From an uncultured Porphyromonadaceae bacterium (GTDB lineage Bacteria; Bacteroidota; Bacteroidia; Bacteroidales; Muribaculaceae), in the NCBI GenBank assembly GCA_947177405.1, contig CAMWUJ010000001.1:41673-105672 (forward strand): DNA of 64,000 nucleotides. The letters run 5' to 3'. The number at the start of each line of letters is the position of its first letter. The first letter of the stretch is position 1. Shown piece by piece: positions 1 to 64,000 of the stretch. The position numbers and the translations under genes are program-made. Below the pieces are notes generated by a model that saw only the letters and a program-made list of their open reading frames with translations, was not told the origin of the DNA and made no database searches.

Positions 1-128
1 CATGATCCCTGAAGCTTCGACTGTAGGTCTGACCCGGAAGGCTCGTCTTTATCATCCTTACATGATGATACTGTCATAACAAGCAATGCCACAAACAGCA
101 TCGCAAACATTGAATGAATTCTTTTCAT
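1..128 (-). CDS. Truncated lipoprotein N-terminus (MKRIHSMFAMLFVALLVMTVSSCKDDKDEPSG...)
   Basis: Reverse complement of 3-128 reads as signal peptide plus lipobox Cys; runs off the window edge. Confidence 0.6.
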   Translation of the reverse strand, partial: MKRIHSMFAMLFVALLVMTVSSCKDDKDEPSGSDLQSKLQGS

Positions 129-171
129 AAAACCTCGTATTTAAAAATTAATAAATGATTCAAGTTGAAAC

Positions 172-1161
172 TTAAAATAAATGGAATGGCACAACAAATT
201 GTGCTTTCGAACGCATAAAATACTGCGCCTCAGGCTTTGACATATCAACAGAATATATTTTATACACTACAAATTGAGGATCCTGGGGGTCTCCGTATAA
301 GGCACTCTGAAACGATGAGGCTCCCCCTTGAGAGAAATCTTCAGTAGATGTCAGTGCATATACTTTGAATTTGAATTTACCGTTATGCTCCTTCGCCTGA
401 TGTCTGATAATCTTCTCCCACTTCACATTCTTTCCTTTGAATTTCAATACCTCTCCTGAATAATTAACTTTCGTGTCAAGAAGTCGCGACAAATTGGCCA
501 TTTCCACCACCGACGGCACATACCATCCAGGTCCCCACTTGTCAAGAGCTGTCTGGACAGGATACATTTCCGCCCCATATTTGGGATGAGCGGACTGGAA
601 GTAACGCAGCTTCTGAAGGTTGGCGTAACCGTTGGTCTTATCATTAGTGCCGAGAGGCATACTTTTATCTCCGTTGAATATGGATCCCCATCCATTTTGC
701 CCGCTTGTCCTGACAGGCACCTCCTTATGCCCGACAATACGTCCATGACGTCCATCGGGAGTGGTCATGACTACTATTCCCTCCACTCCGTTCTCATTAT
801 ACCAATCACCGACATGATAAACTTTGGAGGCCGGAGGAAACGAGGAGAAATCCGGCTCCGTACTCACATGATGGTATTTCCCGTTCACTATATAATCCAC
901 CTTCGGGATTTCTGAATTTGCAACCGATTCCTTAGTAGGAATAATCTCCTCAGTGCTGTTGTCATATTTGATTTTGAAAACCTTTTCAATTGAAATTTCC
1001 CTGTCGAAATTTTCTCCCGTCTTTCTGAATAGTATTTTGTCGGGATGAACCTCCTTCACCGTGCCCTTCATACCGGAAGCGTCGCGCATCACAATCTCAT
1101 CCGCGCAGATGATGCCTGCGCCGCTGAGAAACGCCAGTATTAAGAATATTATTTTTTTCAT
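172..1161 (-). CDS. Secreted hypothetical protein; N-terminal domain resembles the upstream neighbour
   Basis: ORF 172..1215; more plausible start at internal MKKIIFLILAFLSGAGIICA (signal peptide), overlapping the 1158 stop of the upstream gene. Confidence 0.75.
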   Translation of the reverse strand: MKKIIFLILAFLSGAGIICADEIVMRDASGMKGTVKEVHPDKILFRKTGENFDREISIEKVFKIKYDNSTEEIIPTKESVANSEIPKVDYIVNGKYHHVSTEPDFSSFPPASKVYHVGDWYNENGVEGIVVMTTPDGRHGRIVGHKEVPVRTSGQNGWGSIFNGDKSMPLGTNDKTNGYANLQKLRYFQSAHPKYGAEMYPVQTALDKWGPGWYVPSVVEMANLSRLLDTKVNYSGEVLKFKGKNVKWEKIIRHQAKEHNGKFKFKVYALTSTEDFSQGGASSFQSALYGDPQDPQFVVYKIYSVDMSKPEAQYFMRSKAQFVVPFHLF

Positions 1162-2084
1162 AGCTTGCCCAATCTTATTCCTATCGTTCCACCTACAGTT
1201 ATAGTCGGACTCCATGAAAGACCGTCACCTTTAAAAGCATTCGTGAAATCAAAGCCCAATTGAAGTCCTATATCCAAAACTCCGAGACTTGCTCCGAAAT
1301 AGAGTTTTTCAGGACAGCGTAGCAGATTTAATGCATCGTCTGTTTTCTTGCTATTCAGTGTGCTGCGTAAAAGGAGATCGAAAGAAGCTGTGGCCCCAAA
1401 CATAAAATATTCCGTCTTATACCAATATCCGAAAGGCACACCGATGTAAGTTCCGTTCAATGCAGGCCATTCTACATCTTTCGGCTTCTTGCCTGTGTAC
1501 ATCGCCAGATCGCCCTGAAGCCATGTAAATCCGAGTCCTACACTCCAGGCCGTGTCATTGCCACTCGCAAAAAGACAGTGAAGGTCTATATTGGCAGCGA
1601 ATCCGCCCCAGTCTATCTCTATATTCCCGGATCCGCTTCCGGTGCTTTGATAGCCCAACGTTGCACGGGGCATAAATGTAAAATCGGCGAAACGGCGCTT
1701 CTCCTGCGGTGGATCCACTACAACTCCACTCATAGTTTGCTGAGCCACACCGCTCAAGGTGGACTGATTTGAAGAAGGAGTCTCCGCAGTGCCCGAGGAT
1801 TGTACATTTCCCGAGCCGGTAGTGGAATCGGATGAGGAATCCAAGTGATTGATCACTTCCCTTTCCCCATTGTCAAATTCAATATAGAAAACCTTTTCAC
1901 GAGGCACCACATATTTGGGACCCGTAAGATTGGATGCCTTTTGATAGGTGATCTCTTTTTCTCCGATAGTCACTACTTTTGCCGCGATTTCTTCTCCGGA
2001 GGTAAGACATATCACATCTCCCATTGCTGCTGCCGGAATGAAGAGAGAGAGCGTCATGATACCATAACCCAATGTTCGTTTCAT
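1158..2084 (-). CDS. Secreted hypothetical protein with beta-rich C-terminus
   Basis: 308 aa ORF with signal peptide; N-terminal VICLTSGEEIAAKV...FYIEFDNGERE motif shared with downstream gene. Confidence 0.8.
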   Translation of the reverse strand: MKRTLGYGIMTLSLFIPAAAMGDVICLTSGEEIAAKVVTIGEKEITYQKASNLTGPKYVVPREKVFYIEFDNGEREVINHLDSSSDSTTGSGNVQSSGTAETPSSNQSTLSGVAQQTMSGVVVDPPQEKRRFADFTFMPRATLGYQSTGSGSGNIEIDWGGFAANIDLHCLFASGNDTAWSVGLGFTWLQGDLAMYTGKKPKDVEWPALNGTYIGVPFGYWYKTEYFMFGATASFDLLLRSTLNSKKTDDALNLLRCPEKLYFGASLGVLDIGLQLGFDFTNAFKGDGLSWSPTITVGGTIGIRLGKL

Positions 2085-2133
2085 AAAGATTTCTCATGTC
2101 TTCCCCGCTCTCTGAAAAAGACTTTTTAGAATA

Positions 2134-2460
2134 TAAAAAATGCGTGAGAGCCTTACTTATCGTCCATTCTCCTATCAGAGGTCTTCGCATTACCTTCTCA
2201 GTAAAAACGGACAGATTCGCAGAAGTCTCACGCAGTATATGCCGGCTTCGCCGATGGTTAATATCCAAAAGAATATAAACCATCGGCTGATGCTGCATAG
2301 CTACATCAACATCCACTGTCGGTCTTTTCCTTAACTGAGAATTAGAAAGTTGCGAAGTTCCTGATCGGAAGGAAAAGCGTCGAGTAAACGCATTTATACA
2401 ATATGTCTGCCGACCAGCCCGCTCCTCCTTGTCAAAGACTTCTGCGTTTTGGCCTGCATC
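2134..2460 (-). ncRNA. Candidate structured RNA, copy A
   Basis: TAAATTTG -7 box at 2463-2470 (minus); conserved GCGUUUA...ACGC hairpin, long variable hairpin, CAUAUACUGCGUGAG ... GGCUCUCACGCAUUUUUU; matches copies B and C. Confidence 0.65.
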
Positions 2461-3022
2461 CGCAAATTTAATACTTTTTCTTTATTCCTCAAATTATTAT
2501 ATCAATTTTTTAAAATGACTTGTATCAGGTATAAAAACAATGACGCCACGAAATTTCACAATCTCACGGCGCCTTGTGATTTTTTAGACTCGCCTACTTT
2601 CACAAGCAAACTGCAATCCTACTAAACCACTAACTTACAAATTTTATATCACTATTACTTAAAAGATTTTTGACTTGCCATCTTATATGAAACCGTAAGT
2701 CCACGGTTTTATCCATTGCAAAATTATAAAATTTCGAAACTCCCTGCAATAGTTTGCAGTGGATTTTTACTATTTTTTTATTATTAAAAATTAATTTTAT
2801 CAGGATTGTGCAATATCTTTTTACAAACAAAATTTCATTCGCTGCAATACCCCTGTCCCCGATACATTTCAAAAAAATTTACATTTCTTTTGGCTATCTC
2901 ATCTTTATATTATAACTTTGATAGACGGCTCTCAACCGGCGCCGGGACACCTTCCCTTTCCTCAAGCCCGAAAGCCGCCTGAGAACCACCGTTACCTTGA
3001 AATTATAATAATCCAAATAACG

Positions 3023-4819
3023 ATGACAAACAAACATTTCGATTATCTCACCGCTCTTAGAAAGGTGATGAAAGAAAAGGGGATCGACTGCGTGATCATA
3101 TCGGGCACCGACCCCCATCAGAGTGAACTACCACCCGCCCACTGGAGAGGAAGGGAATGGATCACCGGTTTTGAATCCGGCAACGGCACCAACGGCACTG
3201 CTGTAGTGCTCGCCGACGAGGCATATTGCTGGACTGATTCCCGTTATTTCATCCAGGCAGAAGATCAGCTCAAAGGATCCGGTTTTAAAATGATGAAGGA
3301 GGATGGTCCCGACGCAGTGGATCTGATCGACTGGGTGACCGAGAAAATGAACGCCGGACAGACTGTGGCTATCGACGGCATGACCTTCTCCGTGAGCTAT
3401 GCGCAACGCCTCCAGCAGGAGCTAACCGATAACAACATAAAGTTCAACGATAACTTTCCGCAATTCGACTATATATATCCCGATCGTCCGGAACGTCCCA
3501 AGAATAAACTTTTTATCCACGACGAAAAGATCGTAGGCGAGACCGTTGACGAAAAAGTCGCAGATGTGATGAAAGAGGTAAAAGGGGAACTGGCCAACGC
3601 CATCATGCTCTCCGCTCTCGACGACATAGCATGGGTCACCAATCTGCGCACAGCCAACGACATCGCTTTCTCCCCCATCTTCGTGTCTTATCTTTATCTC
3701 GACGACAACCGCCGCGTGCTTTTCATCGATGCTGAGAAAATCACCAAGGAAGTGGCCGACCATCTAGCTAAATATAACTTCGAGGTGAAGCCATACGACA
3801 GTGTGCTCGACTTCGCCGCCTCTCTTCCCAAGGAGACCCGCCTCCTAATCGATCCGATGAAGACGTCGCGTGGTCTCTACGATCATATAGGCTGCACACC
3901 GGTATTCGGAGGCGCAGGAGTGGCAAAGCTCAAGAGCATCAAGAACGCCACCATGCTCGCTAATCTTGAGACCGCAATGGAGAAAGATGGTGTGGCTCTC
4001 ACCAAATTCTTCATGATGGTGGAGAAGGAATACCCAAGCGGCAAACTCACTGAAATGGAATTGGGAAAACGCCTCCGCGCTTTCCGTCTTGCCGACCCCT
4101 CCTGTGTGGATGAGAGTTTTGCGCCTATCTTGGGTTGGAATGCGCATGGTGCAATCGTGCATTACGAAGCCACCGAAGCCACCGACGTGGCAATTGTGGG
4201 AGACGGTCTCCTTCTTGTGGATTCGGGAGGTCAATACACTTTCGGCACCACCGATATCACGCGCACCATCGCCTTAGGCACTCCTACCGACGAGCAGAAG
4301 CACGATTTCACATTGGTGATGAAGGGACACATCAATCTCTCCACCGCAATCTTCCCTGCCGGCACACGCGGTGACCAGCTCGATGCTTTCGCACGCATCT
4401 TCCTTTGGAAAGAGGGTAAAGCCTATTATCATGGCACAGGCCATGGCGTGGGTTTCTTCATCAACTGCCATGAAGGTCCCCAGAACATCCGTCTGAATCA
4501 TAACCCCACTCCCCTTGAGCCCGGAATGATCACCAGCAACGAGCCCGGTCTCTATCTTGAAGGCCGTTACGGAATCCGTTGTGAGAATCTGATCGTGACC
4601 GAACCGGCTATGGAGACTGAATTCGGGAAATTCTACAGATTCAATGAGATGACTCTATTCCCCTTCGATCTATCGCTTTTCGAGACGTCAATAATGACAG
4701 ATGAGGAAATCGACTGGCTCAACGCTTACCACAAGAAGGTATATGACCGTCTCTCACCCCTCCTCGACCCCGAGGAGCAGGCATGGCTCGCAGCTAAAAC
4801 CCAACCTCTGAAAAGATAA
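3023..4819 (+). CDS. Aminopeptidase P family protein (Xaa-Pro aminopeptidase)
   Basis: M24 features (GTTDITRT, HGTGHGVGFFINCHEGPQNI, TSNEPGLY); start moved from 2918 to ATG at 3023. Confidence 0.92.
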   Translation: MTNKHFDYLTALRKVMKEKGIDCVIISGTDPHQSELPPAHWRGREWITGFESGNGTNGTAVVLADEAYCWTDSRYFIQAEDQLKGSGFKMMKEDGPDAVDLIDWVTEKMNAGQTVAIDGMTFSVSYAQRLQQELTDNNIKFNDNFPQFDYIYPDRPERPKNKLFIHDEKIVGETVDEKVADVMKEVKGELANAIMLSALDDIAWVTNLRTANDIAFSPIFVSYLYLDDNRRVLFIDAEKITKEVADHLAKYNFEVKPYDSVLDFAASLPKETRLLIDPMKTSRGLYDHIGCTPVFGGAGVAKLKSIKNATMLANLETAMEKDGVALTKFFMMVEKEYPSGKLTEMELGKRLRAFRLADPSCVDESFAPILGWNAHGAIVHYEATEATDVAIVGDGLLLVDSGGQYTFGTTDITRTIALGTPTDEQKHDFTLVMKGHINLSTAIFPAGTRGDQLDAFARIFLWKEGKAYYHGTGHGVGFFINCHEGPQNIRLNHNPTPLEPGMITSNEPGLYLEGRYGIRCENLIVTEPAMETEFGKFYRFNEMTLFPFDLSLFETSIMTDEEIDWLNAYHKKVYDRLSPLLDPEEQAWLAAKTQPLKR

Positions 4820-4823
4820 CAAA

Positions 4824-5375
4824 ATGGCAATAATAAGAAGCGTAAGGGGCTTCCGCCCCAAAATCGGCAAGGATTGTTTCCTTGCCGACAACGCCTGCAT
4901 CATAGGCGATGTAGTGATGGGCGACGAATGTAGCGTATGGTTCGGCACGGTGCTTCGCGGTGATGTGAATTCCATCCGCATAGGCAATGGAGTCAATATC
5001 CAGGACGGCAGCGTGCTCCACACCCTATATCAGAAATCCACAATCGAAATAGGCGACCATGTGAGCATAGGCCACAACGTGGTGATTCACGGTGCTCATA
5101 TCCGCGACTACGCCCTCATCGGGATGGGGGCCGTGGTGATGGACGACGCCGAGGTGGGAGAAGGCGCTCTGGTGGCCGCCGGATCGGTGGTACTGAGCCG
5201 CACCAAGATCGGGCCCCACGAGATGTGGGCCGGTGCTCCGGCCAAATTCGTAAAGATGGTGGAGCCGGAGAAAGCAAAAGAGATGAATCAGAAAATAGCG
5301 CGAAACTACCTGATGTATTCCCGGTGGTACACCGAAGGAGAGGAAGCCGAACGCTACAAAAACTACGAGGATTAG
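4824..5375 (+). CDS. Gamma carbonic anhydrase family protein (left-handed beta-helix)
   Basis: 183 aa hexapeptide repeats, GDVNSIRIGNGVNIQDGSVLH...GHNVVIHG. Confidence 0.92.
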   Translation: MAIIRSVRGFRPKIGKDCFLADNACIIGDVVMGDECSVWFGTVLRGDVNSIRIGNGVNIQDGSVLHTLYQKSTIEIGDHVSIGHNVVIHGAHIRDYALIGMGAVVMDDAEVGEGALVAAGSVVLSRTKIGPHEMWAGAPAKFVKMVEPEKAKEMNQKIARNYLMYSRWYTEGEEAERYKNYED

Positions 5376-5554
5376 CCTTCCCGAACGCAATTTTATATAA
5401 AAAGAGGATTTTTTTCGCTAAAATTGTTAAAAAATTTTGTCAGAATCAGAAGATTATATAATTTTGCAAAGAAATAGCCGCCAACGCGCCGATGTGCGTT
5501 GTGGCGCAACGAGATCAAATAAGAATTAAAAACTTAAAAATTAATAACATTCAC

Positions 5555-5746
5555 ATGATTATCGTACCAGTAAAAGAAGGCGAAAACATCGAGAAAGCGC
5601 TTAAGAAATTCAAACGTAAATTCGAAAGAACCGGCATTGTAAAAGAACTTCGCAGCCGTCAGGCTTTCGAGAAGCCTTCGGTGACCAACCGCAAGAAGAT
5701 GATCAAGGCCATTTACGTTCAGCAGCTTCGTCAGGCAGAGCAGTAA
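5555..5746 (+). CDS. rpsU: 30S ribosomal protein S21
   Basis: MIIVPVKEGENIEKALKKFKRKFERTGIVKELRSRQAFEKPSVTNRKK; start at 5555. Confidence 0.96.
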   Translation: MIIVPVKEGENIEKALKKFKRKFERTGIVKELRSRQAFEKPSVTNRKKMIKAIYVQQLRQAEQ

Positions 5747-5825
5747 GCCTCTTTTCATCATAGATATATCTATCCGGTGCATCATTGCAATAATGTATGC
5801 GCCGGATTTTCATTTAGGCGTTGAA

Positions 5826-6752
5826 ATGATACATTCCCGTTTCCGTCAATATCTGTCGCTGGAGCTCAACAGGAGTCGTCTCACTGTGGAGGCATATATG
5901 CGCGACATTGATCAGTTTGAAAGCTGGATCACTTCCGGTGCCACGGAGCGGTTTGATCCGGCGTCGGTAACTCTCTCCGATATCCGTGCGTGGCTCGCCT
6001 CCATAGGGCGATCCGACTCCCCCTCTACACTCCGGAGAAAGACCCAGAGCCTGCGGTCTTTCTTCAGATGGATGCTCAAGGAGGGGATAGTGGCCTCCAA
6101 TCCCGCAGCCGATGTCACGCTTGCAAAAAAAGGGAAACACCTGCCGGAGTTTGTGAGGGAAAGCGAGATGGAGGAAATCCTGTCGCTTCCCGAAGGGAAT
6201 GATTACAGGAGCGTGCGCGACCGCCTCATCCTTACCATCCTTTATTCCACAGGCATCCGTCAGGCGGAACTTCTGGCGCTTCGCGATTCCGACATATCTT
6301 TCTCCGCCAAGGAAGCCAAGGTGACCGGTAAACGTAACAAGCAGAGGATAATCCCACTCCCCTCCCGTCTCCTTGATGAAATAAAAAGATGGCAGGAGAT
6401 AAGAAACCGACGCCACCCTGATCTTAAATCACCGGTGCCTCTTTTCCCCGGAGAGAAAGGACCTCTGAGCAAGATGACATTATATAAGATTGTCAAAAAC
6501 GGATTGGCATCCACATCCTCTGCAGCCAAGTCTCCTCACGTGCTCCGTCACACATTCGCCACCTCCATGCTCAATCACGGGGCCAACCTTGACATGGTGA
6601 AGGAGATGCTCGGGCATGCGTCGCTGACCACAACGGAGATCTACACCCATCTATCTTTCGACCAGCTCAAGAAGAACTATGCACAGGCACATCCCAGAGC
6701 AAGGGACACAAGCAAAGGGGGAAAGCAGGAAGAGGGGGCGGCCACGAAATAA
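5826..6752 (+). CDS. xerC: Tyrosine recombinase XerC/XerD-type
   Basis: Integrase core: TGIRQAELLALR, PHVLRHTFATSML, LGHASLTTTEIYTH; start could be 5793 or 5826. Confidence 0.9.
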   Translation: MIHSRFRQYLSLELNRSRLTVEAYMRDIDQFESWITSGATERFDPASVTLSDIRAWLASIGRSDSPSTLRRKTQSLRSFFRWMLKEGIVASNPAADVTLAKKGKHLPEFVRESEMEEILSLPEGNDYRSVRDRLILTILYSTGIRQAELLALRDSDISFSAKEAKVTGKRNKQRIIPLPSRLLDEIKRWQEIRNRRHPDLKSPVPLFPGEKGPLSKMTLYKIVKNGLASTSSAAKSPHVLRHTFATSMLNHGANLDMVKEMLGHASLTTTEIYTHLSFDQLKKNYAQAHPRARDTSKGGKQEEGAATK

Positions 6753-6857
6753 ATAGGGAAAGAATTAGACATCCTTCCCCTAAATATGTTAATGGAGTCT
6801 TAACAATTTTACCTTTATTATTGTTATCTTTGTAGAAACCCTTAAAACTGAATAATT

Positions 6858-7151
6858 ATGGAAGCGACAATCAAAGCCATTCATTTCGATATCTCCGAAA
6901 ACCTCGTCTCCTTCATCAATAAAAAAATCAACAAGTTGACCCGCAGGTATGAAAACATCACGGATGCAGAAGTGAATCTTACTCTGGTCAAGCCGGAATC
7001 GGCCAAAAATAAAGAGGCCGGAATAAAGCTCATCCTCCCCGGCACACCCGATCTCTTCGCCTCCAAGACAGCGGACACATTCGAAGAAGCAATCGACCTC
7101 TCCTTAGATGCCCTCGAAAAGCAACTTGAAAAGGAGAAAGCAAAAAAATAA
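6858..7151 (+). CDS. hpf: Ribosome hibernation promoting factor
   Basis: 97 aa HPF/RaiA-like; TATCTTTG promoter motif about 30 bp upstream. Confidence 0.88.
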   Translation: MEATIKAIHFDISENLVSFINKKINKLTRRYENITDAEVNLTLVKPESAKNKEAGIKLILPGTPDLFASKTADTFEEAIDLSLDALEKQLEKEKAKK

Positions 7152-7153
7152 AA

Positions 7154-8203
7154 ATGACACCACGCAAGAACGTGAAGAAAAAAACGGAAGTCCCCGGAAG
7201 GAAAATATATATCCTTTCGGGGCTTGCCATTGCCTTGATAGCTCTGATGATATGGGGATTTCCTTATGTTATGGCGCAGACTCCCCGAGAAGCCCTTATA
7301 CGCATCCCGGCCACTGCCAACCAAAAAACCCTCACCGACTCTCTCTCCAAATATTATGGTGACAAATTCGCTTCCAAAGTGATAGGAATCTCACGGTTTC
7401 CCAAAGACAGTGTGGGTCTCCGCCACGGATCCTACCTAATTCCCGAGGGTTCGAATCCTTTGTCGGTAAGCCGTCGCCTCACGCATGGAGCCCAGACTCC
7501 TGTAACGGTGACAATCAATGGATTCCGTTCGCTGGATAACCTCATCCAGCGCATAAGCGCAAAGCTTGATTTTCCCGCCGACTCCCTTCGTGCCGTTCTT
7601 GCCGACAGCACTGTAATGGCGGAATATGGGTTGCGCCCCGAACAGGCGCTCGCACTCTTTGCCGACGACTCCTATCAGCTCTATTGGACAGCCTCACCGC
7701 GTGAGGTGGTGAAAAAGATAGGAAGCAACTATCTCTCCATCTGGAATAAAGAAAGAAAAGATAAAGCCGCCGCTCTTGGTCTCACTCCTGCCGAAGTGAT
7801 GATAATTTGCTCTATCACCGACGAGGAGACCAATGCAAAAGCTGAGAAAGGCACCATAGGTCGGCTATATATCAACCGACTCAGAAAAGGGATGAAGCTC
7901 CAGTCGGATCCCACGGTGAGGTTTGCTCTTAATGATTTCACCATACGCCGTGTGAAAGGAGAACACCTGAAAGCCGATTCTCCCTATAACACCTATCGCT
8001 ATGCCGGACTCCCGCCGGGACCGATCCGCACCACCGGGAAAGCCACCATCGACTCCGTGCTCAATAGCGATCCTAATGATTATATCTTCATGTGTGCCAA
8101 AGAGGATTTCTCGGGCACCCATAATTTCGCCGTTACCTTCGAGGAGCATCAGGAGAATGCTCGCAGATACCAGAAAGCTCTTGACGAAAGAGGGATAAAA
8201 TAA
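7154..8203 (+). CDS. mltG: Endolytic transglycosylase MltG
   Basis: YceG-like: ICSITDEETNAKAEKGTIGRLYINRLRKGMKLQSDPTVRF, YNTYRYAGLPPGPI. Confidence 0.93.
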   Translation: MTPRKNVKKKTEVPGRKIYILSGLAIALIALMIWGFPYVMAQTPREALIRIPATANQKTLTDSLSKYYGDKFASKVIGISRFPKDSVGLRHGSYLIPEGSNPLSVSRRLTHGAQTPVTVTINGFRSLDNLIQRISAKLDFPADSLRAVLADSTVMAEYGLRPEQALALFADDSYQLYWTASPREVVKKIGSNYLSIWNKERKDKAAALGLTPAEVMIICSITDEETNAKAEKGTIGRLYINRLRKGMKLQSDPTVRFALNDFTIRRVKGEHLKADSPYNTYRYAGLPPGPIRTTGKATIDSVLNSDPNDYIFMCAKEDFSGTHNFAVTFEEHQENARRYQKALDERGIK

Positions 8204-8218
8204 ATCTGAATGATCTGA

Positions 8219-9478
8219 ATGAAACGAACCGTTTCCGGACATATACGTCTCATTATAGCGACAATTCTATTGTCGGTATGCAATGCATTGTGTATTTACG
8301 CCAACGAAAATTCTCCCGTAGTAACCGTTGAAACACCGGCTCCGATGGCGATGATTCCAACCCGGGATCTTGATGTAGATGAAGCATTGGAGGATATTTA
8401 CGGCAATGAATTTCCCGATATCGACGATGATCGGCCATTACGCCCGCTCACTCGGCCCGAGGAAAATGATACCAACCGAAACTGGTGGCAACTTCTCCGC
8501 AAAGGGCGCCTAAGCACGTCGGATACTACGGTGCAATATCCCAAATTCCTGAATTTCTGTATGAAAGTTTATCGTTGGGCCGACAAAGCCTTCAATTCTT
8601 ACGATTCTCTATATGTGGTCGGTACCGGTCGTCGCTGGAAAGTGCGAATCCTTAGCGACAACTGGGTAGACTCCTATTCCTTCAACCCCGGCAAAAAGAT
8701 TCCTATCCGGATGATGAGCGACCCTTATTCCAATATTGGAGCCTATCTCCAGTATATGGCTGTCAGCGTGGGATATTCATTCGATATGAATAAGCTTACC
8801 AGCCGCAAAGACGATGGACATCATAAATTTGAATACACATTCAATTGCGCCCGTTTCAATATCGAAGGGCATCTATGGACCAACTCCGGAAGCACATTCA
8901 TACGCACGTTCGGTGATTACAACGACGGTCATCTAATCAAAAAGCGATTCGACGGAGTAAAACTCAAGAATCTGGAGGTGTATGGCTATTATTTCTTTAA
9001 CAACCGCAAATTTTCTATGGGAGCGGCCTATAACTTCTCCAAAATTCAGAAAAAAAGTGCCGGCTCGGCAGTATTAGGAATCGGATATAACAACATCAAT
9101 CTGTCGCTCGACCTTGAAGCGCTTCCCGAAGAGCTGAAGCCATATCTCAAGGTGGCTCCCGATAAATATAGGTTTCACTATAGAAGCTATGCACTTATAA
9201 GCGGATATTCCTTCAATTGGGTGCTTACCCCCAAACTTCTCTTCAATGTATCAGCCATGCCGGGCATAGGAATAAACCTAACTTATCTGGACAATTACAG
9301 TGGTTCGGCAAAATCAATGGCTCTGAACATACGCGCCATGAGTTCGCTCACTTATAATCTAAAAGACTTCTTCATATGTGCCGTAGCCAAACTTTATGGC
9401 AGTTGGTATGTCTCCGGAAAAGATTATATGTTCTCCTCCGTAGAGAATGGTCAGATAAGCATCGGTTACAGATTTTAG
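8219..9478 (+). CDS. DUF4421-like outer-membrane associated protein
   Basis: 419 aa; signal peptide, repeated beta-strand pattern typical of Bacteroidetes DUF4421. Confidence 0.65.
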   Translation: MKRTVSGHIRLIIATILLSVCNALCIYANENSPVVTVETPAPMAMIPTRDLDVDEALEDIYGNEFPDIDDDRPLRPLTRPEENDTNRNWWQLLRKGRLSTSDTTVQYPKFLNFCMKVYRWADKAFNSYDSLYVVGTGRRWKVRILSDNWVDSYSFNPGKKIPIRMMSDPYSNIGAYLQYMAVSVGYSFDMNKLTSRKDDGHHKFEYTFNCARFNIEGHLWTNSGSTFIRTFGDYNDGHLIKKRFDGVKLKNLEVYGYYFFNNRKFSMGAAYNFSKIQKKSAGSAVLGIGYNNINLSLDLEALPEELKPYLKVAPDKYRFHYRSYALISGYSFNWVLTPKLLFNVSAMPGIGINLTYLDNYSGSAKSMALNIRAMSSLTYNLKDFFICAVAKLYGSWYVSGKDYMFSSVENGQISIGYRF

Positions 9479-9522
9479 AAAATGAAGCGGTTAGAGTCAA
9501 CTTCGAAGAAAATTTGCCAAAT

Positions 9523-10545
9523 ATGAATACACCCCAATCATCATTCTCCTCTCCCGAAGAAAAATATATGAAGCGTGCGCTGCAACTTGCTCGCTATGGC
9601 GCAGGCTTTGTCTCCCCCAATCCGATGGTGGGAGCAGTGATTGTGGATCCTGACGGAAAAATAATCGGAGAAGGATGGCATCGCAGATATGGCGGACCAC
9701 ATGCCGAAGTAAATGCTGTCAATTCCGTAGCCCCACAGGATATGGCGAAATTTCCCCTCTCCACTATCTATGTCACACTCGAACCATGCTCCCACTATGG
9801 CAAGACTCCTCCATGCTCCCTCCTCCTGATAGAAAAAGGAATAGGGAGAGTGGTGGTAGGATCGCCCGATCCCTTCCTGCTTGTGGCAGGACGTGGAATA
9901 AAGATGCTGCGCGAAGCCGGGATAGAGGTGATTGAAGGATTCTTGCAGAAAGAGTGTGACGATCTTAACCGCCGGTTTATCACCGCCCATACCCTTAATC
10001 GCCCCTTCATTCAGCTCAAATGGGCTCAGAGCAGGGATGGATTCATAGCCGGAATTTCACCGGAGGGAGTCCCGATGCCCGAAAAATTTTCCACGCCCCT
10101 TTCAGCCGGCCTCATGCACCGGGAAAGATCCGTTGCTGATGCAATACTTGTGGGCACCAACACAGTGCTAATCGACAATCCTGGCCTCGATACTCGCTTG
10201 CGTCCCGGAAACTCACCGATACCGGTCACCTTCGAATCCTCTCGACTTCATAACGGACTGAAAATAATGCAACGCGACCATATCCTCCTCAATCCCGCAG
10301 AAAGCCTTGAGGAGAATATGCATAATCTGTATGAGAATCATAAGATTACCTCTCTGATGGTGGAAGGAGGAGCGCGCACCCTTTCATCCTTCATCGATCA
10401 GAATCTCTTCGATGAAGTGAGGGTGGAAATATCAGATCAAACCCTTCAAGCCGGTATTACCGCACCGGAAATACCCTCTGGCCTTATCCTAAAATCAGAT
10501 CAAAAAATAGGGACTAATACAATTCTCACATTCACGCGCAAATAA
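9523..10545 (+). CDS. ribD: Bifunctional diaminohydroxyphosphoribosylaminopyrimidine deaminase/reductase
   Basis: HAEVNAV and EPCSHYGKTPPC deaminase motifs; RibD reductase domain; start adjusted to 9523. Confidence 0.94.
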   Translation: MNTPQSSFSSPEEKYMKRALQLARYGAGFVSPNPMVGAVIVDPDGKIIGEGWHRRYGGPHAEVNAVNSVAPQDMAKFPLSTIYVTLEPCSHYGKTPPCSLLLIEKGIGRVVVGSPDPFLLVAGRGIKMLREAGIEVIEGFLQKECDDLNRRFITAHTLNRPFIQLKWAQSRDGFIAGISPEGVPMPEKFSTPLSAGLMHRERSVADAILVGTNTVLIDNPGLDTRLRPGNSPIPVTFESSRLHNGLKIMQRDHILLNPAESLEENMHNLYENHKITSLMVEGGARTLSSFIDQNLFDEVRVEISDQTLQAGITAPEIPSGLILKSDQKIGTNTILTFTRK

Positions 10546-10550
10546 TGATC

Positions 10551-10586
10551 GGCTCTACCACTATCCTCACATTCACGCGCAAATAA
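10551..10586 (+). pseudogene. Duplicated 3' end of ribD
   Basis: atcggctctaccactatcctcacattcacgcgcaaataa encodes IGSTTILTFTRK*, cf. ribD end IGTNTILTFTRK*. Confidence 0.7.
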
Positions 10587-10696
10587 ATTAAGCGCGGATT
10601 CTTTTGTATCAATGAGGCGAGCCTTGGGTTCGCCAATCGTTTTTACTTATCCCCCATCAATAACCCTCCCCAATTTTTTCTGAACTTATAAATTTT

Positions 10697-10719
10697 ATCC
10701 AAATCTCTTGGCAAGAGAT
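10697..10719. repeat. Left inverted repeat of putative invertible promoter
   Basis: ATCCAAATCTCTTGGCAAGAGAT, exact reverse complement of 10888-10910. Confidence 0.85.
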
Positions 10720-10887
10720 TTGGATTAATTATAAGCAGCTAAGAATAAAAGAATTATAAATTTATAAAATCATATTTACTAAACAAATGCCTGTTAAGTG
10801 CATAATTTTAGGTGCAAGTAGAAATAAATAATAAGCCGTAAATATATAAGTTTCAGATTTTTTTTGTAAATTTGCACAGACTTAGGT
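10720..10887 (+). promoter_or_regulatory. Putative phase-variable promoter of the capsule locus, in ON orientation
   Basis: 168 bp AT-rich segment with TAAATTTG -7 box near its right end, facing upxY. Confidence 0.75.
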
Positions 10888-10910
10888 ATCTCTTGCCAAG
10901 AGATTTGGAT
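10888..10910. repeat. Right inverted repeat of putative invertible promoter
   Basis: ATCTCTTGCCAAGAGATTTGGAT. Confidence 0.85.
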
Positions 10911-11093
10911 TAAAACTTATTCTCACGCAAGCTGATTCCGGAGTCGCAACCACATGGAATGCTCCTGGACAGGCTCTTCCTTGAGATCCGAGACGACAGC
11001 AGACGGACGGTTGAGAATGATGTATGGATCAAGCACTTAGCTTCGCCATGCAAGAGGAAAAACTATATTCTATCCCCATGGTGACCATCACAA

Positions 11094-11260
11094 GCGCGAA
11101 GCTGTTTCCGCTGGCGGCTGTGCCGCAATTTCCAGGAAAAAGCCTCCGCCTGGCGGTTGTGCCGCAATTCCCGGAAAAAGAGCGGCGCGAAGCTGTTTCC
11201 GCTGGCGGCTGTGCCGCAATTCCCGGAAAAAGCCTCTGCCTGCGGCTGTGCCGCAATTCC
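11094..11260 (+). repeat. Leader tandem repeat (91-bp period) with four GCGGC-TGT-GCCGC-type hairpins
   Basis: gcgcgaagctgtttccgctggcggctgtgccgcaatt starts at 11094 and 11185; each unit carries two hairpins. Confidence 0.85.
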
Positions 11261-11289
11261 AAGAGAATTTCCCTCTTAAAAGAATAGCT

Positions 11290-11814
11290 ATGACCACCCA
11301 CTGGTATGCCATAAAAACCCATCAGGACTTTCGAGCCGAAGATCAGCTGAGGCCCCAATGCGAAGATCTACTCTTCCCCAAAGAAGAAATCGTCAGCGAA
11401 AACCGTAAAAGCCGCACACGAGCAGTCATTCCCCGCGTGCTCTTCATAAAGACCACGCGAGAAAAAGCGCTCCAGCTCGAACTTGAAGGGCGACGGCACC
11501 CCGAGCTCTCCGTACCATTCTGGATATACCGTTATCCACAAGACAACAGGATTCAGGAAATATCGTCTGAATCCATCCGGCTTCTCCGTCTCCTCACAGC
11601 CCAGGACTCCACCCGCTGCGAGATATTCACAAAAAAAGATTTCAAGGAAGGAGAGAAAGTGCGCGTGATCGGAGGCCCTTTCAAAGGATATGAAGGCACC
11701 GTAACAAGAGTGAAACGCGACCGCCACGTTATAGTCCGCATAGAAGGAATCTGCCTCATAATGCTTCCATTCATTCATCCCGACCTCCTCCAGCCAATAC
11801 CTGAAGAGAAATGA
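11290..11814 (+). CDS. UpxY-family (NusG-like) transcription antiterminator
   Basis: MTTHWYAIKTHQDFRAEDQL... plus KOW region FKEGEKVRVIGGPFKGYEGTVTRVKRDRHVIVRIEG; first gene of capsule locus; start MTTHWYA at 11290. Confidence 0.88.
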   Translation: MTTHWYAIKTHQDFRAEDQLRPQCEDLLFPKEEIVSENRKSRTRAVIPRVLFIKTTREKALQLELEGRRHPELSVPFWIYRYPQDNRIQEISSESIRLLRLLTAQDSTRCEIFTKKDFKEGEKVRVIGGPFKGYEGTVTRVKRDRHVIVRIEGICLIMLPFIHPDLLQPIPEEK

Positions 11815-12413
11815 GCGGTTTTGCTCCCACCATAACACTTCCATCAACCGACCTGATAGACTTCTCCAATCCTGAAGAAGCCTATGGTCAGGCCATGCTC
11901 ATCTGCAACGCATCAGCCGAGGCAGCGCGCAAAATCGCCGATGGTAATTTCTCCCCCATAACCAAGATCCGCACCTCAGCCCGCGAATGGATTCTCGGCA
12001 TCGAACCACATATCGACAGCTACTCTCCAGCGCAAGCTTTGAGGTTAGCCCAAGCCTACGACCATCTTCACCGACTGGCCTATAGCGCCCCTCCCCTACC
12101 CGGCATAGTGGATCGGCAAGTGATCCGATCACTGCGCGCCCTCATAGCCGGCGACACAGCCGTGGATCAATCCCTCCTCTACCGACTCATCACCCTCGGC
12201 CTCAACCGTGGGATAAAAGAATACCGGGGCCTCCCCCTGCGATGGCAAAGTCAGAAACTCGCCCGATGGTATAAGAAATACTCCGAAGGCACCGCCGACC
12301 TCATCGAAGAAGAGATTCGTATCCTCCTCGACTCCGACCTCACCGCCTTCACCGGTCGCAATCAGGCGCCATTCAAAGAGCAGTTACGTGGACTACTAAA
12401 AGATAGATCGTAA
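11811..12413 (+). CDS. UpxZ-like capsule regulatory protein
   Basis: 200 aa, overlaps upxY by 4 bp, position and size as UpxZ (inhibitor of heterologous UpxY). Confidence 0.6.
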   Translation: MSGFAPTITLPSTDLIDFSNPEEAYGQAMLICNASAEAARKIADGNFSPITKIRTSAREWILGIEPHIDSYSPAQALRLAQAYDHLHRLAYSAPPLPGIVDRQVIRSLRALIAGDTAVDQSLLYRLITLGLNRGIKEYRGLPLRWQSQKLARWYKKYSEGTADLIEEEIRILLDSDLTAFTGRNQAPFKEQLRGLLKDRS

Positions 12414-12509
12414 CAAGGCGTTCGGTGTAAGACCTATGTTGCCGATGTAAAACTAATATTTGCAAAATAGCTTAGAAATCCTTATCTTTGAGGCGGAAAA
12501 GCATTCAAG

Positions 12510-12800
12510 ATGGCGGATAAAGAAATAATAAATATATTAAAGGAGCACATCCATCAGATTCATCAGGAATTTGAAGTCACAAGTCTATGTGTTTTCGGTT
12601 CAGCAGCCAGAGGAGAAAACGGGCCGGAAAGTGATGTAGATATATTTGTGGATATGCCTGCAAAGATAATACTTGTAAGCAGGTTAAAGCGATTCCTTGA
12701 AAAAATACTCCATAAATCCGTAGATTTAGTAAGAAAGCATCCGCATCTTTCAGAAAGATTCATAACACAACTTAAAAAAGATGCGGTCTATGTTATCTAA
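12510..12800 (+). CDS. mntA: MNT-type nucleotidyltransferase antitoxin (MntA-like)
   Basis: FGSAARGENGPESDVDIFVDM = GSxARGxxxxxSDxDxxV motif; TATCTTTG promoter box just upstream. Confidence 0.85.
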   Translation: MADKEIINILKEHIHQIHQEFEVTSLCVFGSAARGENGPESDVDIFVDMPAKIILVSRLKRFLEKILHKSVDLVRKHPHLSERFITQLKKDAVYVI

Positions 12801-13182
12801 AAGTGAATCTCAGAAAATATCCCAAACACTTATTTCAGTTTATGAAACAATAATACAGCTTTTAAATTGGAATAAGAACATTTCCTCCGCCGAAGATTAT
12901 TATTCATCCGAGCAAGGTATGCAACTTCTGGCAGCCAATTGCACACTCATCACAGCAATTGGAGAGGGTATAAATCGCATCAACCGTGTGTCTCCGGAAT
13001 TTTTAAAAGACAATTTTCCCGAAGTTCCATGGAGAGACATAATTGGAATGAGAAATCACATTGCTCATGGATATTTCGAACTTGATGCAGAGTTAGTTTA
13101 TGAATCCATAGCTACTGAATTTCCCGAATTATTATCTACCATTTCGACGGCTATAGAAATCATCAACAAGTTTGAGAACTAA
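12781..13182 (+). CDS. hepT: HEPN-domain toxin (HepT-like)
   Basis: Overlaps mntA; RNHIAHGYF matches the HEPN RNase motif. Confidence 0.85.
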   Translation: MRSMLSKSESQKISQTLISVYETIIQLLNWNKNISSAEDYYSSEQGMQLLAANCTLITAIGEGINRINRVSPEFLKDNFPEVPWRDIIGMRNHIAHGYFELDAELVYESIATEFPELLSTISTAIEIINKFEN

Positions 13183-13256
13183 TCAAAGTGTGAATGAATT
13201 TCTTCTCTTCATTCATAATTATGTCAAGAGGTAGATGACTAAAAACTAAATTCAAA

Positions 13257-13361
13257 CTCCTCCTCGACTCCGACCTCATCGCCTTCACAGGGCACAACCA
13301 GGCGCCATTCAAAGATCGGATACGCGGACTCATCTCCTCTCTCCAATCTCCAAGATATTGA
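13257..13361 (+). pseudogene. Remnant of a second upxZ 3' end
   Basis: LLLDSDLIAFTGHNQAPFKDRIRGLISSLQSPRY* vs upxZ LLDSDLTAFTGRNQAPFKEQLRGLLKDRS*. Confidence 0.85.
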
Positions 13362-13397
13362 AAGTAAGTAATAAAATATTCTTTTAAATTTTAGTTA

Positions 13398-13435
13398 GAG
13401 AGAAATCCGTCGAGAGACGGATTCTCTCGTTTTTT
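13398..13435 (+). terminator. Intrinsic terminator between upxYZ and the biosynthetic genes
   Basis: GAGAGAAATCCGTC-gaga-GACGGATTCTCTC followed by gttttttcc. Confidence 0.85.
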
Positions 13436-13661
13436 CCTTAGTCTCATTATTTTTAATAGGAATATCCTAATTTAGTTACTCATAGCCCCTTAAAAATCCG
13501 TACTATATTAAAATAAGAAAAAGCATAAGACCTTTTCACTAATGAGGATTTTTAATAAAGATACTTCAAAAGTTAGTTTGAAGTATCTGCCACATACAAA
13601 AGTATATAATCCGTTTACTCTTGACTCAATGTGTAATTAAATAGATACTTCCTCCCATTAA

Positions 13662-15188
13662 ATGAATAATTCCTCCAGAATAATAATTAACACAGGTGCT
13701 CAATACGCTCGGAGCCTTATAAATCTCGTACTCTCCCTTTATAGCACAAGATTGATTCTACATGCTCTGGGAATAGATGATTACGGTATATTCACTCTCA
13801 TTGCCGGAGTTGTGGCTATGTTAGCCTTCATGACAAATGCCATGGTGACGACTACCCAAAGATTCATGTCTTATCATCAGACAAAAAGTACAGTCGAAGA
13901 GCAGAAAAAGATTTTTGGTTGTAGTGTACTTATGCATATTATTTTCGGTATTATTATAATTATTTTGCTTGAAATAGTAGGGACATTTCTTTTTGACGGA
14001 TTTCTTAACATATCATCCGATAGAATATCAGCCGCGAAGATTGTGTATCAATGCGCTATTGTGATGATTATTCTATCTTTTATCTCAGCCCCTTTCAAAG
14101 CATTGCTTATCTCCTACGAAAATATTGTATACGTATCCATTATAGATGTCCTTGACGGTGTTCTTAAAGTAGTGATTGCATTTATCCTATTAAATATAAA
14201 CCAAGACAAATTAATACTGTATGGATATTTAATGGTACTTATCTACCTGTCAGACCTTTTTGCGTTCATGATATACGATTTCAGGAACTATAAAACATGT
14301 GTAATACCCAAATTAGCATACCTCAACAAAGGCTATATAAAGTCGATGGGGTCTTTCGTTGTTTGGCAACTCTACAGCACTGGCTGTGTTATAGGTAGAA
14401 CCCAAGGTGTCGCCTTGGTCTTAAATCGTTTTTACGGTACAGTAGTAAATGCATCATTCGGAATCGCACTACAAGTAAGCGGAGCCATAAATTTCATATC
14501 ATCAGCACTCGTTACAGCCATTAATCCTCAGATTATAAAAGCAGAAGGAAGTGGAAATAGAGCTAAAATGTTCCGGTTGGCAGAAGTAGCATCCAAATTT
14601 AGCTTTTTGCTGCTGGACATGGTAGTAATGCCCTTGCTTTTTTGCCTTCCCACAATTCTTAAATTTTGGTTAGGAGAAGTTCCAGAGGATGCAGTGTTAT
14701 TCTGTCGCGTCATACTCATTACAGGATTAGTGGATCAGATCACTTATGGTTTAATCACCACCAACCAAGCAATAGGTAATATACGACCATATACCCTCAC
14801 TGTCAATACTATTAAAGTTCTCACAGTGTTTGCGTTATGGGCACTGCTAATCCTTGGCGTTCCAATTGAGTCTGCAATATGGGTGTATGCAGTTTTCGAG
14901 CTTATTTGCGCACTAACACGGCTCCCTTTTATGAAATATACCGGAGGACTGAATATTGGTCAATTTATAAGAAATGTATTTCTTAAATTGACCATTCCCT
15001 CTTTCTTCTTGATAGCAGCCTATTATGGACTACATCTTTACACACACTCTTTTCTGATCTATGTTATCGGAATAATTATGATAACCCCCATCTACTTTTA
15101 TTTTATTTTTAAATTTTCCCTAAATAATCTTGAGAGGGAAATAGTAAAAGGAATGGTTGTTAATCTAAGAAATAAGATAAAACGATGA
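13662..15188 (+). CDS. Polysaccharide flippase (Wzx-like)
   Basis: 508 aa, multi-TM, MATE/PST-type N-terminus. Confidence 0.85.
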   Translation: MNNSSRIIINTGAQYARSLINLVLSLYSTRLILHALGIDDYGIFTLIAGVVAMLAFMTNAMVTTTQRFMSYHQTKSTVEEQKKIFGCSVLMHIIFGIIIIILLEIVGTFLFDGFLNISSDRISAAKIVYQCAIVMIILSFISAPFKALLISYENIVYVSIIDVLDGVLKVVIAFILLNINQDKLILYGYLMVLIYLSDLFAFMIYDFRNYKTCVIPKLAYLNKGYIKSMGSFVVWQLYSTGCVIGRTQGVALVLNRFYGTVVNASFGIALQVSGAINFISSALVTAINPQIIKAEGSGNRAKMFRLAEVASKFSFLLLDMVVMPLLFCLPTILKFWLGEVPEDAVLFCRVILITGLVDQITYGLITTNQAIGNIRPYTLTVNTIKVLTVFALWALLILGVPIESAIWVYAVFELICALTRLPFMKYTGGLNIGQFIRNVFLKLTIPSFFLIAAYYGLHLYTHSFLIYVIGIIMITPIYFYFIFKFSLNNLEREIVKGMVVNLRNKIKR

Positions 15189-16285
15189 AAATAGCTTTTT
15201 GTGGCGATATAATGCTCAACTCCCCTGAGTTACATTCCATTGGTAAAAAACTCAGTAAAAAGTTAAAGGATTGTGATATACGATGTATAAATTTTGAAGC
15301 TCCCGTAAGAACATCCGAAGCATTGGGAATTCATAAATCGGGCCCGGTATTAGACCAGTCAGCAAAAACGCCAGCATGGTTAAGGAGTAATGGTTTTAAT
15401 CTCATCACATTAGCTAATAATCATGCATTAGATCATGGTCAAAAAGGGATAGAATCAACGATAAGCTATTTCGAAGAGATGAATATCACCGGGGTTGGCA
15501 GATATAATGATGCCTATAATTTCACAGTCATTGAAAAGGGAAATCAAAAAATAGGATTCTTAGGACTCACTCATAAAGAATTTGGATGTGTTGATATTGA
15601 TTCAGGTGAACAGCTTGGAACCGCCATGCTTACCTCCCCAAAAGTATTTAAAAGTATAATTGAGACAAAGCCCTATATCGACAAATTATTTATCCTTCCT
15701 CATGCAGGAGTAGAGTATCTCGATATTCCCCTTCCTGAGTGGAGAGAATTATATAAAACATTTATTGATATTGGTGCCAACGGAGTAATTGCCTCCCATC
15801 CACATGTTCCACAAGGGTATGAATTCTATAAAGGTTCGCCCATTTTTTATAGTTTAGGGAATTTTCTCTTTGAGAGAGAAAAACCACTTACGGAGAGATG
15901 GTTTAAGTCTATTGTTGTGATTTTAGACACAACAACTAATGATACTGAGGTACTTCTTGTAAAGTATGATTACGCAAATAAAACTGTGGAGATTGATTCT
16001 TCAGAAGAAGCCCAAACATATTTTATCCATTTGAATAACCTGCTTAAAGAAGAGAATTATCGGCAAAAGATAGAGGAAGAATCGGTAAGATTAAGATCAA
16101 CCTATCATAATATGATGAAAAATGGGGGAGCTTATTCATTTGGCTTAAAAGAAAAATTAAAAAATCTCATTCGACCACTAATTGGCAGAAAAAAAATAAA
16201 AACGGATCAAGTACATTTATTGAATCTATTTCAATGTGAGAGTCACCGTTGGATGATGATGCGACTACTAAAATCCCTTAAATAG
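15185..16285 (+). CDS. CapA family protein
   Basis: FCGDIMLNS..., NHALDHGQKG, SHPHVPQGYEFYKGSPIFYSLGNFLFE. Confidence 0.88.
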   Translation: MKIAFCGDIMLNSPELHSIGKKLSKKLKDCDIRCINFEAPVRTSEALGIHKSGPVLDQSAKTPAWLRSNGFNLITLANNHALDHGQKGIESTISYFEEMNITGVGRYNDAYNFTVIEKGNQKIGFLGLTHKEFGCVDIDSGEQLGTAMLTSPKVFKSIIETKPYIDKLFILPHAGVEYLDIPLPEWRELYKTFIDIGANGVIASHPHVPQGYEFYKGSPIFYSLGNFLFEREKPLTERWFKSIVVILDTTTNDTEVLLVKYDYANKTVEIDSSEEAQTYFIHLNNLLKEENYRQKIEEESVRLRSTYHNMMKNGGAYSFGLKEKLKNLIRPLIGRKKIKTDQVHLLNLFQCESHRWMMMRLLKSLK

Positions 16286-16342
16286 AATTAAATATAATTA
16301 ATCTCGCACATAAATCTTAAATAATAATAACATCTAAAGACT

Positions 16343-17245
16343 ATGAAAAAAAGAAATATTAAAAGTCTAATTAAGTCTATAAAGCGAAGTTACATTACGA
16401 AATTCTGTACCCCTAAAAAGTTAGCAGAGTTTCTTTATTATAATAATTTTGGTAGAAAAATAGATTGGAAATGTCCGACCGAATTTAACGAGAAAATACG
16501 TTGGCTTCAGTTTAGTACAGATACCTCTAAATGGACATTATTGGCTGACAAGTACCTTGTAAGAAAATATCTTGAAGATAAAGGGTATGGAGATATGTTG
16601 GTTAAACTTTATGGTGTATGGGAGAATGCTGAAAATATTGACTTTGACAAGCTTCCTAAAAGCTTCGTCCTAAAAACTAATCATGGGTGTGGAAGTGTAT
16701 ATGTTATCAAAGATAAGACCAAAATTGACTTGAATACTATTAAAAATGAGCTTAATAAAAGTTTATCAGAGAAATATGGTATCAATACAGCAGAGCCACA
16801 TTATTTCCCTATAAAACCAGTTATAATTGCTGAGGAGATTTTATTTCAAGATGGGAATTTATCCAGCAGTATGATTGATTATAAATTGTATTGTACATAC
16901 GGAGAGCCTCAATTTTGTGCAGTGATGTTCAATAGAGATATAGAATGTCATAAATATGATATTAGGCTATATGATAATAATTGGCAAAATATAAGTCATC
17001 TTTTGGGAAAATATTCTCATACAAATTTAGGATTGACAGAAATCCCGCGACCTAAAAATTTTGAAAAGATGAAAAATTTTTGCCGGGATTTATGTAAGGA
17101 ATTCCCTTTTGTAAGAATGGATTTTTACGAAACTGATGGTAAGTTGTATTTTGGAGAATTTACCTTTACACCGGCAGCCTGTACAGGCGCTCCTCTCGGC
17201 CCTGTTCCATGTAAAATTCTGAGTGATAAGATTCACATCATGTAA
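16343..17245 (+). CDS. ATP-grasp (TupA-like) protein
   Basis: FNEKIRWLQ...LADKYLVRKYLEDKGYGD...FVLKTNHGCGS...VRMDFYE..GKLYFGEFTF. Confidence 0.85.
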   Translation: MKKRNIKSLIKSIKRSYITKFCTPKKLAEFLYYNNFGRKIDWKCPTEFNEKIRWLQFSTDTSKWTLLADKYLVRKYLEDKGYGDMLVKLYGVWENAENIDFDKLPKSFVLKTNHGCGSVYVIKDKTKIDLNTIKNELNKSLSEKYGINTAEPHYFPIKPVIIAEEILFQDGNLSSSMIDYKLYCTYGEPQFCAVMFNRDIECHKYDIRLYDNNWQNISHLLGKYSHTNLGLTEIPRPKNFEKMKNFCRDLCKEFPFVRMDFYETDGKLYFGEFTFTPAACTGAPLGPVPCKILSDKIHIM

Positions 17246-17292
17246 ACAGGTTGCTGGGAAATCAATACAAGTAATAAGAGATTAACATAGCA

Positions 17293-17556
17293 TCTCATCT
17301 ATTATTGGCCTCAGCCTTAAACAGCTGTGTACCATGTTTGGCAACAAGCTGGAGTCACAAATACGAAGAGTTAAATCATGACTATAAACTAACAGACTGT
17401 ATAATTGATCTAACTGATGAGGATGGCACATCTAAGAAAATTCAACAATTTCTTAACCTAGACCATAATCGAAAAATTCGAGAACACTTGAAGGAAATGA
17501 AGGAACCAATTCAGAACGCGACAAGACAAATGTGGGATAAAATCTGGTCATTATAA
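17293..17556 (+). pseudogene. C-terminal fragment of polysaccharide pyruvyl transferase family protein
   Basis: SHLLLASALNSCVPCLATSWSHKYEEL... only the C-terminal end is present. Confidence 0.65.
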
Positions 17557-17640
17557 AATATAAGCGCATAAGAATAACTTATAAATAACCTTTCTGCACC
17601 TAACCTAAAATAGTACAACCATACTATCCAACGTATTATA

Positions 17641-18737
17641 TGATTTCTCCCATTGATAAGGATCACCTCCAATCACAAGTAATCAATTACCTTAGATTTC
17701 CTCTGATAATTGGTGTTTTGTTTATTCACAATAGTGATTTCATGAATTTAGGAGAAAATATAGATATTGAGGGTCACACCTACGAGTCCATAACGATCAT
17801 TATAGATTTATTCTCTAATACTTTAGCCAGTGTTGCAGTACCAATTTTCTTTTTTATTTCGGGATTTTTATTCTTTTATCGACTTCCTAATTTCACACTC
17901 TCCCTATATAAAACCAAACTTCTAAAAAGAATCAACACACTGTTAATTCCATATCTATTCTGGAATTTATTACTATTCCTGGTATATCTATTGGCTTCCA
18001 AGCTTACAGTAATTAAAGCATTATTTAATACCAATGCCATAGATTCTGGACTATTCTCTGCCTTATTAGGTATCCCTTCCGACCAGGGTATGACATATCC
18101 AATAGTTTATCCTTTCTGGTTTATTCGTGATTTAATGGTATGTGTGATAATCTCGCCAATATTGTTTTTTATAATAACAAAAACAAGACACATAGGGATT
18201 ATTCTCTTGGGAATTGCCTGGTATATAGGATTTAAAATACCATATTTAGGGTATCGAGGATTTAGCACGACTGCATTATTCTTCTTTAGTTTAGGTGCCT
18301 GGTTTTCATGTTATAACAAAAATATTATTGTTACAGTAAGAGAATTGAAATTCTTTGGAATAATCTATCCATTAGTAATAATTGCAGAAATGCTTACCAA
18401 GCACCTCTCCATTAATCCATATATTCATTCACTGGGAATTGTTTCAGGTGCTATATTTTGGTTTTTAATAGCCTCTTATCTAATTGAGATTAAGAAGCTA
18501 AAGCCAATACCTATACTTACATCTGCCTCCTTCTTTATTTTTGCCATTCACGAGCCATGGTTATTGGTAACCCTTCGAAAACTCACGTTATCCCTGCTTC
18601 ATCCCACCTCTCCTTATATCCATTTACTACTCTATTTTGCCACAATAGCAATTGTCACCTTTATCGCTATTGGGATTTACTATGTTTTAAAGAAGATTGC
18701 TCCTAAATTTACCAACCTTATTACGGGAAATAGATAA
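17641..18737 (+). CDS. Acyltransferase 3 family membrane protein
   Basis: 365 aa, multi-TM; VLFIHNS, FFISGFLFFYR. Confidence 0.85.
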
Positions 18738-18758
18738 AACAATGTTTCTCATTATATC

Positions 18759-19655
18759 ATGATGAAAACAAAACCGACATACTCAATTATAATCCCTCAT
18801 TATAATACTCCTGATTTATTAGAACGACTCCTTCTTTCAATCCCCAAAAGAGATGATGTAGAAGTGATCATTGTTGATGACTGTAGTCCCGATTCGGTCT
18901 TTCAACAATATGAAATCCTAAAAACTAAGTATGAATGGATGAAATTTTACTGTACAGAGACAAATGGAGGAGGAGGAAAAGCGCGAAATATAGGTTTACA
19001 GAAAGCAATCGGAGAATATGTAATATTTGCTGATGCAGATGATTATTTTACACCCCAATTCAAGGACATCTTAAAAAATTATGCGGATAAGACCACACCT
19101 GATATAATTTTTTTTAATGCCATCTCGGTAGATTCCGTAACTCAACTTCCAAAGGATAGATCAAATCATCTGAATAATTTTATCCAGGGATTTAAAACAA
19201 ATCCCTCTCAAAAGGGAATGGAATTAAGATATCTTTTTGGAGAACCTTGGTGTAAAATTATTAAGAAAGACCTGATAGAAAATAATAAAATTCTATTTGA
19301 CGAGATATCTATCAACAATGACACATATTTTTCTTATATGTGTGGTTTTTATTCAAAAAATATAGCGGTTGATGAGCGTATAGGATATTGCATAACGGAG
19401 AGACCCTCGTCTGTTTCGAAATCAATATCTTACGACAAACTTTTAATCAAAGCCAAAGTATTTGCTAAAAAAAACAAATTCCTTAAAGAGAATGGAATTA
19501 CAATCTTTGACCCAAATCTATTTGTACCACCAATATACGGGATAAGGAAGAGAAATTTTAAATTTTTACGACAAATCAAATCCATCATAAACTCGTATGG
19601 ATTCTCATTTTTGTCTCTACTTTCCCAGTATCTGAAATATAGACTCCATAGGTAA
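18759..19655 (+). CDS. Glycosyltransferase family 2
   Basis: YSIIIPHYNTPDLLERLLLSIP...IIVDDCSPDS...FADADDYF. Confidence 0.92.
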   Translation: MMKTKPTYSIIIPHYNTPDLLERLLLSIPKRDDVEVIIVDDCSPDSVFQQYEILKTKYEWMKFYCTETNGGGGKARNIGLQKAIGEYVIFADADDYFTPQFKDILKNYADKTTPDIIFFNAISVDSVTQLPKDRSNHLNNFIQGFKTNPSQKGMELRYLFGEPWCKIIKKDLIENNKILFDEISINNDTYFSYMCGFYSKNIAVDERIGYCITERPSSVSKSISYDKLLIKAKVFAKKNKFLKENGITIFDPNLFVPPIYGIRKRNFKFLRQIKSIINSYGFSFLSLLSQYLKYRLHR

Positions 19656-19717
19656 TAGTCTATCTTTAATCTCGTCTCCATGAACATTGCGTCTCAATTG
19701 ATAAACTTCTTTTCTAT

Positions 19718-20857
19718 ATGACGTCATACCACTACCTCATAGTAGGCGCCGGACTCTTTGGTGCCACATTCGCATACTTGGCCAACAAAGCCGGGAAGAA
19801 ATGCCTCGTGATTGACAAACGTCCGCATCCAGGCGGTAATATCTATTGCGAAGAGATTGCCGGTATAAACGTGCATAAGTACGGCGCACATATCTTCCAT
19901 ACCTCCGATAAGGAGGTGTGGGATTTCGTGAATTCCATTGTGCCGTTCAATCGATATACCAACTGTCCGGTGGCGCAGGCTCCCGATGGAAAACTCTATA
20001 ACCTCCCGTTCAATATGAACACCTTCTACCAGATGTGGGGTGTGAAGATCCCGGAGGAGGCGCAGAAGAAATTGGAGGAGCAGCGAATGGAGGCTGTAGA
20101 AAAGATGAAAGAGGAAGGTGTTACCGAACCCCGTAACTTGGAGGAACAGGCTCTGACACTAATCGGCAAGGATATATACGAGCAGTTGATCAAAGGTTAC
20201 ACAGAGAAACAATGGGGTCGTAAATGCACTGAACTTCCAGCCTTCATCATCCGGCGTCTCCCCGTGAGAATGACTTTTGACAACAACTATTTCAACGACA
20301 GCTATCAGGGAATTCCGATCGGAGGGTACAACAAGCTCATAGATGGTCTGCTTGAAGGAATAGATGTTAAACTCGATACCGATTTCTTCGATGATCGCGA
20401 GAAATGGGAATCCTTGGCCGACAAGATTGTCTTCACGGGCAAGATCGATGAGTTCTACGGCTATTGTTTCGGTAAACTTGAATACCGTACCGTCAGATTC
20501 GAGACCGAAACCTTTGACAATCCCAACTGGCAGGGAAATGCGGTGGTGAATTATACTTCTACCGAAGTTCCATTTACACGCATTATCGAGCACAAGCACT
20601 TCGAGAAATTCGGAAACGAAGTCTACGAGAACACTAAGACGGTCATTTCCCGTGAATACTCCACCGAATGGGAAGAAGGAATGGAGCCATTCTATCCCGT
20701 TAATGACGAGAGAAATCAGAGTGTTTATAACCAATATAAGGAGCTGGCCGACAAGGAAGAAGGGGTTATATTCGGAGGGCGTCTCGCGGAATATAAATAT
20801 TATGATATGGCCCCCATCATATCACAAGTTTTCAGTAGATTTAGAAACATTCATTAA
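19718..20857 (+). CDS. glf: UDP-galactopyranose mutase
   Basis: YLIVGAGLFGATFA...GGNIYCEEIAGINVHKYGAHIFHTS. Confidence 0.95.
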   Translation: MTSYHYLIVGAGLFGATFAYLANKAGKKCLVIDKRPHPGGNIYCEEIAGINVHKYGAHIFHTSDKEVWDFVNSIVPFNRYTNCPVAQAPDGKLYNLPFNMNTFYQMWGVKIPEEAQKKLEEQRMEAVEKMKEEGVTEPRNLEEQALTLIGKDIYEQLIKGYTEKQWGRKCTELPAFIIRRLPVRMTFDNNYFNDSYQGIPIGGYNKLIDGLLEGIDVKLDTDFFDDREKWESLADKIVFTGKIDEFYGYCFGKLEYRTVRFETETFDNPNWQGNAVVNYTSTEVPFTRIIEHKHFEKFGNEVYENTKTVISREYSTEWEEGMEPFYPVNDERNQSVYNQYKELADKEEGVIFGGRLAEYKYYDMAPIISQVFSRFRNIH

Positions 20858-20859
20858 AT

Positions 20860-21879
20860 ATGGAAAAGATTCTTTCTATAATAATCCCTACATATAATAT
20901 GGAGAGATATTTGTCTAAATGTCTCTCTTCGCTCATCATTCCCGATGAAAAGCTTTTAAAGAGTCTGGAAGTCCTGGTTGTGAACGATGGCAGCAAAGAC
21001 AATTCCTCCAAGATTGCCCACGAGTTCGAAACCAAGTATCCCGATACTTTCCGAGTAATTGACAAGGAAAATGGAAATTACGGATCCTGCATTAACCGCG
21101 GTCTCAAGGAAGCAACCGGTAAATACATAAAAGTATTGGATGCAGATGACTACTTCAACACTGATAATTTTACTCAGTATTTACATAGTCTTAAAGAGGT
21201 TGATGTGGATTTAATCATTACAGACTATGATTTGGTAACAGAAACCGGAGCAATAAAGGAAACGAGATCGTTTATCCTCCCACCAAGAACACCTATGCTT
21301 CTACAGGAACATATGAGAGATATTTTTAATATTCAGATGCATGCGATTACCTACAGAACACGCATTCTCAAGGAAGAGAGATATGTTCAGCAGGAAGGTA
21401 TCTCTCACACAGATGCGGAATGGGTATTTTATCCTATGATACGAGTAACCACTATCTATTATATTAATGACGTGGTTTATGAGTACTTAGTAGGTCGTAC
21501 AGGACAAACCGTAGATCTTACTGTTTGGGCAAACAAAGCTTCTGACAGGGAAAGAATAGCCAGAAGAGAAGTAGAATATTTTGAAAAAATCAAAATATCG
21601 AATATTAAAGATTCAATTCTTCCCTTCTTATCCTATAGAATTCTTACAGAACTTCATGGGATTTATTTAACCTACCTTATTATAAAAAGGGATGAAAAAC
21701 ATACGAGGCAACTTGATGATTTTCTTCATCATACATCTCCTGTACTATTTACACAAATAGAAGAACGCAGACTTCATGATAAATACATGCCCATAAAGTA
21801 TATTAAATCATGGAGAAAAAAGGGTAAGCTGCCTTCTGGCATACTCTCATATTTATATTGTAAGATAAAGAAAATTTAG
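20860..21879 (+). CDS. Glycosyltransferase family 2
   Basis: LSIIIPTYNMERYLSKCLSSL...NDGSKDNS...LDADDYF. Confidence 0.92.
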   Translation: MEKILSIIIPTYNMERYLSKCLSSLIIPDEKLLKSLEVLVVNDGSKDNSSKIAHEFETKYPDTFRVIDKENGNYGSCINRGLKEATGKYIKVLDADDYFNTDNFTQYLHSLKEVDVDLIITDYDLVTETGAIKETRSFILPPRTPMLLQEHMRDIFNIQMHAITYRTRILKEERYVQQEGISHTDAEWVFYPMIRVTTIYYINDVVYEYLVGRTGQTVDLTVWANKASDRERIARREVEYFEKIKISNIKDSILPFLSYRILTELHGIYLTYLIIKRDEKHTRQLDDFLHHTSPVLFTQIEERRLHDKYMPIKYIKSWRKKGKLPSGILSYLYCKIKKI

Positions 21880-21908
21880 TAACCAAGAATCTGCTAATAA
21901 CTACTGCG

Positions 21909-23267
21909 TTGCCATCTATGCCCATAACATACCAAGGTAGAGTAACAAAGATTAATAAAAGGTGTAATTTATTTATTAAACTCTCTTACTTTTCTTTAGG
22001 GTTGTCGGGAACGGCACCTTTGCTTGCAATAGTCATTGGTGGTATGATTCTATCTCTTTCCACTATTGCCTCATTATGTGTCTTCGGTGATTTGTTTTTA
22101 GGAAAGAAAATAGAGCGAACTAATATTTGGAAATATAGACTCACAAAATATTTCCTTTATTGGATGGGAATTAGCCTCCTTTCATCGTTTTTTGGGTTGG
22201 TCTTTTTCTCCTTCATTGATGAACAATTTGCTTTCACACCTTTAAAGTTTATTCCCAAGATACTGCTATACCTTCTTATGCTATACTTGCTCTCAAAACA
22301 AGAGAAGAGCGAATTTAGAATCTCATGGCTAATCAAAGGAGTTATGTTTGGGGTATGGCTTAATATAATTTGGAGTATTTGTGATGCCGCATTATTTTAT
22401 ACTTCTGGAGAATCATTGACGAATACGCTTTTTATTTCATATATTAAAGCTGCTCATATAAGATATGACTCAGCTTCATTGATTTATGGAGCGTACATTC
22501 GCTCAAGTGGACTTAATACAGATCCAGCCAATATAGGCTTTTTTACTGCGATTGGAGCTGCTTATGCCATGATAAGTAGAAAATTTTGGTTAATACTTTT
22601 GTGTGTATTGTCTGCCTTAAGTGCGGTGTCATTCGTAGGATTAGTGGGAATTCTTTTAGTAATCTTATATGAGTTATTATTTGGAAAATCAATTAAGCAC
22701 AGAGCCTTATTTATAACTTTAGGTTCAGTTTTAATTGTAGGTGGTTTTCTTTTATTTAAATATAGTAATGCTCCTACTATTTCCTTGGTAAGAGATGCTG
22801 TGGAATTGAAAGCTCAATCAAAAGCGGATGGAGATGAAAGCACAGAGTTAAGAACTAAGTTTATAACTAAATTCCCTGATGCAATAAAACATTTACCTCT
22901 ATCCCCTTTAATTGGAACCGGCTATTATACTGCTGTCTATGCATATTATCAGGAAGGAATAACATATAATGGGGTATATAGTGGAAAGAATATTCCTACT
23001 GAAATGGAGAATTGCTATGTGGAATACTTTTTTGACTTTGGATTGATTGGTCTAATTTTCTTTTGTATTTTTTATTTTAATGCAATGAGAATTTATCAAA
23101 ATCTTTCTTATCGTATTAATTCATTTGAAAATAGATCTATATTTGCCATAATGATTGGATCCATTATCTCATTCTGTTTCTATCATTATACCCTTTACTC
23201 CGTAGTAATGTTCACTGATATTGCAGCAATCGTACATCTAAGAAACTCATTCACAACCACCCACTAA
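21909..23267 (+). CDS. Wzy-like O-antigen polymerase / ligase-type membrane protein
   Basis: 452 aa, multi-TM, large periplasmic loop; position in locus. Confidence 0.65.
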   Translation: MPSMPITYQGRVTKINKRCNLFIKLSYFSLGLSGTAPLLAIVIGGMILSLSTIASLCVFGDLFLGKKIERTNIWKYRLTKYFLYWMGISLLSSFFGLVFFSFIDEQFAFTPLKFIPKILLYLLMLYLLSKQEKSEFRISWLIKGVMFGVWLNIIWSICDAALFYTSGESLTNTLFISYIKAAHIRYDSASLIYGAYIRSSGLNTDPANIGFFTAIGAAYAMISRKFWLILLCVLSALSAVSFVGLVGILLVILYELLFGKSIKHRALFITLGSVLIVGGFLLFKYSNAPTISLVRDAVELKAQSKADGDESTELRTKFITKFPDAIKHLPLSPLIGTGYYTAVYAYYQEGITYNGVYSGKNIPTEMENCYVEYFFDFGLIGLIFFCIFYFNAMRIYQNLSYRINSFENRSIFAIMIGSIISFCFYHYTLYSVVMFTDIAAIVHLRNSFTTTH

Positions 23268-23279
23268 GAAGAAATTCTT

Positions 23280-24362
23280 ATGAGTCTTCCCGTACACCAT
23301 ACTTCTAATCGGTACATGGTAGTCAATGCCACAGCGTTAGACCGCAGTGGTGCTTTAAGCATATTAAAGCAATTTATTGATAATATTCCACCCGATAAGG
23401 GACAATGGTTGATCTTTACTCCTGATAATGTTGAGCTGACTTCAAATAAAGCAAATGTTAGGCTCGAACCTATCATCGGAGTGAAACCGATGCATAAAAG
23501 ATTGAAATGGGATGCAATTGGGCTTAATAAATGGATAAAACAAAACAATATTGACCCGGTCGCAGCAATTTCATTACAAAATACAGGGTTTCATTTAGAA
23601 AAGAAGGTTCCTCACTTTATCTATTATCATCAGCCTCTCCCTTTTTTCCCTAACAAGTGGAATCCTTTAAAGTCTAATCAGCGTACATTTTGGTTCTACA
23701 AGCACATATATCCTTTCTTCGTAAATCTATTCCTTAAAAAGGATACCCAAATATTCGTACAATTAGATTTCATAAAAGAAGGTTTTGCTAAACGATTCAA
23801 TCACCCTAAAGAGAAAATCGGAGTATATACGCCTACGGTAACTCCTCCCCAATGCTCTGATAAAACAAAATCTTCATCTCTCCTATCTCTTATTTATCCT
23901 GCGATGCCTCATTTCTATAAAAATCATAAAATAATAGAAGACGCCTTAAAATTTTCATTCAGGAACATGGATGTGATTTTCACAACCAATTCTAATAAAA
24001 AACCGGAAAAACAAGATATAAGGTTAAAATATATTGGAGTGCAACCACAGGAGAAAATATGGGAAATGTATCGAAAATTCGATGCACTCCTTTTCCCAAG
24101 TTATATTGAAACTTTCGGCCTTCCCCTTTTAGAGGCGGCTCTTACTGGGATGCCTATAATTGCTTCTGACCTTCCATATGCTCGTGAAGTTTTAGCCGGA
24201 TATGAGGGAGTTAAATTTGTCAAATATGACGATCCCAAGGCTTGGGCGCATGCAATTGACAATCTAAAAAAAGGTAAACGTTACCTGCCAATCGATATAT
24301 CCAAGCGTCCTTCATGGGACGCCCTCTTCAATGCAATTTTTAAAGAAATTCCAAAGACTTAA
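23280..24362 (+). CDS. Glycosyltransferase family 4
   Basis: FDALLFPSYIETFGLPLLEAALTGMPIIASDLPYAREVL. Confidence 0.9.
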   Translation: MSLPVHHTSNRYMVVNATALDRSGALSILKQFIDNIPPDKGQWLIFTPDNVELTSNKANVRLEPIIGVKPMHKRLKWDAIGLNKWIKQNNIDPVAAISLQNTGFHLEKKVPHFIYYHQPLPFFPNKWNPLKSNQRTFWFYKHIYPFFVNLFLKKDTQIFVQLDFIKEGFAKRFNHPKEKIGVYTPTVTPPQCSDKTKSSSLLSLIYPAMPHFYKNHKIIEDALKFSFRNMDVIFTTNSNKKPEKQDIRLKYIGVQPQEKIWEMYRKFDALLFPSYIETFGLPLLEAALTGMPIIASDLPYAREVLAGYEGVKFVKYDDPKAWAHAIDNLKKGKRYLPIDISKRPSWDALFNAIFKEIPKT

Positions 24363-24371
24363 TATACTAAT

Positions 24372-25445
24372 ATGTCAGTATTCAAAGATAAAGTCCTCCT
24401 CATAACAGGAGGTACCGGCAGCTTCGGTAATGCTGTATTACGTCGTTTCCTTGATTCCGATATCAAGGAAATTCGTATTTTTAGTCGAGATGAGAAAAAA
24501 CAGGATGATATGAGGCATCGGCTCCAGAATCCAAAGGTAAAGTATTTCATCGGAGACGTCCGTAATAAGGAATCGGTAGATATCGCTATGCGTGGAGTGG
24601 ATTATGTATTCTCTGCAGCCGCGTTAAAGCAGGTTCCAAGTTGTGAATTCTTCCCTATGGAGGCAACCCGTACAAATGTGGAAGGAACTAACAACGTTCT
24701 TCTCTCAGCCATAGAGCATGGAGTGAAGAACGTTGTTGTTTTATCTACTGATAAAGCAGCCTACCCCATCAATGCAATGGGTATTTCAAAGGCTCTTATG
24801 GAAAAAGTGGCAATTGCTAAAGGCCGTGAATTGGGAGAAAACGCACCAACCACAATCTGTTGTACTCGCTATGGTAATGTTATGGCAAGTCGTGGCTCAG
24901 TGATCCCTCTTTGGGTAGAACAGATGATGGAAGGAAAACCAATTACTATAACGGATCCTGAGATGACACGCTTCATGATGACTCTTGATGATGCAGTGGA
25001 TTTGGTAATTTATGCTTTCACTCATGGTCATAATGGGGATCTCTTTGTGCAAAAAGCTCCTGCCGCTACTCTTGATACTCTCGCACTGGCGCTAAAAGAA
25101 ATTTATACTAAGGTTGACCCGAAATATGGAGAAACTGAAGTAAAGGTAATAGGTACTCGACATGGTGAAAAACTATATGAGACTCTTGTAACACGTGAAG
25201 AAATGGCTAAGGCTATTGATATGGGTAACTATTACCGAATTCCTGCCGATACTCGTGATCTTAATTATGATAAATATTTCACTGAGGGAGAAGGAAGTCT
25301 TACCAGCGTGGAAGAATATCATAGCCATAACACCAATCGTTTGGATATAGAAGGCATGAAAGAGCAACTTATGCGCCTTCGTTTCATACAGGCAGATCTC
25401 GGGATAATTGAATCGGATACCAAAACTGAAATCAGAAGCGAGTAA
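24372..25445 (+). CDS. UDP-GlcNAc 4,6-dehydratase/epimerase (FnlA/CapE/WbjB-like)
   Basis: LLITGGTGSFGNAVLRRFL...FSAAALKQVPSCEFFPMEA...STDKAAYPINAMG. Confidence 0.92.
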   Translation: MSVFKDKVLLITGGTGSFGNAVLRRFLDSDIKEIRIFSRDEKKQDDMRHRLQNPKVKYFIGDVRNKESVDIAMRGVDYVFSAAALKQVPSCEFFPMEATRTNVEGTNNVLLSAIEHGVKNVVVLSTDKAAYPINAMGISKALMEKVAIAKGRELGENAPTTICCTRYGNVMASRGSVIPLWVEQMMEGKPITITDPEMTRFMMTLDDAVDLVIYAFTHGHNGDLFVQKAPAATLDTLALALKEIYTKVDPKYGETEVKVIGTRHGEKLYETLVTREEMAKAIDMGNYYRIPADTRDLNYDKYFTEGEGSLTSVEEYHSHNTNRLDIEGMKEQLMRLRFIQADLGIIESDTKTEIRSE

Positions 25446-25456
25446 ATTTTCTGAAT

Positions 25457-26317
25457 ATGAAATTTCTTGTTTTAGGGTCCAATGGTATGGCCGGACATCA
25501 AATTGGACTATATCTGAAGGAAAAAGGGCACGATGTAACCGGCTTCGCCCGAAATAAATCCTTAGTGCTGGATAAAAGTATCATAGGAGACGCATCAGAC
25601 TTTGACACTCTTAAGGAAATCATACTGCATGGTAAATTCGATGTGATTATTAATTGTATTGGTATTCTTAATCAATTTGCTGAGAATAACCATCCACAGG
25701 CAGTGCTTATGAACTCCTATCTACCTCACTTCATTGCTGATGTTGCTAACAGAGTCGGAACTTATGTCATACACATGAGCACTGATTGTGTTTTCTCAGG
25801 AAAGAAAGGCCAATACACTGAAAATGACATTCCGGATGGGACAACTTTTTATGACACCACAAAAGCGCTTGGAGAATTGAATGACGATACCAATCTCACA
25901 CTTCGAAATTCCATAGTGGGTCCCGACATTAATGAAAGGGGTATCGGACTTCTAAATTGGTTTATGAAACAAGAGGGTGAAGTAAACGGATACATTGGAT
26001 CCATTTGGACAGGTCAAACCACTCTCCAACTTTCTAAGACCATGGAAGCGGCAGCCATGGAAAGACCGACGGGACTTTATAATATGGTGCCTTCATATTC
26101 TATCAATAAATACGATCTCCTTGGATTATTCAACAAATATCTGCGTAATGGAGAAGTAAAAATAAATGCTGTAGATGGTATTGTAGCGGATAAATCACTG
26201 AAGAGAACTAACTTCAATTTCAGTTATGAAATCCCGGATTATGAGCAGATGATCTCCGAAGCGGCTAAATGGATATTCTCTCATAAAGACATCTACCCTC
26301 ATTATAATCTAAAATGA
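25457..26317 (+). CDS. SDR-family sugar reductase (FnlB/CapF/RmlD-like)
   Basis: VLGSNGMAGHQIGLYL...MSTDCVFSGKKGQYTENDIPDG. Confidence 0.88.
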   Translation: MKFLVLGSNGMAGHQIGLYLKEKGHDVTGFARNKSLVLDKSIIGDASDFDTLKEIILHGKFDVIINCIGILNQFAENNHPQAVLMNSYLPHFIADVANRVGTYVIHMSTDCVFSGKKGQYTENDIPDGTTFYDTTKALGELNDDTNLTLRNSIVGPDINERGIGLLNWFMKQEGEVNGYIGSIWTGQTTLQLSKTMEAAAMERPTGLYNMVPSYSINKYDLLGLFNKYLRNGEVKINAVDGIVADKSLKRTNFNFSYEIPDYEQMISEAAKWIFSHKDIYPHYNLK

Positions 26318-27438
26318 AAAAATTAAGACTGATGACAATTCTGGGTACTCGCCCGGAAATTATCAAGATGTCGGAAATTATAAAAAAGTCCGATAAGTAT
26401 TTCGACCACATACTAGTACATACCGGTCAAAATTACGATTATACTCTCAATGAAGTTTTCTTTAAGGATCTCGGCCTTCGAAAACCGGATTATTATCTTG
26501 GAGTAGTTGGTAAGAATTTAGGACAAACCATGGGAAATGTAATTTCCAAAGCTTATGAACTGATGGAAGAGATTAGGCCAGATGCCATAATCGTTCTTGG
26601 TGACACCAATTCATGTCTTTCAGTAATAGCAGCTAAACGTCTAAAGATTCCAGTATTCCACATGGAGGCAGGGAACCGATGTAAGGATGAAAATCTTCCT
26701 GAAGAGGTGATCAGAAGAATCGTGGATGTGACAAGTGACATTAATCTTTGCTACAGTGAGCATGCCCGTAGATATATCTTAGACTCAGGAGTAAAACCAG
26801 AATACACTTATGTCGTGGGGTCACCAATGGCAGAAGTATTGAAAGTTCATAAAGAAGCTATAGATAAAAGTAAGATACTTTCCGAACTGAATTTAATTTC
26901 CAAGAAGTATATTCTTCTTTCGAGTCATAGAGAAGAGAACATTGATATTGAGGTAAATTTCTACTCCTTAATGAATGCAGTGAATGCCATGGCAGAATAT
27001 TATGATATGCCGGTATTATATAGTTGTCATCCCAGATCGGAGAAATTCATAACCTCACGTGGATTCAAGTTTGATGAGAGAGTTATACAGCATAAACCTT
27101 TGGGATTTATGGATTACAATAAACTCCAACAAAACGCATTTTGTGTTGTATCTGATAGTGGTACTCTCCCGGAGGAAAGTGCGAATCTACATTTCCCGGC
27201 AGTTTCCGTAAGGACATCCACAGAACGTCCGGAAGCTATCGATAGCGGTGTCTTTGTAATTGGCTCCATTACTTCCGATTCAGTGATACAGGCTGTTAGA
27301 ATGGCTGTTGATATGCAGACCAAAGGTTTCGTCCCTTCTCCGGTAATGGCGTATGAGGATGATAACGTTTCTGATAAAGTTGTGAGAATAATCCAGTCTT
27401 ATGTAGGAATAATTAATAAAATGATTTGGAGAAAATAA
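26314..27438 (+). CDS. UDP-N-acetylglucosamine 2-epimerase (FnlC/CapG/WbjD-like)
   Basis: LGTRPEIIKMSEII...HTGQNYDYTLNEVFF...HMEAGNRC...SDSGTLPEE. Confidence 0.92.
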   Translation: MKKLRLMTILGTRPEIIKMSEIIKKSDKYFDHILVHTGQNYDYTLNEVFFKDLGLRKPDYYLGVVGKNLGQTMGNVISKAYELMEEIRPDAIIVLGDTNSCLSVIAAKRLKIPVFHMEAGNRCKDENLPEEVIRRIVDVTSDINLCYSEHARRYILDSGVKPEYTYVVGSPMAEVLKVHKEAIDKSKILSELNLISKKYILLSSHREENIDIEVNFYSLMNAVNAMAEYYDMPVLYSCHPRSEKFITSRGFKFDERVIQHKPLGFMDYNKLQQNAFCVVSDSGTLPEESANLHFPAVSVRTSTERPEAIDSGVFVIGSITSDSVIQAVRMAVDMQTKGFVPSPVMAYEDDNVSDKVVRIIQSYVGIINKMIWRK

Positions 27439-27440
27439 TG

Positions 27441-28643
27441 AAATTTCTTCTTGTCACCCAATATTTCTATCCGGAAAACTTCAAATGCAATGATATAGCA
27501 TTTGAGTTACAGCGTCGTGGCCATGAGGTTACAGTGATTACTGGAATACCTAACTATCCGGACGGAAAGTATTTTAAAGGTTATGGACTATGTAATAGAC
27601 GCAAAGAGATAATTAATGGTGTAAAAGTCGAACGTTCTATTCTTGTATCGAGAGGTGGAGGTGGTGGCATCAGACTCGCGCTAAACTATCTTTCATTTGC
27701 TCTTTTTGCATCTATTAGAGCCATGAGGCTTGCTCTTACTAAAAGATATGATGCAATACTGGTACATGAAGTATCGCCTATTACTGTAGGTATTCCTGCA
27801 GTAATAGCTAAGAAAATCCAGAAAATCCCTTTGCATTTTTGGGTATTAGATCTTTGGCCTGAGAGCCTAACAGCTGCCGGTGGAGTGACTAATAGAAAAA
27901 TATTGTCTTTCTTTGAAAAAATAACCAAATGGATTTACAAAAATTCCACTACTCTTTTGATTGGTTCTAAAGGATATAGGAAATCTATCAATGAAAAAGG
28001 AGACTTTAATCAGAAAATAATATATTTTCCTAACTGGGTGGAGAATCAGCTTAAATCCAATAATAGCGATCAATTCAGTATTCCTGAATTTCCGAGTGGT
28101 TTCAATATAGTGATAGCCGGCAATATGGGAGATGCCCAAGATCTCCCAAATGTTATGGAAGCTGCAAAGATTCTTAAAGGAGAAAATCTAAATTTCATAT
28201 TTGTTGGAGACGGTAGGAAAAGAGAATTTGTGGAGCAATTTTCAAAGGAGAATGATTTGAAGAATCAAATATTCTGTTTGGGTCGTTTCCCGTTAGAGGC
28301 CATGCCTACAATCTTTAATGAAGCAGACATACTATTTATGGCTTTAAAAGACCAACCAATTTTCTCCATGACGGTGCCCTCGCGCCTTCAAGCATACATG
28401 TCATCAGGAAAGCCAATTGTCGCTATGATAAATGGAGAAGGTGCGGATTTAATTAAGGAAGCTAACTGTGGATGGTCGGTTGAAGCAGAGAATCCAAAGG
28501 CTTTGGCAGATCTTCTTCTTACCCTTTCTAAAGAGAAAACGGATATTTTGAAAGAGAAAGGTAGGAATGGACAGAGATTCAGCGAGGAAAATTTCAATTT
28601 CAAGAGGTGTATGGATAATCTTGAAAAGATTATAGACAATTAA
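27441..28643 (+). CDS. WbuB-like glycosyltransferase family 4
   Basis: FLLVTQYFYPENFKCNDIAFELQRRGHEVTVITGIPNYPDGKYFKGYG. Confidence 0.9.
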   Translation, partial: KFLLVTQYFYPENFKCNDIAFELQRRGHEVTVITGIPNYPDGKYFKGYGLCNRRKEIINGVKVERSILVSRGGGGGIRLALNYLSFALFASIRAMRLALTKRYDAILVHEVSPITVGIPAVIAKKIQKIPLHFWVLDLWPESLTAAGGVTNRKILSFFEKITKWIYKNSTTLLIGSKGYRKSINEKGDFNQKIIYFPNWVENQLKSNNSDQFSIPEFPSGFNIVIAGNMGDAQDLPNVMEAAKILKGENLNFIFVGDGRKREFVEQFSKENDLKNQIFCLGRFPLEAMPTIFNEADILFMALKDQPIFSMTVPSRLQAYMSSGKPIVAMINGEGADLIKEANCGWSVEAENPKALADLLLTLSKEKTDILKEKGRNGQRFSEENFNFKRCMDNLEKIIDN

Positions 28644-28746
28644 CGACCCTATAAAATCATATTAAGTATCGGTCATCTTGTTTTCACAATTCTCTCTTTC
28701 CCTTCACGTATAAGGTCCGCTCTGAAAATCAAATTTATATTTATAT

Positions 28747-29706
28747 ATGAAAATCCTTATAACCGGAATTCACGGCTTCGTGGGTTCCAATCTTGTTGGT
28801 GCCCTTAAAGACAGGCACGAGATTTATGGACTTGATATTGTTGCTCCGGAAAAGGAAGGTGTGGTGAAAACTTTCTCTTGGGAGGATCTGGATGCCAATA
28901 ATATTCCTCAGGTGGATGCCATAGTCCATCTCGCCGGTAAAGCTCACGATACCAAGAATAAATCCGGTGCCGAGGTATATTTCAAGGTTAATACTGATCT
29001 TACCAAGAAAATTTTCGATTATTTCTCTGATAATTCAAATATTAAAAAGTTTATCTTCTTCAGTTCGGTAAAGGCTGCTGTGGATAAAGTGCCCGGAAAT
29101 ATCCTAACAGAAGATGTTACCCCCTCCCCTGTCGGTCCTTATGGGGAGAGCAAAGTAAAGGCAGAGGAGTATATTCTTGGCAAACTTAAGGAGAGTGAAG
29201 AAAAATATAAAAATCGGGATGTTATAATTCTCCGCCCCTGTATGATTCACGGGCCGGGCAATAAGGGAAATCTGAATCTTCTGTATGGATTTGTTAAGAA
29301 AGGACTTCCTTGGCCTTTGGGTGCTTTCGAAAATAGACGGACTTTTACCTCTATCGATAATCTTACCTTTGCAATTTCAGGTATTCTGAGCAATCCTATT
29401 GAGAGCGGAATTTATAATATGGCTGACGACCGCGCATTATCCACCAACGAGCTCATACAAGCAATGTGTCACGCCATGGGGAAGAACGCTAAAATATGGA
29501 GGATAAGCAAGGGGCTGATAAATTTCGGTGCCAAGGTCGGAGATATACTCCATCTCCCACTCAATACTTTCCGTCTGGAAAAGTTGACTGAGAATTATGT
29601 AGTCTCAAATGAGAAAATCAAAAGAGCTCTCGGGATCAAGAATATGCCGGTAGATTCAGTAGATGGTCTAACAAAAACAATCAAAAGCTTCTCAAAGGGT
29701 AATTGA
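28747..29706 (+). CDS. NAD-dependent epimerase/dehydratase (WbpV/GalE-like)
   Basis: ILITGIHGFVGSNLVGAL...FFSSVKA...PYGESKVKAEEYI. Confidence 0.9.
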   Translation: MKILITGIHGFVGSNLVGALKDRHEIYGLDIVAPEKEGVVKTFSWEDLDANNIPQVDAIVHLAGKAHDTKNKSGAEVYFKVNTDLTKKIFDYFSDNSNIKKFIFFSSVKAAVDKVPGNILTEDVTPSPVGPYGESKVKAEEYILGKLKESEEKYKNRDVIILRPCMIHGPGNKGNLNLLYGFVKKGLPWPLGAFENRRTFTSIDNLTFAISGILSNPIESGIYNMADDRALSTNELIQAMCHAMGKNAKIWRISKGLINFGAKVGDILHLPLNTFRLEKLTENYVVSNEKIKRALGIKNMPVDSVDGLTKTIKSFSKGN

Positions 29707-29866
29707 CATTATTTATCTTTGAAAGAAACTATATAAAAATAGAGTATCAGTTAAAGATCTTCCTTGAAAATCAATTAAATCATAAATGCACCCGGGAAAC
29801 TTGTATTAAATATTTCTTTTTTCATTCGAAAAGATTATATTTGCAAAAAATATATCTCCGTTTACC

Positions 29867-30790
29867 ATGACTGACAGCATCAAGGTATTTATTAATCCTC
29901 TTACCGACTTCGGCTTCAAATTTCTATTCGGACGTGAAGCCGACAAGGAGTTTATCCTCTCTTTCCTGAACGCACTTCAGATAGGAGGCGATAAAGAAAT
30001 TACTTCTGTGGAATTTATTGACAAGGAAAAGAAGGGGGAAGCCAAGGAGGACCGGGCGCTAATCTACGACCTGCATTGCAAACTGGACGACGGCAGCAAG
30101 ATTATCGTCGAGATGCAGAACCGTTATCAGACTCATTTCGATGACCGAGCTATCTATTATCTTGCAGCAGATCTTTACGCACAAGGAGAAAAAGGGGACG
30201 GATGGGATTATAGTCTTACCCCTGTTTATGGCATCTTCTTGATGAATTTTGAATGGAGAGATGTCAAGGAACAACATCTGAGAGAGGATGTGTGTTTATA
30301 CAATATACAGACTAAGAGTGTGTTCTCTGATAAGCTTAGAATGACATTCCTGAAAATACCCATGATGGTGAAAAATCCGGAGGAATGTAAGACCACTCTT
30401 GAAAGATGGTTATATATGTTAAAAAATATGGATAAGATGGAAGCAATACCGACAGCATTTATGAAAGACCCTGTATTTGAGAGACTGGGAAAAGTGGCTC
30501 GTTTCGCCGCTTTGGATGAGAAAGAGAAGAAGGCCTACAGGGAATCCCTGAAGGTCTATAGAGACAATTACGCTATAGCAGAGACAGAGCGTACTATTGG
30601 TCGTGCCGAAGGACGTGCCGAAGGGCGCGCCGAAGGTAGAGCCGAAGGGCGTGCAGAAGGGCTCGCCGAAGGTAGAGCCGAAGGGCGAGCAGAAGTTGCC
30701 CGCACAATGCTTGATGGTGGTATGGATTTAGAATCCATCGCAAAATATACAGGCTTCTCAATTGAAGAATTAAAAGCTATTAAACCTTAA
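29867..30790 (+). CDS. Rpn family recombination-promoting nuclease / PD-(D/E)XK transposase-like
   Basis: INPLTDFGFKFLFGREADKEFILSFLNAL...IIVEMQNRYQTHFDDRAIYY; RAEG repeats; TATATTTG promoter upstream. Confidence 0.9.
   Translation: MTDSIKVFINPLTDFGFKFLFGREADKEFILSFLNALQIGGDKEITSVEFIDKEKKGEAKEDRALIYDLHCKLDDGSKIIVEMQNRYQTHFDDRAIYYLAADLYAQGEKGDGWDYSLTPVYGIFLMNFEWRDVKEQHLREDVCLYNIQTKSVFSDKLRMTFLKIPMMVKNPEECKTTLERWLYMLKNMDKMEAIPTAFMKDPVFERLGKVARFAALDEKEKKAYRESLKVYRDNYAIAETERTIGRAEGRAEGRAEGRAEGRAEGLAEGRAEGRAEVARTMLDGGMDLESIAKYTGFSIEELKAIKP
30601..30697 (+). repeat. 12-bp coding repeat (RAEG)n
   Basis: Eight units like cgtgccgaagga. Confidence 0.9.
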
Positions 30791-30983
30791 TTGATGCAAA
30801 CATTCTACGTTTCCTCCCGTTCTCTCTATAAAATCTTCTGCGAATGTTCCTGCCGGTTCTCACGTTAACAATTCCTGCGTCCGGACTCTTTACATTCCAT
30901 CCTGACCAACTGACTGAAAATTACATGTTCATGTCAGAGAACTCGACTGCCGACCTTTAGTAAAAGCCCGTCTCTGCGATGAG

Positions 30984-31442
30984 ATGACTCATAATCCTAT
31001 CGGAGACTACGAAAGATTTGCATTCATTCAGATTCCTTTCTTTAATCAGGAAGAGGATGAATGTTCCACAAGATTGGAAGAATGGATTTATAATATAAAA
31101 AATATGGGTAGGATGCAAAAAATAGCTTTTACATATAATGACACTTTTGAATATCTAAAGAAGGTAAGTGATGTGGCTTCTCTTAGTCCTTATGACCGGG
31201 AGATTTATGAAGCTGAACTGATGAAAGCGCGTGATTATCATGCTGTTCTCAAAACCGCAAAAAAGAAGAGTCTGGAAGAGGGTCGTGCCGAGGGTCGCGC
31301 TGAGGGTCGCGCTGAAGGGATAATGGCCGGTATCTCACAGGTGGTCAAAAATATGATGGCAAATGGGTTAGATCTTGAAGCTATCGCAACATACACAGGT
31401 TTTTCTATCGAAGAATTGGAAGCTTTGAAAGAGCACATTTAG
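30984..31442 (+). pseudogene. N-truncated, divergent Rpn-family fragment
   Basis: Only the C-terminal half plus (RAEG)3 and GLDLEAIATYTGFSIEELEALKEHI. Confidence 0.75.
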
Positions 31443-31463
31443 ACTTAATTAAACAAAATACAT

Positions 31464-31804
31464 TTGGAGGGACTGGGAAAAGTGGCTCGTTTCGCTGCTT
31501 TGGATGAGAAAGAGAAGAAGGCCTACAGGGAATCCCTGAAGGTGTATCGTGACAATTACGCCATAGCTGAGACTGAGCGGACTATTGGTCGTGCCGAAGG
31601 ACGTGCCGAAGGTAGAGCCGAAGGTCGTGCCGAAGGACGAGCAGAAGGCGAGCAGAAGGACGGGTTGAAGGACGTGCTGAAGGACGTGCCGAAGGACGTG
31701 CTGAAGGGCGCGCCGAAGTTGCCCGCACAATGCTTGATGGAGGAATGGATTTAGAATCCATCGCGAAATATACAGGCTTCTCAATTGAAGAATTAAAAGC
31801 TATG
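31464..31804 (+). pseudogene. Second N-truncated, frameshifted Rpn-family copy
   Basis: LEGLGKVARFAALDEKEKKAYRESLKVYRDNYAIAETERTIGRAEG nearly identical to first copy; one 11-bp repeat unit shifts the frame. Confidence 0.85.
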
Positions 31805-31857
31805 CAACGTTAATTTTCTTTTTCAGAGAAATAGTGAACCTTTGCCTCCCTATAAAA

Positions 31858-31962
31858 CGGCAACCCCACCTGGGTTGAGGTCGTCTCTTTGGTTTATCCG
31901 GGGGTAGGCTCGTGCCTCGCCAACCCCCGGTTGGGTTAAACGGAAACCCCTCCGGGGTAATA
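31858..31962. repeat. REP-like palindromic intergenic element
   Basis: CCGGGGGTaggctcgtgcctcgccAACCCCCGG and flanking ACCCC...GGGGT palindromes. Confidence 0.55.
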
Positions 31963-32027
31963 AGCACAACCACATAATAACCAAATACTTAAAAAATATT
32001 TCCTGTCAAAAATAATCTCCTGCTATC

Positions 32028-32115
32028 CTGTTCCTCTGTCAAAATAATTATATTCTGTTCTCCTGTTCTTCTGTCAAAATAATTATATTCTGTTCTCCTG
32101 TTCTTCCGTCAAATA
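32028..32115. repeat. About 2.5 tandem copies of a 36-bp intergenic repeat
   Basis: ctgtcaaaataattatattctgttctcctgttctt repeated. Confidence 0.8.
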
Positions 32116-32197
32116 CTAATTCTCAGAATCCACATCGATATGGGTTCTGATTTTTTTATCCCCTGTATTCCGATAAAAATTCTCTAATTACGTTATA

Positions 32198-33160
32198 ATG
32201 TCTCTTTTTATCATCTTCATTCTGCTGATCCTTATGGAATTGGCTTATTTCCGAATTGCCGACCGGCTGAACATCATAGACCGTCCCAACCAACGTTCAT
32301 CACATTCCTCTGTCACACTGCGTGGCGGAGGAATTATTTTTTTATTTGGGGCTTGGCTCTTCTGGTTTTTCTACGGTTTCCAGTATTCATGGTTCCTTTC
32401 CGGCCTCACTCTTATCGGCCTTGTGAGTTTTGCCGATGATGTACGTTCTCTTCCTGACAGCTGGCGTCTTGTGGCGCAGTTTGCTGCGATGTTCCTGATG
32501 TTCGAACAGTTCGGAATCCTTAACCTTCAGGACTGGTGGATGGTGATCGTCGGGCTCATTGTGTGCGTGGGTATCATCAACGCATATAATTTCATGGATG
32601 GCATCAATGGCATTACCGGTGGGTATTCACTCGCCGTGATCATCCCACTGATTTACCTAAATTCCAGAATGGATTTCATCTCGATGGATTTCCTTTTTGT
32701 GGCCGGGCTTAGTCTGCTGGTTTTCTGCTTCTTCAATTTCAGGAAGAAGGCTAAATGCTTTGCCGGCGACGTGGGTTCGATTTCGATGGCTTTCATCGTG
32801 CTGTTCGCTTTGGGCAAACTTATCCTGACCACAGGTGATTTCGCCTACATCGTGTTCCTGGCTGTATATGGCGCCGACACGGTCCTGACCATCTGCCATC
32901 GCATTCAGCTTCACGAAAGTCTGGGACAGGCCCACCGCAAGCATGCATTTCAGATAATGGCCAACGAACTGCATATTCCACATGTGACGGTCTCCTCTTT
33001 CTATATGGCTCTCCAGCTGCTTATATCAGCCGGAATGATATGGCTCCCTATCAATCATTATCTATATTTAGGATTTGTGATTCTGCCGCTTGGGTGTGCC
33101 TATCTAATATTTATGAAGAAATTTTACCATCTCCACGAAGAATATCTTAAATCCCTGTGA
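32198..33160 (+). CDS. WecA/WbpL-type undecaprenyl-phosphate glycosyl-1-phosphate transferase
   Basis: DRPNQRSSHSSVTLRGGG...FADDVRSLP...NAYNFMDGINGITGGY...FAGDVGSI...QAHRKHAFQ. Confidence 0.92.
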   Translation: MSLFIIFILLILMELAYFRIADRLNIIDRPNQRSSHSSVTLRGGGIIFLFGAWLFWFFYGFQYSWFLSGLTLIGLVSFADDVRSLPDSWRLVAQFAAMFLMFEQFGILNLQDWWMVIVGLIVCVGIINAYNFMDGINGITGGYSLAVIIPLIYLNSRMDFISMDFLFVAGLSLLVFCFFNFRKKAKCFAGDVGSISMAFIVLFALGKLILTTGDFAYIVFLAVYGADTVLTICHRIQLHESLGQAHRKHAFQIMANELHIPHVTVSSFYMALQLLISAGMIWLPINHYLYLGFVILPLGCAYLIFMKKFYHLHEEYLKSL

Positions 33161-33353
33161 ATGTTAAGACAGGGTAACAGGAGATGCCCCTATGATTAAT
33201 AGACTGGAGAACCGGAGAACAGAAGAAGATTATATGATAAATTTATCCTCCCTCCTTCTTATCCTCCAATCAAAGAAATATCCCCCGTTCCTATGTCCTC
33301 CAGTCAAAAAAATCTCTCCAGTTAAAATATTCTAAAATAATTACCATAAATTT

Positions 33354-33743
33354 ATGATTATAGATTCAAATCTCATAGATAAAGTGGAGCATGAGGCTTC
33401 CGAAAGCCCTCGCCTGCGCATGAATTTTAATTTTCATGAGGGTCCCGACTCGAAAGCGCAGCGTCTAATTAATGTTTTGCTTCCCGGCACCATTATTCCT
33501 ATCCATCGCCATAAACATACTGCAGAAACTTATATCCTGTTGCGAGGGAAGATGGTGGTGGTATTCTATAACGACCTCGGGGCACAGACCCAACGGTTCC
33601 TTCTCGATCCGACCGAAGGCAATTACGGAGTTCAGATTCCCAAAGGACAATGGCATGGAGTGGAAGTGATCCAACCGTCAGCTATCTTTGAAGTCAAGGA
33701 TGGTCCTTACACTCCTCTAAGCCCGGAAGATATGATGGATTAA
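33354..33743 (+). CDS. WbuC family cupin protein
   Basis: 129 aa; RLRMNFNFHEG...PGTIIPIHRHKHTAETYILLRGKMVVVFY. Confidence 0.9.
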   Translation: MIIDSNLIDKVEHEASESPRLRMNFNFHEGPDSKAQRLINVLLPGTIIPIHRHKHTAETYILLRGKMVVVFYNDLGAQTQRFLLDPTEGNYGVQIPKGQWHGVEVIQPSAIFEVKDGPYTPLSPEDMMD

Positions 33744-33749
33744 GAATAA

Positions 33750-33856
33750 ATCCCTTAATTCCCCTTATCACCCTTAAATCCCTTAAATCCCTTAAATCCC
33801 TTAAATCCTTTAAATCCCTTAAATCCCTTAAATCCCTTATCACCCTTAAGTCCCTT
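33750..33856. repeat. 9-bp tandem repeat (TTAAATCCC)n, about 12 units
   Basis: cccttaaatcccttaaatccctt... directly after wbuC stop. Confidence 0.92.
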
Positions 33857-33874
33857 ACACCCGGGCAAAAGATT

Positions 33875-33923
33875 TTGAACTGCACTTCAAAAGTTTTTAT
33901 CTAACTTTTGAAGTGCAGTTCAA
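33875..33923. repeat. Long perfect hairpin (21-bp stem)
   Basis: TTGAACTGCACTTCAAAAGTT-tttatct-AACTTTTGAAGTGCAGTTCAA. Confidence 0.9.
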
Positions 33924-34113
33924 GTTTATCGCATATGTTCTTTTTCAGTTAAATTACCTTAATTTTAAATTTCCTTTCAACTTTTGCTCTCTATTTCGCA
34001 AAGAAATGCTAATTTTGCAAGTTGAATAACATTATTCTGAAAAACCGATGACAGATTTTGATAAAATAAGATGAAAATCATCCTCGTTTCTACAGAATAG
34101 AAGGCTATACCTA

Positions 34114-35649
34114 ATGAACAGACCGAATAAAATTAATAATATCCTTAAACATTTCTCGAAGGCGTTGCTTATCGGTGCCTTAGGGATTGGAGCTTTGGGT
34201 TGTAACTCCAAGAAAGAGGATGAGCCGGATGAAACGGCCTCAATCGTCTATCTTCCTAATGTGGCTGTTACATCCTTTACACTTCAGGCCGACAAAAACG
34301 TCATGGCCCGGCTCGATTCCGTGTTTTTCTCGATCGACCTTGACCATGGCGTGATCTTCAATGCCGATTCCCTTCCGGTCGGAGCTCCGGTGAATAAGCT
34401 TGTGCCAAAAATTAAATATTCTTCATATATCAAGTCGGCAAAAATTATCATGGAGGGTGGCACAACCCGCAATGATACTGTGGATTATATCAAGGATCCC
34501 AACGATTCGATCGACTTCACCGGCAAGGTGCGTCTCCAGATCGCCACTGCCAATGATGAAATGAAGAAGGAATATATCATCAAGGTCAACGTGCATAAAG
34601 AGCAGCCTGATTCTCTGGTATGGGGTGAAACTGCCCTTGCTTCCCTTCCCTCAAGAATGGAGAATCCACGCAACCAGAAAAGTGTAGATATCAATAACAA
34701 GGTCGTATCGATGATTGAGGAAAACGACGGATCGTACACTCTTTCAGTATCCGAAAATCTTTATGGGGCCGACTGGGAAAAGACTCCACTCTCACTTTCC
34801 TTCACTCCTGATGTTCGTTCGCTTACAGCTTCTTCCGATGCACTCTATATTCTTGACTCCACCGGTAATCTTCTGCGGTCGGCCGACGGTCGGGCATGGT
34901 CGGATACCGGTGAAGATTGGAACCGTATCATTGGTGGTTATAATGACACGGCAATAGGCCTGAAAACCACGTCCGAAGGTCTCGTGCATGCACAGTATCC
35001 TCTGAAAGGTATGGACCGGAAGGCTATCAGCCCGGATTTCCCGATAGAGGGTTATTCCAATTTTGTGGTTCATGCCAACAAATGGACCTCTTCCCCGGTT
35101 GGCTTCTTCTGCGGAGGTGTTATGGCAGATGGCAGTTACTCGGATGCGATATGGGCTTTCGACGGATCCAACTGGGTGACACTTGCCAAAGGATCATTCC
35201 CGGCTCTGAGAGGAGCATCGCTCGTGCCATATTACGCTTTCAGAAGAACATCCTCCACCGAGATGCTTCCCTCGGAGCTCGAAGTGTGGATGATTGTGGG
35301 AGGCGAGATGCAGAACGGTGATTTCAACCGCACCCTCTATATCTCATACGACAACGGAGTGAACTGGAAGCGAGGATCTTCCTCTCTCCAGTTGCCCGAT
35401 GTGATTCCGCCCATGACTCAATGCGACAACATTGTGATGACCACCACACAAGACACCAATCTCTCCGATGCCTGGAAGATTATGGCTCCAAAGAACGGTA
35501 GAAAGGTGAAATGGAACGTGGACGGTGATATCCTCTCATGGGAATGTCCTTATATCTACCTTATCGGAGGAATGGATGCCGACCATCAGCTCTGCAACAC
35601 AATATGGCGAGGTGTGCTCAACCGGCTGAAGTTCGCCCCCGTGATATAA
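34114..35649 (+). CDS. DUF6242-like lipoprotein
   Basis: Lipobox GALGC; repeats of SLxxLSxxxxLYxLDxxG type. Confidence 0.7.
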   Translation: MNRPNKINNILKHFSKALLIGALGIGALGCNSKKEDEPDETASIVYLPNVAVTSFTLQADKNVMARLDSVFFSIDLDHGVIFNADSLPVGAPVNKLVPKIKYSSYIKSAKIIMEGGTTRNDTVDYIKDPNDSIDFTGKVRLQIATANDEMKKEYIIKVNVHKEQPDSLVWGETALASLPSRMENPRNQKSVDINNKVVSMIEENDGSYTLSVSENLYGADWEKTPLSLSFTPDVRSLTASSDALYILDSTGNLLRSADGRAWSDTGEDWNRIIGGYNDTAIGLKTTSEGLVHAQYPLKGMDRKAISPDFPIEGYSNFVVHANKWTSSPVGFFCGGVMADGSYSDAIWAFDGSNWVTLAKGSFPALRGASLVPYYAFRRTSSTEMLPSELEVWMIVGGEMQNGDFNRTLYISYDNGVNWKRGSSSLQLPDVIPPMTQCDNIVMTTTQDTNLSDAWKIMAPKNGRKVKWNVDGDILSWECPYIYLIGGMDADHQLCNTIWRGVLNRLKFAPVI

Positions 35650-35704
35650 GCCATTCTCCCTATCGGGGAATCAATGTAATTTCATTAACCTTTACTCCTC
35701 TATT

Positions 35705-36391
35705 TTGATAAACGAATTGAAAACAATCATAATAGCCCTGATCCTCATTCTATCGGGCATTAAAGCTTCCGCCCAGGAAGACTATCGCTTCGACATAGGA
35801 GGAGGAATAGGGATGACAGGATATCTTGGCGATGCAAACACAGCCAATCTATGGAGCAATCCGGGATTTGACGCCGAGTTGCTGTTCAGATATCTACCGA
35901 ATCCTCGCTGGGGCATGAAGACCAATTTTTATGTTGGCACCCTCAGCGGAAATTCTGAAAAGATGACCAATGTGCTCCCCGAGAGCAAGACATTCAAGTT
36001 CTCCACCACCTTCTTCGAATTGGGAGAGATGGCGGAATTCAATTTCTTCAATTATGGCATAGGCGAAACCTACCGCCATCTGAAGAGAATCAGCCCCTAT
36101 ATCGCTGCCGGTCTTGGCATAACGGCCTGGAGCGTGAGTGGAGAATGGGGCGCGGCTCTCAGTATCCCCTTAGGGGTAGGAGTGAAATATAAGCTTTCCG
36201 AGAGATGGAACCTCGGCTTCGAGTTTCTGATGAAGAAAACTTTCACCGACCGTCTTGATGGCCGTCCCCTCTCCGACCCTCTCGGGATAAAGAGCTCTTT
36301 CATGAAAAACACCGATTGGTATTCCACCATGTCGGTGACTATTAGCTATGAGTTCAGCAAACGCTGTGCAGTGTGCAATTACAAGGATTGA
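35705..36391 (+). CDS. DUF6089 family outer-membrane protein
   Basis: GGIGMTGYLGDANTANLW..., immediately upstream of uppS. Confidence 0.8.
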   Translation: MINELKTIIIALILILSGIKASAQEDYRFDIGGGIGMTGYLGDANTANLWSNPGFDAELLFRYLPNPRWGMKTNFYVGTLSGNSEKMTNVLPESKTFKFSTTFFELGEMAEFNFFNYGIGETYRHLKRISPYIAAGLGITAWSVSGEWGAALSIPLGVGVKYKLSERWNLGFEFLMKKTFTDRLDGRPLSDPLGIKSSFMKNTDWYSTMSVTISYEFSKRCAVCNYKD

Positions 36392-36394
36392 TCG

Positions 36395-37153
36395 ATGAAC
36401 GACCCGAAGATAAACCCCGATTCGATTGACATGACCCGTCTTCCGGTGCATGTGGCAATTATTATGGACGGTAATGGCCGTTGGGCTCGCCAACGCTCGA
36501 TGGTGCGTAGCGAAGGACATGCCGAGGGAGTGAACAGCGTGAACCGTATCACTCGCCTCGCCTCCGACTTAGGTATCAGATATCTAACCCTTTATGCTTT
36601 CTCCACTGAAAACTGGAAACGGCCGCAGGCTGAGGTTGATACCCTGATGCATCTCATCGGGTGGACCATCCGCAAGGAAACACCCGACTTGGTGAAAAAT
36701 AATGTCAAAATTCATCTTCTCGGAGAGATCGAGCGTCTTCCTGAGCAGGTGAGAAATGACCTTGAGGCCGGCCGTGAGGCCACCCGCCACTGCACGGGGC
36801 TTAACCTCAACATCTGTCTGAGCTATTCCTCACGCTGGGAGATCACCAATGCAATGCGCAAAATTGCCGAAAAGGTGAAAACCGGAACGTTATCTCCTGA
36901 ACAGATCACCGAATCTACCATCAGTGATGAATTATCCACAGTCAATATTCCGGATCCCGATCTGCTCATCCGCACCGGAGGTGAACACCGCATAAGCAAT
37001 TTCCTTCTATGGCAATGTGCATATTCGGAATTATACTTTACCCCAGTGCTATGGCCCGACTTCGACAACGACTGCTTCATAAGGGCTCTCCTTGATTACC
37101 AGAACCGGGAACGAAGATTCGGAATGACCTCCGACCAAGTTAAACAAAACTAA
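36395..37153 (+). CDS. uppS: Isoprenyl (undecaprenyl diphosphate) transferase
   Basis: HVAIIMDGNGRWARQR...YLTLYAFSTENWKRP...DLLIRTGGEHRISNFLLWQ. Confidence 0.96.
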   Translation: MNDPKINPDSIDMTRLPVHVAIIMDGNGRWARQRSMVRSEGHAEGVNSVNRITRLASDLGIRYLTLYAFSTENWKRPQAEVDTLMHLIGWTIRKETPDLVKNNVKIHLLGEIERLPEQVRNDLEAGREATRHCTGLNLNICLSYSSRWEITNAMRKIAEKVKTGTLSPEQITESTISDELSTVNIPDPDLLIRTGGEHRISNFLLWQCAYSELYFTPVLWPDFDNDCFIRALLDYQNRERRFGMTSDQVKQN

Positions 37154-39837
37154 TGAACGAAAATCGCCTATATCAGGATATGAAACATTTTCTCAAATTC
37201 CTTCTCCTCTGCATCGCCTTTGGTATCGCTTCCTCTGCTTCGGCTCTCGATATCACCCCCCAGCCGGAAGTGGTCGATACGGTGTATAATCCGGATGTGA
37301 TCTATACTCCCATCCCACGCAAATATGAGATTGCGGGTATCAGTGTCAAAGGGATTCCCGATGATGAGCATTATCTGATCATCGGTTATTCCGGACTTTC
37401 GGAAGGCGACCGTGTGGAGATTCCCGGCGAGGAGATCACACAGGCCGTGAAGCGATTCTGGAAACAGGGTCTCTATTCAAAGGTACAGGTCAATGTTGTC
37501 AAGACCGCCGGCGACAAGGTGTGGCTTGAGATCGATCTCCAGCGCCAGCCGAGAATGGCAGAGCTTCGTTTCGAGGGAATGAAGTCGGGCGAGAAGAAAG
37601 ATCTGGAGCAACGTCTCGGAATGGTGGCCGGACAGCAACTCACGCCCAATATCATCGCCCGCGTGAAGAGCATCACTGAGGATTTCTTCGCAAAGAAGGG
37701 ATATAAGAATGTGCTCGTATCCGTGAAGGAAACTCCCGATCTTTCGAAAGAGAATCAGGTGGTCCTCACAGTAGGTGTGGATAAAAATTCAAAGGTGAAG
37801 GTGCATAAGATCTATATCGATGGAAATGAGATGCTTTCCGACCGTAAGATCAAGAATGCAATGAAGAAGACCAACGAAAAGACCGACCTTCTCAAGATTT
37901 TCAGCCAAAAGAAATTTGTTGATTCGGATTTCGCTGACGACCGCAACCGCATTATCGAGAAATATAATGAGCTCGGATATCGCGATGCTCGTATCGTGAA
38001 GGATTCGGTGGCAAGACACGATGACGGTACGGTAGATATATTCCTTGATATTGATGAAGGTAAGAAATATTATATCAGCGATATATCCTGGGTTGGAAAC
38101 ACAATATATCCCACAGAGACCTTGTCGTCGGTGCTCGGCATCTATCCCGGCGACGTCTATAATCAGAAGATGCTCAACAAGCGCACCAACGAGGATGAGG
38201 ACGCCGTGTCTAACCTTTATCTCGACAATGGTTATCTATTCTTCAACCTTATCCCTATCGAGGAGAAGGTGCAAGGCGACAGCGTGGCTCTCCAGATGAG
38301 GGTGATCGAAGGTCCCCAGGCCAAGATTAACCGAGTGAATATCGTCGGTAATGACCAGCTTTATGAGAAGGTGCTCCGCCGCGAGCTCCGCACACGTCCC
38401 GGCACTCTCTTCTCAAAAAGCGACATCATGCGATCCATGCGCGAGATCGCCGCTACCGGACACTTCAACCCCGAGACCATCAATCCCGATATCCAGCCTA
38501 ACGAGAACGACGGAACCGTGGATATAACCTGGAATCTCGAATCGAAAGCCAACGATAAGGTGCAGCTCTCGTTCGGATGGGGTCAGACAGGTGTGACCGG
38601 ACAGGTGGCCCTCTCCTTCTCCAACTTCTCCATGCGGAATCTCTTCAATCCGAGCAGCTACAAGGGTATCATACCTCGTGGCGACGGACAGACTTTCTCA
38701 ATTTCTGCCCAGACCAACGCCAAGTATTATCAGAGCTACAACATCTCTTTCTTTGATCCCTGGCTCGGCGGCAGCCGCCCCAACTCGCTTTCAGTATCGG
38801 TGGATTACAGCCGTTCAACCGGTATCAACTCCGCATACTATAACAACAACTGGAACTATGCCTGGCAGCAGGCCTATTATTACAACCCATCCTATAACAC
38901 CCAATACAACCAATATGCCATCCAGAATGCCTACGACCCCAACAAGGTGCTTCAGCTGGCAGGTGTGAGCGTGGGATTCGGTACGCGCCTCTCATGGCCC
39001 GATGATTATTTCCAGTTCCAGGCCGCTCTGGCTTACAGATGGTATTATCTTAAAAACTGGGATTATCTCTACTATATGCGCAATGGTACATCCAACTCCC
39101 TCACTCTCGGCCTCACTCTCTCGCGCACAAGTATCGACAATCCTATCTATACTCGCCGAGGATCACAGTTCTCGGTGGATCTGACAATGACTCCTCCGGC
39201 ATCTCTCTTCGGCAGGAAAGACTGGAAATATCTGTCGGAACAGAGCAGCTACAGCAATACCGACCAGACAAGCCGCGAAGCCGCACGTTCGCAGCTATAC
39301 CGTTGGATCGAATACTGGAAGCTGAGATTCAAGAGCAAGACATTCACTCCCCTCACCTCTCCCGACAACAACTATACTCTCGTGCTCATGACCCGCGCCG
39401 ATTTCGGTCTGCTCGGATCGTGGAACAAATATCTCAAGACTCCCTTTGAAACCTTCTATTTCGGAGGTGACGGTATGACCGGTTCCTACACCTATGCCAC
39501 AGAGACAATCTCGATGCGCGGTTATGAGAACGGACAGTTCACTCCTTCCGGATATGAAGGCTACGCATACGGCAAATTCACTATGGAGCTCCACTTCCCG
39601 TTCCTCCTCCAGCCAACCACCACCATCTACGCCATAGCCTTCGCCGAGGCCGGTAACTGCTGGACGAGCGTGCGCGACTTCTCTCCCTTCAACATGAAGA
39701 GAAGTGCCGGTGTGGGTGCCCGAGTATATCTGTCGGTGCTCGGATTCCTCGGTATTGACTGGGCTTACGGTTTCGACAAGGTATGGGGCACAAGAGGAGG
39801 ATCGCAGCTCCACTTCGTCTTGGGTCAGGAGTTCTAA
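37153..39837 (+). CDS. bamA: Outer membrane protein assembly factor BamA
   Basis: POTRA repeats plus Omp85 barrel, ends FVLGQEF. Confidence 0.95.
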   Translation: MNENRLYQDMKHFLKFLLLCIAFGIASSASALDITPQPEVVDTVYNPDVIYTPIPRKYEIAGISVKGIPDDEHYLIIGYSGLSEGDRVEIPGEEITQAVKRFWKQGLYSKVQVNVVKTAGDKVWLEIDLQRQPRMAELRFEGMKSGEKKDLEQRLGMVAGQQLTPNIIARVKSITEDFFAKKGYKNVLVSVKETPDLSKENQVVLTVGVDKNSKVKVHKIYIDGNEMLSDRKIKNAMKKTNEKTDLLKIFSQKKFVDSDFADDRNRIIEKYNELGYRDARIVKDSVARHDDGTVDIFLDIDEGKKYYISDISWVGNTIYPTETLSSVLGIYPGDVYNQKMLNKRTNEDEDAVSNLYLDNGYLFFNLIPIEEKVQGDSVALQMRVIEGPQAKINRVNIVGNDQLYEKVLRRELRTRPGTLFSKSDIMRSMREIAATGHFNPETINPDIQPNENDGTVDITWNLESKANDKVQLSFGWGQTGVTGQVALSFSNFSMRNLFNPSSYKGIIPRGDGQTFSISAQTNAKYYQSYNISFFDPWLGGSRPNSLSVSVDYSRSTGINSAYYNNNWNYAWQQAYYYNPSYNTQYNQYAIQNAYDPNKVLQLAGVSVGFGTRLSWPDDYFQFQAALAYRWYYLKNWDYLYYMRNGTSNSLTLGLTLSRTSIDNPIYTRRGSQFSVDLTMTPPASLFGRKDWKYLSEQSSYSNTDQTSREAARSQLYRWIEYWKLRFKSKTFTPLTSPDNNYTLVLMTRADFGLLGSWNKYLKTPFETFYFGGDGMTGSYTYATETISMRGYENGQFTPSGYEGYAYGKFTMELHFPFLLQPTTTIYAIAFAEAGNCWTSVRDFSPFNMKRSAGVGARVYLSVLGFLGIDWAYGFDKVWGTRGGSQLHFVLGQEF

Positions 39838-39984
39838 GTCTAAGTAATAAACCTTTGTCCCGACGCAATGTCTAACTTTCGTGAAGCGGAGAAATGATTG
39901 ATTTCTTATCCGCAAAGTTGTTGACAAGTTGTTGATAACTTTCACAAGTCACTAATTCATAATAGAATAAAAACCAAAACAAAT

Positions 39985-40506
39985 ATGATTATGAAGAAAA
40001 CTATTCTCGCCATTCTTTTTCTGGCCGCCTCAGCTCTCGGCATATCGGCCCAGAAATATGCTTTGGTGGATATGGAATATATCCTCCGTAATGTTCCCGC
40101 ATATGAGATGGCCAACGAACAGCTCAACCAAGTGTCGCAACGCTGGGAGAAGGAGGTGAACGAAGTGTCGAAAGAGGCTGATACGATGTATCAGAACTAT
40201 AAATCGGAGATGGTGTTCCTCACCGACGACCAAAAGAAGAAACGTGAAGCGGAAATCACCGAAAAGGAGAAAGAGGCCACCGACCTGCGCTATAAATATT
40301 TCGGTCCCGAAGGTGAGCTATATAAGAAACGTCAGAGCCTCATGAAGCCTATTCAGGAGGATGTATATAATGCCGTGAAGGCCGTGGCCGAGGAGAAGGG
40401 TTACGTCACCATCTTCGACCGTGCCTCATCCCAAAGCATCGTTTATGCCAAACCTTCCATTGATGTAAGCAATGAAGTGCTTGCCAAATTGGGATATTCC
40501 AAATAA
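39985..40506 (+). CDS. OmpH/Skp family chaperone
   Basis: KYALVDMEYILRNVPAYEMANEQL. Confidence 0.92.
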   Translation: MIMKKTILAILFLAASALGISAQKYALVDMEYILRNVPAYEMANEQLNQVSQRWEKEVNEVSKEADTMYQNYKSEMVFLTDDQKKKREAEITEKEKEATDLRYKYFGPEGELYKKRQSLMKPIQEDVYNAVKAVAEEKGYVTIFDRASSQSIVYAKPSIDVSNEVLAKLGYSK

Positions 40507-40544
40507 AAGACTTAACTTTGCATTAGTAAAAAATATAAATAGAA

Positions 40545-41042
40545 ATGATCAAGAAAATTTTACTTGCCGTAGCGTTTGCTATTCCAATGCTCGTGTCGGC
40601 ACAATCACTTAAAGTCGGAGTTGTCGATACCAGCGCCATCATGCAGGGTTTACCCGATACCAAGGCTGCTGAAACTAAAATCGCAGAGCGCTCCAAGACA
40701 TACGAGGATGAATTCGGAAAACTTCAGGCTGAGATGCAGCGTCTTTATGATGAATACAATAAAGATGGTGTCAACGCAGCCCCGGCCATTCGCGAACGTC
40801 GTGAGCGTGAGCTTGCCCAGATGCAACAGAAAATGGAGGAATTCCACCAGTCGGCAAGCCAGGATCTCCAGAAACTTCAGCAGGATCTCATGGCTCCCAT
40901 CGTAGCAAAGATCAAACAGGCTATCGAGGCTGTGGGTCAGGAAGGTGGCTATGGCATGATCCAGGAGACTCAGGCTCTCATCTACTATGCTGCCCCCGTC
41001 ACTGATATCACACCTATGGTGAAAAGCAAACTGGGCATTTAA
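40545..41042 (+). CDS. OmpH/Skp family chaperone (second)
   Basis: LKVGVVDTSAIMQGLPDTKAAE. Confidence 0.92.
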   Translation: MIKKILLAVAFAIPMLVSAQSLKVGVVDTSAIMQGLPDTKAAETKIAERSKTYEDEFGKLQAEMQRLYDEYNKDGVNAAPAIRERRERELAQMQQKMEEFHQSASQDLQKLQQDLMAPIVAKIKQAIEAVGQEGGYGMIQETQALIYYAAPVTDITPMVKSKLGI

Positions 41043-41063
41043 GTAACCCAATAATGGAAGTAT

Positions 41064-41095
41064 AAAAGCGGGGTCCCCGGGGATTCCGCTTTTTA
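41064..41095 (+). terminator. Intrinsic terminator
   Basis: AAAGCGGggTCCCC/GGGGAttCCGCTTTTT. Confidence 0.8.
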
Positions 41096-41128
41096 ATTAA
41101 AATAACCCAATTCATTAATACCCCAAGA

Positions 41129-41947
41129 GTGATGACCCAAATCGGTGTTTTCGATTCAGGATATGGAGGGCTTACCATACTGCGGGAGATGCGAAAGCGT
41201 CTGCCTCAGTATGATTATCTTTATTTAGGCGATAACGCCCGCGCTCCTTATGGCACCCGAAGTTTCGATGTGGTGCTTGATTTCACATGGCAGGCCGTGG
41301 AAGAGCTTTTCTCCCACGGTTGCAGACTTGTGATTCTTGCATGCAACACTGCCTCGGCTAAAGCGCTGCGCACCATTCAGCAGAATTTTCTTCCTATGAA
41401 ATATCCCGACCGGAGGGTATTGGGAGTGATACGTCCTACGGCGGAAGTGATCGGGGATATCACGCGCAACCGACACATCGGTGTATTCGCCACTCCGGGC
41501 ACAATCCAGAGCGGAAGCTACACTATGGAGGTGAATAAACTGTTCCCCGATATAAAGGTGAATGAGCTGGCATGCCCTATGTTTGTGCCATTGGTAGAGA
41601 ATGAGGAGGCTTCCGGAGATGGTGCCGATTTCTTCGTGAAGAAATACCTCGGCATAATTCTGGAGAAGGATCCCGACATAGATACCCTTGTGCTCGCCTG
41701 CACCCACTATCCCCTGCTCTTCCCCAAAATCAGGAAGTTTGCACCGGAGAATATCCGTGTCATCGCTCAGGGCGATCTCGTGGCCGACAGTCTCGCCGAC
41801 TATCTTCGCCGGCATCCCGAGATTGAAAGGGAGTGCAGCAAAAACGGTACCGTGGAATATCTCACCACAGAAAGCACTGAAAAATTCAATCACCTCGCCT
41901 CCACTTTCATGAAGAAAGAGGTGAATGCCAAAAGAATAACATTATAA
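41129..41947 (+). CDS. murI: Glutamate racemase
   Basis: IGVFDSGYGGLTILREM...ACNTASA...LACTHYPLL. Confidence 0.95.
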   Translation: MMTQIGVFDSGYGGLTILREMRKRLPQYDYLYLGDNARAPYGTRSFDVVLDFTWQAVEELFSHGCRLVILACNTASAKALRTIQQNFLPMKYPDRRVLGVIRPTAEVIGDITRNRHIGVFATPGTIQSGSYTMEVNKLFPDIKVNELACPMFVPLVENEEASGDGADFFVKKYLGIILEKDPDIDTLVLACTHYPLLFPKIRKFAPENIRVIAQGDLVADSLADYLRRHPEIERECSKNGTVEYLTTESTEKFNHLASTFMKKEVNAKRITL

Positions 41948-41959
41948 TCGAACTCCATC

Positions 41960-42229
41960 ATGACAATCCAGGAATTAAAGCTTAAAATCAAAACTCTCCC
42001 GACGGAAGAAGCAATAAGAATATTATCTGACTATATCTCTGACAATCCATCATCCGATGAAGCCCTTACCATGAGAGGGATGAAATACTGGAGCACCGAC
42101 CAGCGGTCGTTAGCCATAAACGACTATTTGGCAGCAATCCGCATCAACCCCGACTCAACGGCACGACTCGCACTACAAGCATCCCAGGATATCCTCAACT
42201 ATTATAACAAAGATCTGTATAATCCCTGA
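41960..42229 (+). CDS. Small TPR-like hypothetical protein
   Basis: 89 aa: MRGMKYWSTDQRSLAINDYLAAIRINPDS. Confidence 0.65.
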   Translation: MTIQELKLKIKTLPTEEAIRILSDYISDNPSSDEALTMRGMKYWSTDQRSLAINDYLAAIRINPDSTARLALQASQDILNYYNKDLYNP

Positions 42230-42271
42230 ATCTATTTCATATTTACCGCATTTTCCCTACGTCCCCATCCA

Positions 42272-42332
42272 ATAAGACCTCATTCAACAAAATATATCAA
42301 ACGATCCAAAGGTAATTTAAATGAGGTCTTAT
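42272..42332. repeat. Inverted repeat, 13-bp perfect arms, 35-nt loop
   Basis: ATAAGACCTCATT ... AATGAGGTCTTAT. Confidence 0.8.
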
Positions 42333-42362
42333 GCTGTCAGTTCGATTATTTAAGCGAATAAT

Positions 42363-43208
42363 ATGAAGCGACAAATGAATAAACAAGCAGTAAAAAAAGC
42401 ATCCACAATCGCCGGAAAGGAAACCCCACTTGCAACTCCATCAACTCTTAAAGCCACATCGAGACCATCCATAAAGGAAAAAATAATAGGCTTCGTATGG
42501 CAGCATTTCTGGCTACTCGTTTCAATGTACTTTATGACTTTCGGAGTCGCGCTATGCGTACGTTCCAATCTCGGTAGCGGAGTGATTTCCTCCATCCCAA
42601 TGTCTTTTTCCCTTGCAGGTGAGGCGGGATTGGCACCCGGCTGGACCATCGGTGGCTACACCAATATTATGAACGTGATCCTTGTAGCGGCACAGATTCT
42701 TGTCTTGCGTCGCCGCTTCGACCCCGTGCAGCTCTTTCAGCTCATAATAGGCTTCGTCTTCGGTTTCCTGCTTGATATCAATATGATAGTCACGTCCTAC
42801 TTTTCCTATGACTCTCTGATAAAACAAATAGTGGCGCAGTTGGCAGGAGCCTCAGTGCTGGGAGCGGCGGTTGCCATGGAAATCCGCTGTGGCTCAGTCA
42901 CGATGCCCGGTGAAGGGATACAGGTTGCCATAGCGCAGGTAACCGGACGTCCCTTCCCGATAGTGAAAATATGCGTTGACACCACTCTTGTAATCCTTGC
43001 CGTAATCTCCGGCTACTGTTTCTTTGGCGTGTGGCCCGTCACTGTAGTAGGACCCGGCACCCTTTTCGCCATGTTCTACGTAGGTTACGTTGTAAAACTC
43101 GTCAACCCGCGCCTCGGCTGGTTTGACCGCATCCTTGCATATCGTCCCGGCTTCCGTCGCTACATCTACGGCCTTGCCCGACGGATCTACCCGCGCCACG
43201 AAGGGTAA
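42363..43208 (+). CDS. YczE/YitT-like (DUF6198-type) membrane protein
   Basis: FGVALCVRSNLGSGVISSIPMSFS..., multi-TM. Confidence 0.75.
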   Translation: MKRQMNKQAVKKASTIAGKETPLATPSTLKATSRPSIKEKIIGFVWQHFWLLVSMYFMTFGVALCVRSNLGSGVISSIPMSFSLAGEAGLAPGWTIGGYTNIMNVILVAAQILVLRRRFDPVQLFQLIIGFVFGFLLDINMIVTSYFSYDSLIKQIVAQLAGASVLGAAVAMEIRCGSVTMPGEGIQVAIAQVTGRPFPIVKICVDTTLVILAVISGYCFFGVWPVTVVGPGTLFAMFYVGYVVKLVNPRLGWFDRILAYRPGFRRYIYGLARRIYPRHEG

Positions 43209-43298
43209 AACTGTAACTTAAGAAAGATCGAGAATTTATCGAATGGCGACTTTAGGATAAACCACAGGTTCTCGGGATCGTAACAAAATTTCGCCACA
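43195..43298. repeat. Direct repeat R1 (other copy at 45894-45995)
   Basis: gccacgaaggGtaaaact-taacttaagaaagatcgagaatttatcg-atggcgactttaggataaaccacaggttct. Confidence 0.9.
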
Positions 43299-43405
43299 AC
43301 TTACGGAATGAATCTGCCTCAATTTAAGGAATGAAATCGCCACAATTTAAGGAATGAAATCGCCACAATTTGCCGAATAAAATTGCTACAATTTGCCGAA
43401 TAGAG
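43291..43405. repeat. Five tandem 23-bp repeats upstream of DUF4143 ATPase gene
   Basis: consensus tcgccacaatttaaggaatgaaa; starts near 43291, 43314, 43337, 43360, 43383. Confidence 0.9.
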
Positions 43406-43449
43406 TTTTTTTGTTTATATTTGTAAAAAATATAAATTAATAAAACTCG

Positions 43450-44736
43450 ATGACTGACAACACAATATATCATCCACGCATCGCAGATACATTATTAAAA
43501 GATAAATTGGAAGCCAAAGGGGCCGTATTGATAAGAGGCCCCAAATGGTGTGGTAAAACCACTACTGCGGAACAATGTGCCAAAAGCACAATATACATGG
43601 GAACAACTGGAAGCAATAATATTGAGCTTGCCAAAATAAATCCAGGAATAATTCTAAAAGGTGAAAACCCTCGACTTATTGATGAATGGCAATTAGCACC
43701 TGAACTTTGGGATGCCGTAAGATATGAAGTGGATCACAGACATAAACGAGGACAATTCATATTGACAGGGTCGGCTGTGCCACCGGATAAAAAAGATAAA
43801 GTGCATCATACAGGCACCGGAAGATTTGCTATAATAGATATGTTGCCCATGTCGCTTTATGAATCCGGCGAATCAACCGGAGAAGTAAGTCTGGCACACC
43901 TATTCACGAACCCCGAAGAAATTTACGGGAACAACCGACATACTCTGGAAAAAATTGCATTTCTCACCTGTCGCGGTGGATGGCCCTTTGCCATAGCCGA
44001 AGACATGTCACCTAAAGCAGCTCTCAGTCAGGCAGAAGACTATTTAGATGTTGTGGTGGAAGAGGATATATCACGAGTGGATGGAACCATAAGAAATGAG
44101 GAAAGAGCAAGAGTAATACTGCGTTCATATGCTCGCTATCAAGGCACCCAGACTCCTATCAGCAAAATACGTCAAGATGTGGCGGTCAATGATAATGATA
44201 CGATATCAGTAGATACCATTGCCACCTATCTGAATGCACTCCGTCAAATATTCGTGATTAAAGATATGGAGGCGTGGAATCCAAATCTGCAATCTAAGAC
44301 AACGATACGTACCACTCCCACGAGATATTTCACGGATCCCTCTATTGCCACGGCCTCTCTTCGCATAGGACCCGAAGATTTGATAAATGCTCTGCCGACA
44401 TTCGGACTGATATTTGAAACTCTTTGTGTTCGCGACCTCCGGGTTTACGCAAAGTCGTTAGACGGGGATGTATATCATTACCGCGACAGCAACGGATTAG
44501 AATGTGATACAGTGATACATCTTAAAAATGGGAAATATGGATTAGCTGAAATAAAGCTCGGGGGAGAGAAACTGATTGAAGAAGGATGTGCCAATCTAAA
44601 AAAACTTTCCTCGATTATTGACACTTCAAAAATGGGTCAACCATCATTCAAGATGATAATAACAGCCGTAGGAGATTATGCCTACCGGCGCCCCGACGGA
44701 ATCTTTATCGTCCCAATTGGATGTCTGAAGAATTAG
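43450..44736 (+). CDS. ATP-binding protein with DUF4143 (AAA family)
   Basis: VLIRGPKWCGKTTTAEQCAKS Walker A; LIDEWQLAPELWDAVR; DUF4143-type C-terminus. Confidence 0.9.
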   Translation: MTDNTIYHPRIADTLLKDKLEAKGAVLIRGPKWCGKTTTAEQCAKSTIYMGTTGSNNIELAKINPGIILKGENPRLIDEWQLAPELWDAVRYEVDHRHKRGQFILTGSAVPPDKKDKVHHTGTGRFAIIDMLPMSLYESGESTGEVSLAHLFTNPEEIYGNNRHTLEKIAFLTCRGGWPFAIAEDMSPKAALSQAEDYLDVVVEEDISRVDGTIRNEERARVILRSYARYQGTQTPISKIRQDVAVNDNDTISVDTIATYLNALRQIFVIKDMEAWNPNLQSKTTIRTTPTRYFTDPSIATASLRIGPEDLINALPTFGLIFETLCVRDLRVYAKSLDGDVYHYRDSNGLECDTVIHLKNGKYGLAEIKLGGEKLIEEGCANLKKLSSIIDTSKMGQPSFKMIITAVGDYAYRRPDGIFIVPIGCLKN

Positions 44737-44770
44737 AAAAGATATTACCTTCCGTGAAAAAATTTAAGGA

Positions 44771-44816
44771 CTTTGGCCTCTTACAACAAAAGGAATTTTA
44801 TTGTAAGAGGCCAAAG
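44771..44816. repeat. Long hairpin (16-bp perfect stem)
   Basis: CTTTGGCCTCTTACAA-14 nt-TTGTAAGAGGCCAAAG. Confidence 0.9.
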
Positions 44817-44836
44817 AAAATGACTGCCTAACATCA

Positions 44837-44923
44837 TTAGACAGCCACTACGATCATAATAATTCCTATTACAAGACAAAGGATCTTTCCTGTAATTTTG
44901 TATTTTCCAATCTTGATTTCCAT
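44837..44923 (-). CDS. 28-aa putative single-TM microprotein
   Basis: MEIKIGKYKITGKILCLVIGIIMIVVAV*; downstream of and co-directional with 44958..45374. Confidence 0.45.
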   Translation of the reverse strand: MEIKIGKYKITGKILCLVIGIIMIVVAV

Positions 44924-44957
44924 AATGTAAAATTACGAAAAAAAAGAGAGATGTCTC

Positions 44958-45374
44958 TTATAATATCTTCCTTTTGAAGAATTTAATACGCTTTATGGTA
45001 TGTGCTATGGCAAATGCTATCATTAAGAAACCGATTTTTCCATGAATACCTCCTAATGGACTATGTTCGTTTGCCATGAGCCAATGGATAAAAGTTACAA
45101 CTCCTGATATGAAAGTAAGAATATACAACCACCAGAGAATACGTGTCGGAACTTTTAATTTGCTAAATTTAGTAAGCCACTTTTTCCATTGAAAATGAAG
45201 GTAAATGTGCCATACCACAAGACACATAAACGGTAGTGCCACTATTATATGGAAAATAACCGGGAAGAAACCTCTACTTGACGTCGCTTCCAACTGTATG
45301 CTTGAGGCCAGTACAATCGGTAACAGAATTGCTAACAACCAATCGCATATCTTTAATCTTTGTGCTTTTGTCAT
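44958..45374 (-). CDS. Cytochrome b561 / DUF4405-like membrane protein
   Basis: 138 aa, four TM with conserved His (VVWHIYLHFQW, GKIGFLMIAFAIAHTIKR). Confidence 0.75.
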   Translation of the reverse strand: MTKAQRLKICDWLLAILLPIVLASSIQLEATSSRGFFPVIFHIIVALPFMCLVVWHIYLHFQWKKWLTKFSKLKVPTRILWWLYILTFISGVVTFIHWLMANEHSPLGGIHGKIGFLMIAFAIAHTIKRIKFFKRKIL

Positions 45375-45735
45375 AACGCAAAGGTATAAATAATTCGCGA
45401 GTTACGAAAGAAAAACCTTGTAATTATAGACTCGGAAGAGGCGGCACGAAGTTATCACGCGTTAAAATAAGCTGAGATTTACAGGGATGCATTATATAAG
45501 CCCTGAAAGATTAGCCGAACATCTGGGACGTTTCAGTTTTAGCAAGATAAAACTCGATCCAACCAAAAATGATAATGCAGGGTCGCATATCAGGGAGCAG
45601 ATATCGCCTTGCAGACGAAGGAATATAGAGAGCTATATGACTGAGTTAATTGAAAATCGACGAGTTTCCACTATTGATTAACAATGACGAGTCAAGAGGC
45701 AATAGATACCCATGAGATGCGAGTGAGGGAGTAAT

Positions 45736-45897
45736 TTAAAAACTTTATATCTGAGTGATGGCTATGGAATAACCCACTCAAAGGCATATAGACGGCTTCA
45801 ATGTGTTTCCCAGGGACAAAGCATCCTTTTCCCCGAAGAGGCAGAGGTTGCCACGGCATAAGCCGGTGTGGAGGCTACCCGGCGGTTAGCAGTGCCA
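45736..45897. repeat. Direct repeat R2 (162 bp; other copy 47960-48121)
   Basis: Starts with remnant of GNAT-gene 3' end and runs through 3' end of the 48022..48441 gene. Confidence 0.9.
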
Positions 45898-45995
45898 CGA
45901 AGGTAAAACTATAACTTAAGAAAGATCGAGAATTTATCGGATGGCGACTTTAGGATAAACCACAGGTTCTTGGGAGCATAACAAAATTTTACCAC
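45894..45995. repeat. Direct repeat R1, second copy, abutting R2
   Basis: Near-identical to 43195-43298. Confidence 0.9.
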
Positions 45996-46042
45996 AATTT
46001 GCGAAATGTTTGTGCTTCAATTTGCCAAATGAAAGCGCCCCA

Positions 46043-46115
46043 ATGAACTGACCCCAAAAAGTTGAACACAAAACTTCTTGAGTGCAGTTCAGTTGTTAGA
46101 CACTCTAATTACCAG
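46043..46115. mobile_element. Possible IS3/IS150-type terminal sequence remnant
   Basis: TGAACTGACCCCAAAAAGTTGAACAC ... GTGCAGTTCAGTTGTTAGACACTC resembles such IS ends; no transposase. Confidence 0.35.
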
Positions 46116-46139
46116 TAGCTTTCCATCAATGGAATATAA

Positions 46140-46787
46140 TTAATGTCGAGGAGTATTACAAGATGAACATCTTACATGGTAATGTTCAGAATACTTTCCG
46201 CATATTCTACATTTATTCCCTTTACTATTATATTCAGCCAACCAACTGGCGGTGCCGTAGATTTGTGATGGAGACGGGTCAATGCCACTGCCTCCACACT
46301 TGGAGCAACTGCTATTCCTCTTTGGTTTTGAACTATGTGAATCTCCGGATGAATCTTCCCATGAATAGTCAAAAGTGATCCCTTCTGATTGATAATATTT
46401 GTTTGCATCATAAAATGCTAACTGTTCTTCTTTACTGTCCACATACCAAGTTGTCATGGTCCAATCCCCATACATGGAAACAATTTGAGCCATTTTTGAT
46501 CTATCGGGTGATATTACATATTCTATTGTGCCATATTGACTTGTATTACGATATAAATCATCTCCGGATGGAAGAGTTTTTATGAATTTAGCTGGTGCGG
46601 CAGTACCGAAAGTGAACGGATCTCCAAATTGGGCAGTCGTACCGCCGTCATTGTAAACGGAAATGCTTCCATTAAAGCCAATCGAATGAGTTGGGTAATA
46701 GGTTCTGAAGAAAGCACCACTAAGAAAGCCGGCAGATACAGCAAGTGCATTAAAAATAAAACAGAACAATAATACTAATTTTTTCAT
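46140..46787 (-). CDS. Secreted hypothetical protein with C-terminal zinc-ribbon-like Cys clusters
   Basis: Signal peptide MKKLVLLFCFIFNALAVSAG; CSKCGGSG...CRICGKYSEHYHVRCSSC. Confidence 0.75.
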   Translation of the reverse strand: MKKLVLLFCFIFNALAVSAGFLSGAFFRTYYPTHSIGFNGSISVYNDGGTTAQFGDPFTFGTAAPAKFIKTLPSGDDLYRNTSQYGTIEYVISPDRSKMAQIVSMYGDWTMTTWYVDSKEEQLAFYDANKYYQSEGITFDYSWEDSSGDSHSSKPKRNSSCSKCGGSGIDPSPSQIYGTASWLAEYNSKGNKCRICGKYSEHYHVRCSSCNTPRH

Positions 46788-46831
46788 AAAAATTGATGCC
46801 GTAAGACTCCCTTCATTGGCGTTAGATTAAA

Positions 46832-47095
46832 GATAAAAAGCGTGAGAGTCTGTATCTTCTACTCGTCTCACGTTCAGAGGCTCTGGAATGCCTTTCAGGA
46901 TGAAACGAGCAGTTAGAGCCTCACGCAGATATGTGAATATCATGTATCTTCTCACGGAGATACATGTCATATATCACAATCGAAAGGCATCCATCACTGC
47001 ATCATTCGACCCTTGTTGAAATTTTCCAGATTTCTGAACGTCAAATGAGCGCGGATAAACGCTTCTTTTAATAATTATGCCAATCGGTGGATTGA
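46832..47095 (-). ncRNA. Candidate structured RNA, copy B
   Basis: TAAATTTG -7 box near 47101-47108 (minus); GCGUUUAUCCGCGC, CAUGUAUCU/AGAUACAUG hairpin, CAUAUCUGCGUGAG...GACUCUCACGCUUUUU. Confidence 0.65.
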
Positions 47096-47285
47096 CAACG
47101 CAAATTTAGAAAAAACTTTTATGATTTCAAAATCTTTTTGTAAGCTGATTGTATTGTTTCATCTAAATTTTGTTGAATGAGCTTTTATATAAATTTCATA
47201 CTCCAACCCTGAAATTTCTATTGGAATATCAAAAGTTTCATAGTTTTGTTGTATCTTTGTACTCATACATACAAACATTTCTATT

Positions 47286-47444
47286 ATGGCACGACCAATT
47301 AAAGAAACGCCCGTCTTGATGGGCCAGGATGCAGATAGATTTGAAACACTCATTTCCAATCCCAAGCCCGTATCGAAGGAGGAGAAGGAACGCGCCCGCA
47401 AAGCGTATGAAGTAATGAAGTCCATAAGTAATTTTCAGTGGTGA
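47286..47444 (+). CDS. Small putative antitoxin preceding GNAT
   Basis: MARPIKETPVLMGQDADRFETLISNPKPVSKEEKERARKAYEVMKSISNFQW*; stop 1 bp before GNAT ATG. Confidence 0.75.
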   Translation: MARPIKETPVLMGQDADRFETLISNPKPVSKEEKERARKAYEVMKSISNFQW

Positions 47445-47445
47445 T

Positions 47446-47982
47446 ATGGATTTCAGCAAGCTAAGACAGTTCCAACTCTCTACCGATACCGACATAAAAC
47501 CATTCAAATGTTCAGATGAGGACTTGAACGAATTTCTTTTGGAAGATGCAAAGCATTTCCAAAAGGAACTTATGGCCGTTACTTATCTGCTCGAAGATAT
47601 GGAGCAGCATAAAACCGCGGCCTATTTCAGTTTGCTTGCTGACAAAATCACTTTCAATCCTGAAGAGAGAAGTAGATGGAATAGGCTGAATCGAAATATT
47701 CCTAATTCCAAACGGCGCAGGAGTTATCCGGCAGTTAAGGTGGGTCGTCTGGCCGTAAGCAAAGATTTTACCAGCCAAGGACTGGGGACATTCATACTTG
47801 ACAATATTAAGTATGCTTTTTCAAACGTTAAACGTCTTGGTTGCCGTTTTATAACGGTTGATGCACTAAGTTCTGCTGTTACGTTCTACGAACGTAACGG
47901 CTTCCAATTTTTTACCGAACAAGACAAATATGACGAAACACGTCTTATGTTCTTCGACCTTAAAAACTTTATATCCGACTGA
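47446..47982 (+). CDS. GNAT family N-acetyltransferase (putative toxin)
   Basis: KVGRLAVSKDFTSQGLGTFILDNIK...FYERNGFQF. Confidence 0.88.
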   Translation: MDFSKLRQFQLSTDTDIKPFKCSDEDLNEFLLEDAKHFQKELMAVTYLLEDMEQHKTAAYFSLLADKITFNPEERSRWNRLNRNIPNSKRRRSYPAVKVGRLAVSKDFTSQGLGTFILDNIKYAFSNVKRLGCRFITVDALSSAVTFYERNGFQFFTEQDKYDETRLMFFDLKNFISD

Positions 47983-48121
47983 TGCCTATGGAATAACCCG
48001 CTCAAAGGCATATAGACGGCTTCAATGTGTCTCCCAGGGACAAAGCATCCTTTTCCCCGAAGAGGGAGGGGTTGCCACGGCATAAGCCGGTGTGGAGGTT
48101 GACCGCCGGTTAGCAGTGCCA
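47960..48121. repeat. Direct repeat R2, second copy
   Basis: Near-identical to 45736-45897. Confidence 0.9.
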
Positions 48122-48441
48122 TTATAAATCATAAACGGTTTCTCCATGCTCCATCCCCGGGAATAATTGCGAACATATAGCTGCGCGAGCCCTCGCAGCC
48201 CTTTGGTTTTCTTACGTAGCTCCCCGATCAATTCCGTGAGATCGCTCACCTCGTTGATAAAAAATTCCACCATAGTGCGCCCACCCATAATCACGCGTGC
48301 AAGCAGACGGTCGCCATATCTTATAGGCCGTGAGCTCCCGAAGGCATTCTCATAACGACTCCGCGAATCGGCATATACATAATCGAAATACCCCTTACCA
48401 TATACTCCCTCTCCCAATCTCCTTTTCTCTACAGCAGTCAT
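48022..48441 (-). CDS. Conserved hypothetical protein
   Basis: 139 aa; 3' end lies in R2 and is duplicated 2.2 kb away. Confidence 0.65.
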   Translation of the reverse strand: MTAVEKRRLGEGVYGKGYFDYVYADSRSRYENAFGSSRPIRYGDRLLARVIMGGRTMVEFFINEVSDLTELIGELRKKTKGLRGLAQLYVRNYSRGWSMEKPFMIYNGTANRRSTSTPAYAVATPPSSGKRMLCPWETH

Positions 48442-48628
48442 ATTTCTTTATTTTTATAGTGACAATGAATTTTTATAGTGACATTACAAAATTATCCTCT
48501 TTCAATGCCATTTTATTGCAGCGCAATATAAAAATACTTTAAAGCAATCCCCTCCGCATTACATTATAGCGGTTATTAGAGGATAATTGCGTAAATTTGC
48601 AACCGAAATTTACCCAAGAGAAGATAAT

Positions 48629-49948
48629 ATGAAAGTATTGAAGTTCGGCGGCACGTCGGTAGGCACGCCGCAGAGAATCCAAGAGGTCGCAACGCTTGTA
48701 ACCGACGGAGAGAAGAAGATCGTGGTGCTCTCCGCAATGTCGAAAACTACAAATACCCTGATAGAAATTTCCGACTATCTCTACAAAAAGAATCCCGAGG
48801 GGGCCAACGACGTGATCAACCGTCTTGAGCAGACCTATATCCGCCATGTCGAAGATCTCTATTCCACCCGTGAATACCGCGAGCAAACCCTCGATGCCAT
48901 CAGAGGACATTTCGACTATATCCGCACCTTTACCAAAGATGTCTTCACACCCCATGAGGAGAAAGTGATAGTGTCGCAGGGAGAGCTTCTCTCCACACGC
49001 ATGATGCTCAATCTACTTCTCGAACGCGGTGTGAACGCCTGCATGATTCCGGCTCTCGATTTCATGCGTACCGATGAGAACGGTGAGCCCGACACTGCCA
49101 AAATAAAGGACCGTCTGGGTCGTCTGCTCAACGAACTCCCGGAGGCCGACATATATATCACGCAGGGATTCATCTGCCGCAATGCATACGGAGAGGTGGA
49201 TAATCTCAAGAGAGGTGGAAGCGATTATTCAGCATCCCTGATAGGCGCGGCCATCAATGCCGACGAAATTCAGATATGGACCGATATCGATGGTATGCAC
49301 AACAACGACCCCAGAGTGGTGGAAAAGACCTCTCCGGTGCGTTCGCTGCATTTCGAGGAGGCTGCCGAGCTGGCCTATTTCGGAGCCAAAATTCTTCACC
49401 CCACTTGCATACAACCGGCTAAATTCGCCAACATCCCCGTGCGTCTGCTCAATACAATGGAGCCCGATGCCCCGGGCACAATGATATCCAACAATATCGA
49501 CAGTAAACGCATCAAGGCCGTAGCGGCAAAAGACAATATCACGGCTATCAAGATAAAATCGAGCCGTATGCTCCTTGCCCACGGTTTCCTGCGCAAAGTG
49601 TTTGAGATTTTTGAGAGCTACCGCACCTCCATCGACATGATATGCACCTCGGAAGTGGGAGTATCCCTCTCTATCGACGACACTACCCACCTACGCGCTA
49701 TCGTAGATGATCTCAAGAAGTATGGCACGGTAACGGTTGACCGCGACATGTGTATCGTATGCGTGGTGGGAGATATGGACTGGACCCACGCCGGATTTGA
49801 AGCCAAAGCCCTCGATGCGATGCGCGATATCCCCACACGTATGATCTCTTTCGGAGGAAGCAACTATAACATCTCTTTCCTCATCCGAGCCGAAGACAAG
49901 GAGAAAGCGCTCCGTTCTCTCAGCAAACATCTCTTCCATGAAGAATAA
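48629..49948 (+). CDS. lysC: Aspartate kinase
   Basis: MKVLKFGGTSVGTPQRIQEV...GGSDYSASL...ACT domains; start adjusted to 48629. Confidence 0.94.
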   Translation: MKVLKFGGTSVGTPQRIQEVATLVTDGEKKIVVLSAMSKTTNTLIEISDYLYKKNPEGANDVINRLEQTYIRHVEDLYSTREYREQTLDAIRGHFDYIRTFTKDVFTPHEEKVIVSQGELLSTRMMLNLLLERGVNACMIPALDFMRTDENGEPDTAKIKDRLGRLLNELPEADIYITQGFICRNAYGEVDNLKRGGSDYSASLIGAAINADEIQIWTDIDGMHNNDPRVVEKTSPVRSLHFEEAAELAYFGAKILHPTCIQPAKFANIPVRLLNTMEPDAPGTMISNNIDSKRIKAVAAKDNITAIKIKSSRMLLAHGFLRKVFEIFESYRTSIDMICTSEVGVSLSIDDTTHLRAIVDDLKKYGTVTVDRDMCIVCVVGDMDWTHAGFEAKALDAMRDIPTRMISFGGSNYNISFLIRAEDKEKALRSLSKHLFHEE

Positions 49949-49972
49949 GCCATCCAATTGCCCTGATTAACT

Positions 49973-51139
49973 ATGATTATCAAAGGACACTTTCCAATAG
50001 AATCTTTCAAGGAGCTTGACACTCCTTTCTATTATTACGATCTCGACCTTCTGCGCGATACCCTCGACGCAGTAGGTGACGCTGTGCGCCGGGATCCGGA
50101 ATTCAAGGTGCATTATGCAGTAAAGGCAAATGCCAATCCCACAATCCTTCGCACGATAGCCCACGCCGGATTCGGTGCCGACTGCGTGAGCGGTCCGGAA
50201 ATCGAAGTTGCTCTCAAAGCCGGTTTCAAACCCGAAAAAATAGTTTATGCCGGTGTGGGGAAAACCGACAAGGAGATAAATCTCGGCCTTGACCATGATA
50301 TCTTCTGTTTCAATGTGGAATCGGTGCCGGAGCTCGAAGTGATAAATGATCTGGCCGGAGCCAAGGGGAAAACCACCCGCGTGGCTATCCGCGTCAATCC
50401 CGATGTGGGCGCCCACACACACGCCAACATCACCACCGGTCTGGCGGAAAATAAGTTCGGAATAGCTCTTACCGATCTTGACCGCGTTGTGGATATGGCG
50501 CGCGCGCTCCCCAACGTGGAACTTATAGGCCTCCATTTCCACATAGGATCCCAGATTCTGGATATGACAGATTTCACGGCACTCTGCAACCGTGTCAACT
50601 CCATTGTGGAACATCTTGAGACAAGAGGAGTGGAAATCAAGGATATCAATGTAGGCGGAGGTCTGGGTATCGACTATAAGCATCCAAACCACCACCCCAT
50701 TCCCGATTTCGCTCTCTATTTCGCCACCTACCGGCGCCATCTGAAATTGCGTCCGGGCCAGAATCTTCATTTCGAGCTTGGCCGTGCCATTGTGGCGCAA
50801 TGCGGATCGCTTATCAGCCGCGTGGTATTTGTGAAGGAGGGCACAAAGAAGAAATTTGTGATACTCGATGCCGGCATGACCGACCTTATCCGTCCCGCCC
50901 TCTATCAGGCTTACCATAGGATTGAGAATATTTCATCCGATTCCGAGGAGATAGAGCGTTATGATGTGGTGGGACCCGTATGTGAATCCTCCGATGTATT
51001 CGGCAAGGCTGTGGACCTCCCTCTTACCCGTCGTGGCGATTTCATCGCACTCCGATCGGCAGGCGCTTATGGCGAGATAATGGCCTCACATTACAATTGC
51101 CGTCAGCTTCCGGGCGCGGCCTTTTCTGACACTATATAA
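49973..51139 (+). CDS. lysA: Diaminopimelate decarboxylase
   Basis: YYYDLDLL...VHYAVKANANPTIL...GGGLGIDY...GPVCESSDVF. Confidence 0.95.
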   Translation: MIIKGHFPIESFKELDTPFYYYDLDLLRDTLDAVGDAVRRDPEFKVHYAVKANANPTILRTIAHAGFGADCVSGPEIEVALKAGFKPEKIVYAGVGKTDKEINLGLDHDIFCFNVESVPELEVINDLAGAKGKTTRVAIRVNPDVGAHTHANITTGLAENKFGIALTDLDRVVDMARALPNVELIGLHFHIGSQILDMTDFTALCNRVNSIVEHLETRGVEIKDINVGGGLGIDYKHPNHHPIPDFALYFATYRRHLKLRPGQNLHFELGRAIVAQCGSLISRVVFVKEGTKKKFVILDAGMTDLIRPALYQAYHRIENISSDSEEIERYDVVGPVCESSDVFGKAVDLPLTRRGDFIALRSAGAYGEIMASHYNCRQLPGAAFSDTI

Positions 51140-51140
51140 T

Positions 51141-51947
51141 ATGATTAAGAATCCTCCGATTAAAGCATTATTTTTCGATATCGACGGCACCCTGGTGCCT
51201 TATGGCCTTGGACATATTCCCGAAGAGGTGTCGGAGGCTATTGCCGCCGTGCGCGCCAAAGGGGTGAAGGTATTCATCTCCACCGGGCGCCACCTGCATT
51301 GGATCAACAATTTGGGAGATACTGAGTTTGACGGTTATGTCACTGTCAACGGCGGGATGTGTCTCGATGCCGACAAGACCACCTGCATCCACAAGACATG
51401 TATAGATCCTTCGGATGTGGAGCGGCTCGCCGAATTCTCATCCCATCACGATATCCCCTTGGTGGTGGTGCCTGCTAAAGAAGATATCTTCATCACGCGC
51501 CACACTCCTGAGGTGGAATTCGTGGCCGAAGAGCTGCATCTCCCCTTTGTGCCTTTAGGCGAAGTGAAGGATGCTTTGGGTAAGGATGTGGTGCAACTGA
51601 TGGCTTTCGGTTCGGAGGAAGATCGCCGCCACAGCGGGCTCTTCGGTGAGACACTCTTACATTGCGAACCCACGAGCTGGAATCCCTATTTCTGCGACAT
51701 AATACCTAAAGGGAGCGACAAAAGCGCCGGCCTGGAAGCTATGGCGAGTCATTTCGGATTCGACATCTCAGAGACAATGGCGTTCGGCGACGGCAGCAAT
51801 GACATAGGGATGCTTAGAACGGCCGGAATAGGCGTGGCTATGGGTAATGCAGATCCGGAGGTGAAAGCAGCCGCCGATTATGTCACCACCGATGACACCG
51901 ACCATGGAGTGATCAATGCCCTGCGACATTTCGGGCTTATAGAATAA
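51141..51947 (+). CDS. Cof-type HAD family hydrolase
   Basis: LFFDIDGTLVPYG...MAFGDGSNDIGML. Confidence 0.92.
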   Translation: MIKNPPIKALFFDIDGTLVPYGLGHIPEEVSEAIAAVRAKGVKVFISTGRHLHWINNLGDTEFDGYVTVNGGMCLDADKTTCIHKTCIDPSDVERLAEFSSHHDIPLVVVPAKEDIFITRHTPEVEFVAEELHLPFVPLGEVKDALGKDVVQLMAFGSEEDRRHSGLFGETLLHCEPTSWNPYFCDIIPKGSDKSAGLEAMASHFGFDISETMAFGDGSNDIGMLRTAGIGVAMGNADPEVKAAADYVTTDDTDHGVINALRHFGLIE

Positions 51948-51975
51948 TGCATTAAATACCTTATAATTATCTGAC

Positions 51976-52013
51976 AACAAGGCGTGCCGGTTTCGATCGG
52001 CACGCCTTGTTTA
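51976..52013. terminator. Bidirectional intrinsic terminator
   Basis: AACAAGGCGTGCCG-gtttcgat-CGGCACGCCTTGTTtactt, between convergent genes. Confidence 0.9.
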
Positions 52014-52037
52014 CTTCCTTTAAATTAGACCTTGATT

Positions 52038-53528
52038 TTACACATCAAGGCGGATATCCCCCCTTGCAAGCATGATCACCGACACCACGGCCAGAACCGA
52101 AAGGATAAGGAAACAGAGAAATTCCTTTCTGCTGAATACACCTCCCACAATGCGATACGGATGAAGGATATCCCTTTTTCGTATATGACGGTTGGAATTC
52201 TGAGCACGAGCCACAATGAAGAATCCTGTACCGACAAGATAGAATATTGAAGTGACCATCAGGAGCCGGAAAGTGCCCGACCACATTATATATAGGCAGA
52301 AGAGAATCGCAGCGCCGGCAATCAGACGGTTTTGGATCTTTCCTCCCTTCAGGCGCTCCTCCCCTTTCGGGGTGCCGGCAAATTTCCATAGATAGAGTCC
52401 GCAGAAAAGATAAGGCGGGAGCACCATGAGGGCAGTGAGGTTGAGAGCTGCAACATAGATATTTTCAGCCGTTACCACCAGAAGCAGAAAACCGGTCATC
52501 ACAATCGTGGCGGTCGCCATCCCGAACCAAGGCATCCCATGACGGTTTAGCCTCATGAACTGTCGAGGAAAAATCTTCACGGCGGCAGCCTCGTATGGAA
52601 CCTGCGCACAAACGAGCGTCCACGCCACAAATCCACCGGTGAGCGACACTATAACGGAGGCTATCACAAACCATTTGGCCCAGACTCCTCCGCAGTGTTC
52701 AAGCACATACGCGAGCGAGGGATTGGGGAGCCCGGCCATAGCAGCACGGCTCATCACTCCATAACATAAAACAGACACAAGGATATATAGCGACAGGGCG
52801 AGCAGGAAGCCGGTAACAGTGGATCGACCCACATCTTTCGAACGTCGTGCCCTACCGGCCATCATCACGGCTCCTTCGATTCCTATGAAACTCCATATTG
52901 TGACCAGCATACAGGAGGAGAATTGCCTTTCAACACTCCCTATCCCCGACGAGGTATCATTCCCCCAGAAATCGGCCGAGAATATCCCAATACTGACACT
53001 TATCAGCAATATTCCGACTATCAGAACTATACAGGTGAATTTCAGAATAGAGAGAAGAGTATTGACAAAGGCGGCCGATCTCACTCCGCGAGATACGATT
53101 CCAAACATAATCCATACGAGTGCAGTCCCGAAAACAAATGTAAGCCAGGGATTATCGCGTAAGGGCGCCACAAACGACCCTACCGAGTCGTTGATCATCA
53201 CCGCATAAGTTACATTACCCAATATCACGCATAGCCAATATCCCCAGGCCATGTTGAAACCGCAATAGCGTCCGAATCCCTCCTGAGCGTATTGATAGAT
53301 ACCGGCCTTGAGATCGGGACGCGCATCGGCAAGCCGCTTGAAGGTGACAACCAAGAAGAATATTCCCAACCCTGTGATAAGCCATGCAAGCACCACTGCA
53401 CCCAAGGCGGCATTACGCGCAAGAGTCTGTGCAAGATTGAATATCGATCCCCCTATCACAGATCCGAACACTATACCTGTAAGACCCCAGAATCCCAACC
53501 TGTGCCTTATTCCTTTCTCCTCATTCAT
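52038..53528 (-). CDS. APC family amino acid permease
   Basis: 496 aa, 12 TM; GLTGIVFGSVIGGSIFNL, FIGIEGAVMMAGRARRSKDVGRSTV. Confidence 0.88.
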   Translation of the reverse strand: MNEEKGIRHRLGFWGLTGIVFGSVIGGSIFNLAQTLARNAALGAVVLAWLITGLGIFFLVVTFKRLADARPDLKAGIYQYAQEGFGRYCGFNMAWGYWLCVILGNVTYAVMINDSVGSFVAPLRDNPWLTFVFGTALVWIMFGIVSRGVRSAAFVNTLLSILKFTCIVLIVGILLISVSIGIFSADFWGNDTSSGIGSVERQFSSCMLVTIWSFIGIEGAVMMAGRARRSKDVGRSTVTGFLLALSLYILVSVLCYGVMSRAAMAGLPNPSLAYVLEHCGGVWAKWFVIASVIVSLTGGFVAWTLVCAQVPYEAAAVKIFPRQFMRLNRHGMPWFGMATATIVMTGFLLLVVTAENIYVAALNLTALMVLPPYLFCGLYLWKFAGTPKGEERLKGGKIQNRLIAGAAILFCLYIMWSGTFRLLMVTSIFYLVGTGFFIVARAQNSNRHIRKRDILHPYRIVGGVFSRKEFLCFLILSVLAVVSVIMLARGDIRLDV

Positions 53529-53629
53529 TATGACCTATGTTTTCTTTTTTACCCTATTTATAACGATTCTTCGACCATTATATTTTTAAAGTTGTTATTG
53601 AAGTAAGATATAGCATTTATAGAATCAAC

Positions 53630-54934
53630 ATGATGAATAATTCAAAGGAAATTCCGGTGCTTCTGCTCACCGGCTATCTTGGAAGTGGGAAAACCACTCT
53701 CCTCAATCATATACTCACCAATAAGAAAGGAATCCGTTTTGCCGTAATAGTAAACGACATAGGGGAGGTAAACATCGATGCCGATCTAATCCAGAAGGGA
53801 GGCATAGTGGGTCAGGACAATTCAGGCGATCTCGTGGCTCTTCAGAACGGGTGCATCTGCTGCACGCTTCAGATGGATCTCATTAAGCAGATCGATGATC
53901 TCCTCGCCACCGGACAGTTTGATTATATCGTGATCGAGGCTTCCGGAGTGTGCGAGCCGGCTCCTATCGCCCAGACCATCTGCCAGATGCAGCAGATGAT
54001 TTCTCCCGATGGAGCCGTTGAGGAAAGACCGCGTCTCGACGCTATTGTCACTGTGGTTGATGCCCTGAGATTGCGCGATGAATTCGAATGTGGAGATGAT
54101 CTTAAGAAAGAGGATATCGATGAAGAGGATATCGAAAATCTTATAATAGAGCAGATTGAATTCTGCAATATCATCCTGCTCAATAAAATCTCGGAAGTCT
54201 CCCCCAAGGAGGCCGCGCAAATCAAAAGCGTGATACGCGCTTTGCAACCCAAAGCTCGCATCATAGAGTGTGATTACTGTGATGTGCCGCTTGATGATAT
54301 CATCGACACGCATCTGTTCGATTTCGAAGATGTGGCCACCTCCGCCACATGGGTTCAGAAAATAGAAGGTCCGGCGGAGGAACAGATGGAATCCCCGCAT
54401 CATCATGATCATCATCACCATAATCATGACGAACACGAACATCCTCACTATAACCATGACGAACACGATCATCATCACCATGACCACAATCCGGATCATG
54501 GTGAGCCGGGGCATCATTGCGGAGAACATTGTCATCACCACCATCATCACGGTGAAGGAGAGGCTGAAGAATATGGTATCGGAACATTTGTTTATTTCCG
54601 TCGCCGCCCATTCGACTTTCATAAATTTGACCGTTTCGTGAATCTTCATTGGCCAAAGAATGTGATCCGCTGCAAGGGAGTGATCTATTTCAGTCATAAC
54701 CGTGATATGTCGCTGCTCTTCGAGACGGCCGGCCGTCAGATCAACCTCAAGGAGGCAGGATATTGGTATGCCACCGCGCCTCAGGAGGAATTGGAGATAA
54801 TGATGATGCGAGATCCCAATCTCCGCCGTGACTGGGACGAGGAATATGGCGACCGCATGATCAAGCTTGTATTCATCGGGCGAGATCTCGACCGCGAAAA
54901 GCTTTCCCGCGATCTTGATGACTGTTTAGCGTAA
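53630..54934 (+). CDS. CobW/COG0523 family GTPase with His-rich insert
   Basis: LLTGYLGSGKTTLLNHIL, GCICCTLQ, 54394-54555 His-rich, CobW C-terminal domain. Confidence 0.93.
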   Translation: MMNNSKEIPVLLLTGYLGSGKTTLLNHILTNKKGIRFAVIVNDIGEVNIDADLIQKGGIVGQDNSGDLVALQNGCICCTLQMDLIKQIDDLLATGQFDYIVIEASGVCEPAPIAQTICQMQQMISPDGAVEERPRLDAIVTVVDALRLRDEFECGDDLKKEDIDEEDIENLIIEQIEFCNIILLNKISEVSPKEAAQIKSVIRALQPKARIIECDYCDVPLDDIIDTHLFDFEDVATSATWVQKIEGPAEEQMESPHHHDHHHHNHDEHEHPHYNHDEHDHHHHDHNPDHGEPGHHCGEHCHHHHHHGEGEAEEYGIGTFVYFRRRPFDFHKFDRFVNLHWPKNVIRCKGVIYFSHNRDMSLLFETAGRQINLKEAGYWYATAPQEELEIMMMRDPNLRRDWDEEYGDRMIKLVFIGRDLDREKLSRDLDDCLA

Positions 54935-54994
54935 TGAGAATTTCACATCAAAAATACCCTTTTCCTCTTTAAGAGGAAAAAAATTGGCAAAATC

Positions 54995-55044
54995 ATCCCC
55001 TTCAAGAGGAAACTTTTTATAAAAAGTTTCCTCTTGAAGGGGAT
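54995..55044. repeat. 50-bp perfect palindrome (25-bp arms)
   Basis: ATCCCCTTCAAGAGGAAACTTTTTA|TAAAAAGTTTCCTCTTGAAGGGGAT; smaller TTTTCCTCTTtAAGAGGAAAA palindrome just upstream. Confidence 0.95.
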
Positions 55045-55076
55045 TTTTATTAATTTTACCTGTAAAATGGGAATTT

Positions 55077-56252
55077 ATGATAGATGTGAACTTAATCGCA
55101 TACATGGAGGAAGAATTGCGACATACCCCGCAGCAATTCCACCGATATATGTATGATAAAATTTTGTGGGAAGATCGTATGATCGGGATTGTAGGACCAC
55201 GGGGAGTAGGGAAATCCACTATGGTAAAACAATATATACTCTCTTCTTCCGACAGGAAAAATTTTCTGTATGTATCTGCCGATCATACATATTTCTCATC
55301 CCGCTCCCTTGTCTCGCTTGCCGATGAATGGTCAAAAGAGGGAGGCAAAACTTTGGTGATTGATGAAATTCATAAATATCCGGAGTGGTCAAGAGAACTT
55401 AAACAGATATATGACACTCATCCGGGAATGAAAATAATTTTTACAGGGAGTTCCATTCTTGATATACATAAAGGAGTGGCCGACCTAAGTCGCCGTGCGC
55501 TTATATTTATGATGCAAGGTCTGTCCTTCCGGGAATATCTGATACTTGATAGAAACATTGAATTACCAATCTATTCATTAGAAGAAATACTTGCTAATAA
55601 GGTAGAAATACCTGTTGATTTTCATCCTCTCCCATTATTCAGGGATTATCTTAAAAGGGGTTACTACCCTTTTTTCTCACAACCGGGATATGAGATAAGG
55701 CTACAGCAAGTAGTCAATCAAACCATCGAAGGTGATATCCCTCAATATGCAGGAATGAATGTGGCTACCGGAAGAAAGTTAAAACAACTTCTGGTAATCC
55801 TTAGTCAATCTGCTCCTTATAAACCTAATATGACTAATCTCTGCACTGAACTTAAAGTAAGTAAGAATGATTTGCCTAATTATCTTGCCTATCTTGAAAC
55901 GGCCGGTATGATTGGTCAATTGCGCGATGACACAGGGGGACTCAGGGGATTGGGAAAAGTAGAAAAAGTTTTCATAGATAATCCCAATCTAATGTACGCA
56001 TTGGGGAACAGGGGAACCAACATTGGGAGCGTACGTGAAACATTCTTCTACAATCAGATGAGGGTAAGTCATGATGTCACTTCTTCAAAAATCACCGACT
56101 TCCGTATAGAGAAGAATATATTTGAAGTGGGAGGTGCCGGTAAAGGGAAAAAGCAATTGGAGGGTTTGAAAAACGGTTTTGTAATAAGGGATGACATTGA
56201 ATATGGACATGCTAATTTTATCCCCCTCTGGCACTTTGGATTAAACTATTAA
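55077..56252 (+). CDS. ATP-binding protein with DUF4143 (AAA family)
   Basis: GIVGPRGVGKSTMVKQYIL; LVIDEIHKYPEWSRELKQIYD; FTGSSILDI. Confidence 0.93.
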   Translation: MIDVNLIAYMEEELRHTPQQFHRYMYDKILWEDRMIGIVGPRGVGKSTMVKQYILSSSDRKNFLYVSADHTYFSSRSLVSLADEWSKEGGKTLVIDEIHKYPEWSRELKQIYDTHPGMKIIFTGSSILDIHKGVADLSRRALIFMMQGLSFREYLILDRNIELPIYSLEEILANKVEIPVDFHPLPLFRDYLKRGYYPFFSQPGYEIRLQQVVNQTIEGDIPQYAGMNVATGRKLKQLLVILSQSAPYKPNMTNLCTELKVSKNDLPNYLAYLETAGMIGQLRDDTGGLRGLGKVEKVFIDNPNLMYALGNRGTNIGSVRETFFYNQMRVSHDVTSSKITDFRIEKNIFEVGGAGKGKKQLEGLKNGFVIRDDIEYGHANFIPLWHFGLNY

Positions 56253-56464
56253 TCCTACTTTCGTGAGTGGAAATTATTTTGAATCAAGATAGATCTGAAT
56301 TTTATATTATTTAACAGAAGAACAGGGTATTAAATTTTATTGACAGGAGGACAGGAGAACAAGGGTAGCCTTTTCTGTCCTCTACTCTTAATCTTAAGAT
56401 TATCTTTACTTTATAATTAGATTGCCCGGTCTATCCTACTCTTATCTATAGTTTTCAGTATAGA

Positions 56465-56515
56465 AACAATTTCATGCAATTATAAAGTCAGACTTTATAA
56501 TTGCATGAAATTGTT
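56465..56515. repeat. Long hairpin (24-bp perfect stem, 3-nt loop)
   Basis: AACAATTTCATGCAATTATAAAGT-cag-ACTTTATAATTGCATGAAATTGTT. Confidence 0.95.
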
Positions 56516-56689
56516 ATTTTAAAACGACCGAGGAAGGTATATAACCCTCCCGTTAGAAGTTGATAATACTTCTGTACCCCCGGATATTACTGCTAACCAA
56601 TCTGGCGGGTATCAGATAAAATACTCATAGCCCTTGAAATATTCTGTAAGGCCTCATCCGAAACATAAAATTATAAGAGTGTGTTGCGT

Positions 56690-56986
56690 TTACTTACATT
56701 CACAATCGCAACCGAGTTGACTTTTTACGCTCTTCTTGAATGTCTCGAATTGAGGTGCGAATTCTGCGAAGAGAGCGTTGTCGGCATTTTTCTTGATAAC
56801 ATGGTGCATGAAGCGCATGGCAAGAACAAACTCCTTGGCATGTTTATCCTTGGCAAAGCCAAGAGATTTTGCTTTCTCCACCATAGCGGCGATGTCGTGA
56901 TGACCACCGAAATTGAAGTTTAATACTTCGGCCATTTTTCCATCATTGGCCTCGATCATGTTTACATAATACGATTTCTTTTCCAT
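56690..56986 (-). CDS. DUF3861-like protein
   Basis: 98 aa; NFNFGGHHDIAAMVEKAKSLG...NALFAEFAPQFETFKKSVKS. Confidence 0.65.
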   Translation of the reverse strand: MEKKSYYVNMIEANDGKMAEVLNFNFGGHHDIAAMVEKAKSLGFAKDKHAKEFVLAMRFMHHVIKKNADNALFAEFAPQFETFKKSVKSQLGCDCECK

Positions 56987-57707
56987 AGTATAATAAATTA
57001 AGTTTGGGGTGGAAGATCAAGTATAAGATTAGATTCAATATCTTTTTCTCACCCTTCACTAATATAACAAACTCCCCGCATCACATATATATTAAATAAT
57101 GATAAAGAAAGACATGAAATATTAAGACTCCATCCAATAAAATTTCAGGAAGTACGAAAGTATACTATTGAGATGTATGCGAGAATTCTTGCCGATTCCG
57201 AGGTGGGCGCAGCCCGGACAAATTCCTGCGCTCAGATACATCTCAATCCTTTTGATGGAATTATGATGAATCCGAGCGCAGGAACCTTTTGCCCTTAAGG
57301 GCGACGCTGAAATAGCAGGAATTGACGCAGAAGGGATCTGACAGGAGAACATGGAGACCGTTGCCGGAATTTTCAGGATATAAGACACATAATTGAATTA
57401 TTCCGCGATTTCCGCTCCATTCAACCGCTGGGCGGTTCCCTTAGTTCCGTACTACTTTATTTCCCATAAGTTCAAAAACAATACAGCATCTGTAATTAAA
57501 GGTAGAGCAAAACAAATGGTGGCCTCGCCCACACATTTGCGTCATGGAGCTGAATGACTCACCAACAATTTGGTTCGATTTGGTTCGATTTAACCCCGAT
57601 ATTTGGAAAATAAATATAGAGAGCTTATCTTTGCACCAGAGTCAAAGAAGCCTCTTTTTTCCCTTCTCTCTTGACTGGCATTAAAATAATATGTATATTT
57701 GCTGATG

Positions 57708-58033
57708 ACTCTCTTCGAGATGTCGGCAGATAGTCGAAAGAGAGACCTTTCCTTGCATAGAGATGCAGGGGAAAATAAATAAAGTGTGTTTACTACGCGC
57801 TCATTCTTGGCTTGTTGAGACCTGGAAAATCTTATTAGGAGACAAGAACAGCGGCAGCAGTTGACCAACGTTGGATAGACTATATCCGGCCGGTGCGGAC
57901 GCGCGAGCGTCTGCTCTTGCCACATATACTCGACCTGCGTGAGGCTTCGATGCTGTTCGTTCTTCTCCAAAGGCAATTCCAGGGCCACAACAAGCAGAAC
58001 GACCGGCAAGTATGGCTCTCACGCACTTTTTTT
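57708..58033 (+). ncRNA. Candidate structured RNA, copy C
   Basis: TATATTTG -7 box at 57694-57701 with TTGACT about 20 bp upstream; GUGUUUACUACGCGCUCAUU, GC hairpin, CAUAUACUCGACCUGCGUGAGG...GGCUCUCACGCACUUUUUUU. Confidence 0.7.
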
Positions 58034-58080
58034 ACTAACTTAACGCTGTTTAAGAGAGACTAAACAGACAAAAACATTTC

Positions 58081-59031
58081 ATGAAAACCAGATTAACCTT
58101 ACTCTTATTTTCTTTATTCTATTTTAGTATTCTTTTTGGAGAGGAAATAAAGAAACCAACGGTAATGATCTTACCAAGTGATAATTGGTGTACGCAACGG
58201 TATTTTACTCAATCATTTCACAATCAAGGAACAATAAGTAAAGTTTCCGACTATCAACGCGCCTTTGCCGAAGATATTGAACTTTCTCAAGTCATATCTA
58301 AAGTTGGAGGAGTTTTAACCGACATGGGGTATAGTCTTAAGGACGCTGAAATGGAGATTAAGTCTCTTAGTGTGAAGCAAGCTGAGGATAATGTTATGTC
58401 AAGTAAAACCTCTGGCGCAAACATTTCCGAAACTCCACTCGACGTGCTTAAACGTCGTATGAAATCAGATATCGTTATTCAGTTATGGTGGAATATTACT
58501 AAAGATCCGGCTGGAAAGATAGTTTCATTTACCCTTGAAGCATTTGATTCCTATACTAATAAACGCATAGCTACGGCTACCGGCAATTCCAATCCAACAA
58601 CTGCACCGGTCCCTGTCGCATTGGAAGAAGCTATCAAGAAAAATATAAAAGAATTTGATAATCAACTTGACAAATGGTATGCCGACCAAAAGAAGCATGG
58701 AAGAGAGATTGCATTAACAGTGCGTTGTTGGGATAATTGGGACAATGACTTGGAAACAGAATATAATGGTGAGGAACTGACCGATATTATTCAGGATTGG
58801 TTGCGTGATAACACTGTTAACGGAAGCTTTAACCTCAGTGATGGCACAGAGTCATTCGCTCAATTTGAGCAGGTCCGTATTCCTTTAAAGGACAAGAATG
58901 GGAAGGCAATGGATGCAAGGGCATTTGCTACAGCGTTACGCAAGTATTTGCAAAAATCTCCCTATGATATTACTTCAAAAGTTGTTATACGTGGCCTTGG
59001 TGAGGCGATCTTAATTTTAGGAGAAAAATGA
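58081..59031 (+). CDS. DUF6175-like secreted protein
   Basis: Signal peptide; KKPTVMILPSDNWCTQRYFTQSF...DIELSQVISKVGGVLTDMGYSLKDAE. Confidence 0.7.
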   Translation: MKTRLTLLLFSLFYFSILFGEEIKKPTVMILPSDNWCTQRYFTQSFHNQGTISKVSDYQRAFAEDIELSQVISKVGGVLTDMGYSLKDAEMEIKSLSVKQAEDNVMSSKTSGANISETPLDVLKRRMKSDIVIQLWWNITKDPAGKIVSFTLEAFDSYTNKRIATATGNSNPTTAPVPVALEEAIKKNIKEFDNQLDKWYADQKKHGREIALTVRCWDNWDNDLETEYNGEELTDIIQDWLRDNTVNGSFNLSDGTESFAQFEQVRIPLKDKNGKAMDARAFATALRKYLQKSPYDITSKVVIRGLGEAILILGEK

Positions 59032-59996
59032 TAAAAAATATTTTAATGATTGCACTCTCTATATGTAGTTATATAGGAGTTCAAGCAGCCGAAATATCAG
59101 GAAAAATATCTTATTTTCCTGTTGTTACAGGCGATATGCCTGAAGCCTCACGAAAATTTTTAGTTTCAAAAATGGAACAGGCACTGACTCAAAATGGATA
59201 TGGGACATTAAATAGAACCGACCGTTTTGTATTACTTGCCAAATGTAATGTTTTGCAAAAGGATGTGACTCCAACTACTCCCCCTCGCATTTCTCAGAAA
59301 GTGGAAGTTACATTTATTCTCGGAGATGCTGTGGAGAATAAAACATACGCTTCCGCTAGTATTGAATTGTCGGGTATAGGAATTAACGAGACTAAAGCGT
59401 GGCAAACTGCCCTTAACGTCTTAAAACCTGCAAATCCGATTTTTAAAGAAATGCTTGGTGAGGCGTCTAATAAGATTGAAGCTTATTATTCAGAGCATTG
59501 TGAGAGCATAATCTCTAAGGCCCGCACGCTTGCTTCGACAGGCAAGAGTGAAGAAGCTATAGCCAGTCTTATGGCTATTCCTGACATTTGCAATACCTGT
59601 TATGAAAAATCAATGGAGGTAGCTTGTGAAATATATCAGAATATGATTGATGCAGAAGGCGAATCATTACTTTCAAAAGCAAAAAATGCATGGTTAGTCT
59701 CGTCTGATGAAAAAGGGGCTGAGCTTGCTATGACATATCTTAATGAGATTCCGGTTGCCTCCTCAGCATTTGCAGAAGCAGAAACTTTTGCTAAAAGAAT
59801 ATCCAAGGAATTATCCGATGAAAAAGAGAGACAATGGCAATTTAAACTTCAGCAATATAATGATGAAAAAGAATTCCGCAATCGCGAGCAAGCGAATCGC
59901 CATTCCTATTCTATGGCTACTATCGCAGCAGCACGCTCAGTCGGTGAAAAATGGGCACAAAATCAACCCCAGACAAAAGTATATCTAAAATGGTAG
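59028..59996 (+). CDS. Secreted hypothetical protein (LpoB-like N-terminal region)
   Basis: 322 aa, overlaps previous gene; signal peptide. Confidence 0.65.
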   Translation: MIKNILMIALSICSYIGVQAAEISGKISYFPVVTGDMPEASRKFLVSKMEQALTQNGYGTLNRTDRFVLLAKCNVLQKDVTPTTPPRISQKVEVTFILGDAVENKTYASASIELSGIGINETKAWQTALNVLKPANPIFKEMLGEASNKIEAYYSEHCESIISKARTLASTGKSEEAIASLMAIPDICNTCYEKSMEVACEIYQNMIDAEGESLLSKAKNAWLVSSDEKGAELAMTYLNEIPVASSAFAEAETFAKRISKELSDEKERQWQFKLQQYNDEKEFRNREQANRHSYSMATIAAARSVGEKWAQNQPQTKVYLKW

Positions 59997-60041
59997 GTAG
60001 CTTCAGAAGAATATCCATGTGTATATAATTTAAATTTCAAG

Positions 60042-60512
60042 ATGAAAAAAATATTATACGTAGTAATTATATCATTAGCTTTTATGAGTTCATTATCCAT
60101 GAAAGCTCAAAGTTATAATCAGGAAAAGACAGCGTTGACAAACTTTCTCGTGAGGTTGTATGAAAATGCCCCATTTGATGGAGTTAAAGCAGTTGAGGAT
60201 TATGATAATTCCTATCTAATGTCGGTAGTTAAACTTGACAAAAAGAAGTATAATTCAGATTCGGTTCTAAACAGAGTTGCCTCAGTTAAGGCCATGTCTC
60301 AAGCCTCAAGATATCTTAATGGTGCGAATATTTCTTCAGAAATGATTATCCATACTTCTGAGAAATCTAATGGCTGTTTTGATACTGAAATTATTGAGAA
60401 TATTAGGGAGAATTCTTCCGGTTATGTGAATATGCTGGAACAACTCACAAATTTTCAAGCCGATGATGGAGAATGGGTCTTCATATTTCTATCTCCCCTT
60501 TCTATAAAATAA
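60042..60512 (+). CDS. Secreted hypothetical protein
   Basis: 156 aa with signal peptide; co-directional. Confidence 0.65.
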   Translation: MKKILYVVIISLAFMSSLSMKAQSYNQEKTALTNFLVRLYENAPFDGVKAVEDYDNSYLMSVVKLDKKKYNSDSVLNRVASVKAMSQASRYLNGANISSEMIIHTSEKSNGCFDTEIIENIRENSSGYVNMLEQLTNFQADDGEWVFIFLSPLSIK

Positions 60513-60536
60513 ACTTTAACTAAATGACATAATATT

Positions 60537-61694
60537 ATGAATAGAACTATTAAACTTTTAATTTATCTCGTTTCTTTTCTTTGCACTCTAAGTGTTAAAG
60601 CAGCAAATAATAATGATGATGTAACCCTTGTGGTTACATCTGAAGGTAGAAATAAGGATGAAGCTGTTAAGAATGCTTTGCGTTCTGCGATTGAGCAAAC
60701 CTATGGAGTATTCGTTTCTTCAGACACCCAAATTCTAAACGATAAGTTAGTTAAAGATGAGATTGCAACACTCTCTTCCGGTAATATAAAGAAATATCGT
60801 GAAATTGCTTATTCCGTTCTCCCCAATGGTGAATCTTCTGTAACTTTGGAAGCAACTGTAAGCATCGGGAAATTGGTTTCTTATGCTAAAAGTAAGGGTG
60901 CTACCTGTGAATTTGATGGTGCCACTTTTGGATATAATCTTCAACTGGAGGAACTATATGAAGAAAATGAAAAGACAGCTCTTAAGAATCTTGAAACAAT
61001 GATTCTAAATAATCTTCCATATATATACAACGCAAAGATTAATGTAGAACCCGGAAAAGAAAGAAGAGATTATTCTACCAAAAAAATTACAGGGTACGAG
61101 ATGGATGCCACTATTGAATTCGAGGCAAATTCCAATGCAAAAGCTTTTTGGGATGCTGTGAAGAGTACGTTAGAATCTATTTCATTAAGGGATACACCAA
61201 CCAGGGAAGAAGACTTGTATAATACTCATAAAATTCTAGTCATGCAATATCAACCTTCTTCAATTCCAGGTAATGATTACACTCCCTGGGATATAAACAC
61301 ATATTATTACCCCTTGGCTACTGTTTGTAAAAATTATGGTTGGGCCGCTTCCAATCCGTATGACGATCCAGGAGATAATGCAACAAAAGATCTTCGAAAC
61401 ACAGCTGTTTGCTTTACTCGAACTTACATAGGTCCTTGGGAAGAATCTCTTCGACAAGAGATTAGAGAGTTATTAGACATTTCTATAATAACATTAGATG
61501 GAACAACGATAAAAAATTTATATATTAATCCTAATATCTTTTCAACTCCTTACTCAATTATCGATTCTCGCAACAATTCAAAAAAAATTATAATTTTTCC
61601 TAAGAAATTTCGAATTGAGACATCATTTTATATGTCAAAAGAAGAAATTTCCCGATGTAAAGGATTTGAAGTGCAAGGTTTGGGTAACGATTAA
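60537..61694 (+). CDS. Secreted hypothetical protein
   Basis: 385 aa; signal peptide; VVTSEGRNKDEAVKNALRSAIEQTYGVFVSSDTQILNDKLV (LPP20/FlgT-like pattern). Confidence 0.7.
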   Translation: MNRTIKLLIYLVSFLCTLSVKAANNNDDVTLVVTSEGRNKDEAVKNALRSAIEQTYGVFVSSDTQILNDKLVKDEIATLSSGNIKKYREIAYSVLPNGESSVTLEATVSIGKLVSYAKSKGATCEFDGATFGYNLQLEELYEENEKTALKNLETMILNNLPYIYNAKINVEPGKERRDYSTKKITGYEMDATIEFEANSNAKAFWDAVKSTLESISLRDTPTREEDLYNTHKILVMQYQPSSIPGNDYTPWDINTYYYPLATVCKNYGWAASNPYDDPGDNATKDLRNTAVCFTRTYIGPWEESLRQEIRELLDISIITLDGTTIKNLYINPNIFSTPYSIIDSRNNSKKIIIFPKKFRIETSFYMSKEEISRCKGFEVQGLGND

Positions 61695-61738
61695 TAGCGA
61701 GCCTATATTAAAAAGTAAGGTTTATATTAATGTGATAC

Positions 61739-61771
61739 GAGATAATGAAGTTTAAATAACTTCATTATCTC
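61739..61771. repeat. Hairpin (14-bp perfect stem)
   Basis: GAGATAATGAAGTT-taaat-AACTTCATTATCTC. Confidence 0.85.
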
Positions 61772-61800
61772 AGATATAATAATTTCATTAAAAAATACTT

Positions 61801-63207
61801 ATGAACATAAAAAATATACCGCTTCACCTGTCTCACAAGCCGGTAATAGGAGTAGACTATGGTGAAGTAGATAATAATTCAGGTGCCGGCGACGCGAAAT
61901 TTCTTTCAATAGGTCATTCCACCTGGGACTACGACGATATCTCAATGAAGATATTCCGTATGGGTGATGAAAAATGGTCAAGACAAAGTGAGGAACTTCC
62001 TTTATGGAGAGTTCTTGATTTAGCCCTACTTCTTGTAGCGCGCCTTACTAACCAGAAGAGTTCCTTAAAGGAGGAGGTTGTGGATGAAGAATCTGAGCAA
62101 GAACTAAACGATTTTCTCAAAGATAATGCATCCTTATATTCGCCACGTATTCAAGAGATGGAAAATTTGCTAAAAACCTTTTATGATCAGAAAAAAGCAT
62201 CAAATACTCCTAATGTATTTGATTTTGCCACTTCTGAACTTAGTCAAGATGCCATGTTATGTTATATTTTCAAGTGGGCGGATGATTCCTACTTGGAGCA
62301 TGACAAGGAATTATGTGCAGTCGCTAAAGAATTGCTCTCTATTTTTTCGGGTATTCCTGCCGAAGAGATTCATCAAGTAAAAGTTGGTAAACAATGGAAG
62401 AATATAGATGTATGGGTGGAAATTAATGATGATGTCTTCTTAATTGTGGAAGATAAAACCTCATCGTCTATTCACGATGACCAACTGGAACGATATAAGG
62501 AAACTGTAAAAGATGAATATGGGGATAAGAGACGTTGTTCTTTTGCCTATTTCAAATTAGAAAATGAACCGAATAGTACGCTTAAACAGATTGAAGGAAC
62601 AGGATACAAAGTCATAACAAGGAAGGATCTTATATCTATTCTAAACCACTATCTTATAGGTGGAGAAGATACATTGATAAAGCAGTTCACGAATCATCTG
62701 ACATACGTTGAGGAAGAAACACAAAAGTATTTGTATATTCCTGTAGAGGATTGGAGTTATTATCAGTGGCAGGGATTCTTCAAACGCTTAGAAGAGGATT
62801 TGGCAATTGAATCCTGGGGATATGTGGCAAATCCGAATGGTGGTTTTATGGGGATGTGGTGGCATTTTATAGACTTTAAGGAAGATGATGTTCAGATGTA
62901 TCTGCAATTTGAAGAGAAAAAAATTTGCATAAAGATTTATTTTGGGGGAGAAAGAAATAATAGATCAGAAATTCGTAATAAGTATTTTCATCAATTAATG
63001 AACGAAGCTAAGAGGGCACATCTACATTTAGATAGGCCTGAAAGATTTGGGACAGGAACCTACATGACAATTGGAATCATACCTTCCGAAGAAATTTTTG
63101 GAGAAGACCAATTGGATATTAAAATACTTATATCCACCTTACGTCAGTACGAGAAGCTAATAGATTCTTGTAGGAATAATAATTCATCCAAACTGAATAT
63201 TGATTAA
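61801..63207 (+). CDS. PD-(D/E)XK nuclease family protein
   Basis: KNIDVWVEINDDVFLIVEDKTSSSIHDDQLERYKE. Confidence 0.8.
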   Translation: MNIKNIPLHLSHKPVIGVDYGEVDNNSGAGDAKFLSIGHSTWDYDDISMKIFRMGDEKWSRQSEELPLWRVLDLALLLVARLTNQKSSLKEEVVDEESEQELNDFLKDNASLYSPRIQEMENLLKTFYDQKKASNTPNVFDFATSELSQDAMLCYIFKWADDSYLEHDKELCAVAKELLSIFSGIPAEEIHQVKVGKQWKNIDVWVEINDDVFLIVEDKTSSSIHDDQLERYKETVKDEYGDKRRCSFAYFKLENEPNSTLKQIEGTGYKVITRKDLISILNHYLIGGEDTLIKQFTNHLTYVEEETQKYLYIPVEDWSYYQWQGFFKRLEEDLAIESWGYVANPNGGFMGMWWHFIDFKEDDVQMYLQFEEKKICIKIYFGGERNNRSEIRNKYFHQLMNEAKRAHLHLDRPERFGTGTYMTIGIIPSEEIFGEDQLDIKILISTLRQYEKLIDSCRNNNSSKLNID

Positions 63208-63233
63208 TTTTAAGTCAAAGGAAAATAAAGAGC

Positions 63234-63875
63234 ATGAATAGAATCTTTTATTTTTTTATTACACTGATATTCTTTTCATTTAGCATCAGTTGTGCTCATG
63301 ATTCGAAGAAAAATGATGGTGGTGACACTATCGTTAATGACTCGATAACAACAGATTCAGTGGCTATTGACTCTGTGATTAATGATTCAGGAGCTTTGTC
63401 GGAATCCGACACTGTCGTTGCATTGGATTCGGCACAAATCGAAAAACGAGTTAAGGAGATTTGGTTCAAACTGCGTCCGGAAGGAGATTCTGCCAAAAAT
63501 CCTGCAATTCCTGTTTTATCATCTTCTTTAAGACCATTATACGAAAAAGTGTATGGTGCATATCTAAAAGCATTTGAGGAGGGAAATGAAGAAGTAGGTA
63601 TGGGATTAGCGGAAATTATTTATGGCACATGGGGTGCCACTGAGCCTGACCCCAAAGGTAAGTTCAAATTTAGGAATATCGAAAGCTTATCAAAAAATAG
63701 AGTAAGAGTCAAACTTACTTATTATAACTATTCCTCTCCGGAAAATCATCAGTTGGAACTGAAATATGACAATGGGAAATGGATGCTCGATGAATTTGAT
63801 GATTTTAGAGAATACTTGACTAACGCCATAAAGGATCCGGATTTCGCTCCATATTTTAAAAAGAAAACTCGATAA
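63234..63875 (+). CDS. Lipoprotein of unknown function
   Basis: Signal peptide with lipobox SISC, followed by Ser/Thr/Asp-rich linker. Confidence 0.7.
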   Translation: MNRIFYFFITLIFFSFSISCAHDSKKNDGGDTIVNDSITTDSVAIDSVINDSGALSESDTVVALDSAQIEKRVKEIWFKLRPEGDSAKNPAIPVLSSSLRPLYEKVYGAYLKAFEEGNEEVGMGLAEIIYGTWGATEPDPKGKFKFRNIESLSKNRVRVKLTYYNYSSPENHQLELKYDNGKWMLDEFDDFREYLTNAIKDPDFAPYFKKKTR

Positions 63876-64000
63876 CAAAGCAATCAAACTAAATTCTACT
63901 CCCACTAATTTCCATTTAATTTTCCTGAACTTTTCTCCCTTTCCTGATGTTATAATTACAGAAAGTAAAATTCGTTTCATGATGTTAGGTTAGTTTGAAA

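Follow-up and report, generated by a model that had tools for sequence, protein, structure and literature searches.

A family of structured RNA elements with two covarying hairpins upstream of genes in the Bacteroidales, proposed to act as cis-acting leaders

In Bacteroides, capsule loci controlled by UpxY carry a 5′ leader in which control of premature termination has been proposed. Switches of the cobalamin type combine a large conserved fold with loop-loop contacts and a terminator. FopS RNAs, whose consensus combines a single-stranded stretch at the 5′ end with a single terminator hairpin, repress SusC-like transporter mRNAs in trans (PMC11697453). GOLLD, ROOL and OLE are larger, ornate RNAs that form homo-oligomers, as seen by cryo-EM (PMC12286853). 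A human-microbiome screen has yielded thousands of automated RNA candidates (PMC8040213), and the Bacteroides-2 motif has stayed unregistered (PMC2864571).

Copies within and beyond the window

The DNA analyzed here (the window) is a 64,000-nt stretch from an uncultured member of the Bacteroidales. A sequence-only reading had proposed that three of its non-coding segments, A, B and C, share one architecture. All three are present as described: each has a TAnnTTTG promoter box, a GYGUUUA segment, a copy-specific hairpin, the motifs CUGCGUGAG ... CUCUCACGC, and a U-tract, with the parts of A and B in the same order as those of C and on the opposite strand (Table 1). The inner and apical stem pairs quoted in that reading are real, and the 47-nt distance given from copy C to its gene is correct (start codon 58081). 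Two details needed revision. The extent assigned to copy C (57708-58033) is genuine but ends too early, as hairpin H5 follows. The GYGUUUA segment, taken for one side of a small hairpin with ACGC, mainly forms the 5′ strand of the base of an ∼80-nt hairpin, where it is 95% paired with the 3′ strand GGUAGAUGC.

Table 1. Features of copies A, B and C in the window
Copy	Feature	Position	Strand	Basis or remark
A	Whole copy	~2470-2098	-	
A	-7 promoter box TAAATTTG	2463..2470	-	sequence
A	Hairpin H2, kissing strand CUUCGCA	2305..2391	-	3′ limit approximate
A	Hairpin H4, kissing strand UGCGAAG	2142..2233	-	
A	K1: CGCAGAAGUCUU (5′ region) with GAGACUUCUGCG in H4 region		-	
A	Hairpin H5, loop GAGAGC complementary to H4 GCUCUC	2098..2122	-	
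A	Downstream gene	1158-2084		no Pfam match
B	Whole copy	~47108-46798	-	
B	-7 promoter box TAAATTTG	47101..47108	-	sequence
B	Hairpin H2, helix a ACGUUCAGA, kissing strand UCUGGAA	46988..47062	-	3′ limit approximate
B	Hairpin H4, a′ UCUGAACGU, b′ UUCCAGA	46840..46926	-	
B	Hairpin H5, GGGAGUCU complementary to AGACUCUC in H4	46798..46820	-	
B	Downstream gene	46140-46787		no Pfam match
C	Whole copy	~57694-58067	+	
C	-7 promoter box TATATTTG, Bacteroidetes-type	57694..57701	+	sequence
C	5′ hairpin region H1, two copy-specific hairpins	57707..57773	+	fold
C	Hairpin H2	57786..57872	+	sequence and family consensus; 3′ limit approximate because base-stem pairing is poor in this copy
C	H2 mid stem	57804-57809:57843-57848	+	
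C	H2 helix-a strand GCUUGUUG	57810-57817	+	
C	H2 kissing strand b CCUGGAA	57821-57827	+	
C	H2 helix-c strand	57838-57842	+	
C	Copy-specific hairpin H3 and CAUAU linker	57880..57930	+	sequence, fold
C	Hairpin H4	57937..58024	+	sequence, consensus, model R1 match (L015)
C	P4a GCGUGAG/CUCACGC, in H4		+	
C	P4b, in H4	57957-57963:57996-58002	+	
C	H4 strand c′	57964-57968	+	
C	H4 strand b′ UUCCAGG	57977-57983	+	
C	H4 strand a′ CAACAAGC	57988-57995	+	
C	U-tract after P4a, intrinsic-terminator-like	58027..58033	+	sequence
C	Hairpin H5	58046..58067	+	sequence; family-level test
C	K3: H5 loop GAGAG (58054-58058) complementary to CUCUC (58016-58020)		+	
C	Downstream gene, DUF6175 protein	58081..59031	+	hydrophobic N-terminus
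C	Three further genes	59028-59996, 60042-60512, 60537-61694		

When the home genome was searched at the nucleotide level, several partial matches came up. With a covariance model of the H4 domain (R1; 29 pairs, built from seven copies of one genome), we found 13 strong copies there at E ≤ 1e-9, plus fragments, so the family is larger than the three copies initially noted. The covariance model also retrieved hundreds of copies beyond the home genome. At least one match was present in 33 of 36 other genomes of the genus, with up to 17 per genome, and 40 of 294 genomes forming an even sample of the Bacteroidales had matches at E ≤ 1e-6, spread over many families. A class-wide genome sample gave no matches outside the order. 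These prevalences are lower bounds, because the large samples were searched with strict filters and a model derived from one genome. Among the matches listed in a pattern scan, the named carriers include assemblies of Prevotella, Paraprevotella, Xylanibacter, Bacteroides, Barnesiella, Muribaculaceae and Alistipes. Carriers available in culture include Paraprevotella clara YIT 11840, with 10 matches, and P. xylaniphila YIT 11841, with 9.

The fold energy of copy C is 6.3 sd below that of shuffled sequences, and 3′ domains fold 4.4-6.4 sd below shuffles. These values, together with the 13 home-genome copies and the hundreds elsewhere, exclude a chance origin of the family. A protein-coding element was rejected, given that the median length of the longest complete ORF beginning with ATG in the element is only 26 aa; free length variation in H1 and H3 also contradicts it.

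Whether the element belongs to a known RNA family had been left undecided. Using the covariance models of Rfam 15, we obtained no matches in the window at the gathering score, and none to the T-box model; searching the three copies at relaxed E values returned sub-threshold, chance-like matches only. A known Rfam family was rejected on these grounds. Copies A, B and C are members of one structured RNA family without an Rfam match. Our literature search, which left the candidate tables of PMC8040213 and the Bacteroides-2 motif (PMC2864571) outside the comparison, found no prior description, and a fragment of the family could be among the PMC8040213 candidates. This widespread family has apparently gone undescribed so far.

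One copy lies in a 4.3-kb record labelled Bacteriophage sp. (MT839469.1:1483-1576) and five viral contigs also carry copies (IMG/VR loci L254-L258), hinting that phages or prophages have some role in spreading them. A plasmid-borne element was rejected, as there was no plasmid match; phage matches are few. An IS110-family transposase (PF01548/PF02371) sits directly at the 3′ end of one copy (L027:413-1500), and the junction at which CACGT abuts ATTCTATGTTAAATTCC is common to this copy and a second one (L068), as if an IS110-family element targeted the terminator stem. In another case (L024:1501-1700), H4 is cut after P4b and continues straight into the end of an ORF resembling a type IX secretion sorting domain; this fusion may be a recombination or assembly chimera.

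Interlocking of hairpins H2 and H4

We extracted 182 copies with both H2 and H4, and aligned segment by segment the 151 with a recognizable promoter box (effective number 136). Covariation was scored with a G-test and average-product correction. The covariation first proposed from three copies holds in this alignment, and the top-ranked pairs are long-range. Helix a joins H2 25-32 to H4 60-53 in eight pairs (0.82-0.98 canonical), six of which show four to six pair types (z 23-48; this and the other covariation scores are not phylogeny-corrected). Helix c joins H2 52-57 to H4 34-29 (0.79-0.87 canonical, z up to 32). Both helices are copy-specific and connect the terminal loops of the two hairpins. 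Helix b (H2 36-41 with H4 48-43; 0.96-1.00 canonical, z up to 30) is a six-pair kissing contact between the apical loops. Local stems are also supported: in H2, the base (0.95 paired), the mid stem (0.81) and the apical stem; in H4, the nearly invariant P4a (0.99), the apical stem (0.99) and the first eight pairs of P4b (0.95-0.99). What the sequence-only reading missed is the strongest feature, the pairing between two hairpin loops.

Shifting the partners by one to three columns abolishes the signal for most helices. The exceptions are helix b, neighboring registers of which keep part of the signal, and the percentage paired in P4a. We also compared helix scores for segments taken from the same copy with those for swapped copies, using 5000 permutations. 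Although these permutations ignore phylogeny, control segment pairs mostly gave z values of -2.2 to 0.7, which argues that relatedness alone does not create the pairing signal; exceptions were P4a (10.5) and H2 with the 5′ strand of H4 (5.0). For the H2 loop with the H4 loop, own-copy helices beat swapped ones with z=23.7, and none of the permutations did as well. In 21 held-out copies from other genomes, z was 14.6 for helix a, 7.7 for b and 12.3 for c.

When the helices are drawn together, the H2 mid stem, a, P4b and c would make up one four-way junction, while a, the H2 apical stem, c and the H4 apical stem would make up a second, adjacent one, closed by the kissing loop. The minimum-free-energy fold of the whole of copy C does not display this arrangement. 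A simple chain of local hairpins was rejected, as the covariation backs the interlocked structure better. Comparative evidence strongly supports the predicted fold of the family, in which the H2-H4 contact may form within one molecule or between two identical molecules.

A further candidate, helix d, would pair GCAAC in the 3′ arm of H2, which mimics the 3′ strand of P4b, with GUUGC in H4 (alignment H2 69-72 with H4 17-20). The z of 5.0 given above for H2 with the 5′ strand of H4 relates to this pairing. Because only a single pair covaries strongly, we keep it just as a possible transient pairing during transcription. In many copies (e.g. L014, L017 and L019), H2 begins with a near-invariant AAAAGCG, to which a CGCUUUU at the terminator is complementary; AAAAGCG hardly varies and is therefore beyond covariation testing.

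Position relative to genes and a proposed two-state leader

The TAnnTTTG box lies 40-125 nt upstream of H2 in 157 of the 182 copies, and a box between terminator and gene is seen in only 8. The gene thus seems to depend on read-through. With at least six T in the first 9 nt after P4a in 173/182 copies, the layout is that of an attenuator leader, judged by the consensus promoter box only: a promoter, a stem followed by a U-tract, and a gene without a promoter of its own. An ORF follows in 119 of 125 copies, its first AUG at a median of 48 nt after the model match; the median distance from P4a is 66 nt. Three home-genome copies (L009, L010 and L011) share 92-94% identity over a block that begins just ahead of the -33 box and ends at the AUG; outside it they are unrelated. 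Their genes, named by eye from the N-termini, encode a thioredoxin-like protein, an exported protein and a lipoprotein. Duplication of the promoter-to-AUG block before three unrelated genes indicates that the control unit is portable.

The sequence-only reading had offered a cis-regulator or attenuator and a standalone sRNA as alternatives. The first is favored by the short distance to the AUG, combined with the scarcity of intervening promoter boxes, by duplication of the promoter-to-AUG unit as a block, and by covariation of the hairpin beyond the U-tract with the terminator strand (see below). The element is very probably a cis-acting leader. It is improbable that it is a terminated sRNA acting in trans, for example by binding other mRNAs or the H5 hairpin in its own mRNA when that is transcribed from a distant promoter, with the neighboring gene incidental or the only target. 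Such an RNA would have its own promoter box and terminator, like the box and terminator-like hairpin seen here, and could leave the CUCUC strand exposed for pairing; multi-copy sRNA families are also known in Bacteroides (FopS, PMC11697453). However, it would not be expected to show the fixed AUG distance, block duplication that includes the start codon, or matching of each H4 to its own H5. FopS, as described, has the simpler consensus given above, and a FopS-type sRNA was rejected on structure, the comparison being with the published description (PMC11697453).

The downstream proteins are diverse. BspA-type leucine-rich repeats are most frequent (15/144); others include PAPS reductase, LytTR and NusG proteins, outer-membrane barrels and methylases, and many have no family. 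By a crude N-terminal test, 57% have hydrophobic N-termini, compared to 35% of background genes (p=1e-5), and the figure is 50% (p=0.05) when only the loci that also supplied the background are considered. Hence the secreted products noted earlier for the genes after copy C reflect a significant tendency toward secreted or surface proteins, not a rule. This diversity bears on the idea of a small-molecule or ion riboswitch, with conserved GGUAGAUG, CAUAU and GUUUAC as part of the binding site. While the large conserved fold, loop-loop contacts and terminator would suit such a switch, genes unrelated to one pathway are odd for a metabolite riboswitch and no Rfam riboswitch matched; we consider this explanation quite improbable.

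Three of the 144 downstream genes have a NusG domain, and these possibly encode specialized antitermination factors. The literature regards the UpxY proteins of Bacteroides as factors of this kind, and the element could by analogy be the recognition site of a NusG paralogue of the UpxY/LoaP type. The remaining 141 downstream proteins, though, lack a NusG domain, and we regard this reading as highly improbable.

Two additional pairings flank the H2-H4 fold. K1 links a segment near the transcript start, in the loop of H1, to a complement on the 5′ side of the base of H4, the terminator-stem region, in 138/157 copies. The typical pair is GCAGAAGCC with H4 GGCUUCUGC, and variants change in step (GCAGAAACC/GGUUUCUGC, GCAGAGACC/GGUCUCUGC, CUCACGCC/GGCGUGAG, CCCACGCUG/CAGCGUGGG). 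In K3, the loop of H5, past the U-tract and ∼20 nt upstream of the AUG, has its complement on the 3′ side of the base of H4, covering the same 7-nt segment of the terminator strand in 146/182 copies. In the own-versus-swapped comparison, z was 11.8 for K1 and 7.2 for K3, with no permutation of 5000 as good; held-out copies gave 3.7 for K1 (n=15) and 6.5 for K3 (21 copies). Among the window copies, A and B have a clear K3, and that of C is short, at 5 bp. A clear K1 is seen in A alone; in C, its partner is weak or absent and the best helix is short. The lack of a clear K1 in B and C argues against a switch.

Of the P4a stem, K3 occupies the three uppermost base pairs. Covariation ties position 84 of H4 to two partners, one in P4a (z=17.4) and one in H5 (z=5.4). 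The base is C where both partners are G (68 copies), and U where P4a has A and H5 has either A or G (64 copies). In nearly all copies, the C or U is matched on both sides. K1 reaches the very first bases of P4a, giving full overlap and direct competition, in ∼18 of 138 copies; in most, the overlap is a few bases. Calculated duplex energies, which leave out tertiary and kinetic effects, have medians of -13.2 (P4a), -19.8 (K1) and -11.2 kcal/mol (K3), and in 98% of copies K1 plus K3 exceeds the stability of P4a by itself. The K3/P4a overlap, the covariation at position 84 and the energies of K1 plus K3 form the basis of a proposed two-state leader.

In this model, transcription would start at the TAnnTTTG promoter and pass H1, H2 and H3 into H4. 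H2 and H4 would lock via helices a and c and kissing loop b, and H4, through P4a and the U-tract, would act as an intrinsic terminator. With P4a closed, transcription would stop and a short RNA of ∼300 nt would be released. If instead the H1 loop held the 5′ strand of H4, P4a would be weakened and RNA polymerase could read through; newly made H5 would then take the 3′ strand, locking the read-through form and exposing the start codon ∼20 nt downstream. H5 could not itself prevent termination, because it is made after the terminator. The H2-H4 lock would be the likely sensing or timing part. We put the chance of such a cis-acting attenuator leader, with terminator H4 in competition with the H1 and H5 pairings, at about even; that the competing pairings result in regulated termination is our inference.

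A leader acting on translation or mRNA stability is a possible but rather unlikely alternative. Here the U-tract would be only a linker or a weak terminator, and the entire RNA, with H5, would form a single fold that serves to present the ribosome-binding region or to protect the 5′ end. Consistent with this, K3 requires RNA past the U-tract, at a constant short distance from the AUG, and the whole promoter-to-AUG block moves together; moreover, since K1 mostly overlaps P4a by a few bases, a 4-bp P4a could remain closed with K1 and K3 bound. On the other hand, the U-tract is kept directly behind a GC-rich stem in the 173 copies mentioned above, and position 84 faces constraints from P4a as well as from H5. 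Conservation of the U-tract and this double constraint suggest two states.

Relation to known systems

Gut-type Bacteroidales carry, in up to 17 copies per genome, an elaborate structured RNA without an apparent Rfam entry, which provides a concrete handle on the control of many surface and accessory genes in the order. With two adjacent four-way junctions and a kissing loop, its predicted fold would parallel, in a natural RNA, the double-crossover tiles of RNA design. There is perhaps an even chance that the family represents a new class of RNA, in which two hairpins would recognize each other via paired four-way junctions and a kissing loop, flanking loops would dock on both terminator strands, and the sequence could drift as long as each copy matches itself. 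Such an RNA might be a portable device that switches accessory surface genes on and off, or it might form an intermolecular dimer or oligomer particular to each copy.

The paralogous FopS/GibS sRNAs of Bacteroides are likewise multi-copy RNAs of the Bacteroidales, but FopS is simpler in structure and acts in trans, in contrast to the cis position seen here (PMC11697453). GOLLD, ROOL and OLE come nearest in complexity, and kissing contacts are common to both (PMC12286853); unlike them, the present family is a ∼300-nt leader, fixed in many copies before genes. The UpxY-controlled capsule leaders are also 5′ leaders of the Bacteroidales, although the great majority of the genes considered here are not in capsule loci. 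Finally, terminator/antiterminator attenuators, such as the riboswitch and T-box platforms, share with this family an own promoter, a structured leader, a terminator-like hairpin, an adjacent gene and an alternative partner for the 5′ terminator strand. The family differs from them in lacking a common target pathway and an Rfam match, in having a second partner, H5, located after the U-tract, and in having loops interlocked by two copy-specific helices and a kissing loop.
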